A stretch of 64,000 bases of DNA from Wenzhouxiangella sp. XN79A (GTDB lineage Bacteria > Pseudomonadota > Gammaproteobacteria > Xanthomonadales > Wenzhouxiangellaceae), in assembly GCF_012272825.1 (NCBI RefSeq), contig NZ_JAAWWS010000145.1:1-64000 (forward strand). The letters run 5' to 3'. Numbering within the stretch: position 1 is the first letter of the stretch; every line of letters begins with the position of its first letter. Position numbers and translations under genes: made by a program. This document shows, one piece after another, positions 1 to 64,000 of this stretch. Under the pieces are notes generated by a model, which was not told the origin of the DNA, made no database searches, and was given only the letters and a program-made list of their open reading frames with translations.

Positions 1-370
1 TTTTGTCGCGACTGACAAAAGTAGGTCGCCAGAAAGCGGACGAAGTCCGCGTGGCGAAACGCCTGTAGCCAGAACCCCGGCACAGCCGCCGGACAGGGCT
101 CCGGCAAGACGCGAAGAAAGCAAACCACCTCTCAGCCAAAGCCTGTGGCCGACCAGCGACGGCTTGGCCTGGCCCTGGCTTCGAGGATGCATCCGGGGCC
201 ACTGTACCCCGCAGCCGGAATCAGCCCGGCCACGTTCCGACCATCGGCCCACCGTCGCTGCCCGAAAGCCACTGCCCGTTCCGCCGCCTTCGAAGAGCGC
301 TGTTGCCCACTGGGGTGCAAAGACCGCACAAGAGCTGAACCCGAAATCCGAAGCCAATCGATCCCGCGCT
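1..370. other. Gene-poor window edge downstream of crtY
   Basis: No convincing gene is visible on either strand. Two small symmetric elements are present. TTTTGTC (1-7) pairs with GACAAAA (14-20) around a 6-base loop, and GCGGAC (36-41) pairs with GTCCGC (45-50) around GAA. Either could be a terminator or processing hairpin for leftward transcription from crtY, but neither has a clear U-tract on that strand before the window ends. Confidence 0.4.
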
Positions 371-1558
371 CTACTCTCTCGTCCCTTCTCCCTCGTCCCT
401 GGTCAGGAACATCCTGCGTTCCGGAATCACCGACAGCGCCTTGAAGAACGGCACCGGCGGTTTGCCGACGACCAGCCGGGCCTTGTGATACCAGGGAAGG
501 CGGGCGGCGTAGAAGTTCTCGACCAGTGCTTCGGACAGGGTGTAGAAGCGCTCCATGACCTTGTAGCGTTCGTCCGGCTCGCCGGCTCGGAACAGGAAGC
601 GGTTGAGTACGCGGAAGAAGGCGGTGGTCGTCCACAGCCGCCGTGCGTGGTCGCGGGTGAAGCGGGCCAGCGCGGGACCGTCCATCGGCCAGCGGTCGCA
701 GATCGCGTCGGCCAGCGCCAGGGCCTGCGGCAGCGAATAGCCGGTGGTCGGATGGAACAGCGCGGCGCGCAGGCCGGCGCGTGCGACCGGCGCGTCGGCC
801 GGCCAGAAGCGGTCGAAGTCGGCCGCGATCAGGATCGGCAGGATGCCGCGTTCTTCCCGGATCGTCCGGGTCAGGGTCCAGCCCTGCGCTGCGGCATAGT
901 CGTCGATGGCAGCCGACAGGTCGACATCGTCCAGTGCGGCGCCGTCGCTGTAGCGGGTGTCCTCGATCAGCAGGCGGCTCGCGCTGAACGGCAGCAGGTA
1001 CACAAAGCGATAGCCGTCGGCCTGCGAGACGGTGGCGTCCATGATGACCGGCACGTCGATGCCGTGCGGCGTGGCGGTTTCGACCTCGCGGCCGAAGAAC
1101 TTCTGGAAGCCGAGCACCAGTCCGCCGGCGCGAGCCTGGCCGCGGCCGTCGATGACCGCACTGCCCTCGAGCCGCTCGCCGGAGTCGATCACCAGGGCCC
1201 GCGGCTCGAGCGCGACGACCCGGGTGTCGGTTCGAAGCTCGATGCCGGCGTCGTCGATGACCGCGCGCAGCGATTCGGAGGTGATGCTGGCGTAGCCGTT
1301 GTCGAGGCGGCGCGTGTAGCCCGGGAAGCGCACCTCCTGGGTCGGCCAACGGTGCCGAACCATCGGCGCGACGAAGGCGTGCTGCTCGGCGCTCAGGTCG
1401 CCGGCGTGGAACGACCAGGTGTGGTTGCCGCCGGGTTCCGGGCCGGCCTCGAGGATCGTGATCCGCGTGTCCGGGTGCGTTCGCTTCATCCGCAGCGCGA
1501 GCAGGGCATTGGCCAGCCCGCCGCCGGCGAGCAGCAGGTGGGGAGTGCGGGGATTCAT
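371..1558 (-). CDS. crtY: Lycopene beta-cyclase CrtY
   Basis: FAD-dependent cyclase forming beta-ionone rings on lycopene. The 395-residue length is normal for proteobacterial CrtY. The N-terminus carries a dinucleotide-binding stretch (LLLAGGGLANALLA, residues 9-22) with an acidic residue following (LEAGPEPGG). The middle has the family-typical LPFSASRLLIEDTRYS segment, and the C-terminal half has FHPTTGYSLPQAL, both characteristic of CrtY. The gene lies at the edge of a carotenoid block with crtC and crtD on the same strand. Cyclisation combined with CrtC/CrtD/CrtF end-group chemistry suggests a monocyclic product (inference). The last residues (about DEGEGTRE) are encoded by a heptanucleotide repeat tract, so the natural C-terminus may have been replaced or extended. 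The family assignment is firm; the end product is not. Confidence 0.9.
   Translation of the reverse strand: MNPRTPHLLLAGGGLANALLALRMKRTHPDTRITILEAGPEPGGNHTWSFHAGDLSAEQHAFVAPMVRHRWPTQEVRFPGYTRRLDNGYASITSESLRAVIDDAGIELRTDTRVVALEPRALVIDSGERLEGSAVIDGRGQARAGGLVLGFQKFFGREVETATPHGIDVPVIMDATVSQADGYRFVYLLPFSASRLLIEDTRYSDGAALDDVDLSAAIDDYAAAQGWTLTRTIREERGILPILIAADFDRFWPADAPVARAGLRAALFHPTTGYSLPQALALADAICDRWPMDGPALARFTRDHARRLWTTTAFFRVLNRFLFRAGEPDERYKVMERFYTLSEALVENFYAARLPWYHKARLVVGKPPVPFFKALSVIPERRMFLTRDEGEGTRE
378..398. repeat. Short heptad repeat overlapping the crtY 3' end
   Basis: Three 7-base units, CTCGTCC CTTCTCC CTCGTCC, run in register. On the minus strand they read GGGACGA-type and encode the last residues of CrtY. 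Similar GGGACGA heptads flank rlmJ near 45.9 and 46.0 kb. Confidence 0.55.
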
Positions 1559-1630
1559 GCCGCTATTGTGCGCGAAGGCCGGGCCGCCGACAACGCGGGC
1601 CCGACCGCGACCGTGCGCGGCGCTGAAGGC

Positions 1631-2110
1631 TCAGTCGTCGCGGGCGACGCGACGCTTGTCCCTGGCTGGCTCGAGCACTTCCGGACACTCGTCGTCGGGT
1701 CCGGTCAGGTTGGCGCCCTTGGTCTCGGCATACGGGTACTTCAGGTGTCCGAAGCGGACCACCAGCACGGCCAGGGCCAGGATCAGGATCGCGCCGGACA
1801 GGCCGATCACGTGCCACGGTCCGAGGTGGGCCGCCTCCAGGATGATGTAGCGCGCCATGGCCACCATCGCGATGTACAGCGGCATGCGCACCGGCAGGCG
1901 ACCGGTTCGCCAGTACACATCGACCATGGTGATGACTTCGAGATAGATGAACAGGAGCAGGATGTCGGTCAACTTGACCGAGCGTGCTTCGATCATCGCC
2001 CAGATTTCGATCCCGGCCGCGATGACCGTGGCGATCAGCACCACCCACAACCCGATGTCGCCGGCGAACGAGGCCGAACGAGTACCGGAGCGTCGGAGCA
2101 AAGAGTTCAT
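1631..2110 (-). CDS. PsiE-family integral membrane protein
   Basis: A 159-residue protein with about four hydrophobic helices (for example WVVLIATVIAAGIEIWAMIE and VIGLSGAILILALAVLVV) matching the layout of phosphate-starvation-inducible PsiE proteins. Recognisable segments are LLLFIYLEVITMV and RYIILEAAHLG. The function of the family is not established. The ATG at 2110 is preferred over an upstream TTG because the upstream extension is arginine-rich and looks non-coding. The gene sits between crtY and crtC on the same strand, so it may be co-transcribed with carotenoid genes. This is an unusual place for psiE. Confidence 0.72.
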   Translation of the reverse strand: MNSLLRRSGTRSASFAGDIGLWVVLIATVIAAGIEIWAMIEARSVKLTDILLLFIYLEVITMVDVYWRTGRLPVRMPLYIAMVAMARYIILEAAHLGPWHVIGLSGAILILALAVLVVRFGHLKYPYAETKGANLTGPDDECPEVLEPARDKRRVARDD

Positions 2111-2329
2111 GCGGCTTCTCCCGGAGACGCGGCGATCGACGGGCCGTGCGTGTGTCCCCAGACAGAGCGCGGTCGACCTCGAATGCAAAACAGGATGCCC
2201 GTTCGGTCCGGGCAAGTCAATCGCCTCGCCGGCGAGCCGGCGCCAACCGGACGGTCTTCGGTGATCGGCAGTCCGATGGGTCGGGCTTCGGGTGGTTTCG
2301 GGCCGCCTCGTTGCGCGGCGCGGCCGGGT

Positions 2330-3280
2330 TCAGCGCTCGCGGCGCGGCATCCGGAACGGCAGCATCTGCTGCACCCAGTAGTTCGAAAAGCGCCGCAGGG
2401 CCAGGCTTTCGTGCACGGCCGTGACCGGTTCGCCGAGCAGCCGGCAGTTGACCAGCGAGCGGGCGTAGAACGGGGTGTCTTCCCAGACCGCTTCGATCCG
2501 CGATTGCCCGTCCTCGGAGCGGGTCGGTCGATCGATGCGCCAGCGGCTCTTCGGCAGGCGAACGAAGGTCGGGCTCGGCAGGTGATGCAGTCGGCCTTCG
2601 TGATCGAAGTGCAGCGCCAGTGAACTCGTGCCGCCGTCGCGGTAGCGGGTGTCGTACAGCACGACCGGGCCGCGGCGGGTTTCGGTGCGCAGCCAGTACC
2701 AGCTGTCGAAGCACCGTTCCAGCGGTTCCCGGCCGGAGTTGTGGTCGAGGTAGCCGGAGCCGGACCAGCGCAGGTCCGGGTGCTGCAGGTCCACCTCGAC
2801 CCGCGCTTCGGGCCAGACCGGCGTCCAGCGATGACGGCCGGCCGGGTCGAGGTCCAGCGCCCGGCCATGGCTGACCCTGGGCCGCAGCCGGATGCGACCT
2901 CGCACCCGCCGCGGCAGCGGAGCGGTCCACTCGCTGAGTTCGATGACCAGCGAGTCGCCGGACCAGTGCAGTCCGCTGGGTCCGACCCGCAGCGAATCAT
3001 GATCCCGCCGGACCTCGTTGCGGCCCCGTTCGGTCATGCACCAGCGCCCACCCGGACCGTACAAGGCGACGTTGATCGCACAGTGCGCCAGCGGGTCGGC
3101 GGGGCCCTGGCCGCGGGCGAAGAAGTAGTAGGGCGAGAACACGCTGCCGATGAACGCGATGACGGTCAGGCCGAAGCGGCCGTCGTCGCTGATCGCGTCG
3201 ATGTACCACCAGGCGTAGCCGTCGTGTTCGAGGGGCTGGTCGAAGGCCGGGATCGGGGCGGCCGGGGACGATGGGTTCAC
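2330..3280 (-). CDS. crtC: Carotenoid 1,2-hydratase CrtC (hydroxyneurosporene synthase)
   Basis: A 316-residue protein adding water across the terminal 1,2 double bond of acyclic carotenoid ends. Family-typical segments include YAWWYIDAISDDGRFGLTVI near the N-terminus, FSPYYFFAR, and YLDHNSGREPLE in the middle. It begins with GTG at 3280, whose last two bases overlap the crtD stop (GTGA junction at 3277-3280), so the two genes are translationally coupled and transcribed in the order crtD then crtC. There is no signal peptide. The genes on the same strand are crtY and the PsiE-like gene. Confidence 0.9.
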   Translation of the reverse strand: MNPSSPAAPIPAFDQPLEHDGYAWWYIDAISDDGRFGLTVIAFIGSVFSPYYFFARGQGPADPLAHCAINVALYGPGGRWCMTERGRNEVRRDHDSLRVGPSGLHWSGDSLVIELSEWTAPLPRRVRGRIRLRPRVSHGRALDLDPAGRHRWTPVWPEARVEVDLQHPDLRWSGSGYLDHNSGREPLERCFDSWYWLRTETRRGPVVLYDTRYRDGGTSSLALHFDHEGRLHHLPSPTFVRLPKSRWRIDRPTRSEDGQSRIEAVWEDTPFYARSLVNCRLLGEPVTAVHESLALRRFSNYWVQQMLPFRMPRRER

Positions 3281-4806
3281 CGCGACGCGCCTCCGTGACC
3301 CAGGCCCAGGTCGGCGGCGACCGCCTCGGCGGCGAGCCGGCCGGAGATGGCGACCATCGGCACGCCGGGGCCGGGGTGCACGCTGCCGCCGGCCAGGTAC
3401 AGCCCGGGCATCCGGGTTCGTGCGCCGGGGCGCGTGAAGGAGGCTCGCCAGCCGTGCGCGGCCTGCCCGTACAGCGCGCCGCCGGTGCCCGGAAAACGTT
3501 GCTCGAAATCGGCCGGCGTGGTGACCACGCGATCGGCCGATCGCAGGTCCAGCCGCAGCCCGCAGCGATCCAGCAGCCCGACCACGGCCGATTCCAACGG
3601 CGCCAGCGCAGCGGCATCGAACGGCTGGCGATCGCCGTTGGGTGGTGCATTCATGATCATGAACAGACGCTCCCGGCGGGCCGGGAGCGGGTCGGACAGG
3701 CCGCGGTCCTGGGCGCAGATGTAGACCGCCGGCCGGGTGGGCAGTCGGCCGTGCCGGAAGATCTCGGTGAATTCCTGCGGGTAATCGGCGGGAAAGAACA
3801 CGTTGTGGTGGGCCAGCTCGAAGCCCGAGGTCTCGGCGACCAGCGACCAGGTCACCGCCGAGAGCGACCGCCGGGTCGGCTGCATCGCCGGCACCGCCGA
3901 TGCGACTTCCGGTCCGAACCGGCCGGTGCCGAGACCCGCGGCGTCGGCGTTGGTCACCACCGCATCGGCCGCGATCCTCTCGCCGGTGTCGAGGCGGACA
4001 CCGACGGCGCGCCCGGCCTCGACTTCGATCGAGTGCACAGGCTGCGCGAAATTCAGCTCGCCGCCGCGCGCGGCGATCAATGTGGCCAGGGCCTCGGCCA
4101 GCCGCTGCATGCCGTCTTCGATCTGCCAGACGCCGCGCTGCTCGACGTGGCTGATCAGCATCAGCGTCGCCGGCGCCTGCAGCGGACTCGATCCGCAGTA
4201 GGTGGCGTAGCGCGCGAACAGGCCGCGCAGGCGTGGATCGCGGAAGCTCTTGCCGAGCTGCCGCCACAGCGACTCGAACGGAGCGATGCGCCAGAGCCCG
4301 AGCAGGCCGCGCAGGCCCGAGGCGCCGACCAGTGACCCGATGCTCGGCCGCTGGCTGCGGATGAACGGCTGCTCGAGCGTTTCGAACACGCGCCGGGCCC
4401 GGTCGCAGAAGGCGAGATAGCGCTCGGCTTCGGCCCGGCCCGAAAGCGCGGTGATCGCTTCGGCCGAGCGCTCGGGATCGGCGAACAGATCCAGTTCGCC
4501 GCCGTCGCTCCAGGCATGCCGGGCCAGCCGGTCGACCGGCCGCATTGCCAGGTGCTCGTCGAGGCGGCTGCCGGCGTCGGCGAACAGGGCTTCGAACACC
4601 CACGGCATCGTGAACACGGTCGGGCCGGAGTCGATGGCTCGATCGTCGACTTCGATCTCGCGCATCTTGCCGCCCGGACGGTCGGCGCGTTCGAACACCG
4701 TCACGCGGGCACCGCGTCGGGCCAGGTCGAGGGCGGCGGCCAGGCCGCCGATGCCGGCGCCGACGACGATCACGTGAGGCTGGCTGACGGCGCGCTGGTC
4801 GGTCAT
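3277..4806 (-). CDS. crtD: Carotenoid 3,4-desaturase CrtD (methoxyneurosporene dehydrogenase)
   Basis: A 509-residue FAD-dependent amine-oxidase/phytoene-desaturase family protein. The N-terminal Rossmann motif is HVIVVGAGIGGLAAALDLARRGARV, followed by the family signature ERADRPGGKM. The C-terminus has GLYLAGGSVHPGPGVPMVAISG, the usual FAD-closing motif of CrtI/CrtD enzymes. The context beside crtC and opposite crtF favours CrtD over CrtI. The ATG at 4806 (MTDQRAVS) is chosen because it starts just before the Rossmann strand; a start 12 codons upstream is possible. It introduces the C-3,4 double bond in spirilloxanthin-type end groups. Confidence 0.88.
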   Translation of the reverse strand: MTDQRAVSQPHVIVVGAGIGGLAAALDLARRGARVTVFERADRPGGKMREIEVDDRAIDSGPTVFTMPWVFEALFADAGSRLDEHLAMRPVDRLARHAWSDGGELDLFADPERSAEAITALSGRAEAERYLAFCDRARRVFETLEQPFIRSQRPSIGSLVGASGLRGLLGLWRIAPFESLWRQLGKSFRDPRLRGLFARYATYCGSSPLQAPATLMLISHVEQRGVWQIEDGMQRLAEALATLIAARGGELNFAQPVHSIEVEAGRAVGVRLDTGERIAADAVVTNADAAGLGTGRFGPEVASAVPAMQPTRRSLSAVTWSLVAETSGFELAHHNVFFPADYPQEFTEIFRHGRLPTRPAVYICAQDRGLSDPLPARRERLFMIMNAPPNGDRQPFDAAALAPLESAVVGLLDRCGLRLDLRSADRVVTTPADFEQRFPGTGGALYGQAAHGWRASFTRPGARTRMPGLYLAGGSVHPGPGVPMVAISGRLAAEAVAADLGLGHGGASR

Positions 4807-5157
4807 GCCGGGTCGAACGGCCGGTCGCCGTTCGGCATGCACGGTTCGTCGTGCAGCCGGAACGCGGTGCGCAATCGGGCCGGACCGATCGAATCGGGCC
4901 GTCGGCTGCGCACGGGGTCAGCGAAGCGACCGGGGCGCGATGGGGACAAGCGTTGACTCCCGCTGAAGCGTGTCAGTAGTCTACATAAGGAGAGCTCGAT
5001 GCCGATCCGATGATCCGGGAACGAAGTTTCGTCGGGGATTTCGCTACGAAGGAGAACAGGATGAACGTCAGCGCGCGCGTCCGGCCGAACCCGAGGGTGC
5101 CTCGTTGACTCGCGTCCGGTTCCGGCCGGCGACGCGGCCCGGTCCCCGGGTCGAAGA
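4807..5157. promoter_or_regulatory. Divergent crtD/crtF intergenic region
   Basis: This region between divergently transcribed crtD and crtF must hold both promoters. No TGT-N12-ACA (PpsR/CrtJ) site was found; the closest symmetry, TGT at 4971-4973 and ACA at 4983-4985, has a spacer of 9 rather than 12. Two Shine-Dalgarno-plus-ATG units occur in a row on the plus strand: TAAGGAG before a 4-codon frame at 4999, and GAAGGAGA before a 15-codon frame at 5061. Confidence 0.4.
5061..5108 (+). CDS. Possible 15-residue leader peptide upstream of crtF
   Basis: An ATG at 5061 with a strong upstream GAAGGAGA opens a 15-codon frame ending TGA at 5106-5108. The product is arginine/proline-rich (MNVSARVRPNPRVPR). 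It lies 49 bases before the crtF GTG start and could be a regulatory leader or a chance frame. No homologue is recognised. Confidence 0.2.
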   Translation: MNVSARVRPNPRVPR

Positions 5158-6315
5158 GTGGGTCCTGTGCCGAGGTGGCGCTTGAGCGGTTCCGGTCGGT
5201 GGTCCGCGTCGCTGCTTCGCTGGCGTGATCGTCTGCTGACCGATCCCGGCTTCCAGCGCCGTTCGCTGCGCTGGCCGATCGCGCGCTGGATCGCGCGTCG
5301 GCGCATGCGTGCGCTGTTCGACCTGTTGAGCGGCTTCGTCTACTCGCAGGTCCTGCTGGCCTGCGTTCGACTCGACCTGTTCGAGCGCCTGTCCCGTTCG
5401 CCGAAGACCGCCGAAGAGCTGGCCGATGAACTCGACCTGTCGCGGGCCTCGCTCGATCGCCTGCTCGAAGCGGCGGTGTCGCTCGGCCTGGTCGAGCATC
5501 GAGCGGGCGCCGCCTTCGGGCTCGGCCCGCTCGGTGCCGCGTTGCTCGGCAACCCGGCGGTGGCGATGATGATCGAACACCATGGCGCGCTGTACACGGA
5601 TCTCGACGACCCGGTGGCGCTGCTGCGCGGTGAGCGGCAAGCCACCGAGCTGGGCCGGTTCTGGGCCTATTCGAGAAACGCCGGCCATGAAATGCCGCTG
5701 GCCGCGAACGACACCCGGGCCTACAGCGAACTGATGGCTGCATCGCAGGCGATGATCGCCGACCAGGTGCTCGCGGCCTATCCCTTGAAGCGTCACCGCT
5801 GCCTGCTCGACGTCGGCGGCGGAGCCGGTGCGTTCGCGCAGGCGGCCATGCAGCAACACCCACGGCTTCGCGCCTGCGTGTTCGATCTGCCATCCGTGGC
5901 CGAACTGGCTCGGGAGCGCTTCGAGCGCGCCGGGCTCGGGACGCGCGGTGATGCGCTCGGCGGCAGCTTCCTTCACGACGAGCTGCCGGCCGGACACGAC
6001 CTGGTGTCGCTGGTCCGGGTCCTGCACGATCATGACGACGAGTCCGTGCTCGAGGTCCTGCGCGCCGTGCGCAGCGCGATCGCGCCGGACGGCGTCGTGT
6101 TGATCGCCGAGCCGATGCTGGGTACGCGTGGGGCCGAACCGGTCACGGCCGCCTACTTCGGTTTCTACCTGATGGCCATGGGCCAGGGCCGTGCGCGCAC
6201 CCCTGAAACGATCGAGGCGCTGCTTCGCCGGGCCGGTTTCGGCCGGGTGAAGCAGCATCGAACCTCGGCGCCTCTGCTGGTGCGTGTGCTGAGCGCGCGA
6301 CCGGTTTCGAGCTGA
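5158..6315 (+). CDS. crtF: Hydroxyneurosporene O-methyltransferase CrtF
   Basis: A SAM-dependent methyltransferase that methylates the tertiary 1-hydroxyl made by CrtC. It has 385 residues. An N-terminal winged-helix dimerisation part (PKTAEELADELDLSRASLDRLLEAAVSLGLV) is followed by SAM motif I LLDVGGGAGAFAQA, the downstream FDLPSVAELAR strand, and the LVRVLHDHDDE segment with the HD pair typical of the O-methyltransferase_2 family. The start codon is GTG at 5158; an in-frame GTG at 5167 is equally possible. It is divergent from crtD and followed about 150 bases later by bchC, the classic crtF-bchC order of purple bacteria. Confidence 0.88.
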   Translation: MGPVPRWRLSGSGRWSASLLRWRDRLLTDPGFQRRSLRWPIARWIARRRMRALFDLLSGFVYSQVLLACVRLDLFERLSRSPKTAEELADELDLSRASLDRLLEAAVSLGLVEHRAGAAFGLGPLGAALLGNPAVAMMIEHHGALYTDLDDPVALLRGERQATELGRFWAYSRNAGHEMPLAANDTRAYSELMAASQAMIADQVLAAYPLKRHRCLLDVGGGAGAFAQAAMQQHPRLRACVFDLPSVAELARERFERAGLGTRGDALGGSFLHDELPAGHDLVSLVRVLHDHDDESVLEVLRAVRSAIAPDGVVLIAEPMLGTRGAEPVTAAYFGFYLMAMGQGRARTPETIEALLRRAGFGRVKQHRTSAPLLVRVLSARPVSS

Positions 6316-6397
6316 GTCGACATCGGTCGATTCTTCGTGAACGGATGAACGATCGGTCAATCCGATCGATCGCTCAATTGCGCCGGTTTCCGTTTTC

Positions 6398-6458
6398 TTG
6401 ACAAAACCTTCACACCATGCAATCGTGGTTTCAAGCCGATCGCCGCTTGGGCGATTGG
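6398..6458 (+). promoter_or_regulatory. bchC upstream region with a hairpin next to the ribosome binding site
   Basis: TTGACA (6398-6403) is a consensus -35, but the hexamer 17 bases later (AATCGT) is a poor -10. Just before the AGGGAG ribosome-binding site, CCGATCGCC (6436-6444) can pair with GGCGATTGG (6450-6458) through a 5-base loop with one G-U pair. The hairpin might tune bchC translation or mark the crtF 3' end. Confidence 0.35.
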
Positions 6459-6465
6459 AGGGAGA

Positions 6466-7470
6466 ATGCATGAGTACCGAGAGGCAGCTATCCGGCATGA
6501 GGTCCGGCATACGGTGACCGCGCTGAGCGCGACTGCCGTTGTCGTCGGTGCGCCCGAGCGCGCCGATCTCCGGACGCTGGCGTTGACCTCGCCCGGAGCC
6601 GAAGACGTTGTCGTCGATATCGACTACAGCGGAATCAGTACCGGAACGGAGCGCCTGCTCTGGTCCGGCAGCATGCCGCCGTTCCCCGGTATGGGCTATC
6701 CGCTTGTCCCGGGGTATGAATCCATCGGTCGAATCATTTCTGCAGGCCCGCAGTCGCAACGACAAGCGGGCCAGTTCGTCTTTGTTCCCGGTGCACGCTG
6801 CTACGGCGATGTGCGCGGCCTGTTCGGCGGCGCATCGTCGCGCGTCGTGGTTCCCGGATCGCGCACCGTGCCGATCGAGGGCGACCCGGGACACCGAGGC
6901 GTGCTGCTTGCCCTGGCCGCCACCGCCTATCACGCGCTGCGCATGCCGGACGGCGGGCTGCGTATTCCCGAACTGATCGTCGGGCACGGTGTGCTGGGTC
7001 GCCTGATCGCTCGGCTGGCCGTGGCGCTCGGCGATGCACCGCCGGTGGTCTGGGAAATCGACCCGCAGCGGCAGCGCGGCAACGAAGGCTACGAAGTCAC
7101 CCGCTCCGACCACGATTCGCGCAGCGACTACCGCGTGATCTGCGATGCAAGCGGGGCCGACGGTCTGCTCGACGGGTTGATCCAGCGCCTTGCGCCGGCC
7201 GGCGAGATCGTGCTGGCCGGCTTCTACACGCAGCCGCTGCAGTTCGCCTTTCCGGCGGCCTTCATGCGCGAAGCGCGGCTCCGCGTTGCCGCGGAATGGC
7301 AGCCGGAGGATCTGATCGAGGTGCAGCGGCTGATCGCCGATGGCCGCCTGTCGCTGGATGGGCTGATCACCGATTGCCGGCCGGCCGACCAGGCATCGAG
7401 TGCCTACCGCGTCGCGTTCGAAGACCCGGCCTGCCTGAAGATGGTTCTCGACTGGAGGTCACTGCATTGA
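6466..7470 (+). CDS. bchC: 3-hydroxyethyl bacteriochlorophyllide a dehydrogenase BchC
   Basis: Oxidises the C3 hydroxyethyl group to acetyl late in bacteriochlorophyll a synthesis. The 334-residue MDR-type protein has the BchC hallmark DVVVDIDYSGISTGTERLLWSG and the substrate-domain stretch PLVPGYESIGRI. The nucleotide-binding part contains ELIVGHGVLGRLIARLAVALG. BchC proteins often lack the zinc ligands of alcohol dehydrogenases, and none are obvious here. It starts with ATG at 6466 behind AGGGAG. In most purple bacteria bchXYZ follows bchC; here the puf operon follows directly. Confidence 0.9.
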   Translation: MHEYREAAIRHEVRHTVTALSATAVVVGAPERADLRTLALTSPGAEDVVVDIDYSGISTGTERLLWSGSMPPFPGMGYPLVPGYESIGRIISAGPQSQRQAGQFVFVPGARCYGDVRGLFGGASSRVVVPGSRTVPIEGDPGHRGVLLALAATAYHALRMPDGGLRIPELIVGHGVLGRLIARLAVALGDAPPVVWEIDPQRQRGNEGYEVTRSDHDSRSDYRVICDASGADGLLDGLIQRLAPAGEIVLAGFYTQPLQFAFPAAFMREARLRVAAEWQPEDLIEVQRLIADGRLSLDGLITDCRPADQASSAYRVAFEDPACLKMVLDWRSLH

Positions 7471-7530
7471 GTCGAACGGGTTGGAGGCTGTGCGCCGATG
7501 GGATCGGTGACCATGCCTGCCCGGCGCTTG

Positions 7531-7544
7531 TTGACAGAAATCAA
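7531..7544 (+). promoter_or_regulatory. FNR/FnrL-type box in the puf promoter
   Basis: TTGAC-AGAA-ATCAA matches the FNR consensus TTGAT-N4-ATCAA at nine of ten positions. If the -10 is TACAAA (7567-7572), transcription would start near 7579 and the box centre would lie at about -41.5, the classical class II activator position. The pufB ATG is at 7668. The motif is seen directly; the function is inferred. Confidence 0.6.
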
Positions 7545-7550
7545 ACGTGC

Positions 7551-7564
7551 GACTCCCTGGAGTC
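7551..7564. promoter_or_regulatory. Perfect palindrome in the puf promoter spacer
   Basis: GACTCC-CT-GGAGTC is a 14-base perfect inverted repeat between the FNR-type box and the candidate -10. A protein bound here would cover roughly -28 to -15 and could repress. No known regulator is assigned. Confidence 0.35.
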
Positions 7565-7667
7565 TGTACAAAGAAGGTAACCGGCAACCTCGTGTGATGT
7601 CGGAAACGCCCGCCGCGGGGCTGATGCGCGGAAACACCCGAGAGGGCTTTTGCAAGGAGAGAGAGTT

Positions 7668-7892
7668 ATGGACAACCAAGACCCGAAAAAATCGATATCC
7701 GGTCTGAGCGAGAAGGAAGCCAAGGAGTTCCACAAGATCTTCGTGGTCAGCTTCATCGTGTTCACGGCCATTGCAGTGATCGCGCACATCCTGGCCTGGC
7801 AGTGGCGGCCGTGGATTCCCGGCCCGGAAGGCTACGCTGCGGTCGAGTCCGCAAGCACGGCCGTGACCTCGTTCATCGCATCCATCAGCTAG
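7668..7892 (+). CDS. pufB: Light-harvesting LH1 beta subunit PufB
   Basis: A 74-residue antenna beta polypeptide that binds bacteriochlorophyll a in the LH1 ring. A polar N-terminus ([13 protein letters not shown]) is followed by one transmembrane helix ending [17 protein letters not shown]. His40 is the expected Mg ligand and WRPW the conserved hydrogen-bonding region; His22 is the second conserved histidine. It starts with ATG at 7668 behind AAGGAGAG. The C-terminal extension after the membrane helix is longer than in many PufB proteins. It is the first gene of pufBALMC; no pufQ precedes it. Confidence 0.95.
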
Positions 7893-7902
7893 GAGAATCA
7901 TC

Positions 7903-8124
7903 ATGTGGCGTATTTGGCTTCTTTTCGATCCGCGCAGAGTGCTGATTGCACTGTTCACGTTCCTGTTCGTGCTGGCTCTGCTGATCCACTTCGTTCTGTT
8001 GAGCACCGACCGCTTCAACTGGCTCGAAGCCCCGGCGGCGTCCGAAGCGTCTGCCAGTGTGGAGAGTGCACCTGCCTCGCGGCAGGACCTCGACACGGTC
8101 AACGTCCCCGGCCGCTGGGTCTAG
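7903..8124 (+). CDS. pufA: Light-harvesting LH1 alpha subunit PufA
   Basis: A 73-residue LH1 alpha polypeptide. The N-terminus [14 protein letters not shown] is typical of alpha chains. The single membrane helix [18 protein letters not shown] contains His29, the bacteriochlorophyll ligand, and FNWLE follows with the usual Trp. The C-terminal tail from about residue 43 is long and Ala/Ser-rich and is probably exposed on the periplasmic side. The ribosome-binding site AGGAGA overlaps the pufB stop, so the two genes are tightly coupled. Confidence 0.95.
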
Positions 8125-8135
8125 TGCCTCGGCGA

Positions 8136-8158
8136 GGCGGGGGGCCCGGCTCCCCGCC
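8136..8158 (+). other. Intercistronic mRNA hairpin between pufA and pufL
   Basis: Ten base pairs, G/C except for one G-U, fold around a 3-base loop (8136-8145 with 8149-8158). There is no following T-run. In other puf operons such hairpins protect the pufBA message 3' end and set a high antenna-to-reaction-centre ratio. The same role is inferred here from position and structure. Confidence 0.6.
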
Positions 8159-8200
8159 GGTCCGGGCGGCATGAATCAATGAACTGAAGGAGGCGCAGCC

Positions 8201-9025
8201 ATGTCGATGCTGAGCTATGAAAGGAAATATCGCGTGCGTGGCGGCACCTTGCTGGGTGGCGACCTGTTCGACTTCTGGGTCGGTCCGTTCTACGTCGGGT
8301 TCTTCGGCGTCACGACGATCTTCTTCTCGGTCCTGGGCACCGCGATGCTGGTCTACGGAGCAGCGATCGGTCCGACCTGGAACCTGTGGCAGATCAACAT
8401 CGCGCCTCCGGATATCAGTTACGGGCTTGCGCTGGCTCCGCTGAAGGAGGGCGGCATCTGGCAGATCGTGACGGTCTGTGCGATCGGTGCCTTCGTTTCC
8501 TGGGCCTTGCGCGAAGTCGAGATCTGCCGAAAGCTCGGCATGGGGTATCACGTACCGATCGCGTTCAGCGCCGCGATCTTTGCCTACATCAGCCTGGTCG
8601 TGATCCGTCCGGTGCTGATGGGCGCCTGGGGACATGCGTTCCCCTACGGCATCCTGAGCCACCTCGACTGGGTCTCGAATGTCGGTTACCAGTACCTGCA
8701 TTTCCATTACAACCCCGCTCACATGCTCGCCGTGACGTTCTTCTTCACCACGACGTTCGCGCTGGCCCTGCATGGCGGAGCGGTACTTTCGGTGCTCAAT
8801 CCCGGCGAAGGCAAGCCGATCGGCACCGCAGAACACATCAACTCATTCTTCCGGGACACCCAGGGTTACTCCATCGGTGAGCTCGGAATCCATCGTCTGG
8901 GTCTGTACCTCGCGATCGCAGCGGGCTTCTTCAGCGCGGTCTGCATCATCATCAGCGGTCCGTTCTGGACGCGCGGTTGGCCGGAATGGTGGAACTGGTG
9001 GCTCGAGCTTCCGGTGTGGTCGTAA
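8201..9025 (+). CDS. pufL: Photosynthetic reaction centre L subunit PufL
   Basis: A 274-residue core subunit with five membrane helices. The expected ligands are present one position later than in Rhodobacter numbering. His154 (HLDW) binds accessory bacteriochlorophyll, His174 (NPAHM) binds the special pair, and His191 (LHGGAV) and His231 (GIHRLG) bind the non-haem iron. His169 (FHYN) matches the residue hydrogen-bonded to the special pair. A strong AAGGAGG ribosome-binding site precedes the ATG at 8201. It works with PufM and PuhA in the inner membrane. Confidence 0.97.
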
Positions 9026-9043
9026 TTCAAACGGGACAGTCCT

Positions 9044-10018
9044 ATGGTCGAAAATACCAATCTATTTACCCGGGCCCAGGTCCACGGGCCGGCCGACTAC
9101 GGCGTTCCGCTTCCCGAAGGCAGTCATGCCCGGACCGGAACTCCCTACAAGTCGTACTTGCTCGGCAAGCTCGGTGACGCCCAGATCGGGCCGATCTATC
9201 TGGGCGGCTACGGAATCGCATCGCTGATCTGCGGCTTCATCGCCTTCGAGATCATCGGCCTGAACATGTGGGCCTCGGTGGGCTGGGACCCGATCGAGTT
9301 CGTCCGCCAGCTTCCCTGGCTGGCGCTGGAACCGCCGTCGCCGGAATACGGCCTGAGCCTGCCGCCGCTCAATGAGGGCGGGTGGTGGTTGCTGGCCGGG
9401 TTCTTCCTGACCGCTGCATTGATCCTGTGGTGGATGCGGATGTACACCCGGGCCAGGGCGCTCGGCCTGGGAACCCACATCGCCTGGGCGTTCGCCTCGG
9501 CGATCTGGCTGTACCTGGTGCTCGGGTTCATCCGGCCGATCGCGATGGGCAGCTGGAGCGAAGCGGTGCCGTTCGGCATCTTCCCGCACCTGGACTGGAC
9601 CGCCGCCTTCTCGATCCGTTACGGCAACCTGTTCTACAACCCGTTCCACATGCTGTCGATCGCCTTCCTGTACGGCTCGGTGCTGTTGTTCGCGATGCAC
9701 GGCGGCACCGTCATGGCGACCAGCCGCTTCGGTGCCGAGCGCGAGATCGAACAGGCCTTCGACCGCGGTACCGCGTTCGAGCGCGGCGCGCTGTTCTGGC
9801 GCTGGACCATGGGCTTCTGCGCCAACGCCGAATCGATTCACCGCTGGGCCTGGTGGTTTGCGGTCCTCACGCCTCTGACCGGAGGTCTCGGCATCCTGTT
9901 GACCGGCACCGTGGTCGAGAACTGGTACCTCTGGGGCATGAAGCACGGACTGGTGCCGCCCTACCCGGAAACCGGTGTGGTTGACCCGGCCGCGGCGCTG
10001 CAAGGAGGTGGCCAATGA
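9044..10018 (+). CDS. pufM: Photosynthetic reaction centre M subunit PufM
   Basis: A 324-residue core subunit with five membrane helices. Key residues fall at exactly the Rhodobacter positions: His182, His202 (special pair), His219, Glu234 and His266 (iron ligands), and Tyr210 near the active-branch pigments. The C-terminus extends past the fifth helix, as is common in organisms whose reaction centre carries a bound PufC cytochrome. The stop overlaps the pufC start (ATGA at 10015-10018). Confidence 0.97.
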
Positions 10019-11157
10019 TCAAGATCGTTGCCTGGTTCATCGGGCTCTTCGCCCTCGTCCTCACCGGCTTCATGCTGTTCACGGCCGGCTGGGAGCGTCC
10101 GCCGATCGAGACCCAGCAGAGCGGGTATCGCGGCACCGGCATGGCCGAGATCATCAATCCGCGCGTCGACCCGCAGCGGCTCGAGGCCCAGTTGGCCCAG
10201 GTGCCCGAACTGTCACCGCTGACGCCGGATCCCGGCGTGCCCAGGGCCGGTGATGTCTACCAGAACGTGCAGGTGCTCGGCGACCTCTCGGTTGCCCGCT
10301 TCACGCGTCTGATGCAGGCCATCACCGAGTGGATCTATCCGGAAGAAGGCTGTGCAGCCTGCCATCAGCTGAACAACCTGGCCGACGACTCGATGTACCA
10401 GAAGGTGGTTTCGCGCCGCATGATCCAGATGACGCAGGCCATCAACAGCGAGTGGACGAGCCATGTCGGTGCGACCGGGGTGACCTGCTTCACCTGTCAC
10501 CGCGGCGAGAGCGTTCCGCAGTACACCTGGTTCAACGCCGATCCGGCCACGGTGGCCGCCGACGGCATGGTGGGTTGGCGGAACGGACAGAATCGCGCCG
10601 CCGAGTTCGCCGGACTGTCCTCGCTGCCCGAAGAGCCGTTCTCCCGCTTGCTCGAGGATGCCGGCCAGATCCGGGTCGAAGGCCGCACTGCGCTGCCGAT
10701 CGACGGTGACGGGCCCAGCATCCAGTCCACCGAGTGGACCTATTCGCTGATGATGCACATGTCGACATCGCTGGACGTCAACTGCACCTATTGTCACAAC
10801 AGCCGCAACTTCGGCAGCTGGGAATCCAGCAATCCGCAGCGGGTGAACGCGTGGCACGGGATCCAGATGGCGCAGAGCCTCAACACCGAGTACGTTGCGC
10901 CGCTCAGCCCCGTGCTCCCCCCGCATCGCCTCGGCGCGACGGGAGAAGGGCAGAAGATCAATTGCGCGACCTGTCACCAGGGCGTTGCCAAGCCGCTGGG
11001 CGGCCTGGCGATGGCCGAGGACTACCCGTCGCTGTGGGGTGACGCGGCGCCTCAGGACGTGGCGGGTGTCGACGACGACGTCGATGCCGATGCCGATGCT
11101 CTGGCAAGCGCAGAAGAACCGGTTGACCTGGAGGGGTCGGGCGCGGGAGGACTCTGA
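10015..11157 (+). CDS. pufC: Reaction-centre tetrahaem cytochrome PufC
   Basis: The periplasmic electron donor to the photo-oxidised special pair. It has 380 residues with four CxxCH haem sites at Cys113-His117, Cys158-His162, Cys257-His261 and Cys317-His321. Residues 3-24 form a hydrophobic membrane anchor. The position where lipoprotein-type PufC has its cysteine reads FTAGW, so the protein is probably held by an uncleaved helix rather than by lipid. The last 30 or so residues are Asp/Glu/Ala-rich. It is the final gene of the operon and is followed by a strong terminator. Confidence 0.95.
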
Positions 11158-11200
11158 GCCTGCGCCGGGGCCGCTCGCCGGCCTCACCGTGGTACCGAAG

Positions 11201-11231
11201 CCCGGCCGACTCGATCGGCCGGGTTTTTTTT
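11201..11231 (+). terminator. Rho-independent terminator of the puf operon
   Basis: A perfect 9-bp stem, CCCGGCCGA (11201-11209) with TCGGCCGGG (11215-11223), a 5-base loop, then eight T (11224-11231). It ends the pufBALMC transcript just before the convergent hydrolase-like gene. Confidence 0.92.
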
Positions 11232-11242
11232 CGGGCCCGTGC

Positions 11243-12238
11243 TCAGGGCTTCAGGGCCAGTCCGTCGTCCACTCGCTCCAGCACGTCCTGGTAGCTGGCA
11301 AGGAATCGTTCGGGCAACTCGAGGTAGGGCAGGGCACCGGTCGGAAACGCGGTGATCCGCCAGTTCGGTCGGTCGGCCACGACCGCGGCCCGCGAGAAGT
11401 CGGTGAAGTCGCCGCGAACACCATGCGACAGCCAGGTCGGCAGGCCCAGTGCCGCGTAGTTGGTTGGCATGTCGGCGCCGAACAGGTAGCCGGACAGGAA
11501 ATGGAACGGCGCTCGATGCGCACCGGGGAACCGGGCCATCAGACAGGAGATGCGGAAGAACTCCTCGTCGATCGCCTTGCGCCCCCAGGTCTTGCGCAGG
11601 AAGAAACGGATGCTGGTCGGGCTGCGGAGAAGCCTGAACAAGGGCTGGCCGATCCAGGGCACCTCCAGGACGCGCAGCACTGCGGGCTTGCGGCAGTCGG
11701 CGTCCGGGGGGCCGCGAGTAAACGCGTTCTTCGCCAGGCCGGTCGGGCTGACCAGCGCCAGGCTGCGAATCGTCGCCGGAGCCTCGAGTGCTGCGCGGGC
11801 CAGGAATTCGCAGGAAATCGAAACCGCAAGCGCATCGACGGGCTTCCGATCGTTTTCGTCCCGGATCCGATCGATCATCGCGTGGAGAGCGTCGATCATC
11901 AGGCGCTGGTCGTAGGTACGCTCGCTGCGTTCCGAGTGGCCGTAGCCGGGCAGGTCGATCGCGTAGGTCGGGCCACGCGCGGCAAGGGCAGCGAACAGCG
12001 GTCGGACTTCATGGGCCGAGGCCGAGGCGTTGATGCTGTGCACCAGCAGGATCGGATTCGGCGCTGGCTCCCGATCAGGCGCAAGCGAATGTGCACCCCG
12101 CGGGTTCGCGGCGTGAGGGTCTGCGACGTCTGCGGTCGGGCCGGCCACGTAATAGCTGATCGTTCCGGCCGCCTCGGACTCGAAGCAGATCCGGTGGCCG
12201 TTCAGCGCGTGGGGAGGCGTCGCGCCAGGCTCGCTCAA
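11243..12238 (-). CDS. Alpha/beta-hydrolase-fold protein with a degraded active site
   Basis: A 331-residue protein with the alpha/beta-hydrolase layout: LLVHSINAS (oxyanion turn, residues 64-72), AIDLPGYGHSERS (residues 93-105) and a nucleophile elbow ALAVSISCEF where Ser140 is flanked by Ala and Ser instead of the usual glycines. The C-terminal GHxPxxExP motif reads GALPYLELP, so the catalytic His position is Ala302. Canonical esterase or lipase activity is therefore doubtful. The gene is on the same strand as puhE and only 48 bases downstream of it, so it is probably part of the puh operon and may be a structural or pigment-binding factor. BchO itself is encoded at 19.8 kb. Confidence 0.75.
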   Translation of the reverse strand: MSEPGATPPHALNGHRICFESEAAGTISYYVAGPTADVADPHAANPRGAHSLAPDREPAPNPILLVHSINASASAHEVRPLFAALAARGPTYAIDLPGYGHSERSERTYDQRLMIDALHAMIDRIRDENDRKPVDALAVSISCEFLARAALEAPATIRSLALVSPTGLAKNAFTRGPPDADCRKPAVLRVLEVPWIGQPLFRLLRSPTSIRFFLRKTWGRKAIDEEFFRISCLMARFPGAHRAPFHFLSGYLFGADMPTNYAALGLPTWLSHGVRGDFTDFSRAAVVADRPNWRITAFPTGALPYLELPERFLASYQDVLERVDDGLALKP

Positions 12239-12286
12239 CGAGAGCGACCGGAATTCGAAGCCGCGTGGGCCGGGGACAGCAGCAGC

Positions 12287-13198
12287 TCAGGCATTGGCCG
12301 AGCGCGTGGAGGTCTCGATCGTGTTCGGGTCGTTCGCGCGCGACTTGGTCGGCCCGCCGGAACGGGCGGTCTCCATGCGGCCGTTGCGGGCCGCAATCGC
12401 CGGCGCCGGGGGTGCGCCGGCCGGTGCGGCATCTTCGTGCTCGGAATTCTTCAGGCTCCAGCGCCACAGCGTCTCGGCCGGAATCGGCAGGATCATGAAC
12501 CAGTGTTCGATGACTGCAAGCGCCATCAAGGTTGCCAGCAGGACATAGCCGATCGCGGCGAAGCTGCCGGGTTCGGCCGCTGTCACCTGCTGGACCAGCA
12601 GCAGGGTCACGATGGTGCCGGCGGTGACCGAGAACGGGAACAGCAGGTTCATCGGCTTGATTCGGAAGTAGGTCGTCAGGTAGGCCAGTCGGGCTGGAAT
12701 GAATTCCACGTTCAGGTTCCGGATTCCGAGGAACACGTTGAGCTTGGCGCTGACGTGCATGGCCCAGAGCAGCACGAAGGTCCACAGCCCGAATCGGTTC
12801 GGCTGGTCCCAGGTCAGCGCGGCCAGTACCCCGACCGTGGCGATGATCGCCAGCTCGTGGTAGATGCCGGTTCCGGCGGCGCGGAAGAACCGTTTGAGGC
12901 CGGTGCAGTCTGCGGGGCAGGGCTCGTTGACCGGGCCGGTGATCACACCCATGTAGTAGCTCATGGTATGCCAGCCCCAGATGATCAGCCCGCAGGAAAA
13001 TGCGCAGAATGCCCCGGCCACCGTCGGCAGGTCGGCGCTTGCGTGGATGCCCAGCAGGGCCGCGGCCAGTACCAGCGTGCCGCCCAGCATGCTCCAGCGA
13101 AAGGTGCGCGGGGGGCGCGCATTCAGATAGAAGATGATGCCGGTACTGAACCACCACAGAAAGGTGGAGTACAGCAGCGCGCCGATGGTCGCGTTCAC
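12287..13198 (-). CDS. puhE: Photosynthetic complex assembly protein PuhE
   Basis: A 303-residue polytopic membrane protein of the PuhE (DUF3623) family with about seven hydrophobic segments. Recognisable parts include the N-terminal STFLWWFSTGIIFYLN and LWAMHVSAKLNVFLGIRNL in the middle, which is highly typical of PuhE. The last 50 residues are polar and low-complexity. PuhE influences reaction centre and bacteriochlorophyll levels in Rhodobacter. It lies in the order puhA-puhB-puhC-puhE on the minus strand, as in other purple bacteria. Confidence 0.9.
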   Translation of the reverse strand: MNATIGALLYSTFLWWFSTGIIFYLNARPPRTFRWSMLGGTLVLAAALLGIHASADLPTVAGAFCAFSCGLIIWGWHTMSYYMGVITGPVNEPCPADCTGLKRFFRAAGTGIYHELAIIATVGVLAALTWDQPNRFGLWTFVLLWAMHVSAKLNVFLGIRNLNVEFIPARLAYLTTYFRIKPMNLLFPFSVTAGTIVTLLLVQQVTAAEPGSFAAIGYVLLATLMALAVIEHWFMILPIPAETLWRWSLKNSEHEDAAPAGAPPAPAIAARNGRMETARSGGPTKSRANDPNTIETSTRSANA

Positions 13199-13229
13199 GC
13201 TCCGGGTCCTTCCATCGGCTGCGTCGGTT

Positions 13230-13718
13230 TCACTGCGGCACCGGGTCGTTTTCGAACAAGGTGCGGAACGAATCGATGTTGGTCGGGCCGAATGCGTACA
13301 GGTCGATCAGCACGTCGGTCTGCGGATCCTCGAGCAGGACGGTGCCGTTGGCCTGGAGTCTGAGTACGAACGGATGATCCGGGCCGATGCCGCTGGCCCG
13401 GCGCGCGCGCGCCATGCTGCGCAGGATGCCGCGAATGAAGCCGCCTTCACCGGACGGGACTTCGTGGATCAGGCGATCGTTGGCGCCGTCGAGCCACTCG
13501 TAGACCAGTACCCCGCCGTTGTCGCTGTCGGCGAACCGCAGCTGGCGTGACGCGATGGTCTTGTCGATGTCGGGAATCTGGGCGGCCGGCTCCAGCCCGG
13601 CGATTCGGAACGTGGCCACGGCGCCCAGTGCGACCAGGATCAGCAGGCCGGCGGCGATCAGCGCGCCGCGCGGGACGTGGATCTGGTGATGATGATGGCC
13701 GTTCGGATGTTCGCTCAT
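13230..13718 (-). CDS. puhC: Photosynthetic complex assembly protein PuhC
   Basis: A 162-residue protein with a short cytoplasmic His-rich N-terminus (HPNGHHHHQIHVPRG), one membrane helix (ALIAAGLLILVALGAVATFRIAG) and a periplasmic domain, the normal PuhC plan. Segments such as LRFADSDNGGVLVYEW and FIRGILRSMARARR are family-typical. The ATG at 13718 is chosen; a frame extending 23 codons upstream would overlap the end of puhB. PuhC supports LH1 and reaction-centre assembly. Confidence 0.85.
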   Translation of the reverse strand: MSEHPNGHHHHQIHVPRGALIAAGLLILVALGAVATFRIAGLEPAAQIPDIDKTIASRQLRFADSDNGGVLVYEWLDGANDRLIHEVPSGEGGFIRGILRSMARARRASGIGPDHPFVLRLQANGTVLLEDPQTDVLIDLYAFGPTNIDSFRTLFENDPVPQ

Positions 13719-13725
13719 GAATCGG

Positions 13726-14385
13726 TCAGGAGGCCGCGGAGCGGCGGATTTCCGGCTTGGCGTCCGGGGGTGGCGGGGCTTCGGCATTCTGGCCGGCTTC
13801 GATGTCGGTCGACTGGTCGGCGGCCAGCGCGTTGCGGAGCAGTTCCGCGACCCGCTTCGGGTCCTCGATGGCGCGCATCACCGGTACCGGCCGGTTGATG
13901 CGCAACCAGCGGAGGTTCGGCCAGACCATGCTGTAGAGCAGGCGCGGACCCGACAGTTCGAGCTCGATGTCGCCGGTGCCGTCCTCGAAGGTCTTCAGGT
14001 CGGCGCGGGTGACCTTGGCGAAGGGCAGGTTGACCGAGGTCTGGAGTGCGATGCCGCCTTCGATCACGACCCGCTTGGTGGTGATCGTGTAGACCGACGA
14101 GCGCGCGTAGGCCCAGCCGGTCAGCGCGATCATGCCCAGTACACCCAACGAGGTCGGCAACGACCACACCAGCGAGCGAGCCATCGCGGCGAGGCTGCGC
14201 TGGTCCAGGTAGGCCGCGGCGGCCACCCAGACCACGATGGCCAGGAAGTAGACGCCGAACTTGGCCAGCTGGAAGACCCGGCGGCTGTAGGGCCGCCAGT
14301 CCGGCGTGCCCTGCCAGAGCACACGCTCGCCTGCCGGAAGCGGTTCCGGCAGGGGCTTGATCGGCTTTACGCGGATCTCGCTCAA
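13726..14385 (-). CDS. puhB: Photosynthetic complex assembly protein PuhB
   Basis: A 219-residue protein with a PH-like (bPH2) fold. The opening PLPEGERVLWQGTPDWRPYSRRVFQLAKFGVYF is nearly diagnostic. Two or three membrane helices are followed by SSVYTITTKRVVIEGGIALQ. PuhB assists dimerisation and assembly of the reaction centre. Its start overlaps the puhA stop (ATGA at 14382-14385), so the genes are translationally coupled. Confidence 0.92.
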   Translation of the reverse strand: MSEIRVKPIKPLPEPLPAGERVLWQGTPDWRPYSRRVFQLAKFGVYFLAIVVWVAAAAYLDQRSLAAMARSLVWSLPTSLGVLGMIALTGWAYARSSVYTITTKRVVIEGGIALQTSVNLPFAKVTRADLKTFEDGTGDIELELSGPRLLYSMVWPNLRWLRINRPVPVMRAIEDPKRVAELLRNALAADQSTDIEAGQNAEAPPPPDAKPEIRRSAAS

Positions 14386-15179
14386 ATCAGCGGATCCTGG
14401 CGGGTCGGCAGCGCGTACAGGTGGCCGGCCGAGAAGTACGCGGTGATGCGATCTTCCTCGAGCCGCGTCACCTGTTCGGCGCTCGCGGTCCGCGGCACGG
14501 TCGCGAACTGGTCGGCGGTGATCGACGAGACCAGGATCTGGCCGGAGCCGAACTTGACCCGGGCGAATCCGTACGGCAGCAGCGGGTTCGGGGCCGCGTC
14601 GTTCTCGGCACCGTCCAGCGCCACTTCGAAGAACAGGATCCGATGCTCGGAGCGGTCGACCCAGAGGTCGGTGACCGTCCCGGCGACCTGCCCGTCGGCC
14701 GCGACCACGGCCATGCCGCGCGGGTCCGGATCGTTGTGTTCGACCATGAACCCGGTCGCGATGCGCATCGGCACCACCTTCGGCGCGCCGTCGAGCGCCA
14801 GGTCGGGCAGGTCGTCGCGCAGCGCGTAGCTGGCCGGACCCACGCCGTCGAGCATCGGGTTGCCGGTCGGCTCGAGCGGCGAGCCCGGGGCCGGTGCCGA
14901 CGGTCGGGTGCCCGGAATTTCAGCCGCATAGTGTTCTGCGTGCGGGGCGGTCCGGCTGCCCTGGTTCATCGGCAGCAGGTAGGTCTTGGCGGGCGGCGGG
15001 CTCGGCCAGCCGATGACCGGCGTGCGCGGTGCGCGCTCGCTGCGATCCGACTCCAGCGGATAGCCTTCGCGCTTGTCCTCGCGACGCAGGTAGATGATCA
15101 GTCCTGCGAAGAAAATCCAGAACGCGTAGAGGACCATCTGCGCGACGTCCATGTAACCAGTGATTGCACCTGTAGGCAT
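14382..15179 (-). CDS. puhA: Photosynthetic reaction centre H subunit PuhA
   Basis: A 265-residue H subunit. A single N-terminal membrane helix (VAQMVLYAFWIFFAGLIIYLRREDKREGYPLE) is followed by the cytoplasmic beta-barrel domain with MVEHNDPDPRGM, VAGTVTDLWVDRSEH and the C-terminal RLEEDRITAYFSAGHLYA. It caps PufL/M on the cytoplasmic side and provides the proton path to QB. The ribosome-binding site AGAGGAGA precedes the ATG at 15179. Upstream lies lhaA, 25 bases away. Confidence 0.96.
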   Translation of the reverse strand: MPTGAITGYMDVAQMVLYAFWIFFAGLIIYLRREDKREGYPLESDRSERAPRTPVIGWPSPPPAKTYLLPMNQGSRTAPHAEHYAAEIPGTRPSAPAPGSPLEPTGNPMLDGVGPASYALRDDLPDLALDGAPKVVPMRIATGFMVEHNDPDPRGMAVVAADGQVAGTVTDLWVDRSEHRILFFEVALDGAENDAAPNPLLPYGFARVKFGSGQILVSSITADQFATVPRTASAEQVTRLEEDRITAYFSAGHLYALPTRQDPLI

Positions 15180-15204
15180 GACTCTCTCTCCTCTTGGGCC
15201 GGGC

Positions 15205-16644
15205 TTATCCCGGCATCTGGTCCAGACCGAACCGCTTCGGAGCGGCGGCCGTCGAGCGGCCGCGTTGCCACGGTCGGGTCAAGGGACCGGCGATTGCCAG
15301 TGTGACGAATAACAAGATGATTTCAAGTTGATAGACGAACCCGTATCCAACGGCCGGACCGGTCAGGGTCTCGCCGAGGTGGCCCTGAACGGCCAGTCCA
15401 TCGACGAAATCGCGCAGGCCGCCGCCGAGCGCGATGCCGGTGCCGATCGCCGTGGCCTGCACGGCACCCCAGGCGCCGAGCACCAGGCCGTTGTCGCTGG
15501 CCCCGCCCATTCCCATCGCGGCGGTCAGCGTGCTGATCGCGAACAGCCCGCCGCCGAAGCCGATCAGCAGCGTGCCGACCCGGAACATCAGCCCCGATTC
15601 GGTCGGCGCGGCGAGCAGCACGGTGGTGAAGGCCACGATGCCGATCATCAGCCCGCCCGCGGCCAGGCGGTGCGGGTCGCTGCCGCGCGCCAGTGCGCGG
15701 GCCGCGAAAGTGAAGGCCGCCAGCGCGCCGCCGGCCAGCAGCGCGGTCAGGATCGTGGTCGCGCTGACGCTGAGGCCGAGTACTTCGGCGCCGTAGGGCT
15801 CCAGCAGGATGTCCTGCATGCTGAACGCCGCGCTGCCGAGCCCGACGGTCAGCAGGAAGCGGAACATTCCGGGCTGCTGCATCAGTTCGCGCCAGGCCTC
15901 GCGGAAGGCCGGACGCGGCCGGTCCTTCGCGGTGCGTTCGGGATCGCGGGCCTCCTGTTTCCACAGCGCCAGGCCGTTGAGGATCATCGTTGCCAGCGCG
16001 GCGCCCTGGATCACCCGGATCAGGCGGATTTCGTCGAAGTCGGCCAGCGCCAGCGCGAAGATCAGCGAGCTGCCGATCATGCCGAGCAGCAGCATCACGT
16101 AGAGCAGTGCGATCACGCGCGGTCGTGACGCTTCCGGCGCCAGGTCGCCGGCCAGCGCCAGCCCGGCCGTCTGCGCGGTGTGCATGCCGGCGCCGGTCAG
16201 CAGGAACGCAAGCGCCGCGCCGACGACGCCGACCCAGACCGGCCCCTGGCCGGCCCCGGACAGCACGAGCAGCGCGAACGGCATGATGGCCAGCCCGCCG
16301 AACTGCATCAGCGTGCCGAACCAGATGTACGGCACCCGGCGCCAGCCGAGCACCGAGCGATGGTGGTCGGAGCGGAAGCCGATCAGCGCACGAAGCGGCG
16401 CGAACACCAGCGGCAGCGAGACCATCACGGCGATCAGCCAGGACGGCACGCCGAGTTCGACGATCATGACGCGGTTCAGGGTGCCGGTCAGCAGCACCAC
16501 GGCCATGCCGACCGAGACCTGGAACAGCGACAACCGCAGCAATCGGTGCAGCGGCAGTTCCTTGCTCGCCGCGTCGGCGAACGGCAGCATTTCCGGACCG
16601 AAGCGCGTCCAGGCGCTGGCGAGGTTGTCGCTGACCCGCTTCAT
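15205..16644 (-). CDS. lhaA: LH1 assembly protein LhaA (PucC/BCH2 family MFS protein)
   Basis: A 479-residue, twelve-helix protein. The N-terminus includes RLSLFQVSVGMAVVLLTGTLNRVMIVELGVP and RALIGFRSDHHRSVLGWRRVPYIW, both typical of LhaA/PucC. LhaA is thought to deliver bacteriochlorophyll to LH1 polypeptides. It heads the lhaA-puhABCE cluster. In many purple bacteria bchFNBHLM lies directly upstream; here the next genes are divergent bchG and others, so the superoperon is broken at this point. Confidence 0.92.
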   Translation of the reverse strand: MKRVSDNLASAWTRFGPEMLPFADAASKELPLHRLLRLSLFQVSVGMAVVLLTGTLNRVMIVELGVPSWLIAVMVSLPLVFAPLRALIGFRSDHHRSVLGWRRVPYIWFGTLMQFGGLAIMPFALLVLSGAGQGPVWVGVVGAALAFLLTGAGMHTAQTAGLALAGDLAPEASRPRVIALLYVMLLLGMIGSSLIFALALADFDEIRLIRVIQGAALATMILNGLALWKQEARDPERTAKDRPRPAFREAWRELMQQPGMFRFLLTVGLGSAAFSMQDILLEPYGAEVLGLSVSATTILTALLAGGALAAFTFAARALARGSDPHRLAAGGLMIGIVAFTTVLLAAPTESGLMFRVGTLLIGFGGGLFAISTLTAAMGMGGASDNGLVLGAWGAVQATAIGTGIALGGGLRDFVDGLAVQGHLGETLTGPAVGYGFVYQLEIILLFVTLAIAGPLTRPWQRGRSTAAAPKRFGLDQMPG

Positions 16645-17051
16645 CGCAACGGCTCGACGGCGAGAGGAGCGAGGAACATGGGCAGGTCAGGCGCAGGCGG
16701 CGCGGGAACCGTTCGCCGTCGAGCCGGCGCCGTGCACGACAACCCGGCGGCCGGAAGGCTCCGACCGGATCGGCGACCGGAGCGTCGGTCAGGAACCGGC
16801 GCACAGCGACCCGCACCCGAGCGCTCGCGTGCGGAGTTCTTCATCACGCTGACTCGCGGCCGATTGTTCATGCTCCGATCCGACTGGCGGCAGTGACCCT
16901 GACCAGCTCCGTTTCCCATTCCGACATTAGCCTGCGTGGATACCCATGTCAATGAATACGCGAACGCCACGCGCGAGCGCTTGACGTGGGTCAAGAACGC
17001 TTCGATCGCTTGCCGAAGACGAGGGCTCTCCGCTGGGGTAGACTTCGTGCG
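16645..17051. promoter_or_regulatory. lhaA/bchG divergent intergenic region with an FNR-type palindrome
   Basis: A region of about 400 bases without a convincing gene. TTGAC-GTGG-GTCAA (16981-16994) is a perfect inverted repeat of FNR/Crp type. For leftward lhaA transcription, TATTCA (16958-16953, minus strand) would place the box centre near -41.5. For bchG, TAGACT (17039-17044) would put the box near -63, but it leaves almost no leader before the ATG at 17052. Both promoter assignments are inference. Confidence 0.5.
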
Positions 17052-17939
17052 ATGGCCGCGCCTTCCACGCCCAGATCGGTTCTCGAACTGCTCAAGCCGG
17101 TGACCTGGTTCGCGCCGATGTGGGCCTATGGCTGCGGCATCGTCTCGGCCGGCGTGGCGCTGCAGGATCGCTGGCTGTTCGCGCTCGGCGGCGTGCTGCT
17201 GGCCGGGCCGCTGGTCTGCGGCACCAGCCAGGCGGTCAACGATTGGTTCGATCGCCACGTCGACGCGATCAACGAACCCGACCGGCCGATTCCTTCCGGT
17301 CGCATTCCCGGTCGCTGGGGGCTGTACATCAGCCTGATCGGGACCGCCCTGTCGCTGCTGGTGGCCGCGTTGCTCGGCACCTGGGTGCTGGTCGCTACGG
17401 TGGTCGCGCTGGTCCTGGCCTGGCTCTACAGCATGCCGCCGATCCGACTGAAGCAGAACGGCTGGTGGGGCAATGCGGCGGTCGGCCTGAGCTACGAGGG
17501 CATCGCCTGGTTCACCGGTGCCGCCGCGATGCTGTCGGCCTTGCCCGGTGGTCCGATCCTGGCGCTTGCCGCGCTGTACAGTCTCGGCGCCCACGGCATC
17601 ATGACCCTGAACGATTTCAAGGCCGTCGAAGGCGACCGCAAGATGGGCGTGGCCTCGCTGCCGGTGCAGCTCGGCGTCGACAACGCCGCGCGCCTGGCCT
17701 GCGTGGTCATGGCGGTGCCGCAGCTGGTGGTCATCGGCCTGCTGCTGGCCTGGGATCGCCCGTATCATGCGGCCACCATCGTGTTCCTGCTGGCCTTCCA
17801 GATGGTCCTGATGACCAGCCTCGTCGAACGTCCTCGCGAGCGCGCGCCCTGGTACAACGCGACCGGCACGTCGCTGTACGTGCTCGGGATGCTGGTCTCG
17901 GCGTTCGCGGTGCGTGACCTGGTGCCGCTGGCCGGCTGA
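17052..17939 (+). CDS. bchG: Bacteriochlorophyll synthase BchG
   Basis: A UbiA-superfamily prenyltransferase esterifying bacteriochlorophyllide a with geranylgeranyl or phytyl diphosphate. It has 295 residues and about eight membrane helices. The first Asp-rich motif is NDWFDRHVDAINEPDRPIPSG and the second is TLNDFKAVEGDRKMGVASLP, both characteristic of chlorophyll synthases. The start at 17052 (MAAPSTPRSVLELLKPVTWF) matches the usual N-terminus; a GTG at 16986 would overlap the FNR-type box. bchP follows, as usual. Confidence 0.95.
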   Translation: MAAPSTPRSVLELLKPVTWFAPMWAYGCGIVSAGVALQDRWLFALGGVLLAGPLVCGTSQAVNDWFDRHVDAINEPDRPIPSGRIPGRWGLYISLIGTALSLLVAALLGTWVLVATVVALVLAWLYSMPPIRLKQNGWWGNAAVGLSYEGIAWFTGAAAMLSALPGGPILALAALYSLGAHGIMTLNDFKAVEGDRKMGVASLPVQLGVDNAARLACVVMAVPQLVVIGLLLAWDRPYHAATIVFLLAFQMVLMTSLVERPRERAPWYNATGTSLYVLGMLVSAFAVRDLVPLAG

Positions 17940-18082
17940 GTCGCTCCGCGGCGTCGGCACGCTGCACATTGTCGATCCGATCGAACGAAACGGGTTGCGC
18001 CGATGGCGCGGCGCCGGTCCCGCGACCGCGCCGGTTGCGAGCGCGGATCGGCAAGGGTATCGTGCGATCAACGCAGGAGCAG

Positions 18083-19303
18083 ATGAGCATGAACAACGAT
18101 TCCACGAACGAATGCTTCGACGTCGTGGTCGTCGGCGGCGGTCCCGCCGGCGCGACCGCGGCGAACGACCTGGCCGGCCAGGGGCTGTCGGTCCTGCTGC
18201 TCGACCGCGGCGGGCGGATCAAGCCCTGCGGCGGCGCCGTGCCGCCGATCCTGCTCGAGGAATTCGACGTGCCCGAATCGCTGCTGGTCGCGCGCTCCCA
18301 CTGCGCGCGGATGATCTCGCCGAAGTCGGCCGAGGTCGACATGCCGATCAACGGCTTCGTCGGCATGGTCGATCGCGAGCATTTCGACGAGTGGCTCCGC
18401 GAGCGGGCCGCCGCGTCCGGTGCGGTGCGCCGGACCGCCCGGTTCCAGGCCATCGAGCACGACGAACAGGGCCGCACGATCGTGGCGTATCGACCCAGCG
18501 GCCCCGAAGACGGCCGCGATGCCGAGCTCCAGCGGGTGGCCACCCGACTCGTGATCGGCGCCGATGGCGCCCGGTCCGAAGTCGCCCGGCAGAGCATTCC
18601 CGGCGCCGAGTCGATTCCGTTCGTCGCCGCCTATCACGAGATCGTCAGCTCGCCGCCGGAAGGCACCCGGGACTTCGACGGCGCGCGCTGCGACGTGTAT
18701 TACCAGGGCGAGCTGTCGCCGGATTTCTACGCCTGGATCTTCCCCCACGGCGACTGCACCAGCGTCGGCGTCGGGACGGCCAACAAGGGCTTCTCGATGC
18801 GCGAAGCGGTGACCACGCTCCGCGAGCGTTCGGGCATGGGCGAAAGCGAGACGATCCGTCGCGAAGGCGCGCCGATTCCCCTGCGCACCCTCAAGCGCTG
18901 GGACAACGGTCGCGACGTGCTGCTGGCCGGTGATGCCGCCGGCTGCGTCGCACCGGCGTCCGGCGAAGGCATCTACTACGCGATGTTCAGCGGCCGGCGG
19001 GCCGCCGAGGCGGCCGCGGAGTTCTGTCGCAGCGGCGACCCGAAGGCGCTGCGCCTGGCGCGCAAGCGCTTCATGAAGGCGCACGGCCGGGTGTTCTGGA
19101 TCCTCGGCATCATGCAGCGCTTCTGGTACACCACCGACAAGCGGCGCGAGCGCTTCGTCAGCATCTGCCGCGATCCCGACGTCCAGCACCTGACCTGGGA
19201 AGCCTACATGTACAAGCGGCTTGTCAAGGCCAAACCGATGGCGCACGTGCGGATCTTCTTCAAGGACATGGCGCATCTGCTGGGCTTCGCTTCGGTCAAA
19301 TGA
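18083..19303 (+). CDS. bchP: Geranylgeranyl (bacterio)chlorophyll reductase BchP
   Basis: A 406-residue flavoprotein reducing the geranylgeranyl tail to phytyl. The N-terminal FAD motif is DVVVVGGGPAGATAANDLAGQG, followed by LLDRGGRIKPCGGAVPP, the conserved CGG segment of the family. The second FAD motif is VLLAGDAAGCVAPASGEGIYYAM. The ATG at 18083 behind CAGGAGC is preferred over an upstream start 38 codons earlier, whose extension is Arg/Pro-rich. Its stop overlaps the tspO start. Confidence 0.93.
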   Translation: MSMNNDSTNECFDVVVVGGGPAGATAANDLAGQGLSVLLLDRGGRIKPCGGAVPPILLEEFDVPESLLVARSHCARMISPKSAEVDMPINGFVGMVDREHFDEWLRERAAASGAVRRTARFQAIEHDEQGRTIVAYRPSGPEDGRDAELQRVATRLVIGADGARSEVARQSIPGAESIPFVAAYHEIVSSPPEGTRDFDGARCDVYYQGELSPDFYAWIFPHGDCTSVGVGTANKGFSMREAVTTLRERSGMGESETIRREGAPIPLRTLKRWDNGRDVLLAGDAAGCVAPASGEGIYYAMFSGRRAAEAAAEFCRSGDPKALRLARKRFMKAHGRVFWILGIMQRFWYTTDKRRERFVSICRDPDVQHLTWEAYMYKRLVKAKPMAHVRIFFKDMAHLLGFASVK

Positions 19304-19791
19304 GTCCGACATCGCAGCGGACCCGGTGGGTCCCGGTCCTGCTCGCTGCGCTGGCGGCGTTGCTGGTTGCCCTGATGGGCGGCCTGGCGACCGACATCGG
19401 GGGCTGGTACCGCGCGCTGGAAAAACCGCCCTGGCAGCCGCCGGACTGGTTGTTCGGGCCGGCCTGGACACTGATCTACGCGTTGGCCGCGATGGCGGGC
19501 GTATCGGCCTGGCGCGGCGCTGCCGATCCGGCCGGTCGCAACCGCATTCTGCTGCTGTTCTCGCTCAACGCGTTCCTGAACGTGTTCTGGAGCCTGTTGT
19601 TCTTCCGACTCCAGCGGCCCGACTGGGCGCTGGTCGAAGTGGTCTTCCTGTGGCTGTCGATCGTCGCCCTGATCGTCGGTTTGCGGCCGCTGTCCCGGGC
19701 AACGACGGCCTACCTGCTGCCGTACCTGGCCTGGGTCACCTTCGCGGGGGTACTCAATGCCGAAGTCGTTCGGCTCAACCCGGGGTTCTGA
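19300..19791 (+). CDS. tspO: TspO/MBR family tryptophan-rich sensory protein
   Basis: A 163-residue five-helix membrane protein. Family-typical features are WYRALEKPPWQPPDWLFGPAWTLIYALAAMAG and LNAFLNVFWSLLFFRLQRPDWALVEV. TspO binds porphyrins. In Rhodobacter it negatively controls photosynthesis genes in response to oxygen, and it is often placed in photosynthesis clusters. The start overlaps the bchP stop (ATGA, 19300-19303), so it is co-translated with pigment-synthesis genes. Confidence 0.93.
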   Translation: MSPTSQRTRWVPVLLAALAALLVALMGGLATDIGGWYRALEKPPWQPPDWLFGPAWTLIYALAAMAGVSAWRGAADPAGRNRILLLFSLNAFLNVFWSLLFFRLQRPDWALVEVVFLWLSIVALIVGLRPLSRATTAYLLPYLAWVTFAGVLNAEVVRLNPGF

Positions 19792-20736
19792 GTGGATGCC
19801 GGGCGCGTGAACGCATCGCTGGTCGATCCTCCCGGTGCACTGGACTGGGCGAGCGAACGCGATCGCTGGCCGCACGCCGACGCCAGCCGGTTCGTCGATG
19901 TCGACGGATTCGGCTGGCACGTCCAGCAGATGGGCCGTGGGCCGGCCCTGCTGCTGCTGCACGGGACCGGCGCTTCGACCCATTCCTGGCGCAGCCTGGC
20001 ACCGGTGCTGGCGCAGAGATTCACGGTGATCGCTCCCGATCTGCCCGGGCACGGCTTCACCGCCCCGGCCCCGCGTTCCGGCCAGACGGTGCCCGGCATG
20101 GCCGCCGCGGTCGCCGCGCTGGTCGAGCATCTGGGGGTCGAGCCGGTCGCCCTGGTCGGCCACTCGGCCGGCGCCGCGATCGCGATTCGCTGCTGTCTCG
20201 ATGATCGATTGAACCCGGCCTCGGTGATCGGCATCAACGCCGCGCTGCTGCCGTTCCGCGGACCGGCCGGGCTGCTGTTTCCGCCGCTGGCTCGATTGCT
20301 GTTCCTCAACCCGTTCACGCCGCGGGTGTTCGCGCGTCGCGCGGCCGACCGGCGCCGGGTCGAGCGGTTGCTTCGCGGGACCGGGTCGGCGCTCGATCCG
20401 GACGGTATCGATCTGTACGCCCGCTTGTTCGTCGATCCGGGACACGTGGCCGGCACGCTCGGCATGATGGCCAACTGGGACCTGGCCCGCTTCGCCCGCG
20501 ACCTGCCGGAATTGGACGTTCCGCTGCTGTTGATCGCCGCCGAGAACGACCGGACGATTCCGGCCGGCGCCGCCGACCGGGTCGGCCGGATCGTGCCGGG
20601 GGCCGTGGTCGAGCGGCTGCCCGGCCTGGGGCACCTGGCCCACGAGGAAGACGCCGGGGCAGTGGCCGAGCGGATCGAAGCGTTCATCGCGCGCGCCGAT
20701 TCCCCTGCCGCGCAAGCTCGGCAGGCAGTCGACTGA
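19792..20736 (+). CDS. bchO: Putative magnesium chelatase accessory protein BchO (alpha/beta hydrolase)
   Basis: A 314-residue hydrolase-fold protein with an intact-looking active site: LLLLHGTGASTHSW, nucleophile elbow ALVGHSAGAAIAIR, and a C-terminal GLGHLAHEED carrying the histidine. The N-terminal LDWASERDRWPHADASRFVDVDGFGWHVQQMG is characteristic of BchO, a protein associated with Mg chelatase (BchHDI), whose precise role is unsettled. The start is uncertain: GTG at 19792 directly follows the tspO stop, and GTG at 19807 is an alternative. Confidence 0.85.
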   Translation: MDAGRVNASLVDPPGALDWASERDRWPHADASRFVDVDGFGWHVQQMGRGPALLLLHGTGASTHSWRSLAPVLAQRFTVIAPDLPGHGFTAPAPRSGQTVPGMAAAVAALVEHLGVEPVALVGHSAGAAIAIRCCLDDRLNPASVIGINAALLPFRGPAGLLFPPLARLLFLNPFTPRVFARRAADRRRVERLLRGTGSALDPDGIDLYARLFVDPGHVAGTLGMMANWDLARFARDLPELDVPLLLIAAENDRTIPAGAADRVGRIVPGAVVERLPGLGHLAHEEDAGAVAERIEAFIARADSPAAQARQAVD

Positions 20737-21008
20737 TGGCCGAACTGTTCTCCAGTGGTCGCATCGTCGACCTGATCCTGGCGATGATGATCGTCGAAGC
20801 GCTGGTGCTGTACGGCGTTGTTCGCGCGACCGGGCTGGCCGTGCCGCTACGTGGGCTGCTGCTGAACCTGGCCGCCGGCGCCTGCCTGCTGCTGGCGCTG
20901 CGGGCGGTGCTGACCGGCGCGGCCTGGCCGGTGGCCGCGGTCTGGCTGACGCTCGCCCTGGCGACGCACCTCGGCGACCTCGGCCAGCGCATGCGCCGGC
21001 CGCGATGA
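20736..21008 (+). CDS. Small membrane protein downstream of bchO
   Basis: A 90-residue protein with about three hydrophobic helices (IVDLILAMMIVEALVLYGVV, LLLNLAAGACLLLALRAVL and PVAAVWLTLALATHLGDL) ending in RMRRPR. The start codon shares one base with the bchO stop (TGATG), so it is translationally coupled. The family is not recognised with certainty. Position suggests a role in pigment synthesis or assembly. Confidence 0.7.
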   Translation: MAELFSSGRIVDLILAMMIVEALVLYGVVRATGLAVPLRGLLLNLAAGACLLLALRAVLTGAAWPVAAVWLTLALATHLGDLGQRMRRPR

Positions 21009-21017
21009 CCGATCGGT

Positions 21018-21188
21018 TCAGTCGTTCGAATCCCTGCCGTTGTCGGTCGCAGCGTCGGTGGCGGCGGCCCGCGTTTCGTCCCGCTGGCGGTCCTTCTTCA
21101 GTTCCTTGTTGACGTCGTACAACTGCCAGAACCCGATGCCGAAGGCCACGGCGACGATCAGGGCCAGTTCGAGAACCTTGATGCTCAT
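21018..21188 (-). CDS. 56-residue single-pass membrane protein
   Basis: A short frame of 56 codons preceded on its strand by GGAGG five to six bases before the ATG. The N-terminus MSIKVLELALIVAVAFGIGFW is one membrane helix, followed by a polar, charged tail (KELKKDRQRDE). It converges with the small membrane gene before it. The good ribosome-binding site and amphipathic organisation make it likely to be real. The function is unknown. Confidence 0.55.
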   Translation of the reverse strand: MSIKVLELALIVAVAFGIGFWQLYDVNKELKKDRQRDETRAAATDAATDNGRDSND

Positions 21189-21652
21189 GGTTGGCCTCCG
21201 CGAGCTGTTTCGTTCGATTCCAGGTCGCGAGTCTAGTGCACCCCGCGCAAGGACGGGTCACGCTCCGGCGACGGCGAGTGCCACCGAACGATCCGCGGGG
21301 CCCGTGCGCCGGCCGCTTTCGGCAGCCCGGTGCGCCCTATCGATTCCGCCGTGTGAGGGTTTTGTGAGGTTTTGATCTGGCGCAAGAGCGGTGCCGGAAC
21401 GCATCGCTAGCATGCCGCCAATCCTGAACCGGCCCCGATGCCAGCGCTCGATCTTCACCCACCCGCCGGCGACGGATTCCGGCCGGATCGCACCAGCGAT
21501 TCATGCCTGCCCGAGGGACGCACGCAACCGGCAGCAGAGTGAAGATCCTTCGTCTCGGCCTCGTGCGTTCGGGTCGCGTAGCACCACCGATCACGCCGAC
21601 GGTCCCCGTCGTGCGTCCAAAAGAAGAAGCAGCAGACCAGGAGGGTTAGACA
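21189..21652 (+). promoter_or_regulatory. TonB-receptor leader with tandem direct repeat and degenerate FNR box
   Basis: TGTGAGGGTTT and TGTGAGGTTTT stand in exact tandem (21352-21373), an 11-base period typical of OmpR-type response-regulator half-sites. TTGAT-CTGG-CGCAA (21372-21385) matches the FNR consensus at eight of ten positions. With TAGCAT (21408-21413) as -10, its centre would be near -41.5. The resulting leader of about 230 bases contains GATCTTCAC (21450-21458) and its exact complement GTGAAGATC (21539-21547), so it may be structured. No known riboswitch consensus is recognised. Confidence 0.4.
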
Positions 21653-24331
21653 GTGAGCAGATTCCCCGGAACGAACGATCCCGCCACGCCCGAATCGACC
21701 GGCCTCAGACGCCGCCCGCTGAGCTCGGTGATGTCGACCTGTTGTCTCGCGCTGGCACTGGGCGCGGTCGCGCCGGCGATGGCGCAGAGCGACATGTCGT
21801 CGGACCCGGACCCGGGCGTCGCCCCGGACGAGAGCGTGCTGCTCGAGAAGGTGGTCGTGACGGTTCGCCGCATCGAGGAAATCTCCGATACCGTTCCGCT
21901 GACCATCCGCGTCATCGACGAGCAGGAGATTCTCCGCCGTGGGATCTACAGCATCGAAGACGTCGCCCGGCTGACGCCGGGGCTGACCTATGACCTGGGC
22001 GGCTTTCCCAACGACACCCGGCCGGCGGTGCGCGGCATGCAGGCCGAACGCGGGCGGCCCAGCGTTGCGGTCATGATCGACGGCATCGACCTGTCGGGCG
22101 AGAACCTGGCGATCTCCGGCGGTGGAGCCGGCGTGGTGCCCGACCTGATGGATCTCGAACGCATCGAGATCGTCAAGGGACCGCAAACCACGCTCTACGG
22201 CCGCAATGCGTTCGCCGGCGCGATCAACTACATCACCAAGCGGCCCTCCGACGTGCCCGAAGGGCGGCTGGAGCTCGAGCTGGCCGAGTTCGGCCACCGG
22301 CGCGCGGCCGGCATGATCAGCGGGCCGATCGTCGAGGACGTGCTCGGCTATCGCATCAACGCTGCGTATCGCGAAAACGACGGGTTCTGGACCAATCCGG
22401 TCAACGGCGGACCGCTCGGCGCCCAGGAGTTCCAGGGCATTGCCGGCGCGCTGCAGTTCACGCCGACCGAGGCCTGGGACATCAACCTCCGTTACCAGGT
22501 CAGCTCCACCGACCATTCCGACTATCCGACCGCGCAGCTTCCGGCCAACACCCGGCTGCCGGTGCCCGACGGCACCTTCACCGCCGGTCCGCCGGGCTCG
22601 CCGTCGCTGCCCTGCCCGGCCGACCTGTCCGGCCAGCCGGCGCCGGTGGTCGGTGCCTGCACCCGAGGCACGATCGTCGGCCCGGTCCGCGCCGACATCG
22701 ATGATGTCCAGATGGGCTTCAACGAAGTCACCGGCCGGCCGCCGCGTGGCCTGGAGCTCGACCAGCAGATCGTCTCGCTGGACGCGGCCTGGGACATCGG
22801 CTTCGGCAAGCTGCGCTACACCCTGGGCTGGATCGACAACGAGAGCTTCGTCGAGGCCGACGGTGACTTCACCGACTTCGACGGCCCGCCCGGCTTCGTG
22901 TTCTCGCTGTCGGCGCTGCAGCAGCTCGATTACGCCGACGAGCGCTTCGACCACAACCTGTTCTGGACCCATTCCTTCGGCACCTTCAGCGTGCTGATCG
23001 GTGCCCAGTACCTGGAAGAAGAATCGGCGCTGGTCAACAGCTCGAGCTTCTGGGTCCGCAACCCGGACTCGCCGCTGGGGGGGCCGCCGTTCTTCCTGGC
23101 CACCGAGCAGGTCACTCCGGCGTTTCCGGTGCGGATCACCCGGGATACCGAGTACTCCGCGGTCTTCGGCAAGATGAACTGGAACATCACCGAAACGCTT
23201 CGCCTCGGGCTGGAAGCGCGCTACAACTCCGATGACATCGAGTACGGCGTTCCGGGTTGGCGCCTCCAGGACGTCTCGCTGCGCGGTCTGGAGCCGGTCT
23301 GTCTGCCGGGCCTCCCGCAGGGCGCGATCTTCATGGGCGTCCCCGGCCCGGACGTGCCGCCGCCGGGCACCGTGCAGGCCTGCCCGCGTTCGGAAAGCCT
23401 GTCGTACAACGAGTGGACGCCGCGCGTGACGCTCGACTGGCAGATCAACGACAACGTGATGGTCTACGGCAACGTGGCGAGGGGCTTCAAGCCCGGCGGC
23501 TTCAACGTCAACGAACTGATCGACTTCGACGGCCAGGGCTACCTGCCGGAGTTCGTCGACGCCTACGAAGTCGGCGTCAAGAGCTTCTTCCCGCAGGCGC
23601 GCCTGGCGATCGACGCGGCGGTCTTCTACAACGACTACACCGACCAGCAGATCGGCGTCCAGCTGAACCAGACCGGTGCCGGCGACACCATCGTGGCCAT
23701 TCCGGGCATCGCCAACGCCGCCGAGGTCGAATCCAAGGGCTTCGAGATCGCCGCGGCCTGGACGCCGTTCCACGGCCTGAACCTGGATCTCGGCTACGCC
23801 TATACCGACGCGACCTTCCAGGACTATGTGCAGGGACCGGCACCGAACGCCGTGACCGGGCCGGAAACCTTTGCCGCCTGCGGCGTGCCGTTCGGCCAGA
23901 CCTCGTCGCCACAGATCCGGGCCGAGGCCGGCAACGCCTGTGCCGATTTCTCGGGCAACGCCGTGGCCAAGAGCCCGAAGCACGCCGTCAACGCCGGTGC
24001 GCTCTACCGCGGCTCGCTGAATGATCGGGGCGATACCTGGTTCGTCGAGTTGAACGCGCAGTACCGCTCGAAGCGCTACGTCAGCGAAGCCAACCGTGCC
24101 TGGATGCCGAGCTACACCAATTACGATCTGCAGGCCGGTCTCGAGTTCGATCGCTTCAGCGTGGTCGGTTTCGTCAGCAACCTGACCGACGACGACACCA
24201 TCCGCACCGCGCAGCGCAACGTGGATCCCGGTCGGCCCGAAGGGTTCGCACCGGGCCGGGCGATCATCGCCTATCTCCCCGAGCCGCGGGTGGCCGGCGT
24301 TCGCTTCATCTATCGCTTCGGCACGCCTTGA
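21653..24331 (+). CDS. TonB-dependent outer-membrane receptor
   Basis: An 892-residue receptor. A signal peptide ends near AMA-QS (residue 44), and a TonB-box-like EKVVVTVRR follows. The plug domain has IEDVARLTPGLTYDLG, RPAVRGMQAERGRPSVAVMIDGI and the end motif LMDLERIEIVKGPQTTLYGRNAFAGAINYITKRP. The rest is a 22-strand-type barrel with the C-terminal VAGVRFIYRFGTP ending in an aromatic pattern. The GTG start lies behind AGGAGGG. The substrate is unknown; iron complexes, cobalamin or other large ligands are typical. The position between bchO and a PucC-family gene, and the FNR-like upstream site, suggest a photosynthesis link (inference). Confidence 0.88.
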   Translation: MSRFPGTNDPATPESTGLRRRPLSSVMSTCCLALALGAVAPAMAQSDMSSDPDPGVAPDESVLLEKVVVTVRRIEEISDTVPLTIRVIDEQEILRRGIYSIEDVARLTPGLTYDLGGFPNDTRPAVRGMQAERGRPSVAVMIDGIDLSGENLAISGGGAGVVPDLMDLERIEIVKGPQTTLYGRNAFAGAINYITKRPSDVPEGRLELELAEFGHRRAAGMISGPIVEDVLGYRINAAYRENDGFWTNPVNGGPLGAQEFQGIAGALQFTPTEAWDINLRYQVSSTDHSDYPTAQLPANTRLPVPDGTFTAGPPGSPSLPCPADLSGQPAPVVGACTRGTIVGPVRADIDDVQMGFNEVTGRPPRGLELDQQIVSLDAAWDIGFGKLRYTLGWIDNESFVEADGDFTDFDGPPGFVFSLSALQQLDYADERFDHNLFWTHSFGTFSVLIGAQYLEEESALVNSSSFWVRNPDSPLGGPPFFLATEQVTPAFPVRITRDTEYSAVFGKMNWNITETLRLGLEARYNSDDIEYGVPGWRLQDVSLRGLEPVCLPGLPQGAIFMGVPGPDVPPPGTVQACPRSESLSYNEWTPRVTLDWQINDNVMVYGNVARGFKPGGFNVNELIDFDGQGYLPEFVDAYEVGVKSFFPQARLAIDAAVFYNDYTDQQIGVQLNQTGAGDTIVAIPGIANAAEVESKGFEIAAAWTPFHGLNLDLGYAYTDATFQDYVQGPAPNAVTGPETFAACGVPFGQTSSPQIRAEAGNACADFSGNAVAKSPKHAVNAGALYRGSLNDRGDTWFVELNAQYRSKRYVSEANRAWMPSYTNYDLQAGLEFDRFSVVGFVSNLTDDDTIRTAQRNVDPGRPEGFAPGRAIIAYLPEPRVAGVRFIYRFGTP

Positions 24332-24488
24332 CGCGCAGGACCGCGCCGATCTCCGGTCCGGCCGTACGCCGGCCCGGTCTCCCGGGCCCCGGGGTCGGTG
24401 CGGGTCGGCAGGGCGGGCCGGTTGTCAACCTTGAAATGTCGGCGCACATGGTCTACAACGATGGCCCGGTTCAAGGAAGTCTCCCGCC

Positions 24489-25868
24489 ATGCTGAAGGCC
24501 ATCTGGGCGGTCATCTGGACATTGCGCATCGCCCTGCCCAAAGTGGCGGTCGGCTGGATGTTCGCCCTGCTGACGATCGATTTCAATCGCGTCGCGATGG
24601 TCGAGCTGGGCATTGCCGCGATCGTCGTCACGGCACTGCTGTCCATCCACTACTTCATGGCGCCGTTCCAGGTCGTCGTCGGCCGCATCGCCGACACGCT
24701 GCCGATCTTCGGCTACCGGCGAACGCCGTACCTGCTGATGGGCAGCGTGGTCGTCAGCCTGCTGTTCCTGATGCTGCCGAGCGTGGCGATGGGGATGGGC
24801 GAGGGTTCGACGCTGGCCTTCTTCAGCGCGATCGTGCTGTTCACGCTGTTCGGCATCTCGATGGCGATCATCGCCGACACCTACCATTCGCTGATCGCCG
24901 AGGTCACCACGCCGGAAACACGCGGGATGGTGATCTCCGTGGTCTGGGTCGTATTGATCATGAGCACCATCCTGGCCACGGTGGTGATGAACATCGTTCG
25001 TCCTGAGTTCACGCCGGAGGCGATGCAGGACCTCTACAACCTGACCCCGCTGATCGTCATCGGCAGCACGCTGCTGGGGGTGATCGGCATGGAGAAGCGC
25101 CTGAACCGGGAGGAACTCGAGGACGCGCGACTCAAGGCGCGGTCGCTGGCACCGCCCGGCAACCCGCTGGCCTCGGCGTTCCGGCTGCTGAAGACGAACC
25201 CGCCCACCCGCGCGTTCTTCGCCTTCATCTTCATCGCGATCTTCGCGATCTTCCTGCAGGAAAACATCCTCGAGGTATTCGGTGCCCGGGTCTTCGACAT
25301 GCCGATCGACGAGTCCACCACGCTGGAACGCTACTGGGCCGGCGGAGTGTTGATCGGCATGGTCCTGACCGGCGTGATCGCCACGGGATTGAAGATCTCG
25401 CGCAAGAAGCTCGTCATCGTCGGCGTCATCGGCGCGGCCATCGGCTTCGTGATGCTCGGCATCTCCTCGATGCTGGAAATCCTTCCGATCCTGAAGCCCT
25501 CGCTGTTCGGAATGGGCCTGTTCATCGGCATGTTCAACGTCGGCGCGCTGGCGCTGATGATGGAGATGACCGTCGCCAATGCCACCGGGCTGTACATGGG
25601 CCTGTGGGGCACCGCCCAGGCGCTCGGCAAGGGCATCTCGTCGCTGCTCAGCGGTACGCTGCTGACCCTGACCATCGATACGGGCTTGCTGACGGCGAAC
25701 ATGGCCTTCTTCGGCATCTTCCTGCTCGAGGCGGCCGGGCTGCTGCTGGCCGGTTACATCCTCTACAACATCAGCATCCGCGAGTTCGCCGACCGTGCGA
25801 GCCGGGCCAAGCAGGATGTCGAAGGCGCCGAGGCGCCGATTTCGACCGGAACGACCGTCAACGCCTGA
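24489..25868 (+). CDS. PucC/BCH2-family MFS protein (second copy)
   Basis: A 459-residue twelve-helix protein of the bacteriochlorophyll-synthase-44.5 kDa/PucC family. The N-terminus has LPKVAVGWMFALLTIDFNRVAMVELGIAAIVV and FQVVVGRIADTLPIFGYRRTPYLLMG, and the later part has MEMTVANATGLYMGLWGTAQALGKGISS, all typical. It is clearly different from lhaA at 15.2 kb. Paralogues assemble LH2 (PucC) or LH1 (LhaA), or have unassigned roles. No pucBA genes are visible nearby. The ribosome-binding site is AAGGAAG. Confidence 0.88.
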   Translation: MLKAIWAVIWTLRIALPKVAVGWMFALLTIDFNRVAMVELGIAAIVVTALLSIHYFMAPFQVVVGRIADTLPIFGYRRTPYLLMGSVVVSLLFLMLPSVAMGMGEGSTLAFFSAIVLFTLFGISMAIIADTYHSLIAEVTTPETRGMVISVVWVVLIMSTILATVVMNIVRPEFTPEAMQDLYNLTPLIVIGSTLLGVIGMEKRLNREELEDARLKARSLAPPGNPLASAFRLLKTNPPTRAFFAFIFIAIFAIFLQENILEVFGARVFDMPIDESTTLERYWAGGVLIGMVLTGVIATGLKISRKKLVIVGVIGAAIGFVMLGISSMLEILPILKPSLFGMGLFIGMFNVGALALMMEMTVANATGLYMGLWGTAQALGKGISSLLSGTLLTLTIDTGLLTANMAFFGIFLLEAAGLLLAGYILYNISIREFADRASRAKQDVEGAEAPISTGTTVNA

Positions 25869-25910
25869 GCCGGCCGGGGACCGAGCCCGATCGGACGCGG
25901 AGAATTCTTC

Positions 25911-26759
25911 ATGACCGACCAGTCCGGCCTCGATTACCAGTTCGATACCCGCGTCGCGGAGCAGTACGACGTCATCCGCGGGCATCCCGCCGAGGTCTCC
26001 GACGAAATCGGCCGGGCGATTGCCGCGCAGATGCCCGAGGCGGCACGCGTGCTCGAACTGGGGGTCGGTACCGGGCGGATCGCGTTGCCCGTCGCCGCGG
26101 CCGGGTGCGAGGTCTACGGCATCGACGTCTCGGCACACATGCTGGCCTGGCTGTCGCGCCGCATCGCGACGGAGGGCCGCGACAACATCCACCTGGCGCG
26201 CGGCGACATCACGGCGCTGCCGTTCCGCGAAGGCGCGTTCGACGGCGCGATGGCGGTGCACGTGCTGCACCTGGTCGCCGACTGGGCCGACGTGCTCGAG
26301 CAGGTCAGCCGCCTCGTCCGGCCGGGCGGCATGCTGGTGCTGGGCCGCGACTGGATCGACCCGGAGTCGTTTTCCGGCACCCTCCGCAACACCTTCCGCC
26401 GGACCGTGGTCGAGGTCGGCACCGAGATGCTGCCGCCCGGCGCCACGGCCGCGGCGCCGCCGAGCGGCGGTGCGGCGATCGTCAAGACGCTGATGGACCT
26501 GGGTGCCCATCCGGTCGGCGAAGGCGAAGTGATCGGCGCCGAATGGCAGACCGAGCTCACCCCGCGCCAGGTGCTCGACGGCATCCGCTCGCGCGACGAC
26601 GCCGAGAGCTGGGTGCTGCCCGACGACGTGCTGACCGAGACCATGCGCCGGCTCGACGCCTTTGCCGAAGCGCAGTGGCCGGACCTCGATGCCGAGCTGC
26701 CGGTCACCCGGCGGTTCATGCTGGGCGTGTTCCGCTTCGGCGACCGAGCGCGGGCGTAG
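25911..26759 (+). CDS. Class I SAM-dependent methyltransferase
   Basis: A 282-residue protein with an intact methyltransferase core: motif I RVLELGVGTGRIALPVAAAGCEVYGIDVS, post-I acidic residue, RGDITALPFREGAFDGAMAVHVLHLV (motifs II/III region) and LVRPGGMLVLGRDW. The C-terminal third is family-specific. The substrate is unknown. It starts 42 bases after the PucC-family gene behind GGAGAA, so co-transcription is likely. Pigment or quinone substrates are possible but not shown. Confidence 0.8.
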   Translation: MTDQSGLDYQFDTRVAEQYDVIRGHPAEVSDEIGRAIAAQMPEAARVLELGVGTGRIALPVAAAGCEVYGIDVSAHMLAWLSRRIATEGRDNIHLARGDITALPFREGAFDGAMAVHVLHLVADWADVLEQVSRLVRPGGMLVLGRDWIDPESFSGTLRNTFRRTVVEVGTEMLPPGATAAAPPSGGAAIVKTLMDLGAHPVGEGEVIGAEWQTELTPRQVLDGIRSRDDAESWVLPDDVLTETMRRLDAFAEAQWPDLDAELPVTRRFMLGVFRFGDRARA

Positions 26760-26786
26760 CCGTGACCTTTGGCGCATGAGTGCTCG

Positions 26787-26906
26787 GGAGTCGAGCGCGA
26801 TTTCGTCATGCCCGGCCAGGCGCTGGCCTGCAAGGTCGGCATGATGAAAATCCTCGAGCGGATCATCGGCGAGTGGATCGCCGAGACGCGGGCCTCGGGG
26901 GTCTGA
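26787..26906 (+). pseudogene. C-terminal remnant of a DUF885-family protein
   Basis: An open stretch without a start reads ERDFVMPGQALACKVGMMK and then ILERIIGEWIAETR before TGA. PGQALAYKIG-KIL is the hallmark C-terminal motif of DUF885 proteins, which are about 550-600 residues long. Only this tail remains, with an in-frame stop at 26763, so it is best read as a gene fragment. Confidence 0.5.
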
Positions 26907-26975
26907 TCCCGGTCCGGTCGAACCCTCGAGCCCCGTACGGGCGTTCCGCGCCCCGGCCGCGGTAAGCTTCCCGGC

Positions 26976-27830
26976 ATGGCCGTCTCGACCCTCGCCGCGA
27001 TTCCGTCCCACGTTCGCGCGTTCCTGCGCCGTCCGCTGCGGTTCGTCGACTCGTGGTGGCTGCCGATCGGGCTGGGCACGACCATCGGCGCGGTCCTGGT
27101 GTTCAGTATCGTGTTCCTCGAGCCGATGGGGACCGACCGCTACACCGGCTCCTATCCGACGCTTCGCTACATGGGCTACGGGCTGTGCGTGCTGGGCTCG
27201 TTCCTGGTCGTCCATGCGCTGGCCCGGGCCTGGCTGGAGCGGCGCCGTCGGGTCTGGCGGATGGGCCACGAGCTGGTCGCGCTGGTCCTGCTGATCCTGC
27301 TGATCTTCAACAGCTGCTACGCCTGGCTCTGCCTCGTCATCAACCAGGTGCCGGTCACCTTCGACGGTTGGTTCGGCTTCTCGACCCGGATTGCCGCTCC
27401 CTATCTGCTGCTGCTGACGCCGCCGGCCCTGCTGGCCCGGCGCGCGCTGATCGCCGTACTGGGCGACCGGGCCGGCGAGGAGCGGATCGTGCTGACCGGT
27501 CGGAACCAGGGCGACCGGCTGCGCCTCCCGGCGTCCGATTTCGTGTTCGCCGAGGCCGAGCAGAACTACGTCACGATCCACTTCCTGCGCCGCGGCGAGC
27601 CCGATCGACGGATGTTCCGCGCCACGCTGGCCCAGATCGAGGACCAGCTGCCGGCCGCGCTGCGCGTGCATCGCTCGTACCTGGTCCACCCGGGCCGGGT
27701 GCGCGCCGTCGAGGGCAATGCCCGGAAGCGGACCGCGAGGCTGGACGGCGCCGACCGACCGATTCCGGTCTCGCCGAACTTCGAGCTGGCCAGGCTCGAG
27801 GCGGCGATGTCGGAGGCCGGGCCGGGCTGA
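26976..27830 (+). CDS. Membrane-anchored LytTR-type transcriptional regulator
   Basis: A 284-residue protein. The N-terminal half carries about four membrane helices (for example GTTIGAVLVFSIVFLEPMG and ELVALVLLILLIFNSCYAWLCLV). The C-terminal 100 residues are a LytTR DNA-binding domain: DFVFAEAEQNYVTIHFLRRG, LRVHRSYLVHPGRVRAVEG and RPIPVSPNF are family signatures. There is no receiver domain, so the membrane part may sense the signal. AlgR-like target sequences lie just downstream, before the S41 peptidase. Confidence 0.88.
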   Translation: MAVSTLAAIPSHVRAFLRRPLRFVDSWWLPIGLGTTIGAVLVFSIVFLEPMGTDRYTGSYPTLRYMGYGLCVLGSFLVVHALARAWLERRRRVWRMGHELVALVLLILLIFNSCYAWLCLVINQVPVTFDGWFGFSTRIAAPYLLLLTPPALLARRALIAVLGDRAGEERIVLTGRNQGDRLRLPASDFVFAEAEQNYVTIHFLRRGEPDRRMFRATLAQIEDQLPAALRVHRSYLVHPGRVRAVEGNARKRTARLDGADRPIPVSPNFELARLEAAMSEAGPG

Positions 27831-27873
27831 CGGTCGCCCGATCCCGGACCGGCGTCGTCGTCCCGGCCGCGTC

Positions 27874-27923
27874 GCGTTCGTCCCGCCGGTGTTCGGTTTC
27901 GTCAAACAGGCTTCGCGTTCGTC
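27874..27923 (+). promoter_or_regulatory. Triple AlgR-like (LytTR) binding sites
   Basis: Three copies resembling the AlgR consensus CCGTTCGTC occur in the same orientation: GCGTTCGTC (27874-27882), GGTTTCGTC (27895-27903) and GCGTTCGTC (27915-27923). They are spaced 21 and 20 bases apart, about two helical turns. They sit between the LytTR gene and the S41 peptidase (ATG at 27994). Confidence 0.5.
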
Positions 27924-27993
27924 ACAGCCCGCTGGACAAGGGGGTCCGGCCGCTCGAGACTGGCTGCACACCCAAGCACGACCGAGTCCGATC

Positions 27994-28989
27994 ATGAACC
28001 GATTACTTGCCCCTCTTTTCCTCGCGCTGGCCGTGAGTGCACTTCCGGGCCGGGCTGCCGCGCCCCCCGAGCCGCTGCCGCGCGCCGCGCTCGTCGAGAA
28101 GATCCTCGCCACCGCCGAGGCCGCCGTGGCCGACCCGCGCTGGCTCGAAGGCCCGGCATGGCAGGAGTTCAAGGACGCCGTCCGCGATCCCGAAATGCAG
28201 GCGCTGGACGACGCGGCGTTCCGCCGCGCGTTCAATGACGCGACCGACGGGCTGCCGTTCACCCATTTTCGCCTGCACTGGCAGAATCCGCCCGAGGGCG
28301 AGGACCACGCCGCGCCGCCGATCACCCTGGACTGGCTGAGCGACGGCGTGGCGCGCATACGGGTCCGGATGTTCGCGGGCGATCCGGCCCTCTTCGCGGC
28401 TCGGATGACCGAGGTCATCGAGTCCGGCGCCGAGGCGCTGATCCTCGACCTGCGCGGCACGCCGGGCGGCTCCTTCCCGACCGCGGTCGCGGTTTCGCGG
28501 GCGCTGGTGAACGAAGCGATGGATGCCGGGGCCTTTCTGACCCGGGGCTGGTACGCGCGTCACCGGACGACCCCGAACGCCGAGCAGTACGCGGCGATCC
28601 CGCCCGTGGAGGACTTGGACCTCGAGGTCTTCGTCCGACAGCTGCAGCGCGACGGCGCCGCCCGCCTGGTGCTGCCGGCCCACGACGGGCCGGTGTTCGC
28701 CGGTCGCGTGGTCGTCCTGACCGACAGCGCCACGGCCAGCGCCTGCGAGCCCCTGGTCTACCGACTGCAGCAGCGCGGGGTGCCGGTGATCGGCGAACGC
28801 ACCGCGGGCGGCATGCTCAGCGCCGAGCACTTCCCGATGGACGGGACCTTCAAGCTGTTCGTGCCGGTGGCCGACTACGTCGCGCCCGACCTCGTGCGGC
28901 TCGACGGCCGCGGCGTGGCGCCGGATATCGAGGTGCCGGCCGAAGAGGCGCTAATGCGCGCTCTGGCGCTGCTCGATCAATCCGTCTGA
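27994..28989 (+). CDS. Secreted S41-family peptidase
   Basis: A 331-residue protein. A signal peptide (MNRLLAPLFLALAVSALPGRAAA) is followed by a tail-specific-protease-like domain. The motif GAEALILDLRGTPGGSFPTAVAVSRALV is typical, and VVVLTDSATASACEPLVYRLQQRGVPVIGERTAGG contains the expected nucleophile serine (SATAS-C-E). There is no obvious PDZ domain, so it resembles the short C-terminal-processing/IRBP-like members. It lies downstream of three AlgR-like sites and is probably controlled by the adjacent LytTR protein (inference). Confidence 0.82.
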   Translation: MNRLLAPLFLALAVSALPGRAAAPPEPLPRAALVEKILATAEAAVADPRWLEGPAWQEFKDAVRDPEMQALDDAAFRRAFNDATDGLPFTHFRLHWQNPPEGEDHAAPPITLDWLSDGVARIRVRMFAGDPALFAARMTEVIESGAEALILDLRGTPGGSFPTAVAVSRALVNEAMDAGAFLTRGWYARHRTTPNAEQYAAIPPVEDLDLEVFVRQLQRDGAARLVLPAHDGPVFAGRVVVLTDSATASACEPLVYRLQQRGVPVIGERTAGGMLSAEHFPMDGTFKLFVPVADYVAPDLVRLDGRGVAPDIEVPAEEALMRALALLDQSV

Positions 28990-29330
28990 GTCGGGTCCCA
29001 GGTTCCGTGCGCGGACGGCGTAGGGCGTCGAGCGTGCAAAAAGTCGAAAGAGATGCGGGTGCTTGACCCCCCCCCCCTTCATTTTTGTATTCTGCAATTG
29101 GCGTTGGCAAACACCAGGGGTCGTCAACAAGAATCAGACGAAGTAATTTCAGGGTTACGGGGTTCGTTTGAACTAACGTTGGAGTGTCATCATGGCGATG
29201 GGGCTCTGGACCCGCATGGCCTTGTTCAAGGCTTCGTCTAGAATCGACATCGTTGGTTCGCTCTTTTTGATGAATCTCAGGCTTTTCGGCGCCGAACAAT
29301 ATTCCGTCAGTTCAATCAGGAGAAAGCAAA
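28990..29330. other. Intergenic boundary of an AT-richer island, with an 11-C homopolymer
   Basis: No gene is visible. Composition shifts abruptly to AT-rich after about 29065. A run of eleven C (29067-29077) is followed by ATTTTTGTATTC. The run could vary in length or be an assembly weak point. The 3' end supplies an AGGAGA ribosome-binding site for the next gene. Confidence 0.5.
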
Positions 29331-30185
29331 ATGCGACGAACCTTTTTGCTAGCCCTCGGCATATTTTTCGGTGATGCATCCGCGGACTCTGCATGGTGGC
29401 AGCTCTGTGATAGCTGTACTACGTCCCAACAGTTCAGTAATGCCGTCGTTGGCGCACCGGCACCCCATGAAATCGTGTATGTAACGAATCGGCAAACGAA
29501 CACGACGAAAAAATTCAACCGATTCACGACCTGGGAAGATTTGGGAACTGGCTACGTCCAGATGACCCATGTATATCCGGTGACAATGAGTGCCTCCGAA
29601 GAAGATGCATTCGAGTCTGCGGTGGAGAAATCCAGAATCGTTCAGTTGCGAGTCCCCCGATCGGATCTCGATGGCCTCGTTCCTGGCGTCGGACCGAGTG
29701 AATCTGCAGTGATCGATATCCAGAACGGTTATCTCGGTAGTCCGATCATCAATGCCATACGAGATATGGTGGAGCTCAGTGGGGCGTTGCCCGACCATGT
29801 TTCGGTAAGTGCAGAAGCCGGATTGAGTACTCCAATTGCCGGCGCCAACTATGGACAGGGGAACTCGATTCGCCAGAGTTCTCTGACCGTGATCATCAAT
29901 TATCCGGATGGATCGAGCCTTCAGGTAGTTCGGAACCCCGATGGATCACTGACCGGATGGGCAGCGGTCGATGCTGACGGAAACGTCATCCTGTTCCAAG
30001 CCCAAGATGGCAGTTTGGTGCCCGTCGATGCCAGCTCTATCGGAGATGAATATTCATTCGGTCCTGGGGGTCCGGCTATCGGCGATGCTGCGCGAGAACT
30101 TCTAGAAGTCTGGTTCCGTGAGGGGCTGAACTGCTGGAGCGAGCCTACCCCGATTGGAATTCGTGTGAATTGCAGTCGCCCCTAG
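29331..30185 (+). CDS. Secreted protein of unknown function in an AT-richer island
   Basis: A 284-residue protein with a short signal peptide (MRRTFLLALGIFFGDASADS). After it come WWQLCDSCTTSQQF, a mixed alpha/beta middle, and a Gly/Pro/Asp-rich stretch with repeats of the type NYPDGSSLQVVRNPDGSLTGW and DADGNVILFQAQDGSL. Cysteines near both ends (C27, C30, and two in the last 20 residues) could form disulfides. The middle repeats resemble short beta-hairpin repeats of surface or exported proteins. It is AT-richer than its neighbours and uses codons such as AAT and GAT freely, suggesting horizontal acquisition. No family is recognised. Confidence 0.65.
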   Translation: MRRTFLLALGIFFGDASADSAWWQLCDSCTTSQQFSNAVVGAPAPHEIVYVTNRQTNTTKKFNRFTTWEDLGTGYVQMTHVYPVTMSASEEDAFESAVEKSRIVQLRVPRSDLDGLVPGVGPSESAVIDIQNGYLGSPIINAIRDMVELSGALPDHVSVSAEAGLSTPIAGANYGQGNSIRQSSLTVIINYPDGSSLQVVRNPDGSLTGWAAVDADGNVILFQAQDGSLVPVDASSIGDEYSFGPGGPAIGDAARELLEVWFREGLNCWSEPTPIGIRVNCSRP

Positions 30186-30301
30186 TTGCAGGCGATTCTT
30201 TCGCCTTGCAAACACTGAATGCGGTGCTGTTCGACCGGAGCGAGGGCTGACCCCTCGGTTCAATTGGTCAGAGGCGTGGGCGACATGGTCGCCCGCGCCA
30301 G

Positions 30302-32203
30302 TCATTCTGGCTCCTCGACCGCGTACCCGAGATGCAGCAGTGCCGCCTGCACTTCGTCGAGAATCGCCGGGTCGTCGATCGTCGCCGGCATCGTCCACTC
30401 GCGACCGTCGGCGATCGATTTCATCGTGCCGCGCAGGATCTTGCCCGAGCGGGTCTTGGGCAGGCGATCGACGGCCGCGACGAGCTTGAACGCGGCGACC
30501 GGGCCGATCGATTCGCGCACGCGGGCGATCAACTCCGCCCGCAGCGTCTCGGCGTCGCAGTCGACGCCGTCCTTCAGCACCACCAGCCCGAGCGGCAGCT
30601 CGCCCTTCAGCGCATCGCGCACGCCGAACACGGCACACTCGGCCACCGCCGGATGCCCGGCCAGCGCTTCTTCCATCTCGCCGGTCGACAGGCGGTGGCC
30701 GGCGACGTTGATCACGTCGTCGATGCGGCTCATGATCCACAGGTAGCCGTCGTCGTCCTTGATGCCGGCGTCGCCGGTCAGGTAGTAGCCCGGATAGCGT
30801 TCCAGGTAGGCGCTGCGGTAACGGTCGTCGGCCTGCCACAGCGTCGGCAGGCAGCCCGGCGGCAGCGGCAGCTTGATGACGATCGCGCCGATCTCGCCGT
30901 CGGGTTGTTCGTTCCCGTCCGAATCCAGAACGCGCACGTCGTAGCCCGGCACCGCGCGGGTCGGCGAGCCCGCCTTGACCGGCAGGCGCTCCAGCCCCAG
31001 GCAGTTGGCGGCGACCGGCCAACCGGTCTCGGTCTGCCACCAGTGGTCGATGACCGGCACGCCCAGTCGATCCTCGGCCCAGTGCAGCGTTTCCGGGTCG
31101 CAGCGCTCGCCGGCCAGGAAAAGCGCGCGCAGGCTCGACAGGTCCGACTGTTCGATGAAGCGGCCCTCGGGGTCTTCCTTGCGGATCGCCCGGAACGCGG
31201 TCGGCGCGGTGAACAGGGTCGACACGGCGTGACGTTCGATGACCCGCCAGAAGGTGCCCGCGTCGGGCGTGCCGACCGGCTTGCCCTCGAACAGCACGGT
31301 GGTCGCGCCGATCAGCAGCGGCGCGTAGACGATGTAGGAATGGCCGACGACCCAGCCGACATCGCTGGCCGCCCAGAACACCTCGCCGGGGTGCGTGTCG
31401 TAGATGTTCGGCATCGACCAGGCCAGGGCCACGGCGTGGCCGCCGTGGTCGCGGACGATGCCCTTGGGCTGGCCCGTGGTGCCGGAGGTGTAGAGGATGT
31501 ACAGCGGGTCGGTGGCTTCGACCGGCACGCAGTCGGCGGGTTCGGCATCGGCCACTTCGCTCGCCCAGTCGTAATCCCGGTCTTCGATCAGCACCGCCTC
31601 GCACTGTTCGCGCGCCAGGATCAGCGTGGACTCCGGCGGATGCTCGGCGGCCTCGATCGCCGCGTCGAGCAGCGGCTTGTACTCGACGATCCGGCCCGGC
31701 TCGATGCCGCAGGAGGCCGACAGGATCATCTTCGGTTTCGCATCGTCGATGCGCTTGGCCAGCTCGGCCGCGGCGAAGCCACCGAACACCACCGAGTGGA
31801 TCGCGCCGATCCGGGCGCAGGCCAGCATGGCCATCGCGGCCTCGGGGACCATCGGCATGTAGACGATGACCCGGTCGCCCTTCGTCACCCCGCGCGCGAC
31901 CAGCACACCGGCGAGCCGGGCGACCTCGTCGCGCAGTTCACGATAGGTCCAGCGGCGAATCGTTCCGGTGACCGGTGAATCGTGGATCAGCGCCACCTGA
32001 TCGGCCCGGCCTCCGTCCACGTGCCGGTCCAGCGCGTTGTGGCAGGTGTTGAGCCGGCCGCCGGGAAACCAGCGGTAGAACGGCGCGCCGCTGTCGTCGA
32101 GTACGCGGTCCCAGCGGCGATCCCAGTCAATGGCCCCGGCCGCCTCGGCCCAGAACGTTTCGGGGTCTTCGAGCGAGCGTTGGTGAAGTTCGGCATGGGT
32201 CAT
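30302..32203 (-). CDS. Propionyl/acetyl-CoA synthetase (AMP-forming)
   Basis: A 633-residue ANL-superfamily enzyme. The N-terminus FWAEAAGAIDWDRRWDRVLDDSGAPFYRWFPGGRLNTCHNALDRHV resembles PrpE/ACSS3 more than Acs. The P-loop-like motif is LYILYTSGTTGQPKGIVRD, with VFWAASDVGWVVGHSYIVYAPL and DHWWQTETGWP in the expected order. The C-terminal PKTRSGKILRGTM holds the catalytic lysine that is usually acetylated. It activates short-chain acids, probably propionate, for central metabolism. The ATG at 32203 lies behind GGGAGGA; sequence upstream is repeat-derived. Confidence 0.88.
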   Translation of the reverse strand: MTHAELHQRSLEDPETFWAEAAGAIDWDRRWDRVLDDSGAPFYRWFPGGRLNTCHNALDRHVDGGRADQVALIHDSPVTGTIRRWTYRELRDEVARLAGVLVARGVTKGDRVIVYMPMVPEAAMAMLACARIGAIHSVVFGGFAAAELAKRIDDAKPKMILSASCGIEPGRIVEYKPLLDAAIEAAEHPPESTLILAREQCEAVLIEDRDYDWASEVADAEPADCVPVEATDPLYILYTSGTTGQPKGIVRDHGGHAVALAWSMPNIYDTHPGEVFWAASDVGWVVGHSYIVYAPLLIGATTVLFEGKPVGTPDAGTFWRVIERHAVSTLFTAPTAFRAIRKEDPEGRFIEQSDLSSLRALFLAGERCDPETLHWAEDRLGVPVIDHWWQTETGWPVAANCLGLERLPVKAGSPTRAVPGYDVRVLDSDGNEQPDGEIGAIVIKLPLPPGCLPTLWQADDRYRSAYLERYPGYYLTGDAGIKDDDGYLWIMSRIDDVINVAGHRLSTGEMEEALAGHPAVAECAVFGVRDALKGELPLGLVVLKDGVDCDAETLRAELIARVRESIGPVAAFKLVAAVDRLPKTRSGKILRGTMKSIADGREWTMPATIDDPAILDEVQAALLHLGYAVEEPE

Positions 32204-32295
32204 GGTGCGTCCTCCCGGAGGCCTGCGAAACGAGCCCAGCGTCGCACGCCGCCCGCCGCCCCGCCATTCGACCTTTGGCGGACGGGGTGGAGGCG

Positions 32296-32428
32296 GTGAG
32301 CGGTGAGCAGTGAGCAGTGAACAGTGAGCAGTGAACAGTGAGCAGTGAGCAGTGAGCAGTGAGCAGTGAGCAGTGAGCAGTGAACAGTGAGCAGTGAACA
32401 GTGAGCAGTGAGCAGTGAGCAGTGAGCA
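32296..32428. repeat. Heptanucleotide array (GTGAGCA/GTGAACA) x19
   Basis: Nineteen contiguous 7-base units: the first is GTGAGCG and the rest are GTGAGCA or GTGAACA. Because 7 is not a multiple of 3, the array is stop-free on the reverse strand and yields spurious LLTAHCS-type frames. It lies between divergent prpE-like and ubiA-like genes. Confidence 0.95.
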
Positions 32429-32433
32429 GACAA

Positions 32434-32475
32434 CTGAAAACTGAAAACTGAAAACTGAAAACTGAAAACTGAAAA
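32434..32475. repeat. Heptanucleotide array (CTGAAAA) x6
   Basis: Six perfect CTGAAAA units directly abut the GTGAGCA array. Same 7-base period, different sequence. The array ends 54 bases before the ATG of the prenyltransferase gene and may overlap its promoter. Confidence 0.95.
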
Positions 32476-32529
32476 CCGCCGATCTCGTTTTTCGGGCACA
32501 CTTGCCGACAGTCCGAACCCGACCTGCCC

Positions 32530-33483
32530 ATGGCTGCAGAACCGGCCGTCGAGTCCGTGCCTCGCCGCATTCCCGCCGCGCTTCGTCCGCTGGTCGCGAT
32601 CCGCGCGCCGTTCCTGCTCGCATCGCTGCTGCCGGTCGCGCTGGGCCTGGCCGGCGCGTACCAGGCCGGCGTCGCGATCGATGGCGCGCTGGCGGCCTGG
32701 AGCCTGCTGGCCGCCGCCTTGTTGCACGCCGGAATCAACGTGCTCAACGACGTGGTCGATGCCCGCAACGGCACCGACGCGATCAACGTCGATCGGATTC
32801 CTCCCTTCACCGGCGGCAGCCGGATGATCCAGGACGGGGTCTACACCGAGCGCGAACTGGCCCGGCTGTCTGCCATCCTGTTCGGCCTGGCGATCCTGAT
32901 CGGCCTGTGGCTGGTCGTTGAGTCCGGCCCGGTGCTGCTGCTGCTTGGCGCGGTCGGCCTCCTGCTCGGCTGGAGCTACTCGGCCGAGCCGCTGGCGTTG
33001 AACCGCCGCGGGCTCGGTGAGGTCGCCGTGCTGGCCGGCTTCGCGCTGCTGCCGGCCGCGGCCTGGAGCGTGCAGACCGGTGCCTTCGAGCTCCGGGCGC
33101 TGGCCCTGGGCCTGCCCGGCGGACTGCTGATCGCGGCGCTGCTCTACATCAACCAGTTTCCCGACGTGGCCGCCGACGCCGCGGTCGGCAAGCGCCACTG
33201 GGTGGTGCGGCTGGGAACGGCGAAGGCTCGCTGGGGCTACCTTGTGCCGGTGGCCGCGGCGTGGGCCATCGCCGGGCTGGTGCTGCACTGGCTGGCGCTC
33301 GGCCTCGCCGGCGCGCTGCCGCTGCTGCCGGCCGGCCTGTCGATCGCTGCATTCACGGTCCTGGCCCGTGACCACGACCGGCCGTCGGCGCTGAAGCCTG
33401 CGATCGTCTGCACCCTGCTGGCGGCGCTCGCGCACATTGCGCTGCTGGCCGCGGTGCTGGCCTGGAGTGCGCCGGCCGACTAG
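32530..33483 (+). CDS. UbiA-family prenyltransferase (MenA-like)
   Basis: A 317-residue protein with about eight membrane helices. The first Asp motif is NVLNDVVDARNGTDAINVD, with the NDxxDxxxGxD spacing seen in MenA-type enzymes, followed by PPFTGGSRMIQDG. The second motif is NQFPDVAADAAVGKRHWVVRLG. It probably transfers a polyprenyl chain to an aromatic acceptor such as dihydroxynaphthoate; the acceptor is inferred. No other menaquinone gene is visible here. The heptad arrays lie just upstream. Confidence 0.82.
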   Translation: MAAEPAVESVPRRIPAALRPLVAIRAPFLLASLLPVALGLAGAYQAGVAIDGALAAWSLLAAALLHAGINVLNDVVDARNGTDAINVDRIPPFTGGSRMIQDGVYTERELARLSAILFGLAILIGLWLVVESGPVLLLLGAVGLLLGWSYSAEPLALNRRGLGEVAVLAGFALLPAAAWSVQTGAFELRALALGLPGGLLIAALLYINQFPDVAADAAVGKRHWVVRLGTAKARWGYLVPVAAAWAIAGLVLHWLALGLAGALPLLPAGLSIAAFTVLARDHDRPSALKPAIVCTLLAALAHIALLAAVLAWSAPAD

Positions 33484-33562
33484 TCGGAACCCACCGCGCC
33501 GCTGCCTGGGCGGTCCGTTCACCGGCTATGCTCTGTGCTGATCCGTCGTCAGAGAATCGACC

Positions 33563-33916
33563 ATGACCGACCGCGTCAAGCAGTTCAACGAATACCGCCG
33601 CAAGATGAACGAGCGCCTGCTCGCCGAGGACAACCGCGTGATCAAGCGGATGTTCTCGCTGGATTCGCTGACCTACAGCGGCGACGGCGCGCTCGACGCC
33701 AAGAGCAAGGAACTGATGGGCCTGGTCGCCTCGCTGGTGCTCAGATGCGACGACTGCGTCAGCTATCACATCGCCCAGAGCGTCGAGGCCGGTGCCAGCC
33801 GTGAAGAGATCATGGAAACCATGAGCATCGGCCTGGTCGTCGGCGGCACGATCGTGATTCCGCACCTCAGGCGGGCGACGGAGTTCCTCGATGAAATCAC
33901 CGGGGCGGGCCGGTGA
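33563..33916 (+). CDS. Carboxymuconolactone decarboxylase/AhpD-like protein
   Basis: A 117-residue protein of the CMD family. The AhpD-type redox motif is LRCDDCVSYH (CxxC with following His), and EAGASREEIMETMSIGLVVGG is the usual helix pair. Such proteins act as hexameric peroxidase partners or remain uncharacterised. It has its own ATG at 33563 and lies 79 bases after the prenyltransferase. Confidence 0.85.
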   Translation: MTDRVKQFNEYRRKMNERLLAEDNRVIKRMFSLDSLTYSGDGALDAKSKELMGLVASLVLRCDDCVSYHIAQSVEAGASREEIMETMSIGLVVGGTIVIPHLRRATEFLDEITGAGR

Positions 33917-33990
33917 TCCGCGGACCCGGCCGGATCCGCCGGACCGCGTCCGACGCGATCGCTCGCTCGAAGCTGCGATAGACTGGGGTC

Positions 33991-35079
33991 ATGATTCCCG
34001 TTCTGCTGCGATGGATATCGATCGCTGCGCTGGCGTTTCATGGTTTGACGTCTGCCAGTGCTTCGCCGCTGCCGCCCGAGGAGGTGCTGCGCCTGCCGCC
34101 GAGCTGGGTCGAGCGGCTCGAGCGCGACGTTGCGGGGGCGGCGCTGAGCCCAACGGGGCGAGTCGATCGGCTGGTCGAATTCATCGCCACCGATGGCGGC
34201 CTGGGCTTCCGGTACCGCGCCACGCCGACCACCGATGTGGCCGAGACCATCGCCCGCGGCGAGGGCAACTGCCTGAGCTTCACGCTGCTGTTCATCAGCG
34301 CGGCCCGCGCGCTCGGCATCGATGCCTATCCGCGAGAGGTCCGAGTGCCCGCGGCCTGGCGCGAGGAGGCCGGCCTGATCGTCGACGTCGGGCACGTCAA
34401 CGTCGGAATCGACGTGCCGGGGCTGCGCAGAACGGTGGATTTCGAGCCCGACTATCTGTTGTCGCAGCGCCTGGCTGCTCCCTATCGCGGCCGCCGCATC
34501 AGCGATGAGCGCGCGCTGGCCCATTTCTACAACAACCGCGCCGCCGAGCTGCTGGCTGCCGGTGAACCGGACGCGGCCGCGGACTGGGCGGCGCAGGCGA
34601 TCGAGCTCGATGCCGGCTTTGCCGCAGCGCTGAACACCGCAGGGGTCATCGAACGACGACGCGGGCAGCCGGAGCGGGCGCGCGAGCACTTCCTGGCCGC
34701 GCTCGAAGTGGCCGCCGACCCCGCATCGACGCTGTTCAACCTGGTCCGCCTCGAGCGTGCCGAAGGCCGGCCGGCGGCCGCCGCGGCCCACGCCCGCCGC
34801 CTCGAAGCGCTGCGCCCGGCCGACCCCTGGTTCCTGTGGTCGCTGGGTCGGTTCTACGAATCGCTGGACGAGCTGGCCCGCGCTGCCGATTTCCACGCGC
34901 GCGCCGCGCGCCTGGCCGACAGCGAACATCGCTTCCATGCAAGCCACGCGCGCGTCCTGTTCGCGCTCGGTCGCGACGAAGCCGCGGCCGAGGCGATGGT
35001 GCGCGCCGCGCACCGGATGGCTGCGGTGAGCGGCGACACCCGCCAGGCCAAGCTGGATGTCAAGGCGCTGATCAAGTAA
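33991..35079 (+). CDS. Secreted transglutaminase-like/TPR protein
   Basis: A 362-residue protein. A signal peptide (about residues 1-25, ending SASAS) precedes a transglutaminase-like core in which GEGNCLSFTLLFISAARALGIDAY carries the Cys, GHVNVGI the His and VDFEPDY the Asp. TPR repeats follow (FYNNRAAELLAAGEPDAAADWAAQAIELD and later copies) to the C-terminus. The combination is common in gammaproteobacterial periplasmic proteins of unknown role. Peptidase or crosslinking activity is possible because the triad looks intact. Confidence 0.75.
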   Translation: MIPVLLRWISIAALAFHGLTSASASPLPPEEVLRLPPSWVERLERDVAGAALSPTGRVDRLVEFIATDGGLGFRYRATPTTDVAETIARGEGNCLSFTLLFISAARALGIDAYPREVRVPAAWREEAGLIVDVGHVNVGIDVPGLRRTVDFEPDYLLSQRLAAPYRGRRISDERALAHFYNNRAAELLAAGEPDAAADWAAQAIELDAGFAAALNTAGVIERRRGQPERAREHFLAALEVAADPASTLFNLVRLERAEGRPAAAAAHARRLEALRPADPWFLWSLGRFYESLDELARAADFHARAARLADSEHRFHASHARVLFALGRDEAAAEAMVRAAHRMAAVSGDTRQAKLDVKALIK

Positions 35080-35180
35080 TCGAGTCAAGTCATCGGCGCG
35101 CGGCCACGATGGCCGCTCGCGATCACCCGGTGCCGGTGCTGTCGATCCCCCGTTGCCCATCCGTCGACCGGAGCCCGTTC

Positions 35181-35723
35181 ATGAATCGAATCACCGTTTT
35201 CCTGATCGCTGTCCTGACCGTGCCTGCGATCGCCCAATCGTTGCCCGAGTCCTTCTCCACAGGCCCGGCCATTCCGGACCACGGCCCGGTCGCGCCGCAG
35301 CCGGCCGACGCGTTCAACCTGGTCCCCGGCGAGAGCTACCGCGTGCTCTTCGACGTCGCCAGCGGCTCGGCCGAAGAGCACGTGCTGAACCGCCGGCTGG
35401 AATCGGTGGCCCGCTTCGTCAACCTGCACGCCCGCGCCGGCATCGACCCCGACGACCTGCAGATCGAGGTCGTCACCCACGGCGGCACGCTGTTCGACGT
35501 GCTGTCGCGCGAGGCCTACCGCGAGCGCTTCGGCGTCGCGCACCCGAACGCCGATCTGCTCGACGCCCTGATGGCCGCCGGCGTCACCATCTACCTCTGC
35601 GGCCAGAGCGCCTCGGCTCGCGGCGTCGCGCCGGATGAAATCGCCCCGGGGGTCAAGATCGCCCACTCGGCGATGACCGTGCTGGTGCGGCGGCAGGCCG
35701 AGGGTTGGGCCTTGCTGCCCTGA
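35181..35723 (+). CDS. Exported DsrE/DsrF-like protein
   Basis: A 180-residue protein. The signal peptide is MNRITVFLIAVLTVPAIAQS. The DsrE-like domain includes YRVLFDVASG, LQIEVVTHGGTLFDVL and VTIYLCGQSASARGV, where Cys in LCGQSA is the conserved family cysteine, and MTVLVRRQAEGWALLP ends the domain. Secreted DsrE proteins often accompany sulfur metabolism. An SQR is encoded 8 kb away, but no operon link is visible. Confidence 0.75.
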   Translation: MNRITVFLIAVLTVPAIAQSLPESFSTGPAIPDHGPVAPQPADAFNLVPGESYRVLFDVASGSAEEHVLNRRLESVARFVNLHARAGIDPDDLQIEVVTHGGTLFDVLSREAYRERFGVAHPNADLLDALMAAGVTIYLCGQSASARGVAPDEIAPGVKIAHSAMTVLVRRQAEGWALLP

Positions 35724-35814
35724 TCGTTCGGACCATCGTTTCGGTCGCCCGTCCGAACCGCGCGGCCGGGGCCGGTATGATCAGGCGCTGATCCTGCACC
35801 GGAGTTCGCCCCCG

Positions 35815-37173
35815 ATGGCCGCCACGCTCGAAGCGCTCGACCGCCAGTACCTGTTCCACCCCTCGACCGACCTGCGCATGGTCCGCGACGGTCAGCCGCT
35901 GATCTGGACGAAGGGGCAGGGCATCCACGTCGAGGACCAGCACGGCAAGCGCTATCTCGAAGGCATGGCCGGCCTGTGGTGCACGGCGCTGGGCTACGGC
36001 GAGAAGGAACTGGCGAAGGCCGCCGCCGAGCAGATGGAAACCTTCTGCTACGGCCCGCTGTTCGCGGCGCGGGCCAACGAGCCGTCGATCAAGCTCGCGG
36101 CCAAGCTCGCCGAGTGGGTGCCGATCGACGGCGCGCGCTTCCTGTTCGGCTGCTCCGGCTCGGATGCCAACGACACCCAGATCAAGCTGGCGCGCTACTA
36201 CTTCAACGCGATCGGCAAGCCGCACAAGAAGAAGATCATTTCCCGCAAGAGCGGCTACCACGGCACGACGCTGGCCACCGCCGCGCTGACCGGGCTGGCC
36301 CCGTTCCACGCCCATTTCGACGTACCGGGTCCGGACGTCGTTCACCTGACCGAGCCGCATCATTTCCGGCAAGCGCAGGACGGCGAATCGGAAGAAGACT
36401 TCGCGACCCGGCTGGCCGAGGAGCTGGAGGCCACCATCGCGCGCGAGGGCGCCGACACGATCGCGGCAATGATCGTCGAGCCGCTGATGGGCGCCGGCGG
36501 GCTGATCCTTCCGCCGAAGACCTACTACGAGAAGATCCAGCCGATCCTGTGCGAGCACGAGATCCTGCTGATCGACGACGAGGTGGTCTGCGCCTTCGGT
36601 CGCACGGGCAACCCGTTCGGCTGCCAGACCTTCGGCATGCAGCCGGCGACGATGACCCTGGCCAAGGCGCTGTCGTCGGCCTACCAGCCGATCTCGGCGG
36701 TGGCCATTCCGCCGTTCATGTACGAGGAGATCGAACGGGCCGCCGGCGAGGTCGGGATGTTCGGTCACGGCCTGACCTATTCCGGCCACCCGGTCGCCGC
36801 GGCCGTCGCGCTGCGCACGCTGGAGCTCTACGAAGAGCGCGGCCTGATGGACCATGCCGCGAAGATGGGCGAGGTGATGCAGGCGAAGCTGGCCCCGTTC
36901 GCCGACCACCCGCTGGTCGGCAACGTCCGCGGCGTCGGCCTGATCGCCGGGCTGGAGTTCATCGCCGACAAGGCGGCCGGCACGCGCTTCGACGCGTCCG
37001 AAAAAATCGCCTTCCAGGTCCAGAACGCCTGCCTCGAGGCCGGCCTGGTCATCCGCGCGCTGCCCGGCGACACCTGCGCCATCTGCCCGCCGCTGATCAT
37101 CGACGAGGCCGGCATCGACGAGTTGGTGAACAAACTGGCCGAAGGCCTCGACCGGGTGCAGGCGAAGCGGTAG
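35815..37173 (+). CDS. Class III omega-aminotransferase
   Basis: A 452-residue PLP enzyme of fold type I. Features in order: GKRYLEGMAGLWCTALGYGEKELAKAA, the phosphate-binding FLFGCSGSDANDTQIKLARYY, GYHGTTLATAALTG, the cofactor Asp in LLIDDEVVCAFGRTG, and TLAKALSSAYQPISAV with the Schiff-base lysine. It resembles taurine/putrescine/pyruvate aminotransferases; the amine donor is not evident. A possible terminator palindrome follows at 37296-37313. Confidence 0.9.
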   Translation: MAATLEALDRQYLFHPSTDLRMVRDGQPLIWTKGQGIHVEDQHGKRYLEGMAGLWCTALGYGEKELAKAAAEQMETFCYGPLFAARANEPSIKLAAKLAEWVPIDGARFLFGCSGSDANDTQIKLARYYFNAIGKPHKKKIISRKSGYHGTTLATAALTGLAPFHAHFDVPGPDVVHLTEPHHFRQAQDGESEEDFATRLAEELEATIAREGADTIAAMIVEPLMGAGGLILPPKTYYEKIQPILCEHEILLIDDEVVCAFGRTGNPFGCQTFGMQPATMTLAKALSSAYQPISAVAIPPFMYEEIERAAGEVGMFGHGLTYSGHPVAAAVALRTLELYEERGLMDHAAKMGEVMQAKLAPFADHPLVGNVRGVGLIAGLEFIADKAAGTRFDASEKIAFQVQNACLEAGLVIRALPGDTCAICPPLIIDEAGIDELVNKLAEGLDRVQAKR

Positions 37174-37510
37174 GCATTCGGCTTCGGTCAGGCCATGCGC
37201 CCGCGTCCTTGGAAGATGGACGCCAAGGCGATAAGGGGCGAAGGGCGCGAAGACGAGCCGTGATTCCGGATTGAAACGCGCGGTCGCGTGGCCCACTCGA
37301 AGAGCTCTTCGAGTTTTCTGTTCCCGGTGTTGAAGGGTCGTCCTCCCGATGAAGATTCGTCGTTGCATTTCCGTTGTCGATGATTCCTTGCGCTCTTCGC
37401 CCCTTTCGCGCCTTGGCGTCCATCCTCTATGAAGATCGAAGCCTCCCATCTCTGGGCCAGGCTGTCGACGAGGCCCCGCGAATTGATGCGGCTCGGCTAT
37501 GCTGCCGGCC
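37174..37510. other. Gene-free interval with long inverted repeat and central palindrome
   Basis: GATGGACGCCAAGGCG followed by ATAAGGGGCGAAGGGCGC (37215-37248) recurs in inverted orientation at 37390-37424 with two small differences. Between them the perfect palindrome CTCGAAGAGCTCTTCGAG (37296-37313) is followed by TTTT and may terminate the aminotransferase mRNA. The paired ends resemble a dispersed repetitive element or small non-coding mobile element. No gene is seen. Confidence 0.6.
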
Positions 37511-38578
37511 ATGAATCTTCGAACCGTTCTGATTGCGATTCCGATGCTGGCCGCGACCGGTGTGGCGGCCCGGGAGCCGGCGCCGGTGGTGATCGCCGAG
37601 CCGGCGGTCGAGCCGGCGGTGGAGCAGGTCGAGCTGACCGGCTCGTTCACGGCCCGGCGCGCGGCGGATCTGTCGCCACGGCTGGCCGGGCTGGTCGAAT
37701 CGATCCATTTCGACGCCGGCGATGCCGTCAAGGCCGGACAGCTGCTGGTCCAGCTCGACGATCGCCTGGCCGAGCTGGAGCTGGCCCAGGCCGCGGCCGA
37801 TGTGGCCCGGGCCCGGGCGGGCTACGACGAAGCGGTTCGGTTGCGCAACGAGGGCCAGCGGCTGGCCCAGGACCGGTTCCTGCCCGACACCGAGATCCAG
37901 GCCCGCGTGTCCGGTGCCGAGGTCGCGCGGGCCGAGCTCGCGGTGGCCGAGGCCGCGCGCGATACCGCCGCCGAACGGATGGCCTTCCACCGCGTCGTCG
38001 CGCCTTTCGACGGCGTCATCGCGCGTCGCTTGACCGACGCCGGCGAGTGGGTGCAGAGCGGGACGGCACTGGCCGAACTGGTCGCCATCGATGATCTCTG
38101 GCTGGAGCTGCAGGCGCCGCAGCGACTGTGGCCGCAGCTGCCGCGCGCCGCCGGAATCGAGGTCAGCGTCGATGCGATTCCCGATCGGAGCTTCGCCGGC
38201 GAGCTGGTCGCCCGGGTGCCGGTCAGCGATCCGAACGCGCGGACCTTCCTGGTCCGCGTGACGCTGAGCGATGGTGATCCCGACATCACGCCGGGGATGT
38301 CGGCGCAGGCCCGGATCCGGCTGCAGACCGCCGACGACGCGCTGCTGGTGCCGCGCGACGCACTGATCCGCTACCCGGACGGGACCATCACGCTGTTCGT
38401 CGTCGATCGCTCGGTCTCGCCGCCGGTGGCCCGCCAGCGCCAGGTCCGGCTCGGCCGGGTCGAAGGCGATCGCGCGGTGATCGCCAGCGGCCTGGAGACG
38501 GGGCTGCCGGTCGTGATCCGCGGCAACGAGCTGCTGACCGACGGCCAGCCGGTCCGCATCGTCGACGGCGGGGGCTGA
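37511..38578 (+). CDS. RND efflux periplasmic adaptor (HlyD/MFP family)
   Basis: A 355-residue membrane-fusion protein. A signal peptide (MNLRTVLIAIPMLAATGVAA) precedes the lipoyl-like half RAADLSPRLAGLVESIHFDAGDAVKAGQLLVQLDD, then an alpha-hairpin with coiled-coil character, the second lipoyl half RVVAPFDGVIARRLTDAGEWVQSG and the barrel domains. There is no lipobox. It starts at ATG 37511 and ends 4 bases before the RND pump. No outer-membrane TolC-like gene is present nearby. Confidence 0.9.
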   Translation: MNLRTVLIAIPMLAATGVAAREPAPVVIAEPAVEPAVEQVELTGSFTARRAADLSPRLAGLVESIHFDAGDAVKAGQLLVQLDDRLAELELAQAAADVARARAGYDEAVRLRNEGQRLAQDRFLPDTEIQARVSGAEVARAELAVAEAARDTAAERMAFHRVVAPFDGVIARRLTDAGEWVQSGTALAELVAIDDLWLELQAPQRLWPQLPRAAGIEVSVDAIPDRSFAGELVARVPVSDPNARTFLVRVTLSDGDPDITPGMSAQARIRLQTADDALLVPRDALIRYPDGTITLFVVDRSVSPPVARQRQVRLGRVEGDRAVIASGLETGLPVVIRGNELLTDGQPVRIVDGGG

Positions 38579-38582
38579 GGCG

Positions 38583-41500
38583 ATGTTCGCCGGCGTGATC
38601 CGCCACGGCACCATCCTCGCGGTGGTCGTGCTCGTGATCTGCGTGCTCGGCGTACTGGCCGCGTTGCGCATTCCGGTCCAGATGATTCCCGACCTCGAGG
38701 TCCGCGTGGTCAGCGTCGAGACCCGCTGGCCGGGCGCCACGCCGCAGGACGTGGAGAAGGAAATCCTGGTCGAGCAGGAGGAATACCTGCGTTCGCTGCC
38801 GGGGGTCGAGCGGATGATTTCCTCGGCCTCCTACGGGTCGGCGCAGATCGAACTGGAGTTTCCCTTCGGCGTCGACATCAACGAGGCGCTGATCCGGGTC
38901 AACAACGCGCTGAGCCAGGTGCCCGGCTATCCCGAGAACGTCGACGAGCCGAGCCTCGAGGCCAGTTCGTTCTCGCAGAACTCGTTCATGTTCTTCTCGA
39001 TCCGGCCGCTGCCGGGCAACCCCTTCGACCTCGACATGGCGCTGATGCGCGACTTCATCGACGACAATGTCCGCACGCGCATGGAGCGGGTGCCGGGCGT
39101 GTCGCGGGTCAACATATGGGGCGGCGCCGAACGCCAGGTGCGGGTGCAGGTCGATCCGGCCGCGGCGGCCGAGCTGGGCATCACGCTGGAGCAGGTGCGC
39201 AACGCGATCCGCGGCCGCAATCGCGACGTCTCGGGCGGCGACCTGGAGTCCGGCAAGCGCCGCTACCTGCTGCGCACCGTCGGCCGCTATGAATCGGTCG
39301 AGCAGATCGAACAGACCATCCTCGACGTGCGCGGCGATGCCATCCTGCGGCTCGGCGACATCGCCGAGGTCGAGATGTCGCACTACGAGCTGCGCGACCG
39401 CGCCTCGGTCAACGGCCTGAGAAGCATCACCCTGGCCGTCGACCGCGAGCCCGGCTCGAACGTGATCGACATCAAGCGCGCCATGCTGCCGACGATCGAG
39501 CAGATCAACGCCGACCTGGTCCGCCCGGCCGGCATGGAGATCACCCCGATCGCCGACGACGTGGTCTACGTCGAGGCCTCGGTGGCCAACGTCTGGAAGA
39601 ACCTGATCCTGGGCGCGCTGCTGGCCACCGGCGTGATGTACCTGTTCCTGCGCTCGGGGCGCGCCACCCTGGTCGGCGTCATCGGCGTGCCGATCTGCAC
39701 CATCGCCGCCTTCCTCGGCCTGGTCGCGGCCGGCCGCACGATCAACGTGATTTCGCTGGCCGGGGTGGCCTTCGCGATCGGCATGACGCTGGACAACACC
39801 ATCGTTGTGCTCGAGGCGATCGAGCGCAAGCGTCGCCAGGGCATGGAGAAGATGGAGGCCGCGCTGGCCGGCGTCCGGCAGGTCTGGCCGGCGGTGCTGG
39901 CCTCGACGATGACCACGGTGCTGGTGTTCGCGCCGATCTTCTTCATCGAACAGGAGGCCGGTCAGTTGTTCTCCGACGTGGCGATCGCGATCTCGGCCTC
40001 GATCCTGGCCAGCATGCTGGTGGCCATCACCGTGGTGCCGGCACTGTCGGCGCGGCTGAGCTTCGGCCTGAAGAAGCACGCCGAGACCGGCACGGCGCTG
40101 CGCGAGACGATGGTCGCCGGCATCACCTGGCTGATCGGCACGGCACCGCGCCGGCTGGCCACCCTGGCCGGGACGCTGGGCGCGGTGGTGGCGATCCTGT
40201 GGACGCTGACCCCGCCGGCGGAATACCTGCCCGAGGGTGAAGAGCCGAAGATCTTCGCCCGGATGATCGCCCCGCCGGGCTACAACCTGACCGAGATGAG
40301 CCGCATCGGCGACGCGCTGGAAGAGCACTTCCTGCCCTATGTCGGTGCCGATCCCGAGAGCTTCGCCAGCGGCGAGGCGGAGGTGCCCGCGCTGGCCTAC
40401 TTCAACCTGTCGGTGAACCCGAATGGGCTGCGCGTGATCGCCGAGCCGATCGATACCCGCTACGTCGGCGACCTGATCGAGGTGATGTCGGCGCACTACG
40501 AGACCTATCCCGGCATGCGCGCCTTCGTCAGCCGCGGCTCGATCATTTCCGGCAACGACGGCGGCACGCGCAGCGTCAACCTCGACATCACCGGCCAGGA
40601 CCTGGCCGAACTCTACGTCGTCGCCGAGACGGCCTACCGTTACGCCGAGGACGCGTTCGACAACCCGCAGATCAATTCCTCGCCGGGCTCGCTGTCGCTG
40701 GACCAGCCGCTGATCGAGATCCGGCCGGACTGGGACCGTGCCGCCGAGCTCGGCTTCTCGGCCGACGGCCTGGGCTTCGCGGTCGCCGCGTTGACCGACG
40801 GCGCCTTCGTCGACGAGTATTTCCGCGGCGACGACAAGATCGACGTGTTCCTGTTTTCCACCGCCGGCAGCGATCGTGACCTGGCCGGCGTCGAGAACCT
40901 GCCGGTGTTCACGCCGTCCGGCGCGGTGGTGCCGCTGTCGGCCATCGCCGAGATCGTCGAGACCGTCGATACGGACTCGGTGCGCCGCCTGAACGGCCGC
41001 CGTACGGTCACGCTGAACATCATTCCGCCGCGCTCGGTGGCGCTGGAGACCGCGGTCGGCACCGTGCGGACCGAGGTCATCGAACGAATGCGGACCGACG
41101 GCGCGTTGCCGCAGGGCATCTCCGTCGACATTTCCGGGGCCAGCGACGAGCTGACCCAGACGCGCGCGGCGCTGGCCGACAACTACGTCGTCGCGATCGT
41201 TTTGAGCTTTCTGGTCATGGTCGCGATCTTCAACCACTGGGGCTGGCCGCTGGTGATTCTCACGGCGGTTCCGCTCGGGATCGCCGGGGGCATTGCCGGG
41301 CTGGCGGCGCTCAACGGCATCGGTGTGCGCCAGCCGTTCGACATGATCACGATGCTCGGCTTCCTGATCCTGCTCGGCGTGGTCGTCAACAACCCGATCC
41401 TGATCGTCGATCGCACGCTGAACAATCTTCGCGACGGCATGGACGACATCGTCGAGGCGGTGCGCGAAGCCGTGGAGTCGCGGATCCGGCCGATCCTGAT

Positions 41501-41711
41501 GTCGATGATCACCACGCTGTTCGGGCTGGCGCCGCTGGTGTTCCTGCCCGGCGAGGGCACCGAGCTGTACCGCGGCGTCGGCGTGGTGGTGCTGTCCGGG
41601 CTGCTGTTCGCGACCCTCGTCACGCTGACCTTCCTGCCGGCGCTGCTGGTGACGATTCTCGGCTGGACCCGGCACCGCCGCCAGCCCGAAGGCGTGCCGG
41701 CGGTTCGCTGA
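38583..41711 (+). CDS. RND-family efflux transporter permease
   Basis: A 1042-residue protein with twelve membrane helices and two large periplasmic loops. Family markers are VSVETRWPGATPQDVEKEILVEQEEYLRSLPGVERM, AFAIGMTLDNTIVVLEAIERKRRQGM and VPALSARLSFG. In helix 4 the usual Asp-Asp proton-relay pair reads Asp-Asn (LDNTIV); such a substitution is known in some HAE1-like pumps. The C-terminus ends PALLVTILGWTRHRRQP. It is likely a drug or lipid exporter with the preceding adaptor. Confidence 0.92.
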   Translation: MFAGVIRHGTILAVVVLVICVLGVLAALRIPVQMIPDLEVRVVSVETRWPGATPQDVEKEILVEQEEYLRSLPGVERMISSASYGSAQIELEFPFGVDINEALIRVNNALSQVPGYPENVDEPSLEASSFSQNSFMFFSIRPLPGNPFDLDMALMRDFIDDNVRTRMERVPGVSRVNIWGGAERQVRVQVDPAAAAELGITLEQVRNAIRGRNRDVSGGDLESGKRRYLLRTVGRYESVEQIEQTILDVRGDAILRLGDIAEVEMSHYELRDRASVNGLRSITLAVDREPGSNVIDIKRAMLPTIEQINADLVRPAGMEITPIADDVVYVEASVANVWKNLILGALLATGVMYLFLRSGRATLVGVIGVPICTIAAFLGLVAAGRTINVISLAGVAFAIGMTLDNTIVVLEAIERKRRQGMEKMEAALAGVRQVWPAVLASTMTTVLVFAPIFFIEQEAGQLFSDVAIAISASILASMLVAITVVPALSARLSFGLKKHAETGTALRETMVAGITWLIGTAPRRLATLAGTLGAVVAILWTLTPPAEYLPEGEEPKIFARMIAPPGYNLTEMSRIGDALEEHFLPYVGADPESFASGEAEVPALAYFNLSVNPNGLRVIAEPIDTRYVGDLIEVMSAHYETYPGMRAFVSRGSIISGNDGGTRSVNLDITGQDLAELYVVAETAYRYAEDAFDNPQINSSPGSLSLDQPLIEIRPDWDRAAELGFSADGLGFAVAALTDGAFVDEYFRGDDKIDVFLFSTAGSDRDLAGVENLPVFTPSGAVVPLSAIAEIVETVDTDSVRRLNGRRTVTLNIIPPRSVALETAVGTVRTEVIERMRTDGALPQGISVDISGASDELTQTRAALADNYVVAIVLSFLVMVAIFNHWGWPLVILTAVPLGIAGGIAGLAALNGIGVRQPFDMITMLGFLILLGVVVNNPILIVDRTLNNLRDGMDDIVEAVREAVESRIRPILMSMITTLFGLAPLVFLPGEGTELYRGVGVVVLSGLLFATLVTLTFLPALLVTILGWTRHRRQPEGVPAVR

Positions 41712-41824
41712 CCGGCCGCCCGCGGCCCCGGCTGGCATCCGGCGCTGCCGGTTCCTATACTTCCGGGCCGTCGTGCGACCGACGGTGCCGGTCTCCCGTT
41801 TTCCGACTCGAGTGAATTCTGGCC

Positions 41825-42514
41825 ATGCTGCTGTCCGTACCGACCTGGATCATCCACCTGCTGACGGTCAGTGAGTGGTTCGCCGCGATCCTGCTGTTCG
41901 CCGGCTACGGGCGCGCGATCGACAGCCGGCCGCTGCGCCTGTTCGCGCTGTGCATGGTCCCGCACCTGCTGGCCGGGCTGTCGATCCTGCTGTTCCACGC
42001 CGGCGGCGATCGCTGGGACGCCGTGCTCGGCGTCGGGCGCGGCCTGACCTTCGTCGGCGCGCTGTGCCTGCTGGCGGCCACCGTATCGATGCTGCCGGTT
42101 CGCGGGTCCGGCCGGGTCTGGTGGCTGGTGCCGCTGGTGCTGGTCAGCGGGCTGGCCTTTGCTGCGACGAGCCCGGAGGGCGTCCGTGCGCTGCTGCCGC
42201 TGACCAACGTGCTGTACCTGGTCTTTCTGGTCGCCCTGGTCTTCGTCCGCCGCAGTGATCCGCGCCTGTTCTCGTGGCTCAGCGTGGCCGGGTTCTGGTT
42301 CCTGCTGGTGTTCGTCGCGGTGACGATCTACACCCAGCACGTGGCCGTGAACGTCATGGGTCTGCCGAGCCTGTCGCACGCCGACCTGCTGCACGGCGGC
42401 AGCGAGGCCTTCCTGTCGGTCAGCAACCTGATGATCGCGCTGGGCGCGATGCTGCAGCTACGGCGTTTCCAGCGCTCGGCGAGCGTCGCCGGGCCGGGCG
42501 TGCCGATTCAGTAG
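41825..42514 (+). CDS. Membrane protein resembling fused DUF2499 and DUF3593 (cyanobacterial/plastid families)
   Basis: A 229-residue protein with about seven helices. The N-terminal half, TWIIHLLTVSEWFAAILLFAGYGRAI followed by LFALCMVPHLLAGLSILLFHAGGD, resembles DUF2499 (Ycf49-like), known from cyanobacteria and chloroplasts. The C-terminal half, with LLPLTNVLYLVFLVALVFVRR and then HADLLHGGSEAFLSVSNLMIALG, resembles DUF3593 of the same organisms, including its LHGGAE-FL--SN motif. Recognition is from memory of the families. The biochemical role of either domain is not established. Occurrence in a purple phototroph is notable. Confidence 0.6.
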   Translation: MLLSVPTWIIHLLTVSEWFAAILLFAGYGRAIDSRPLRLFALCMVPHLLAGLSILLFHAGGDRWDAVLGVGRGLTFVGALCLLAATVSMLPVRGSGRVWWLVPLVLVSGLAFAATSPEGVRALLPLTNVLYLVFLVALVFVRRSDPRLFSWLSVAGFWFLLVFVAVTIYTQHVAVNVMGLPSLSHADLLHGGSEAFLSVSNLMIALGAMLQLRRFQRSASVAGPGVPIQ

Positions 42515-43098
42515 TCCAGCCGGTCGAATTCCCGGATATTGATCAGCATCTCGTGGACCGCGGCTTCCAGCGCCTCGCGATCGCGGGCCTCGGAGACCCG
42601 ACGGATGCTGTCGACGATGGCGATCCACCAGTTCATGTGGGTGGCGCTGAGCTGGGCGGCGACGGCGACCAGGTCGCGGGCCAGCGAGACGGTCTCGACC
42701 GCTTCGCGCTTCAGCGCGACCAGGCTGTCGAGGTCCGGGTGGCGCTGTTCGAGCTGCAAGAGCAGCGCGTCGACCATGGACGGGTCGTTTTCCAGCCGCT
42801 TCGACGAGGCCGGGTCGGCGTCGGGCTCGAGGAAGGCGATGTCGAGCAGCGACAGCAGGCTGCGGAACGAGCCGCGCAGGCTCAGCCAGAGCTCGCGCCG
42901 GCGGGCCGATTCGCGCGAGCGCTGGATGAGCGTCAGCAGGCCGACCAGCACGAAGCCTTCGACGCAGAAGCCGATCAGCTCCGGCAGCAGCGAATCGTGG
43001 AACGGGCCGCTGGCGTCGACGTCGTAGAGCATCCACAGCAGCACCAGGCCGATCAGGCCGAACAGCGCCATCGGTGCGATCAGGAACAGCCGGTTCAT
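42508..43098 (-). CDS. Conserved membrane-anchored protein of unknown function
   Basis: A 196-residue protein. Two N-terminal hydrophobic segments (LIAPMALFGLIGLVLLWMLYDV and LLPELIGFCVEGFVLVGLLTLI) precede a mostly helical soluble region (about residues 60-196) with RSRESARRRELWLSLRGSFRSLLSLLD. No catalytic motif is seen. It overlaps the 3' end of the convergent DUF2499-like gene by seven bases and is coupled to the gene upstream on its strand (ATGA-type overlap, 43095-43098). Confidence 0.7.
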   Translation of the reverse strand: MNRLFLIAPMALFGLIGLVLLWMLYDVDASGPFHDSLLPELIGFCVEGFVLVGLLTLIQRSRESARRRELWLSLRGSFRSLLSLLDIAFLEPDADPASSKRLENDPSMVDALLLQLEQRHPDLDSLVALKREAVETVSLARDLVAVAAQLSATHMNWWIAIVDSIRRVSEARDREALEAAVHEMLINIREFDRLDY

Positions 43099-43667
43099 TC
43101 GTCGTCGCCCGATGCGTTGCCGGCGCTGCGGTCGGCGAAGGCCCGGACCACCCGGGCGATCCGGTCGGCCTCCTCGGCGGTCAGGTCCAGCGGCAGGTTG
43201 TCGATGTAGACCACGTGATCGTCGCGCACCGGCACCGGCACGATTCGCGATGGGTTCTCGGTGGCCTCCAGCCGGATGCGTTCGGCGGCGCGCTGCTCAT
43301 CGCTCAGGGCCGGCTCGGCGCGCGAGCCGCGTGCGAAGTTGCGCACCCGCTCGCGTGCGCTGGGCTTGAACATCGACGGCGCGTCGAGCCAGCGCAGGTA
43401 ATCGTCCAGGCCCTTCTTGAGCCGGTCGCCGTAGACGGCCAGTGTTTCCGGCCGGATGCTGGCGCCTTCGAGCTTGTGGAACCTCGCGACCAGTGCATCG
43501 ACGTCCAGCGTCCGGATGTCGCCCCGCTCGGCCTCGGTCAGCTCACCGGCGAGGTGATCCAGCGCATTGCGCCGGGCTCGCGCCGTGGCCGGGTTGATCA
43601 GACCTTCCATCCCGGCCTGCTTCAGGAACCGGCCGAGGGCCTCGGCGGTGTAGTCGTTCTCGCTCAT
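43095..43667 (-). CDS. Conserved hypothetical protein with a SAM-like core-binding fold
   Basis: A 190-residue soluble protein. The middle segment RFHKLEGASIRPETLAVYGDRLKKGLDDYLRWLDAPSMF resembles an integrase-type SAM-like core-binding region, but there is no catalytic integrase domain. The C-terminal VPVPVRDDHVVYIDNLPLDLTAEEADRIARVVRAFA is a motif seen in other small bacterial proteins. It is upstream of and overlaps the membrane-anchored gene, so the two probably act together. The function is unknown. Confidence 0.65.
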   Translation of the reverse strand: MSENDYTAEALGRFLKQAGMEGLINPATARARRNALDHLAGELTEAERGDIRTLDVDALVARFHKLEGASIRPETLAVYGDRLKKGLDDYLRWLDAPSMFKPSARERVRNFARGSRAEPALSDEQRAAERIRLEATENPSRIVPVPVRDDHVVYIDNLPLDLTAEEADRIARVVRAFADRSAGNASGDDE

Positions 43668-43762
43668 TCGAACTGCGTCCGTGGTTGCCCGTGCCTGCAG
43701 CGAATGATCCGTGCTGCCGGGGCAAACATCAAGCGCGTGGTGCGGACCGTCCTGCGGTCGAG

Positions 43763-43791
43763 TTGCACATAGAATTAGAAAAGTCTAATAT
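43763..43791 (+). promoter_or_regulatory. SQR promoter with embedded operator palindrome
   Basis: TTGCAC (43763-43768), 17 bases, then TAATAT (43786-43791) form a sigma70-like promoter. ATTAGA-AAAG-TCTAAT (43774-43789) is a perfect inverted repeat overlapping the spacer and -10, the typical place for a repressor. A sulfide-responsive ArsR-type regulator (BigR/SqrR-like) is a plausible but unproven binder. Confidence 0.55.
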
Positions 43792-43848
43792 TAAGGAACG
43801 CGCATTCACGCAGCGAACCCGAGCGCTGCGCTTTTCCGGGAGGATCCC

Positions 43849-45129
43849 ATGGCACGCATCGTCATCCTCGGCGCCGGCATCGGAGGGGTACCGGCCGCCT
43901 ACGAGCTTCGCGATCGGTTGGGTCGCGACCACGACATCACGGTCGTCAATCGCGACACCCACTTCCAGTTCACGCCGTCCAACCCCTGGGTGGCGGTCGG
44001 CTGGCGAACGCCGGAGGCGGTCAAGGTCGAGCTGGCCCGGCCGATGGAAAAACGCGGCATCCGCTTCGTGGCCGGCCAGGCCGAGGCGATCGAGCCCGAG
44101 GCCAACCGGGTCCGGCTGGCCGACGGCGAGGTGCTGGACTACGACTACCTGGTGATCACCACCGGACCGGAACTGGCCTTCGACGCCATCCCCGGGCTGG
44201 GTCCCGACGACGGCTACACGGTGTCGGTCTGCACCACGCCGCATGCCGCCGAGGCCTGGGCGCAGTACCAGAAGTTCCTCGAGAATCCCGGGCCGATCGT
44301 GATCGGCGCGGTGCAGGGCGCCAGCTGCTTCGGGCCGGCCTACGAGTTCGCCATGATCGTCGATGCCGACCTGCGCAAGCGCAGGCTCCGCGACAAGGTG
44401 CCGATGACCTTCGTGACCAGCGAGCCGTACATCGGCCACCTCGGTCTCGGCGGGGTCGGTGATTCCAAGTCCATGCTCGAGCACGAGCTGCGCCAGGCCC
44501 ACATCCACTGGGTCACCAACGCGCGCGTCGACGAGGTGCGCGACGGCGTGATGGCGATCACCGAGGTCGACGAGGACGGCCAGGACAAGCGCAGCCGGGA
44601 CCTGGAGTTCGGGTTCGCGATGATGCTGCCGTCGTTCCGCGGTGTGCCGGCGGTGGCCTCGACCGAGGGCCTGTGCAACCCCAAGGGCTTCGTCACCATC
44701 GACAAGCACCAGCGCAACCCCACCTATCCGAACATCTTTTCCGCCGGCGTCTGCGTCGCGATCCCGCCGGTCGAGGACACGCCGCTGCCGGTCGGCGCGC
44801 CGAAGACCGGCTACATGATCGAGTCGATGATCAGCGCGATCGTCCACAACATCGCCGCCGACATCGAGGGCGGTGAAGCCGACGCGGAGGCGACCTGGAA
44901 CGCGATCTGCCTGGCCGACCTGGGCGACACCGGCGTGGCCTTCGTCGCGCTGCCGCAGATCCCGCCGCGCAACGTGACCTGGGCGAAGAAGGGCAAGTGG
45001 GTGCACTGGGCCAAGATCGCGTTCGAGAAGTACTTCATGCGCAAGGTACGCAAGGGCCATGCCGAGCCGGTCTACGAACGCTACGTGCTCAAGGCGATCG
45101 GCATTCGCCGCCTGACCTCACGCAGCTGA
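43849..45129 (+). CDS. sqr: Sulfide:quinone oxidoreductase
   Basis: A 426-residue flavoprotein oxidising sulfide and reducing membrane quinone. The FAD motif is RIVILGAGIGGVPAAYELR. All three catalytic cysteines expected for SQR are present: Cys128 (VSVCTT), Cys160 (GASCFGPAYEF) and Cys354 (AICLADLGD), almost matching Acidithiobacillus ferrooxidans numbering. FVTSEPYIGHLGLGGVGDSK and GKWVHWAKIAFEKYF are typical. The C-terminal amphipathic part supports membrane attachment. It could feed sulfide electrons into cyclic photosynthetic or respiratory electron flow. Confidence 0.92.
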   Translation: MARIVILGAGIGGVPAAYELRDRLGRDHDITVVNRDTHFQFTPSNPWVAVGWRTPEAVKVELARPMEKRGIRFVAGQAEAIEPEANRVRLADGEVLDYDYLVITTGPELAFDAIPGLGPDDGYTVSVCTTPHAAEAWAQYQKFLENPGPIVIGAVQGASCFGPAYEFAMIVDADLRKRRLRDKVPMTFVTSEPYIGHLGLGGVGDSKSMLEHELRQAHIHWVTNARVDEVRDGVMAITEVDEDGQDKRSRDLEFGFAMMLPSFRGVPAVASTEGLCNPKGFVTIDKHQRNPTYPNIFSAGVCVAIPPVEDTPLPVGAPKTGYMIESMISAIVHNIAADIEGGEADAEATWNAICLADLGDTGVAFVALPQIPPRNVTWAKKGKWVHWAKIAFEKYFMRKVRKGHAEPVYERYVLKAIGIRRLTSRS

Positions 45130-45921
45130 TCCGGCCTCGGCCGGCCACAGTGCCGTGATCCGGGCCAGCGCATCGCGTGCGCTCCACGGCGGGTTGACGA
45201 TCGCCATGCCGCAGCCGGTCATGCGCCCGAGTCGCTCGGCCTCGGTGAACCGGATGCGAAGATCCAGCCAGGACTCGTCATCCAGGCCGAGGATGTCCGG
45301 CAATGCATCGGGCGTCGTCGCCTTGCCCTCGATCACCGGGTACCAGATCGCGTAGACCCCATGGCCGAACTGCCGGAGTGCGGCGGACAGTGCGTCGGCC
45401 AGGTCGTCCAGCTCGGACTTCAGCTCGAACGGCGGGTCGATCAGGGTGAGTCCGCGGCCCGTCTTCGGCGCCGGCAGCGAGGCCAGCGTCGCGTAGCCGT
45501 CCCCGGTCACGATCGAAACGTGGCGATCCCGCGTGAACCGTTCGTTCAGCGCCCGCTGTTCGGTCGGGTGCAGTTCACACAGGACCAGCTCGTCCTGCCC
45601 CCGTAGCCGGTCGCGCAGCAGCTCTGGCGAGCCGGGGTATCGGGCCAGCCGTTCTTCGGGGTTGTGGCGCCGCACGGCGTCGACGTAGTCGGCCAGGGCG
45701 GCCGGAGGGTCGCGCCAGATCGCTCCGATCCCGCGCTCGAATTCCCGGTTCTTCGTCGCGAACTCGTGACCCAGGTCGTAGTCGGCCGGACCGGCGTGCG
45801 TGTCGACGAAGCGGATGCCCTTCGGCTTGCGCTGCATCGCCTCGACGAGCGCCAGCAGCACGGCGTGCTTGAAGACATCGGCGGGGTTGCCGGCGTGAAA
45901 GCCGTGGCGGTAGCTGAGCAT
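45118..45921 (-). CDS. rlmJ: 23S rRNA (adenine2030-N6)-methyltransferase RlmJ
   Basis: A 267-residue protein. The N-terminus MLSYRHGFHAGNPADVFKHAVLLALVEAM is characteristic of RlmJ. Later parts include RFVDTHAGPADYDL and the catalytic LTLIDPPFELKSE (DPPF/Y motif of N6-adenine methyltransferases). Length matches the family. It overlaps the end of the convergent SQR gene by 12 bases. GGGACGA heptads lie immediately upstream of its start. Confidence 0.93.
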   Translation of the reverse strand: MLSYRHGFHAGNPADVFKHAVLLALVEAMQRKPKGIRFVDTHAGPADYDLGHEFATKNREFERGIGAIWRDPPAALADYVDAVRRHNPEERLARYPGSPELLRDRLRGQDELVLCELHPTEQRALNERFTRDRHVSIVTGDGYATLASLPAPKTGRGLTLIDPPFELKSELDDLADALSAALRQFGHGVYAIWYPVIEGKATTPDALPDILGLDDESWLDLRIRFTEAERLGRMTGCGMAIVNPPWSARDALARITALWPAEAGSAA

Positions 45922-46311
45922 GGGCAGGGACGAGGGGCAAGGGACGAGTCGGTTCGGCGTTCGTATCCGATGATGCGGCGCGCTGGCCTCACGCGCAAGC
46001 CCGAATCCAGACTCGCAGCTGATCGAAGGGTACTCGCCCCTCGTCCCTTTCCCCGTCCTGATTACGCATCAAACACAGCTACGGAGTGCTTTTCTTTCAG
46101 AAGCTTGTTCCCGATTGAAACCGCAAATGAACGCACATGTCCGAGGGGCGAACCAGGCGGTCGCATCGGCCCGGATGCGCTTCGAACTCGATCGGATCAG
46201 CCGCCCTGGATTCCTTTGCGGTTCAGAAGAAAGAGTTCGGGCCGTCCGACGGCTCCTTCCGTTCGCTGGCTGAGTCCGCTACGCAATCAGGTTCCCCTTT
46301 TCCCTCGCCCC
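45922..46311. repeat. Interval with two inverted GGGACGA-type heptad arrays
   Basis: GGGACGA GGGGCAA GGGACGA (45927-45947) and, in opposite orientation, TCGCCCC TCGTCCC TTTCCCC (46034-46054) lie about 90 bases apart. They are the same heptad type that overlaps the crtY 3' end. No gene is seen in the interval; it must contain the promoters of rlmJ and the fatty-acid transporter. Confidence 0.55.
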
Positions 46312-46362
46312 ATGTCCCTCCCAAGGGTATTCTCCCCCCTCAACCCCGTCACCCGCAGGTCC

Positions 46363-47754
46363 ATGCTCGCATCCCTCGGCAACCTGTTCTCCTCCCGCCT
46401 CCGACGCTGGATTCCCGAGCCCTTCGTGTTCGCGCTGGTGTTGACCGTGCTGGTCGCCGCGCTGGCCTGGAGCGCTGCGGGGACCCCGATCTCGGAACTG
46501 AGCGGCCACTGGTACCGGGGCTTCTGGATGCTGCTCGAGTTCGGCATGCAGATGGTGCTCATCCTGGCGACCGGCTTCGCGATCGCGCTGTCGCCGATCG
46601 CCAGCCGAGTGATCGATCGGCTGTCGAGGCTGGCCCGATCGCCCGGCGCGGTCTATGTGCTGGTGCTCGTGGCCGGCGGCCTGTTCAGCCTGGTCAGCTG
46701 GGGCTGGGTGGTGCTGACCGCGGTGCTGGCCCGCGAGCTGGCGAAGCGGGTCGACGGCGTGGACTACGCCTACCTGGTCGCCTGCGTCTACATCTCCGGG
46801 CAGCCGTGGGTCGGCGGCCTGTCCAGTTCGATCCCGCTGCTGCTCAACACCGACGGCAACTTCCTGATCGAAAGCGGCGTGCTGGCGGCGAAGATCCCGG
46901 CTTCGGCCACGCTCGGCAGCGCGCTGAATGCGGCCTACGTCGCGCTGTACTTCCTGGCCGTACCGCTGCTGATGTGGGCGATGCGGCCGCGAGCGGACCG
47001 GGCAAAGACAGTGGCCGACCTGGCCGATGCGAACGCGCGCGACGAGGTCGATGTCGTCGACGAGGCCGAATCACTTCGGCTCGGCGGGACGAGCGTCTCG
47101 GACCGACTGAACAACGGCTGGCTGCTGCAGACGCTGGTCGGCCTCGCGGCGCTGGCCTACGTGGTCGGCCACTTCGCCGGACGCGGCTTCGACCTCGACC
47201 TCAACATCATGATCTTCACCTTCTTCGCGATCGGGCTGCTGGTCCACCGCACGCCGATGCGCTATGCGATCGCGATGAAGCGGGCCTGCGCGAACGTCTC
47301 GGGGATCATCTTCCAGTACCCGTTCTACGCCGGGATCATGGGCATCATGATGTTCTCCGGGCTCGGCGCCCAGGTCTCGCTTTGGCTGGCCGACGGGGCG
47401 AGCATGGCCACGCTGCCGCTGATCGCCCAGTTTGCCGGTGCCGTGGTCAACTTCGCGATCCCGTCGGCCGGCGGCGAATGGGCGGTGATCGGCCCTTCGC
47501 TGACCGAGACTGCGCTGAACCTTTCGGCCCACCTGCCGCCGGACGAGCAGCAGGCCTTCGTTGCGAAGATCGCGATGGCGGTGGCCTACGGCGAGACCTC
47601 GACCAACCTGCTGCAGCCGTTCTTCCTGCTCGTCGTCCTGCCGGTCATGGGCGCCGGCGTGGTGCTGCAGGCGCGCGACGTGATGGGGTACCTGGTGATT
47701 CCGTTCGCCGCGGTCTATGCGCTGACGGCGCTGTTGCTGGTCGCCGCGCCCTGA
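46363..47754 (+). CDS. Short-chain fatty acid transporter (AtoE family)
   Basis: A 463-residue protein with ten or more membrane helices. The N-terminal RRWIPEPFVFALVLTVLVAALAW and the later YISGQPWVGGLSSSIPLLLNTDGNFL and GAVVNFAIPSAGGEWAVIGPSL are characteristic of the AtoE/TIGR00366 family. The ATG at 46363 gives the usual N-terminal length; ATG at 46312 is in frame. It probably imports butyrate/acetoacetate-like acids, consistent with the acyl-CoA synthetase in the window. Confidence 0.85.
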   Translation: MLASLGNLFSSRLRRWIPEPFVFALVLTVLVAALAWSAAGTPISELSGHWYRGFWMLLEFGMQMVLILATGFAIALSPIASRVIDRLSRLARSPGAVYVLVLVAGGLFSLVSWGWVVLTAVLARELAKRVDGVDYAYLVACVYISGQPWVGGLSSSIPLLLNTDGNFLIESGVLAAKIPASATLGSALNAAYVALYFLAVPLLMWAMRPRADRAKTVADLADANARDEVDVVDEAESLRLGGTSVSDRLNNGWLLQTLVGLAALAYVVGHFAGRGFDLDLNIMIFTFFAIGLLVHRTPMRYAIAMKRACANVSGIIFQYPFYAGIMGIMMFSGLGAQVSLWLADGASMATLPLIAQFAGAVVNFAIPSAGGEWAVIGPSLTETALNLSAHLPPDEQQAFVAKIAMAVAYGETSTNLLQPFFLLVVLPVMGAGVVLQARDVMGYLVIPFAAVYALTALLLVAAP

Positions 47755-47770
47755 GTCGCGCTGCGCGTAT

Positions 47771-48133
47771 TCAGTCGCGCGCCGTGATCGTGACCAGCAG
47801 CGCGACGCCCGCACCGGCCAGCATGCCGAGCGGACCGGTGACGAACAGCCCGAGCATCGGCCCCTGGGCGCCGGTCGGGTCCAGCAGTATCGGCCCGATG
47901 AAGCCGATCAGGAACCCTCCGGCCAGGCCGACCACCGCGCCGATCGCGACCGTTCGGCCCAGCCCGGCGGAGGGCCGTCCGAGCGCGCGCCAGGTCAGGG
48001 CGCCGAAGCCGATCGCCATGATGAATGCAGCGATCGTGGCCAAGCCGGACGCGTCCGGCAGCATGATCACCGCAGCCAGCCAGGTCACCAGGTAGGCGGC
48101 CAGTGCCGCGGCCAATGTGGCTGTCCATCGCAT
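47771..48133 (-). CDS. Small four-helix membrane protein
   Basis: A 120-residue hydrophobic protein with about four helices (ATLAAALAAYLVTWLAAVIML, LATIAAFIMAIGFGALTWRAL, VAIGAVVGLAGGFLIGFIGPIL and LGLFVTGPLGMLAGAGVALLVTI). No charged catalytic motif is present. It converges with the AtoE-like gene. The function is unknown. Confidence 0.6.
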   Translation of the reverse strand: MRWTATLAAALAAYLVTWLAAVIMLPDASGLATIAAFIMAIGFGALTWRALGRPSAGLGRTVAIGAVVGLAGGFLIGFIGPILLDPTGAQGPMLGLFVTGPLGMLAGAGVALLVTITARD

Positions 48134-48258
48134 GTCGAACCTCTCTTCGTGGTTCAGCGTACCCCGCGTATCGCCAAGCGGCGACCGGCCGTCCGGCGCA
48201 AAGTACGTGACTTCGTGTTCTTCTACACTGAAATACGGGAACAGTAGAGGGAAACGTC

Positions 48259-49305
48259 ATGAACAATGCTAGGCGGTGGACGGCCGCGATGGGGATCCTG
48301 CTGGCCGGGCGCATCGATGCCGCCAGCTGCGAGGGCGTGGCCGACCGCGAGGTCGTGCCGCTGGTGCAGGTCGAACCGGCCTATCCGGCCGAGGCGGCGA
48401 TGTTCTGCGTCGAAGGCTACGCGCGCTATGCCTTCACGATCCTGCCGGACGGCACCGTCGCCGACGCCCGGGTGCTCGAGAGCGTTCCCGAAGGCGCCTT
48501 CGACGCCGCGGCCAGGATCTTCGAGTTCTGGCGCTTCTCGCCGCGCTGCGTCGACGGCAGGGCGGTATCGCGCACCGCCACCCAGCAGGTCGATTTCACG
48601 CTCCCGCCGGGCCTGCCTCACTGCGGCGGGGGGGTTCCGGACGCGGCCGTGCCGCTCCAGATCGAGCTGGTCGCATTGATGCAGCGGGTCGACGAGGCCT
48701 TGCGCGCCGGCCGGTCGCCCGACATCGAAGAGGCCCCGGTGCTCGATCCCCCGTATTCCGCGATCGAAGGGGCCTACCGGCGATTCTTCGTGGCCCAGGC
48801 CGACCTGATGGCTCACGAAGTGCACCCCTGGGTCCGGGACGCGGACCGCGTGCTGGGTCGGGCCGAGCGGGTGCCGGGCCTCGATCTGCGAACGCATCTG
48901 GAGACGCTCGACGAACTGCGTCGGGTCTACGAGACCGACGTGGCCGAATGGTCGCGGCTTGCCGACGCCTTCGACGCCGAGCTGGCCGAGATCGCCGCCA
49001 GCGGCGACATTCAGCCCGCGGTCCGCCGCGTGTTCATCGATCCGATGCTCGACGCCGGCGCGCGCGACGCGGAACTGGACCGGGTCATGCAGCCGACCCT
49101 GGACCTGCTGGCGGCCGAGCGCACGCTGGTCGAATGGTTGCTCGCTCACGCGCACGAGTGGGAATTGGCCGACGGCGAACTCCGCTTCGCCAGCGATCGG
49201 CTGGAGCGGGATTATCTCGGGCTGGCCGAGGCGCGGGACGCCGCGCGCGAGCAGGTCCGGCTGGACGCGGCGCGCCAGGAGATGATGTGGTCGCCGTCGC
49301 GCTGA
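48259..49305 (+). CDS. Secreted protein with a TonB-like C-terminal-type domain
   Basis: A 348-residue protein. A short signal-like N-terminus precedes VVPLVQVEPAYPAEAAMFCVEGYARYAFTILPDGTVADARVLES and FEFWRFSPRCVDGRAV, a TonB C-terminal-like fold, here near the N-terminus. The last 200 residues are mainly helical with no recognisable domain. The proline-rich spacer and N-terminal anchor of true TonB proteins are missing, so it is not a canonical TonB. It may instead be an envelope protein borrowing the fold. Confidence 0.68.
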   Translation: MNNARRWTAAMGILLAGRIDAASCEGVADREVVPLVQVEPAYPAEAAMFCVEGYARYAFTILPDGTVADARVLESVPEGAFDAAARIFEFWRFSPRCVDGRAVSRTATQQVDFTLPPGLPHCGGGVPDAAVPLQIELVALMQRVDEALRAGRSPDIEEAPVLDPPYSAIEGAYRRFFVAQADLMAHEVHPWVRDADRVLGRAERVPGLDLRTHLETLDELRRVYETDVAEWSRLADAFDAELAEIAASGDIQPAVRRVFIDPMLDAGARDAELDRVMQPTLDLLAAERTLVEWLLAHAHEWELADGELRFASDRLERDYLGLAEARDAAREQVRLDAARQEMMWSPSR

Positions 49306-49690
49306 TCGCTTTCAGCGCCGCGGCAGGCAGGGGCCGGCATTGTCTGCCATTGGGGCGTCCGGGTGGTCTCGAGCAGTTCGCGATCGATCGGTTCACGCAG
49401 CACGCTGTCTTCCGGCAGCATCAGCGCGTGGTCCAGGCGTTCGATCCGTTCGCGCAGGACCGCGGGTCGGAGTCGCCGCGCTGACCGATCCGGTGGATCA
49501 GCAGCGGTACCTCGTACAGCACCGCCGGCCCGCGCTCGCGGACCACGCCGTCCAGGGCATCGGTGAGCGTATCGAATCGCCGGGCGCGGAATCGGTGGTC
49601 GGCCAGCCTGCCGATCGCGCGGCTTGTGTTCGGCGCCGGCCTGCTGGCCGTGGCGTGGTTCCGGGCTTCGCGAACGGTTAGGATGAAGGC
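49265..49690 (-). pseudogene. Probable frameshifted remnant on the minus strand
   Basis: Two consecutive good-looking peptides are in different minus-strand frames. About 49640-49470 reads AIGRLADHRFRARRFDTLTDAL and continues VLYEVPLLIHRIGQRGDSDP; about 49470-49270 reads AVLRERIERLDHALML and PEDSVLREPIDRELLETTR. A single-base shift near 49466-49470 (GACCCGCGGTCC on the minus strand) would join them. This explains the otherwise empty interval 49306-49776. Either a decayed gene or a base error is possible. Confidence 0.35.
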
Positions 49691-49776
49691 CGGTTCCGGC
49701 CGCCTGGGTGCGGGCCGGGTAACTCGACTTCACTCGGGGAGGGTGCAGCATCGGCATCCGCCGGCGCGCACGGTGC

Positions 49777-51219
49777 ATGGGCGAAACGTCATCGGAATCC
49801 AGGTCTCGGCGACCCTGGCCCCCGGCCCTGCTCGGCCCCGTGGTCCTGGTCGGGTGGCTGCTGCTCTACCTGGTCGGCACGCTCGGTTCCTACGCGCAGC
49901 ACGCCAGCCTCTGGTTTCCGCCGGCGGCGCTGACGCTGGCGGCCCTCCTGGTCGTCGGCTGGCGAATCGCGCCGATGATCGCGCTGGCGATCGTGCTGGT
50001 CACGATCTGGCCGGTGTTCGGTGATCCGCCGTCGTCGAGCTGGATCGACTCGCTGGTCGCCGGCCTGGTGTTCAGCGCTGCGCACCTGGCCAGCTACGGC
50101 CTGGCCGCGATGGCGCTTCGGCAGCTCGCCCGGCGGGCCGAGCATCAACTCCCATTGATCGTCATCGACTTCGTGCTGGTGGCCGTGGTCGGCACCTTGC
50201 TGGCCAGCCTGCTCGGACCGCTGGCCCTGATCCTCAGCGGGTTGATGGATGTCGGTGAGCTGGCCGAAAGCTGGCTGGCGTTCTGGGTCGGCGACCTGGT
50301 CGCGGTGATCGTGCTCGCCCCCTGGTTGATCGAGATGCTGATGCGGGTGACGCCGCGCCCGGGGTTCCGGGTGCGGCCCGTGGTCGCGGCCGACCCCGGC
50401 TGGTCCGGCCCGTTCGCGGTCCGGCTGGCGGCCAATGCCGTCGTGATCAGCGCGGCCATGCTGCTGGCGGCCGGAATGGGCACGGTGGAAAGCGCGTTCG
50501 CGATCTTCGTGCTGCTGCTGCCGCAGATGTGGCTGACCTTCTCCGAACCGCCCACCCGCACGCCGATCGCCACGGCCTTCAACAGCGCCGTTGTGGTCGG
50601 CTGGCTGTTCGTGCTCGATCTCGAGCCGTTCGTGTTCGTCTACCCGTTCGCCGTGGCCATCGTCGCGACGGTCGCCTATTTCGGGGTCGCCATCCCGCTG
50701 CTGGCCCGGGACAATTCGCGCCTTCGCCAGAGCGTCATGGTCGACCGGTTGACCGGCGCCGGGTCACGCGAGTTCCTCGAGCGCCAGGCTGCGCTGGAGC
50801 TTCGCCGCATCGAGCGCAGCGGCGCGGCGCTGTCCCTGTTGGTCATCGATCTCGATCGCTTCAAGACCATCAACGACGAGCGTGGCCACGTCAGCGGCGA
50901 CCGGGTGCTGGCGGCCACCAGCCAGGCGATCCGGGGCGTGCTCCGCTCCGGCGACGTGTTCGCGCGCTTCGGCGGCGACGAATTCGTCGCGCTGCTGCCG
51001 GACACCGACCCGGACATCGCCGGCGACGTGGCCGAGCGGATCCGCCGGGTCGTGCGCGAGATCGACACCGACGGACACGGCCCGTTGACGGCCAGCATCG
51101 GTCTGGCCGAGAGCCGGACCGGCGATGATTTCGCTCGGCTGTTCGAGCGCGCCGACCGCGCGCTGTACGAGGCCAAGCGCGCTGGCCGCGACCGGCTGCG
51201 GATCCACACCGCCGAGTGA
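49777..51219 (+). CDS. Membrane diguanylate cyclase (MASE1-like sensor with GGDEF domain)
   Basis: A 480-residue protein. About eight membrane helices in a MASE1-like arrangement (SLWFPPAALTLAALLVVGWR, WLAFWVGDLVAVIVLAPWL) precede a C-terminal GGDEF domain: DRLTGAGSREFLERQAALE, LVIDLDRFKTINDERGHVSGDRVL and VFARFGGDEFVALLPDTD. The catalytic GGDEF is intact, and RSGD five residues before it forms an inhibitory I-site. It likely makes c-di-GMP in response to a membrane-sensed signal. Confidence 0.9.
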   Translation: MGETSSESRSRRPWPPALLGPVVLVGWLLLYLVGTLGSYAQHASLWFPPAALTLAALLVVGWRIAPMIALAIVLVTIWPVFGDPPSSSWIDSLVAGLVFSAAHLASYGLAAMALRQLARRAEHQLPLIVIDFVLVAVVGTLLASLLGPLALILSGLMDVGELAESWLAFWVGDLVAVIVLAPWLIEMLMRVTPRPGFRVRPVVAADPGWSGPFAVRLAANAVVISAAMLLAAGMGTVESAFAIFVLLLPQMWLTFSEPPTRTPIATAFNSAVVVGWLFVLDLEPFVFVYPFAVAIVATVAYFGVAIPLLARDNSRLRQSVMVDRLTGAGSREFLERQAALELRRIERSGAALSLLVIDLDRFKTINDERGHVSGDRVLAATSQAIRGVLRSGDVFARFGGDEFVALLPDTDPDIAGDVAERIRRVVREIDTDGHGPLTASIGLAESRTGDDFARLFERADRALYEAKRAGRDRLRIHTAE

Positions 51220-51274
51220 AGCGCGCTGCGTCCGTGTTCAGGCCGAATCCATTGCAGATCACCCCAGCTCGAAA

Positions 51275-51763
51275 ATGGCCAGCGCACGTCTCATGAACTC
51301 CGGCGCCCATTTCTCCCGCTGCCGCACCTGGCGCTATGCACTGTGGCGCGAGTGGGACGCGGCGCGTCCGCGGGTGATGTTGATCGGCCTGAATCCGTCG
51401 ACGGCCGACGCCCGGCGCAACGACCCGACCATTCGGCGCTGCATCGGGTTTGCCCGCGACTGGGGCTTCGGCGGGGTCTGGGTGCTGAACCTGTTCGCGT
51501 TCCGCGCGACCTACCCCGAGGACCTCAAGATGGCTGACGACCCGGTCGGGCCGAAAAACGATCGTTGGCTACGCCGGGTCGCGAAGGCCTGCCCGCGCCG
51601 GGTTGCCTGCTGGGGCAACGACGGCGCGTTCCTCGGCCGCTCCGCACGAGTCCGCGGGCTGCTCGGCGACCGGCTCGAGGTCCTGCGGTTGAACGCCTCC
51701 GGCGAGCCGGCCCATCCGCTGTACCTGCCGAAGACGCTGTGGCCGGTGGTCTGGTCGAAGTGA
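51275..51763 (+). CDS. DUF1643 family protein
   Basis: A 162-residue protein. RVMLIGLNPSTADARRNDPTIRRCIGFARDWGFGGVWVLNLFAFRATYPEDL is the hallmark segment of DUF1643, and NASGEPAHPLYLP resembles its C-terminus. The function of this family is not established. ATG codons at 51275 and 51293 are both in frame. It stands between the diguanylate cyclase and the kinase with no clear operon link. Confidence 0.8.
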   Translation: MASARLMNSGAHFSRCRTWRYALWREWDAARPRVMLIGLNPSTADARRNDPTIRRCIGFARDWGFGGVWVLNLFAFRATYPEDLKMADDPVGPKNDRWLRRVAKACPRRVACWGNDGAFLGRSARVRGLLGDRLEVLRLNASGEPAHPLYLPKTLWPVVWSK

Positions 51764-51860
51764 ACCTGCTCGGGCGTGCGGCGATGGTTGCGGCCGATGG
51801 AATTCGTCTGTACAAGAAGATCCTCCAATGCGCGCGGTCCGCACCCGGCCGAGATTCGAT

Positions 51861-54752
51861 ATGACCGATTCGAACCGATTCCAGCGCCTCCAGGCGCTGT
51901 TCCATGAACTCGAGGCCCTGGGGCCCGAGGCCCGTCAGGCGCGGCTGGAGGCGCTGGCGGCCGAGGATTCCGCGCTGCACGCCGAGCTGGTCAGACTGCT
52001 GGAGCCCGATGATCGGCTGGCCCGAGATGAACAGGCGCTGGACTCGGTGGCCGGCCGCGGCGGCATGGCCGCCTCGATCGGCGAGTTTTCTCCCGATCTT
52101 CCCAGCGACCCCGAAGCGGTCGGCCCCTATCGGCTGGTCCGCCTGGTCGGCGAGGGTGGCATGGGTCGGGTCTACCTGGCCGAACAGGACGAGCCGGTCC
52201 GCCGGCGCGCCGCGCTGAAGCTGACCCGCCGCGGCCTGGACAGCCAGGAAGCGATGGCCAGGTTCCGCGCCGAGCGCCAGGCGCTGGCGGTGCTGGAGCA
52301 CCCGAACATCGCGCGGGTGTTCGACGCCGGCAGCCTCGAGGACGGCCGCCCGTGGTTCGCGATGGAGTACATCGAGGGCGTACCGATCACCGACTGGGCG
52401 GCCGAGCGGCAGCTGGGGCTGGCCGAGCGCATCGAGCTGCTGCTGCCGGTCTGCGAGGCGGTCCAGCATGCCCACCGCAAGGGCCTGATCCACCGCGACC
52501 TGAAGCCGTCGAACATCCTGGTCGTCGACGACGGCGGCCAGCCGGTGCCGAAGGTGATCGACTTCGGCATCGCGCGGGTGCTGGAAGGCGACGCCGACGA
52601 CCGCACGCAGGTCACGCGGCTGGGCGAGCTGATCGGCACGCCGGAGTACATGAGCCCGGAGCAGGCCGCGCTGGGCGAGGTCGACATCGACACGCGTTCC
52701 GACGTCTACTCGCTGGGGCTGGTGCTCTACGAGTTGCTGGTCGGCACGCTGCCGATGACCGGCCGGGAACTGCGCGCGCTGGGCTTCGAGGCGATGTGCC
52801 GGCAGATCCGCGAGGGTGAGACACCGCGGCCCAGCCGGGTGCAGGCGGCGCCGGAGACGCTGTCGGACGCGACCACGCAGCGCTGGCGCGCGCGGCTGAA
52901 GGGCGACCTGGACTCGGTGCTGCTGAAGGCGCTGGCCAAGGACCGCGAGCGGCGCTACGGCAGCGCGGCGGACCTGGCCGACGACCTGAAGCGCTACCTG
53001 GCCAACGAGCCGGTGGTCGCGCAGCCGCCGTCGCTGCGCTACCGGGCCGGGAAGTTCATTCGGCGGCACCGCTGGCCGGTGGCCGCGACTGCGGCTGTGG
53101 GGATGGCGCTGATCGGCGGCGCCGTGGTCGCGTTGTTCGGCCTGCAGCAAGCGCGCGAATCCGAACAGCTGGCGCTGGCGGCCGCTGAGCAGGCGCGCGC
53201 CGAGCGCGAGACGGCCGAGAAAGCGACGGCCTTCATGGTCGAACTGTTCCAGGCCGCCGACCCCCGCGAGAATGCCGGCTCGGATCCGACGGCACGCGAG
53301 CTGCTGGAACGGGGGCGCGAGCGAGTCGACGAACTGGACGATGCGCCGGCGGTGCGGGTGCGTCTGCTCGAATCACTGGGCGAGGTCTACTGGTCGCTTG
53401 GCGATCTCGACGGGGCGCTGGAGCTGATTTCGCAGGGTATCGCCGAACATCGTGCGGCCCTGCTCCCCGATTCGCGCCGACTGGGCCGGATGCTGGGTCG
53501 CCTGGGCGCGGTCCATCGCGACCTCGGTGAACTGGCCGAGGCCGAACGTTACTTCAGGGAGGCGCTGAACGAACTGGAAGCGGCCGGTACGATGCAAAGC
53601 CAGGAAGCCGGATTTAATCTGAATCAGCTCGCGATCGTCCTATCGCGCACCGAGCGCTTCGACGAGGCGGTCGAGACCTACCGCCGCGCACTAGAAGTGA
53701 CCGAGCGTCTGGGCGCGGCAACCGCCGACGATAGCCTGGCCGTCCAACAGCGTTTGAACGTGCTGCGGGCCAACATGGCGGTGGTCCAGTATCGGCAGGG
53801 CGATCTCCGGGGCGCTGCCGATTCTTTCGAGCAGGTCCTGGCAGAAGTTCAGCAGGAGTTGCCACCGACGCATCCGTACATCGGCACCCTGCACAACAAT
53901 CTGGCCAATGCCTATCAGCGCCTCGGGCACCGAACCGCGACGCGGATGCACGCCGAACAAGCGGTCGAGATCGACAAGGCGGCCTCCGGCGAGCGCCATC
54001 CGTCCGTGGCCGACAGCCTCCTGAAGTTGGGCCAGGCGCTCCAGCTGCTCGGGAACTACGACGCGGCCGAGGCCGCAATTGAAGAATCGCGCGAGATCCT
54101 GGTCGAAAACCGCGGTGCCGAGAGTATCCAGGTCGCGATGCGGGACTACGAGCTGGGCATGCTGCAGATCCGCCGCGGTGAGTGGGCGCGGGCGCTGACG
54201 TACTTCGAGGTCGTGATCGAGCGCGCCGCTGCGACGCCGGATCTGACCGATCGACAACGGGCCAGCCACTACCGGAATCTCGCGATGGTCCTCCGGGGTC
54301 TCGGCCGCACCGCCGAAGCCGACCAGGCCGCCCGCCGGGCGCTGGCGCTGGCGGGCGACGAGGCTCCGGCGCGCGGCGAGCGCACCAAGGCCAAGCTGGC
54401 GCTTGCCTTGCTCGCGGCCGATCTTGGCGACAACGATGCCGCCGGGCAATGGCTGGATGCCGCGATGCAGGACGATCAATGCGCGATCGATTCTCCGTGC
54501 GACGTGCTCGATTACGCCACGACCATTCCCTCAAGGGCTGCTGTGCTGGCCCGGATGGGGCGCACTGCCGAGGCATTCTCGGCGCTCGAGGCAGGCATCC
54601 GGAATCCGGGTTGGCATCTCGGGATGCTCCAGGACCCTGACCTGCAAGCGCTGCGCGGGGAGCCGCAGTGGATGGAACTGCAGAAGCGCTTTCAGGCCCG
54701 GGTCGAGGCCGATCGACGCGATGGACGACCAGTGCCCTTGCTCGACCCATGA
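51861..54752 (+). CDS. Ser/Thr protein kinase with transmembrane segment and TPR domain
   Basis: A 963-residue protein. The kinase domain has GEGGMG (about residues 97-102), HRDLKPSN with catalytic Asp near 213, DFG near 234-236 and GTPEYMSPEQ in the activation region. One membrane helix (WPVAATAAVGMALIGGAVVALFGL) follows, then a coiled-coil and TPR-rich half with repeats such as LGRLGAVHRDLGELAEAERYFREALNELE. The family is common in Xanthomonadales-like bacteria and pairs with ECF-type sigma factors. The convergent neighbour at 54783 is such a sigma factor. Confidence 0.92.
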   Translation: MTDSNRFQRLQALFHELEALGPEARQARLEALAAEDSALHAELVRLLEPDDRLARDEQALDSVAGRGGMAASIGEFSPDLPSDPEAVGPYRLVRLVGEGGMGRVYLAEQDEPVRRRAALKLTRRGLDSQEAMARFRAERQALAVLEHPNIARVFDAGSLEDGRPWFAMEYIEGVPITDWAAERQLGLAERIELLLPVCEAVQHAHRKGLIHRDLKPSNILVVDDGGQPVPKVIDFGIARVLEGDADDRTQVTRLGELIGTPEYMSPEQAALGEVDIDTRSDVYSLGLVLYELLVGTLPMTGRELRALGFEAMCRQIREGETPRPSRVQAAPETLSDATTQRWRARLKGDLDSVLLKALAKDRERRYGSAADLADDLKRYLANEPVVAQPPSLRYRAGKFIRRHRWPVAATAAVGMALIGGAVVALFGLQQARESEQLALAAAEQARAERETAEKATAFMVELFQAADPRENAGSDPTARELLERGRERVDELDDAPAVRVRLLESLGEVYWSLGDLDGALELISQGIAEHRAALLPDSRRLGRMLGRLGAVHRDLGELAEAERYFREALNELEAAGTMQSQEAGFNLNQLAIVLSRTERFDEAVETYRRALEVTERLGAATADDSLAVQQRLNVLRANMAVVQYRQGDLRGAADSFEQVLAEVQQELPPTHPYIGTLHNNLANAYQRLGHRTATRMHAEQAVEIDKAASGERHPSVADSLLKLGQALQLLGNYDAAEAAIEESREILVENRGAESIQVAMRDYELGMLQIRRGEWARALTYFEVVIERAAATPDLTDRQRASHYRNLAMVLRGLGRTAEADQAARRALALAGDEAPARGERTKAKLALALLAADLGDNDAAGQWLDAAMQDDQCAIDSPCDVLDYATTIPSRAAVLARMGRTAEAFSALEAGIRNPGWHLGMLQDPDLQALRGEPQWMELQKRFQARVEADRRDGRPVPLLDP

Positions 54753-54782
54753 GGTGGGATCAAACGACCGAACAAGCCTCGA

Positions 54783-55361
54783 TCAGCCCGGATTGCGCGG
54801 TACGCCTCGATCCAGCCAGTCGGCCAGCCAGCGCCGCGCGAAGCGCCAGTCGCGCTCGGCGGTCGACAGCGAGATCTCGAGCAGGTCGGCGGCTTCCTCC
54901 ATCGTCGCGCCCCAGAACACCCGCAGGCCCACCAGTTCGGCCTTGCGTGGATCCAGCGCCTGGAGTTCGGTCAGCGCCTCGGGCACGTCGAACAGGTCGA
55001 GCGACGATTCGTCCCGCACCCAGGACAGGGTGACGCGCTGGAGGTCGCCGCCGCGCTTCTGCGCGCCGCGCTTGCGCTGGTAGTCGATGATCGCGCGGGC
55101 CATGACCTGGGTGGCGTAGGCGAAGAAGTGGCGCCGGTTCTCGAACTCCACCGGCTGCTCGAACAGTTTCAGGATCGCATCGTGGGCGACCATCTGCGGC
55201 TCCAGCGTCAATCCGTCCAGCCCGCCGCGGTTGCCGGCGGCCAGCTGGTTACGGGCAATCCGCTCCAGCTGCCCGACCACGGCCGCGACCAGCGCCTCGT
55301 CCGCGGCGCGGTCGCCGCGCGCGGCGCGGTCGAGCAGCTGGGTGATCGGCGCTTCGGTCAT
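54783..55361 (-). CDS. ECF-type RNA polymerase sigma factor
   Basis: A 192-residue protein. Region 2 contains LTLEPQMVAHDAILKLFEQPVEFENRRHFFAYATQVMARAIIDYQRKRGAQKRGG, and region 4 contains VGLRVFWGATMEEAADLLEISLSTAERDWRFARRWL. This is the ECF sigma type often encoded beside TPR-containing Ser/Thr kinases. Kinase and sigma converge with 30 bases between stops, suggesting a signalling pair. No anti-sigma gene is seen. Confidence 0.9.
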   Translation of the reverse strand: MTEAPITQLLDRAARGDRAADEALVAAVVGQLERIARNQLAAGNRGGLDGLTLEPQMVAHDAILKLFEQPVEFENRRHFFAYATQVMARAIIDYQRKRGAQKRGGDLQRVTLSWVRDESSLDLFDVPEALTELQALDPRKAELVGLRVFWGATMEEAADLLEISLSTAERDWRFARRWLADWLDRGVPRNPG

Positions 55362-55499
55362 CGGAGGTCCGCGGGGCGGTGTTTCAGGCCGCAGTATCCG
55401 GCGGCCTTCGGTGACTCGTCAAGCGGGTGGGCCGACGTGCGCGGGCCGCCGCGCGGTGAGCCGAGCCCGACGGCGGCTGCCGCAGTGTTCGCCTGGCAG

Positions 55500-55529
55500 T
55501 TGCGCCCGCCCGTTCGATCCGCCTATACT
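55500..55529 (+). promoter_or_regulatory. Promoter of the first IPTL-CTERM-like gene
   Basis: TTGCGC (55500-55505), 18 bases, TATACT (55524-55529). The same layout occurs at 56839-56868 before the paralogue, pointing to parallel expression. Confidence 0.5.
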
Positions 55530-55615
55530 CGGGCGGCCCCGGGGATCGTTTGTGTCGATCGATCCCGGGCCGCTGCATTCATATTGCCGAAGGATTCGAG
55601 AGGGAGGGCCGCCCG

Positions 55616-56578
55616 ATGAACGTCAGATCCATTACCGCGCTCGTTCTGTTCGCCATGGCCGGAACGGTGTCCGCGCAGACCGTCTACCTGGCGACCGGGA
55701 CCGGGATCGATCAGAACAGTCCGGCCGAGCCGCCGCAGGAGACCCTCTACTCGCTGGACGTCGCATCGTGCACGGTGACGACGATCGGTGCGATGGGGGA
55801 TTCCATCACGGCGATGGACTTCGACAACGCCGGCAACCTGGTCGGCATTCGCGCGACCGATTCCACCCCGCCGTACACGCTGTACTCGCTGGATCTGAGC
55901 AGCGGTGCGGCCACGCCGATCATCGACCTGACCGACGGCGCCGGTGGAGCCGCTCCCGGCAACTTCCCGGACATGACGTTCAATCCGGTCAGCGGGACCT
56001 GGTACGCCTGGACGGAAAGTTCCGACGACCTGTCGGTGGTCGATCCGGGGACCGGCGTGGTCACCGTACTGGGTGATTCGACCCTCGGTTCGGCCGGTTC
56101 CGGCACGGCGGCCGACAGTGCCGGAACCATCTGGTCGATTCCCTGCTCGGGCTGCGGGGACGGCGTGCGGGGTCCGAACGCCAACGGCGAGCCGCGCGGC
56201 GGCAACGCCGGCGATGAGATCTGGACCATCGACCCGACGACGGGCGCGGCGACCTTCGTCGTGCAGCTGACCGGCGAAGACACCGGTTCGACGATCAACG
56301 GCATGGATTTCGCCAGCGACGATACGCTGTATGCGATCGAAGGTGGATTCTGCTTCGACACGAACTGTCCGACCCGGCTGGTCAGCGTCGACACCACCAC
56401 CGGCGCGATCACGGAGGTCTGCCCGCAGTCGGCGCTGCCTGTCGGCATCGACGCCATGGCCGTCGCCGGGTTGCCCGCCTCGGTCGCGGTGCCGTTGATG
56501 AACCACTGGATGTTCCTGGCCATCGCGCTGCTGCTCGGCAGCGTCGCCGCCTCCCAGGCCTGGCGCCGCCAGGCTTGA
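55616..56578 (+). CDS. Secreted beta-propeller-like protein with IPTL-CTERM-like anchor, copy 1
   Basis: A 320-residue protein. The signal peptide is MNVRSITALVLFAMAGTVSAQ. The body contains repeated blade-like segments (LYSLDVASCTVTTIG, LYSLDLSSGAATPIID, VVDPGTGVVTVLGD, LVSVDTTTGAITEV), each followed by an Asp/Gly-rich strand. The C-terminus VAVPLMNHWMFLAIALLLGSV plus RRQA matches the plan of IPTL-CTERM sorting signals: a short Pro motif, a helix and a basic tail. It is closely similar to the next gene. The role is unknown; an exported envelope protein is likely. Confidence 0.8.
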   Translation: MNVRSITALVLFAMAGTVSAQTVYLATGTGIDQNSPAEPPQETLYSLDVASCTVTTIGAMGDSITAMDFDNAGNLVGIRATDSTPPYTLYSLDLSSGAATPIIDLTDGAGGAAPGNFPDMTFNPVSGTWYAWTESSDDLSVVDPGTGVVTVLGDSTLGSAGSGTAADSAGTIWSIPCSGCGDGVRGPNANGEPRGGNAGDEIWTIDPTTGAATFVVQLTGEDTGSTINGMDFASDDTLYAIEGGFCFDTNCPTRLVSVDTTTGAITEVCPQSALPVGIDAMAVAGLPASVAVPLMNHWMFLAIALLLGSVAASQAWRRQA

Positions 56579-56618
56579 TCGATGGCGCCGTCGCTTCGGC
56601 GGCGGCACGGCAATCGAC

Positions 56619-56653
56619 GGAACGGCCGCCCCTCGGGGCGGCCGTTCCTGTTT
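56619..56653 (+). terminator. Terminator-like hairpin after copy 1
   Basis: A perfect 14-bp stem, GGAACGGCCGCCCC (56619-56632) with GGGGCGGCCGTTCC (56635-56648), followed by TGTTT. The T-run is short, so efficiency is uncertain. Confidence 0.7.
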
Positions 56654-56838
56654 CGACGTGCTGCCGCCCACCAGTGGCTGCCGCGTCCATGAAGCGCGCG
56701 ATTCCCGGTCCGGGAGCGGGGTTGCGGTTCCCGGCCGCGCCAGCCGTGCGGCGTCGCCCGTGGATCGGAGCGCTCGGGGTGACCGCGCCGGGGGGCGGAC
56801 TCGGCCGCCGACCCGTCGGACGGCGCTCGGCCGGGCCG

Positions 56839-56868
56839 TTGCATTTCCGGCGGTCGGCATCCTATACT
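56839..56868 (+). promoter_or_regulatory. Promoter of the second IPTL-CTERM-like gene
   Basis: TTGCAT (56839-56844), 18 bases, TATACT (56863-56868). Nearly the same layout as the promoter of copy 1. Confidence 0.55.
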
Positions 56869-56975
56869 CCACGCATCCTATCGTTTCGGGCCTGCGAGTC
56901 CGAAGCCCATGACCAGGATCGGCCGCGCTCGCCGTCCGTGCCGCCACTCAGGAAACTCAATCGGGAGCAACAACA

Positions 56976-57947
56976 ATGAAAACCACGATCCTCTCCGCCA
57001 TCGGGCTGCTCGCGCTGGCCGGGTCGGTGTCCGCCCAGACCGCGTTCCTGGCAACAGGCACCGGAATTTCGAACGGCACGCCCAGCGAGCCGCCGCCGCA
57101 GACGTTCTACGCGCTCGACGTTGCCACCTGCTCGGTCTCGACGGTGGGTACGATGGGCGACTCGATCACGGCGATGGACTTCGACAATGCCGGCAACCTG
57201 GTCGGCATCCGGGCCACCGATTTCACGCCGCCCTATACCCTGTATTCGATCGACACGGGCAGTGGCGCGCTGACCTCGATCATCGACCTCACCGACGGAG
57301 GGGGTGACCCGAACGTCGGCAACTTCCCCGACATGGCGTTCGACCCGACCACCGGCAACTGGTACGCGTGGACCGAGAGCGGCGATGACCTGACCCAGGT
57401 CGATCCGGGCACCGGCGTCGTGACCGTGCTGGGTGATGCCTATCCGGGGAACAATCCGTCGGCGGGCTCGGGCACGTCGGTCGACAGCAGCGGCACGATC
57501 TGGACCATTCCCTGCTCGGGCTGCGGTGACGGCGCTCGCGCCGGCAATGGGAACGGCGAGGAGCGCGGCGGGGTCATCGCCGACGCCCTGTACACCGTCG
57601 ATCCGACCACCGGCCTGGCCAGCTTCGTCGTCCAGCTCACGGGGGAAGACACCAATTTCACGATCAACGGCATGGATTTCGCCAGCGACGGTACGCTCTA
57701 CGCCATCGAAGGCGGTTTCTGCAACGATACCAACTGCGCGACCCGCCTGGTGTCCATCGACACCACCTCCGGCGCGATCACCGAAGTCTGCCCGCAGGCG
57801 GCGCTGCCGACCGGCGTGGATGCCGTGGCGATCGCCGGCCTGCCGGCCTCGGTGGCCGTCCCGCTGATGAACCACTGGATGTTCCTGGCCATCGCGCTGC
57901 TGCTGGGCAGCGTCGCCGCCGTCCAGGTGTGGCGACGCCAGGGCTGA
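56976..57947 (+). CDS. Secreted beta-propeller-like protein with IPTL-CTERM-like anchor, copy 2
   Basis: A 323-residue paralogue of the preceding gene. The signal peptide is MKTTILSAIGLLALAGSVSAQ. The same blade segments appear in the same order (ITAMDFDNAGNLVGIRATD, IPCSGCGDGARAG, INGMDFASDGTLYAIEGGFC). The C-terminal anchor VAVPLMNHWMFLAIALLLGSV is identical, ending VWRRQG. Cysteines in CSGCGDG, FCNDTNC and VCPQ are conserved between copies. A tandem duplication is evident, with promoters and terminators duplicated as well. Confidence 0.82.
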   Translation: MKTTILSAIGLLALAGSVSAQTAFLATGTGISNGTPSEPPPQTFYALDVATCSVSTVGTMGDSITAMDFDNAGNLVGIRATDFTPPYTLYSIDTGSGALTSIIDLTDGGGDPNVGNFPDMAFDPTTGNWYAWTESGDDLTQVDPGTGVVTVLGDAYPGNNPSAGSGTSVDSSGTIWTIPCSGCGDGARAGNGNGEERGGVIADALYTVDPTTGLASFVVQLTGEDTNFTINGMDFASDGTLYAIEGGFCNDTNCATRLVSIDTTSGAITEVCPQAALPTGVDAVAIAGLPASVAVPLMNHWMFLAIALLLGSVAAVQVWRRQG

Positions 57948-58001
57948 TCGATCGCGGGGCCGCTCCGACGGCCCTTCGTTCGGCTCGATGCATGGACAGC
58001 G

Positions 58002-58033
58002 ACGGCCGCTCCGACCCGGGGCGGCCGTTTTTT
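58002..58033 (+). terminator. Rho-independent terminator after copy 2
   Basis: ACGGCCGC (58002-58009) pairs with GCGGCCGT (58021-58028), and TTTTTT follows (58028-58033). Confidence 0.8.
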
Positions 58034-58066
58034 CGTTCAGGGTGAAACCAACGGGTTGCGTACGCG

Positions 58067-58609
58067 ATGCGCGGAATGAGCTGGATCGAGCGGTTGTTGC
58101 TGGGCGGAGCGGTCGGCCTTGGGCTGGTACTGCTCGTCGTCGGCCTGCGCGAGAACGCCGAGGAGATGCAGGCGGCGCCGACGACCGTGCCGAGGATCCC
58201 GATCGGCGCGGGAACGCCCTGGGACCCGGACCAGGCCGTCCGCTCGCCGCAGCATTGCACCACGGCGGAGCAGCGCTCCGGTGTGACCTGGGTGAGCGCG
58301 TCGGGGGAAACGGCCTGGGTCGGCTGGTCGTCGAGTCCGGAGCAACACGCCGTGCCTTCGGCCGTTCCGTTCGACGAACCCTGGTCGGTGCTGCGCGTTC
58401 ACTTCTGCCGGAAGGCACCGATCGAACTCACGCGGTCCGAGGCAGAACCGCTGGTCATCGGGACGCGACTCGCGGCGTCCGGCCGGCGGATTCGCGCCGG
58501 CCTGTACGAGGCCGGAGAGCGAAGTCTCGGAACGCCCTACCGCATCGAACTGCTGACCGAACGATCGCCTGAATCCAATGGCCTGTCCGAAGAGGAACGA
58601 CCCGAATGA
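58067..58609 (+). CDS. Membrane-anchored hypothetical protein
   Basis: A 180-residue protein. One N-terminal helix (WIERLLLGGAVGLGLVLLVVGL) anchors a soluble, probably periplasmic domain with Cys in QHCTTAEQ and HFCRKAPIE. No family is recognised. The stop overlaps the start of the next gene (ATGA at 58606-58609), so the two are coupled. Confidence 0.65.
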   Translation: MRGMSWIERLLLGGAVGLGLVLLVVGLRENAEEMQAAPTTVPRIPIGAGTPWDPDQAVRSPQHCTTAEQRSGVTWVSASGETAWVGWSSSPEQHAVPSAVPFDEPWSVLRVHFCRKAPIELTRSEAEPLVIGTRLAASGRRIRAGLYEAGERSLGTPYRIELLTERSPESNGLSEEERPE

Positions 58610-59097
58610 AGTCCTTGATGCCCATCGTTGCCGTGGTTCTGTTGCTGGGCGCCGTGGCGGCCTTCGTCCAGGCCGTGCGGATCAGCGACGCACCGTCGCT
58701 TCCGGGTGAGCCCTGGACCCCGCCGGAACGCCCCGAAGTCGTCAACCGCTGCGCCGCCGAAGGGTTCGCGCAGATCCGATGGATAGGTGCCGATCCGGAA
58801 TCGCGGCCGACCCGGGACCTGATCGAGCAATACAGCCAGGGCGTGGTGCCGGACGGCCGGCACGGGGGTGAGGCCGGCATCCAGCTCGGTGAGCTCCTGC
58901 CGGAGGCCGCCGCGGTGGAGCTCGTGCCCTGCGTCGGTGAACCGATACGATTCTCGCAGTCCGATCTTCGGACCGGGCAGGGCATCTGGCTGGTCCCGAA
59001 CCAGCGGGGTGCGATGAAGGCGATCGATTTCCGGGTCGAACCGCGAGGGCAGTTGATCACCCGCGCGGTCCATTCGCTCGAGCCGATCGCCGACTGA
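58606..59097 (+). CDS. Hypothetical protein with N-terminal membrane helix
   Basis: A 163-residue protein. MKSLMPIVAVVLLLGAVAAFVQAV is a membrane anchor or signal. The soluble part contains VVNRCAAEGFAQIRWIGAD and AAAVELVPCVGEPIRF, with two cysteines placed like those of the preceding protein, so the two may be distant paralogues or partners. The function is unknown. Confidence 0.62.
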   Translation: MKSLMPIVAVVLLLGAVAAFVQAVRISDAPSLPGEPWTPPERPEVVNRCAAEGFAQIRWIGADPESRPTRDLIEQYSQGVVPDGRHGGEAGIQLGELLPEAAAVELVPCVGEPIRFSQSDLRTGQGIWLVPNQRGAMKAIDFRVEPRGQLITRAVHSLEPIAD

Positions 59098-59141
59098 TCC
59101 GGCGGGTGCGGACGACGCCCGCGGCGGCGTCCGTTCCGGAG

Positions 59142-59969
59142 TCAGTCCGCGCGAATCACGCTGCCGCCGGTCCCGCCTTCCAGCGCGTCGAGCACGGCGC
59201 CGTCCTTCAGCCCGTTGATGAACCGGATCTCGCGGACCTGGGCGGCGCGCTGCATGTACTCCAGCACCACCCGCTCGACGATCAGTTCGTCCTGGCCCGA
59301 GGCCAGCAACTCGCCGGCGGTGATCTCCGGGACGAACTCCGCGTCGGGGTTCTTCTTCGGGTCGTCGGTGTACAGCCCGTCTTCGTCCTTGATGAACAGC
59401 ACGCCGCGGGCGCCGAGGAACTCGCCCAGCAGGTAGACGCCGGCGTCGGTGCGGTGGGGCGGGATGCGACCGGTTTCCGGCGACTTCTCCCAGTATTCGA
59501 AGGTCGGCATGCCGGGCACGATCGGGATGCTGCCGGCGTTGAGGAACATCGGCAGCAGTTCGAAGTGATCGACGTAGCACATGATGCCGCCGTGTTCGGC
59601 CAGCAGCATGTGCAGCATCCGGGCATTCTGCACCGGGACGGCGGCGCCCAGCCGCGCCAGCACGGCCGTCGGCAGGTCGAGATCCAGGCCCAGCGAGTAG
59701 ACGTGACGCGCACGCGTGCCGCCGCCGACGCCCAGGATGAAATTGATGCCGCGTCGGCGCGCCTCGATCAGCTGCTCGAGGATCGGCTGGACCGCGTCCC
59801 GGCCGCGGTCCATGATGCTCTGGCCACCGATCTTCAACACCCAGGTGTTCGGCAGCATCCGGACCGGCGGGAATTTCCGGCGAAGCGCCAGCGGATCGTC
59901 GATGGCCCCGGGGCCGGTCGGGGCCGGGGTCTCGGCCTGGCTCTTGAGCCACTGTACTCGCTCGGTCAT
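59142..59969 (-). CDS. mosB: Molybdenum storage protein, beta-like subunit (MosB)
   Basis: A 275-residue amino-acid-kinase-fold protein. VLKIGGQSIMDRGRDAVQPILEQLIEARR and GVGGGTRARHVYSLGLDLDLP resemble Azotobacter MosB, as do RIPPHRTDAGVYLLGEFLGARGVLFIKDEDGLYTDDPKKNPDAEFVPEI and VREIRFINGL. MoSto binds ATP and packs polyoxomolybdate in a heterohexameric cage. The start overlaps the mosA-like stop (59966-59969). UMP kinase (PyrH) is shorter and lacks the RTDAG and KDEDGLYT combination, so it was not chosen. Confidence 0.82.
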   Translation of the reverse strand: MTERVQWLKSQAETPAPTGPGAIDDPLALRRKFPPVRMLPNTWVLKIGGQSIMDRGRDAVQPILEQLIEARRRGINFILGVGGGTRARHVYSLGLDLDLPTAVLARLGAAVPVQNARMLHMLLAEHGGIMCYVDHFELLPMFLNAGSIPIVPGMPTFEYWEKSPETGRIPPHRTDAGVYLLGEFLGARGVLFIKDEDGLYTDDPKKNPDAEFVPEITAGELLASGQDELIVERVVLEYMQRAAQVREIRFINGLKDGAVLDALEGGTGGSVIRAD

Positions 59970-60817
59970 GCCGCGCTCTCCTGGGTGTAGCGGTCGTTGT
60001 GAATCAGCGTGCCGACATCCTCGCCGGCCAGCGCGGCCCGCAGCTGGCCGGGCACCAGTCCGTTGATCACGCGCACGGCGTTGACGCTGCGCGCGCGATC
60101 CAGCGTGCGCAACAGTTCCCGTTCCACGGGCAGGCCGGGCAGCCCCCGCTCGAGCAGCTCGCGGGCGGAGATGCGCGGAATGGTCTCCAGCTCGGCGCCC
60201 GATGACACGTCGCCGTCGAGCACGCCATCGACATCGCGCACGTAGGTGACGCTGCGCGCGCCGAACACTTCGGCCATCAGGAACAGGCCGACGTCCGGGC
60301 CGTTCTCGGGCAGGACGCCCTCGCTCGGCGGCGGCTCCCAGCAATGGTACGGGGGCTGTCCGATCGTGACCGGGATCATGCCGTCATTGAGCTGCAGCTG
60401 GAGATTCTGGATTTCATCCTTGATGAACACGATGCCGCCGTTGGGCGCGAGCAGGAACTGCAGGATGTCCCGGTTCTGTTCCTCGGAGCCGCCGACGATC
60501 CGGGCCAGGCCCCCGTTGGGCAGCCCGAGGTCCAGGCCGATCTGCTGGGTGTGCCGTGCGCGGGTTCCGCCGCCGACGCCGACGATCATTCGGTGGTCGG
60601 CCTTGCACTCGACGATTTCATCGACCAGCGGAAGGATGGCCGCCGCCCCGCGGTCCATGATGCTGCGCCCGCCGACGGCGATCATGTTGACGTCGGGCAC
60701 CATCCGGCGGACCTGGTCGGAGTGCGTTCTCCGGCCCAGTTTCTCGCTGACCAGGGATTCGCGCATCAGGCCGGTGTCGAGATGCAGCCGGCCGTCGTCG
60801 TGCGGGGACTGGCTCAT
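59966..60817 (-). CDS. mosA: Molybdenum storage protein, alpha-like subunit (MosA)
   Basis: A 283-residue partner of the preceding protein. MIAVGGRSIMDRGAAAILPLVDEIVE, VGVGGGTRARHTQQIGLDLGLP and LPVERELLRTLDRARSVNAVRVINGLVPGQLRAALAGEDVGTLI parallel Azotobacter MosA. The middle has QPPYHCWEPPPSEGVLPENGPDVGLFLMAEVFGA, where the MosB-type RTDAG reads NGPDVG. The ribosome-binding site is GAGGAA. It is coupled by overlapping codons to both the upstream membrane gene (60814-60817) and mosB. Confidence 0.8.
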   Translation of the reverse strand: MSQSPHDDGRLHLDTGLMRESLVSEKLGRRTHSDQVRRMVPDVNMIAVGGRSIMDRGAAAILPLVDEIVECKADHRMIVGVGGGTRARHTQQIGLDLGLPNGGLARIVGGSEEQNRDILQFLLAPNGGIVFIKDEIQNLQLQLNDGMIPVTIGQPPYHCWEPPPSEGVLPENGPDVGLFLMAEVFGARSVTYVRDVDGVLDGDVSSGAELETIPRISARELLERGLPGLPVERELLRTLDRARSVNAVRVINGLVPGQLRAALAGEDVGTLIHNDRYTQESAA

Positions 60818-62067
60818 TTGGGGGTTCCTCGGTGCGTGTCGATGGAAGGGTGTTCGATCCTCGACCAGCGACCGCTCAACCAGGGGGTAAGGCTGGCGCC
60901 GAGCGTCGCGAACACGGTCTGGGAGATCAGGAACGGCAAGTATATCGCGAATAGTCCGGGATGCCCCCCGGCCAGAAGGATCATCAGCAACCCGGCCGAG
61001 AACCGGAGAATTCCCAGCACCATTCCCGCCAGCGCAAAGACAGGCCAGCGCAGTCCGCCGCGCACCCGCCGAAGCAACGGCGCCATCAGGTCCGCCGCCA
61101 CTCCCGGCAGCAGCCACTGGACGACCTCGAACACTCCGAATCGCCCCTGGCCGAAGAGAAAACTGAGCAGCCCGATGGCCAGGCCGCACTGCGTGGCACC
61201 GAATCGGGACCGCGTGGTGACCGCCACGAACAGGTACAGCGGCACGATCAGCAGGTTCTTGTGGCCCGGTGCGATCGGCAGACCGGGAAGCACCTGGAGA
61301 AACCGCACGCTCATGATGGCAAGCGCCGTCATCAGGATCAGCGATGCGTCGCGCACGGCCGGTGCGGGGAGATCGGGAGCGCGATCGGCGATCCATTGCT
61401 GGGCCCGTTCGAGGCTGTGGCGCAGAATCCCGACCACCGCGTCCAGCCGGCGCTGTCGAAAATCCGACCAGGTCAGGGACGCCGGACCGTCGGACGTCGC
61501 CGACGGTCCTTGCCCACCGCCGCCACTTTTGCCGGTTCCTTTCCCGCCCCCTTTTCCGCCTCCTTTCCCGCCCCCGGAGCCGGAGCCGGGCCCACCTTCG
61601 CTGCCGAGCAGATCGAACACGCCGTCCACGGCAAGTGCCGCCATCCGCGGCAGGCCGAACGATCGAATCGCCTCGGCAAAGGCGCCCGGCGGCGCCGAGA
61701 GCCGGACCAGCGTGCTGGCCACCACCACGATCAGGACCCGCAGTGACAGTGCAAGCGCCATCCAGAGGCCGTCGTGGTCGATCCATTCGCTCGGCGGCCC
61801 GTCGAACAGCGCCGACCATTCGGTCGCGTTGACCAGGAAGATGAACAGGAAGAACAAGCCCAGCCGGCGGATGATGCGGCCGAGCGGCCGCGCGTCGAGC
61901 TTCATTACCGCGTAGAGCAGGAGATGGGCGAGCGCGATGGCCGCGAGCAGATCCAGCCGTTCGAAGCGGAACATCGCGATCGACAGCACCAGCAGGTAGA
62001 CCAACGCCAAACGGACCGCCGATGGCCGCAGCCGGAATGCGCTGGGTATACTCCCTCCCTGTTTCAT
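60814..62067 (-). CDS. Large membrane protein resembling fused ECF-transporter T and S modules
   Basis: A 417-residue protein (from ATG 62067; ATG 62085 is also in frame). The N-terminal half has helices VYLLVLSIAMFRFERLDLLAAIALAHLLLYAV and a CbiQ/EcfT-like LVRLSAPPGAFAEAIRSFGLPR. A Gly/Lys/Ser linker of about 35 residues follows. The C-terminal half has about six helices with LLIVPLYLFVAVTTRSRFGATQCGLAIGLLSFLFGQGRFG, resembling an S component. No ATPase domain is present. It heads the MosA/MosB-like operon, so a link to molybdate uptake or loading is likely. The fusion reading is inference. Confidence 0.55.
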   Translation of the reverse strand: MKQGGSIPSAFRLRPSAVRLALVYLLVLSIAMFRFERLDLLAAIALAHLLLYAVMKLDARPLGRIIRRLGLFFLFIFLVNATEWSALFDGPPSEWIDHDGLWMALALSLRVLIVVVASTLVRLSAPPGAFAEAIRSFGLPRMAALAVDGVFDLLGSEGGPGSGSGGGKGGGKGGGKGTGKSGGGGQGPSATSDGPASLTWSDFRQRRLDAVVGILRHSLERAQQWIADRAPDLPAPAVRDASLILMTALAIMSVRFLQVLPGLPIAPGHKNLLIVPLYLFVAVTTRSRFGATQCGLAIGLLSFLFGQGRFGVFEVVQWLLPGVAADLMAPLLRRVRGGLRWPVFALAGMVLGILRFSAGLLMILLAGGHPGLFAIYLPFLISQTVFATLGASLTPWLSGRWSRIEHPSIDTHRGTPK

Positions 62068-62107
62068 CGGACGAAGAATGCTCATGTTGCGAGTGCCTGC
62101 GAGTATA
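62047..62107. promoter_or_regulatory. Divergent mod / mos promoter region
   Basis: TATACT at 62047-62052 on the plus strand and TATACT at 62107-62102 on the minus strand are possible -10 elements for modA and for the mos operon. The plus element leaves a leader of about 20-26 bases. The minus element fits a start at ATG 62067 for the membrane gene. Good -35 boxes are not obvious. The overlap implies coordinated control. Confidence 0.4.
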
Positions 62108-62845
62108 GTCCTGGCCGCCGTCGGCCTGTTCGTCGTCGGTTGCAGTGGCGACCAGGAGGAGGCCGGGTCACCGCTGCGGCTCGCAGTGGCTTCGAACTTC
62201 GCCGAGCCCGCGCGTCGATTGGCCGAGGCGTTCGAGGCGCAGACCGGCACGACCGTCGAAATCAGCAACGGCTCGACGGGCAAGCTGTACCACCAGATCC
62301 GCTCCGGCGCGCCGTTTCACGTCTTTCTCGCCGCAGACCGTGAACGGCCGACCTTGCTGGCCGAGGCCGGGCTCGGTCGGGCCGACACCCTGTTCGAATA
62401 CGCCGCCGGCATTCTGATGCTGTGGATTCCCGGCCTGGCGGCGGGTGAGGACTGCCTGGCGGCGCTTCCGGACCTGGAGGGCAGGATCAGCATGGCCAAT
62501 GCCGAGATCGCGCCCTACGGACTGGCGGCCGAGCAGGCGTTGATGTCGCTCGGTCTGTGGTCCCGGATCGAGCCGCGCCGCGTGATCGGCGAGAACATCG
62601 GCCAGACCTTCCTGTTCGTTTCGACCGGCAACGCCGCTGCGGGTCTGATCGCCGGATCGCAGGCCGTTTCCGTCGATCGGGGCTGCCTGCAGGAGATCGA
62701 TGCGGATCTGCACGAGCCGATTTCGCAGTACGCGGTGCAGGTCGCCGAACACCCCCAGGCGCCGGTATTCGTCGAGTTTCTGGCCTCGGAGTCATCACGG
62801 GATCTGATTCGCGGCTTCCGCTACCGGACCGGCCCTGCGCGCTGA
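62078..62845 (+). CDS. modA: Molybdate ABC transporter substrate-binding lipoprotein ModA
   Basis: A 255-residue periplasmic binding protein. A lipoprotein signal ends VGLFVVGC (lipobox cysteine around residue 22). The mature part has LRLAVASNFAEPARRLAEAFEAQTGTTVEISNGSTGKLYHQIRSGAPFHVFLAADRERP, characteristic of ModA, and GRISMANAEIAPYGLAAEQAL in the middle. It delivers molybdate to ModBC. ATGs at 62078 and 62084 are both possible starts. The stop overlaps modB. Confidence 0.92.
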   Translation: MLMLRVPASIVLAAVGLFVVGCSGDQEEAGSPLRLAVASNFAEPARRLAEAFEAQTGTTVEISNGSTGKLYHQIRSGAPFHVFLAADRERPTLLAEAGLGRADTLFEYAAGILMLWIPGLAAGEDCLAALPDLEGRISMANAEIAPYGLAAEQALMSLGLWSRIEPRRVIGENIGQTFLFVSTGNAAAGLIAGSQAVSVDRGCLQEIDADLHEPISQYAVQVAEHPQAPVFVEFLASESSRDLIRGFRYRTGPAR

Positions 62846-63522
62846 TGGACTTTCCCGGCCTGACGCCGCTCCTGGTCACCGCGCAGCTGTCGGCCGTGAC
62901 CACGCTGGTGCTGATCCTGATCGGCACGCCGCTGGCGTGGTGGCTGTCGTTTTCCCGCAACCGCTTCCGGCCGGCCGTGGAAGCCGTGGTGGCCATGCCG
63001 CTGGTGCTTCCGCCGACCGTGCTGGGGTTCTACCTGTTGTTGGCCATGGCACCCGATACGGTGCTGGGCCGCGGCTGGTTCGCGCTGACCGGCACGACGC
63101 TGGCCTTCAGCTTCTCCGGGCTGGTCGTGGCTTCGGCGATCTATTCGCTTCCGTTCTACGTGCAGCCGCTGACCGCGGCGTTTTCCCGACTGGGTCGGGA
63201 GACGCTGGAAACCGCAGCCAACCTCGGCGCCTCGCCGACCGCGACCTTCCTGCGCGTCGTCCTGCCGCAGTGTCGACAGGGCTTCGTGGTCGCGAGCATT
63301 CTCGCGTTCGCGCACACCGTCGGCGAGTTCGGGGTGGTGCTGATGGTTGGCGGGAACATTCCGGGCGTGACCCGGGTGGCCTCGATCGCCGTGTACGATC
63401 ACGTCGAGGCGCTGCAGTTGACCGAGGCGCACGTGCTGTCGGCCATCCTGCTGGTGTTCTCGTTCATCGTGCTGTTGATCGTCTACGTCTACCTGGGGCG
63501 CCGCCGGGCGATGCTTGCGTGA
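62845..63522 (+). CDS. modB: Molybdate ABC transporter permease ModB
   Basis: A 225-residue permease with five helices. The cytoplasmic coupling motif is ETLETAANLGASPTATFLRVVLPQCRQG (EAA loop), and FAHTVGEFGVVLMVGGNIPGVTRVASIAVYD is typical of ModB. The ATG shares one base with the modA stop (TGATG). The GTGA overlap to modC completes a coupled operon. Confidence 0.94.
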   Translation: MDFPGLTPLLVTAQLSAVTTLVLILIGTPLAWWLSFSRNRFRPAVEAVVAMPLVLPPTVLGFYLLLAMAPDTVLGRGWFALTGTTLAFSFSGLVVASAIYSLPFYVQPLTAAFSRLGRETLETAANLGASPTATFLRVVLPQCRQGFVVASILAFAHTVGEFGVVLMVGGNIPGVTRVASIAVYDHVEALQLTEAHVLSAILLVFSFIVLLIVYVYLGRRRAMLA

Positions 63523-64000
63523 TCGACTGGACCGTCGAAGTGGACTTTCCCGGGCTGGCCCTGCGTGCCGAAGGCATCGTGGGCGCCGGCGAGGTGCTCG
63601 GCATCCACGGCCCCTCGGGCAGCGGCAAGTCGACGCTGCTGCGGATCCTGGCCGGACTCGAGCCCGGCGCACGCGGCGAGATCCGGGTGCACGGCACGCC
63701 CTGGATGGGCCGCGACGGGCAGACCGTGCCGGCCTATCGCCGGCGATGCGCGCTGGTTGCCCAGCGGCCGATCTTCTTCGATCACCTCGATGTCCGGGAC
63801 AACCTCGCCTTCGGACGGCGCCGGCGCGGCCTCCCCGACGATGCCCGGCTGTTCGACCTGCTGCTCGACGTGCTGCACCTCGATGATCTGCTGAGGACCG
63901 ACGTGACGCGGCTGTCCGGCGGCGAGATGCAGCGGCTGGCCATTGCCAGGGCCTTGTACAGCGCGCCCGACATCCTGCTGCTCGACGAGCCGCTGACCGG
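63519..64000 (+). CDS. modC: Molybdate ABC transporter ATPase ModC (cut by window end)
   Basis: The first 160 residues are visible. Walker A is GIHGPSGSGKSTLLRILAGLEPG, the Q-loop region is ALVAQRPIFFDHLDVRDNLAFG, the signature is RLSGGEMQRLAIARALYSAP and Walker B is DILLLDEP. It begins with GTG overlapping the modB stop. The C-terminal molybdate-binding (MOP/TOBE) domain, if any, lies outside the window. Confidence 0.93.
   Translation, partial: MIDWTVEVDFPGLALRAEGIVGAGEVLGIHGPSGSGKSTLLRILAGLEPGARGEIRVHGTPWMGRDGQTVPAYRRRCALVAQRPIFFDHLDVRDNLAFGRRRRGLPDDARLFDLLLDVLHLDDLLRTDVTRLSGGEMQRLAIARALYSAPDILLLDEPLT

Follow-up and report, generated by a model that had tools for sequence, protein, structure and literature searches.

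A conserved molybdenum island that joins modABC and MoSto-type genes with a predicted ECF-like fusion protein

Gene content and layout of the island

The window, namely the whole stretch of 64,000 nucleotides analyzed here, lies on a 279 kb contig of Wenzhouxiangella sp. XN79A, whose genome of 3.75 Mb is 99.97% complete. Its last part carries a genuine and conserved molybdenum island with the following genes.

59142-59969, minus strand: mosDn, MoSto subunit with the kinase lysine kept (MoSto homology, residue table, tree)
59966-60817, minus strand: mosUp, MoSto subunit with a degenerate kinase site (MoSto homology, residue table, tree)
60814-62067, minus strand: TS, membrane protein of 417 amino acids (residues 1-150 EcfT/CbiQ-like, about 156-202 Gly/Lys linker, about 233-413 S-component-like)
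62078-62845, plus strand: modA, molybdate-binding protein (TIGR01256, 145.9 bits against a cut-off of 62.5)
62845-63522, plus strand: modB, molybdate ABC permease (TIGR02141, 220.4 bits against a cut-off of 182.6)
63519-64514 of the contig, plus strand: modC, molybdate ABC ATPase (best family TIGR02142), of which 63519-64000 is inside the window (L010:10520-11515)

Both minus-strand junctions, TS/mosUp and mosUp/mosDn, are overlaps of 4 bases; on the opposite strand modA and modB overlap by 1 base and modB and modC by 4 bases, and modC starts with GTG. The first-pass annotation had described MosA/MosB-like subunits, a T-S-like protein and modABC, with overlapping genes and modABC divergent from the others, and all of these are indeed present in a single locus that is conserved among relatives. 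It had also mentioned facing promoters, and this part found no support. A scan for sigma-70-like sites found 0 against a mean of 0.3 in shuffled sequences, a null that excludes nothing by itself; the predicted starts of TS and modA are 10 bases apart, and modABC is convergent with TS in 7 of 13 relatives. An alignment of the DNA between TS and modA, made from pieces that were only roughly oriented and delimited, revealed nothing conserved, and Rfam gave no match near the island. The GC content of the island is 67-69%, similar to that of the remaining window, with no sign of recent arrival.

As in known ModABC systems, modA and modB pass the NCBIfam equivalog cut-offs. The third gene differs from those of known ModABC systems in two respects: modC_ABC (TIGR02142) is the best family of modC, yet its 185.7 bits are below the equivalog cut-off of 285, and no TOBE domain was matched by Pfam at E 1.

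The Mos proteins and the loss of the kinase lysine

MoSto stores molybdenum as polyoxomolybdate in an ATP-dependent manner within an (alpha beta)3 cage, and it has been studied in nitrogen fixers. Judged from their sequences, both Mos proteins of the window are MoSto homologues. MosDn matched the beta chain at E 4e-61 and the alpha chain at E 4e-41, while the corresponding values of mosUp were E 8e-55 and E 9e-48; because the beta chain is the best match for both proteins, the labels Up and Dn were preferred to A and B. Pfam assigns them to the general amino-acid kinase family only. Uridylate kinase gave a best match of E 1.7e-7 for mosDn and no match within E 0.001 for mosUp, and the far stronger MoSto scores rule out that they are PyrH. 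Hence the earlier description as MoSto-like storage subunits, checked against the alternative of clustering with PyrH, holds.

We then compared residues of the active and metal-binding sites. In A. vinelandii the kinase lysine is present in both MoSto subunits. At its position (Lys45 in A. vinelandii alpha numbering) all 11 island Up subunits possess Ala, Cys, Thr or Ser, with Ala in mosUp of the window, and all 11 island Dn subunits retain Lys. Among 11 rows without TS, Lys was found in 10 and Gln in one (G174). The Mo8 cluster of A. vinelandii is described as covalently bound by Glu129 and His156 of the alpha subunit (PMC4504029). An equivalent of His156 is present in mosUp and in all 11 island Up subunits, while an equivalent of Glu129 is present in none of the 11; the Glu129/His156 pair as such is also missing from the rows without TS outside the alpha type.

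In the tree, the island Up subunits form one clade (100/99) and the island Dn subunits another (95/89). The Mos pair of one locus, L032, which has the kinase lysine in both subunits, falls outside both clades and was put in neither group; TS has therefore been combined with MoSto of two lineages. By sequence, the MoSto of the main lineage is thus half-degenerate, with the kinase lysine lost in Up and kept in Dn.

Architecture and predicted fold of TS

TS belongs to a family that lacks a curated name. Its N-terminal half matched Pfam CbiQ at E 4e-5, with 23.8 bits slightly under the cut-off of 25 bits, and TIGR02454 at E 3.3e-5, with 23.8 bits far under the equivalog cut-off of 111.8. The same families were found among the TS relatives, TIGR02454 at E <=0.01 in all 13 and Pfam CbiQ in 10, and a profile built from the 13 relatives matched solved EcfT chains at E 1e-4 to 8e-4. 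The following linker is basic in all 13 proteins, with variable sequence and a length of 20 to 48 residues; in the window's TS, a slice of 46 residues from position 156 contains 46% Gly and 4 Lys/Arg.

An AlphaFold2 model of the whole TS had a pLDDT of 77, with values below 50 in the linker. VIA-align placed residues 233-413 on ECF S-components with a best Z of 12.5 and residues 1-150 on residues 5-166 of EcfT with a Z of 10.4, where a Z below about 13 may be due to chance among helical bundles. The S domain modelled alone (pLDDT 84) has six helices, as in the fold described for S-components (PMC11109136), and the top 15 solved entries in its structure comparison are all ECF S-components, with Z of 14.8 to 11.6. 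The best unrelated structure, AMO, had a Z of 10.1. Foldseek returned nothing at E < 0.001, with best values of 0.36 for TS and 0.036 for the S domain, and a sequence-family search gave no family that covers the S domain. Low-complexity and chance matches were set aside in these comparisons. We do not favour TS being an unrelated permease, for AMO/pMMO, Lnt and MreD score lower for the S domain (Z 10.1 to 7.6), and these, like a match of the N-terminal half to XPR1 (Z 6), were read as shared helical arrangement. The structure prediction of the fusion, the TIGR02454 and EcfT profile matches and the S-component fold therefore bear out the T-S fusion with a Gly/Lys linker that had been noticed in the sequence, an assignment well supported by prediction though not proven.

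The contact motifs of ECF transporters are another matter. The hallmark of T units is described as a pair of cytoplasmic Ala-Arg-Gly-type signatures in contact with the ATPases (PMC3246461). Paired ARG/ARS motifs occur in none of the 13 TS proteins, and two of these (L030 and L032) carry one ARS; the window's TS has no AR pair within residues 125-234, and its T-unit matches, both in sequence and in structure, end near residue 150. For S-components, an AXXXA motif in helix 1 is reported to dock S to T (PMC11109136). When small residues spaced at a distance of four were sought, AXXXA was not conserved in the first S helix over the 13 rows, being missing or elsewhere in several, and the window's TS has no AXXXA within the helix, merely AVRDA at the helix start.

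The S domain contains 22 invariant columns, many of which are within two stretches. The first is P-G-x-P-x-A-x-G-H-K-N (residues 261-271) and the second is G-x-G-K/R-x-G (306-311), with Lys in 12 proteins and Arg in the window. Given the helix order of the model, and if the N-terminus is cytoplasmic as it is in ECF proteins, both stretches would lie in periplasmic loops and the basic linker would be cytoplasmic.

Linkage and distribution

A scan of 84,980 species genomes for TS gave 11 loci, and genome searches added two more (G181 and G210). As G210 is the same record as L029, there are 13 TS loci including the window, two of which (L024 and L025) are near copies. The TS relatives are 25-42% identical to the window's TS. 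They were found in Gammaproteobacteria, including Alcanivorax sp. 1008 and HTCC5015, and also in one alphaproteobacterial MAG, one 'Proteobacteria' MAG and three Bacteroidota MAGs. In all 13 loci modABC is adjacent to TS or a few kb away, divergent from it in 6 and convergent in 7, and mosAB is present in 12, the exception being L031, where TS runs off the contig end. A gene-by-gene comparison of 12 loci (without L025) showed that TS and modABC are common to 12 and mos to 11, while the next most shared genes, which encode repeat-rich proteins, are in five. Since the same genes stay together in distant bacteria although their TS proteins are merely 25-42% identical, the linkage is above chance.

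The island is rare. In the class sample, mos was found in 5 of 369 genomes and TS in 3, all three also with mos; the TS count excludes three genomes with linker-only matches (G015, G193 and G199, E 6.6e-5 to 6.1e-4), and two partial matches (G398 and G400, E 5.4e-6 and 1.3e-6) were not counted as mos. In the phylum sample, mos was found in 1 of 398 genomes, the window's own. With one query each, distant mos copies may be missed in these samples. Mos is present in none of five other genomes of the genus and, in the family, in one genome without TS (G375). A search for TS in the three mos-only genomes (G174, G260 and G375) found it in none. The absence of neighbours at two mos-only loci means little, since L043 is a contig of 4.2 kb and L047 ends just after mos. 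In plasmids, TS had no match and mos was found in 10 Azospirillum records, in two of which, the ones viewed, neither TS nor mod lies within 8 kb of mos.

Nitrogenase, ECF ATPase and molybdoenzyme genes

No nifH above the cut-off was found in 14 genome entries, which comprise the 12 TS genomes (one twice) and G375 with L026 left out, and the window's genome has no PF00142 match above the cut-off. As none of the 12 TS genomes has nifH above the cut-off, MoSto is not tied to diazotrophy in this set. The first-pass annotation had asked for a nif search beside its remark on diazotrophs, and the result extends MoSto beyond them.

The search for ECF ATPases covered two families, EcfA1 and CbiO. EcfA1 at E 1e-60 was found in none of the 12 TS genomes and in 6 of 14 control genomes; CbiO above its cut-off was likewise found in none of the 12 and in 2 of 14 controls. 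Ordinary ABC ATPases score under the CbiO cut-off in all 12. As far as these two families go, the earlier view of an ATPase-less protein is thus borne out. Some TS genomes are fragmented MAGs, so the absence of nifH or ECF genes is no proof. The CbiQ family was matched in 10 of the 12 genomes, in 9 of them at TS itself and nowhere else, and in two genomes not at all; in G181 a separate small T-like protein matches the family and its TS does not.

PF00384 was matched in all 12 TS genomes. In the window's genome the single match is NuoG, and PF00384 was thus rejected as proof of a molybdoenzyme there; for the same reason the 12 matches together prove nothing. In four further TS genomes, too, there is just one match.

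Possible functions of TS

What we observed is a conserved module, given by its genes and linkage, its folds as predicted, the motifs that TS lacks and a search for ECF ATPases that gave no match. The substrate of TS, its direction, its contact with MoSto and its energy source are what we infer from here on. We tentatively prefer, as a reading with somewhat less than an even chance, that TS is an ECF-derived molybdate handler without its own ATPase that cooperates with ModABC and MoSto, the pull coming from ATP-driven trapping in the latter. ModABC would be the ATP-driven molybdate importer. MosUp and MosDn would form a MoSto-type cage, in the main lineage with the kinase lysine in MosDn only, where MosUp may be the structural, metal-binding partner and the ATP-dependent loading would probably go via MosDn. 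TS would be the remnant of an ECF transporter, consisting of a T-like scaffold, a flexible basic linker and an S-like domain, whose Gly-His-Lys-Asn and Gly-x-Gly-Lys/Arg loops, predicted periplasmic, would probably bind an oxyanion, for which molybdate (or tungstate) is the likeliest candidate. It might pass or hand over molybdate down its gradient without a motor, and trapping in MoSto might keep free cytoplasmic molybdate low and so pull it inward.

Several lines of evidence support this reading. Linkage of TS to modABC and mos persists with two MoSto lineages, and TS is absent from the mos-only genomes. The absence of an ECF ATPase match (neither EcfA1 nor CbiO) and of an ATPase-docking motif pair argues for a motorless TS, and the predicted folds and the lysine pattern of Up and Dn agree with it. 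There is also precedent, for BioY and BtuM are reported as S-components that act without an ECF module (PMC6072759, PMC11109136), and ATP hydrolysis is described as required for MoSto loading (PMC6448029). Other points count against it. A passive second route may be redundant, as ModABC already imports molybdate; molybdenum uptake in A. vinelandii is described as independent of storage (PMC6448029), and a pull driven by MoSto is without known precedent. The weak Foldseek E values, the caveat on Z among helical bundles, the S domain without a sequence family and the PF00384 match to NuoG alone weigh on the same side. A stronger form, in which TS docks on MoSto and feeds molybdate directly across the membrane, so that net uptake would be powered by the storage protein via MosDn and not by a transporter ATPase, seems to us rather unlikely.

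Equally doubtful is that TS is a sensor of molybdate or a regulatory partner of ModBC or MoSto and no transporter. The unconserved AXXXA of the first S helix fits such a role, since loss of this motif has been linked to receptors (PMC11109136), and the neighbouring ModABC is able to import; however, an output domain, be it a kinase, GGDEF or another one, is missing from TS, and a sensor leaves the fused T-like scaffold unexplained. TS could also act outward or as an anchor, either tethering MoSto to the membrane or releasing excess molybdate. This is unlikely: although the 4-base TS/mosUp overlap is of a kind seen in translational coupling, and the presumably cytoplasmic linker, basic in all 13 proteins, could make contact with an acidic cage or with anionic clusters, a linker so variable in length fits a flexible hinge better than a tether, and the invariant residues are in loops predicted to be periplasmic. 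The lack of a match to ECF ATPases and the presence of modC beside TS in all 13 loci may suggest that ModC is shared with ModB and drives TS as a hybrid ECF/Mod importer, but we regard this as quite improbable, because all 13 TS proteins lack the paired Arg signatures that contact the ATPase, the T-unit matches stop at about residue 150, and an ordinary ModB2C2 importer explains modC beside modB. Least probable of all, TS would carry another compound and owe its mos/mod neighbourhood to shared regulation or block transfer, for which the patchy islands (TS in 3 of 369 class genomes) speak, as with horizontally moved blocks, but against which stands a linkage kept despite differing order and orientation (6 divergent, 7 convergent) and pairing with two MoSto lineages.

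Comparison with known systems

The island's MoSto resembles that of A. vinelandii in having two homologous subunits of the amino-acid kinase fold encoded side by side, and in the His156 equivalent of its Up subunits (11/11). It differs in that Up lacks the Glu129 equivalent (0/11) and has lost the kinase lysine (11/11), which both A. vinelandii subunits keep, in its fixed association with TS and modABC, and in that 12 TS genomes have no nifH above the cut-off. With ECF transporters (EcfT/CbiQ plus S-component) TS shares the predicted folds of both halves and the T-unit sequence match; in contrast to them, T and S are fused, paired ARG/ARS and conserved AXXXA are lacking, and EcfA1 or CbiO above the cut-off is absent from 12 genomes. 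BioY and BtuM are similarly S-fold proteins, described from organisms that have no ECF module (PMC6072759), but each of them is a lone S protein, for biotin or B12, whereas TS adds a T-like half and a setting of molybdate genes.

A 2019 paper presents MoSto as having no known homologues in protein databases (PMC6448029). In the literature we searched, which did not include subscription papers on MoSto structure, no text joins molybdenum storage protein with energy-coupling factor, and energy-coupling factor, molybdate and T component occur nowhere together. The parts are of known kinds, while neither a half-degenerate MoSto nor a motorless T-S fusion linked to MoSto and modABC is described in this literature.

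MoSto thus occurs in twelve or more bacteria for which nifH gave no match, and wherever the contigs permit it is accompanied by modABC and by a fused ECF-like protein lacking the ATPase contacts. Two questions thereby become open to experiment, namely the mode of action of S-fold proteins that have no ECF module and the ability of a storage cage to power uptake. The half-degenerate MoSto, in turn, is a naturally occurring case in which the ATP requirement of each subunit can be probed.

Storage subunits and islands in other genomes

The Up subunit of the MoSto-like storage pair was also found in G174, a genome with a mos locus (L046) that is without TS, the membrane protein of the islands.

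L046:3263-4081, minus strand, mosUp of G174

Here too the kinase Lys is lost, with Gln in its place. Next to the locus lie two genes assigned by eye, one methyltransferase-like and the other resembling an ABC exporter. Among the islands, those of L030 and L033 (record names Flavobacteriales and Proteobacteria) are closely related in both Mos trees, which may reflect either transfer or a mis-binned MAG. At L028, modB is divided over two frames (L028:8089-8767) and the start of TS is likewise split, through either assembly error or decay. Several islands also have large TSP3-repeat proteins nearby, related to one another.

L023:4212-7385, large TSP3-repeat protein
L028:4341-6728, large TSP3-repeat protein
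L029:3128-5533, large TSP3-repeat protein

Other genes in the window and its genome

The sole PF00384 (molybdopterin-family) match in the window's genome is NuoG of complex I (contig C39:56778-57872, locus L051). Within the window, a sigma factor gene adjoins a Ser/Thr kinase gene, and two secreted-looking proteins are encoded as neighbours.

51828-54752, plus strand, Ser/Thr kinase, C-terminal half repeat-rich
54783-55361, minus strand, ECF-type sigma factor (TIGR02999)
55550-56578, plus strand, secreted-looking protein 1
56976-57947, plus strand, secreted-looking protein 2

Neither secreted-looking protein has a match in NCBIfam. They are strongly alike, with the C-terminal membrane segment PLMNHWMFLAIALLLGSVAA common to both, and the pair resembles a tandem duplication.
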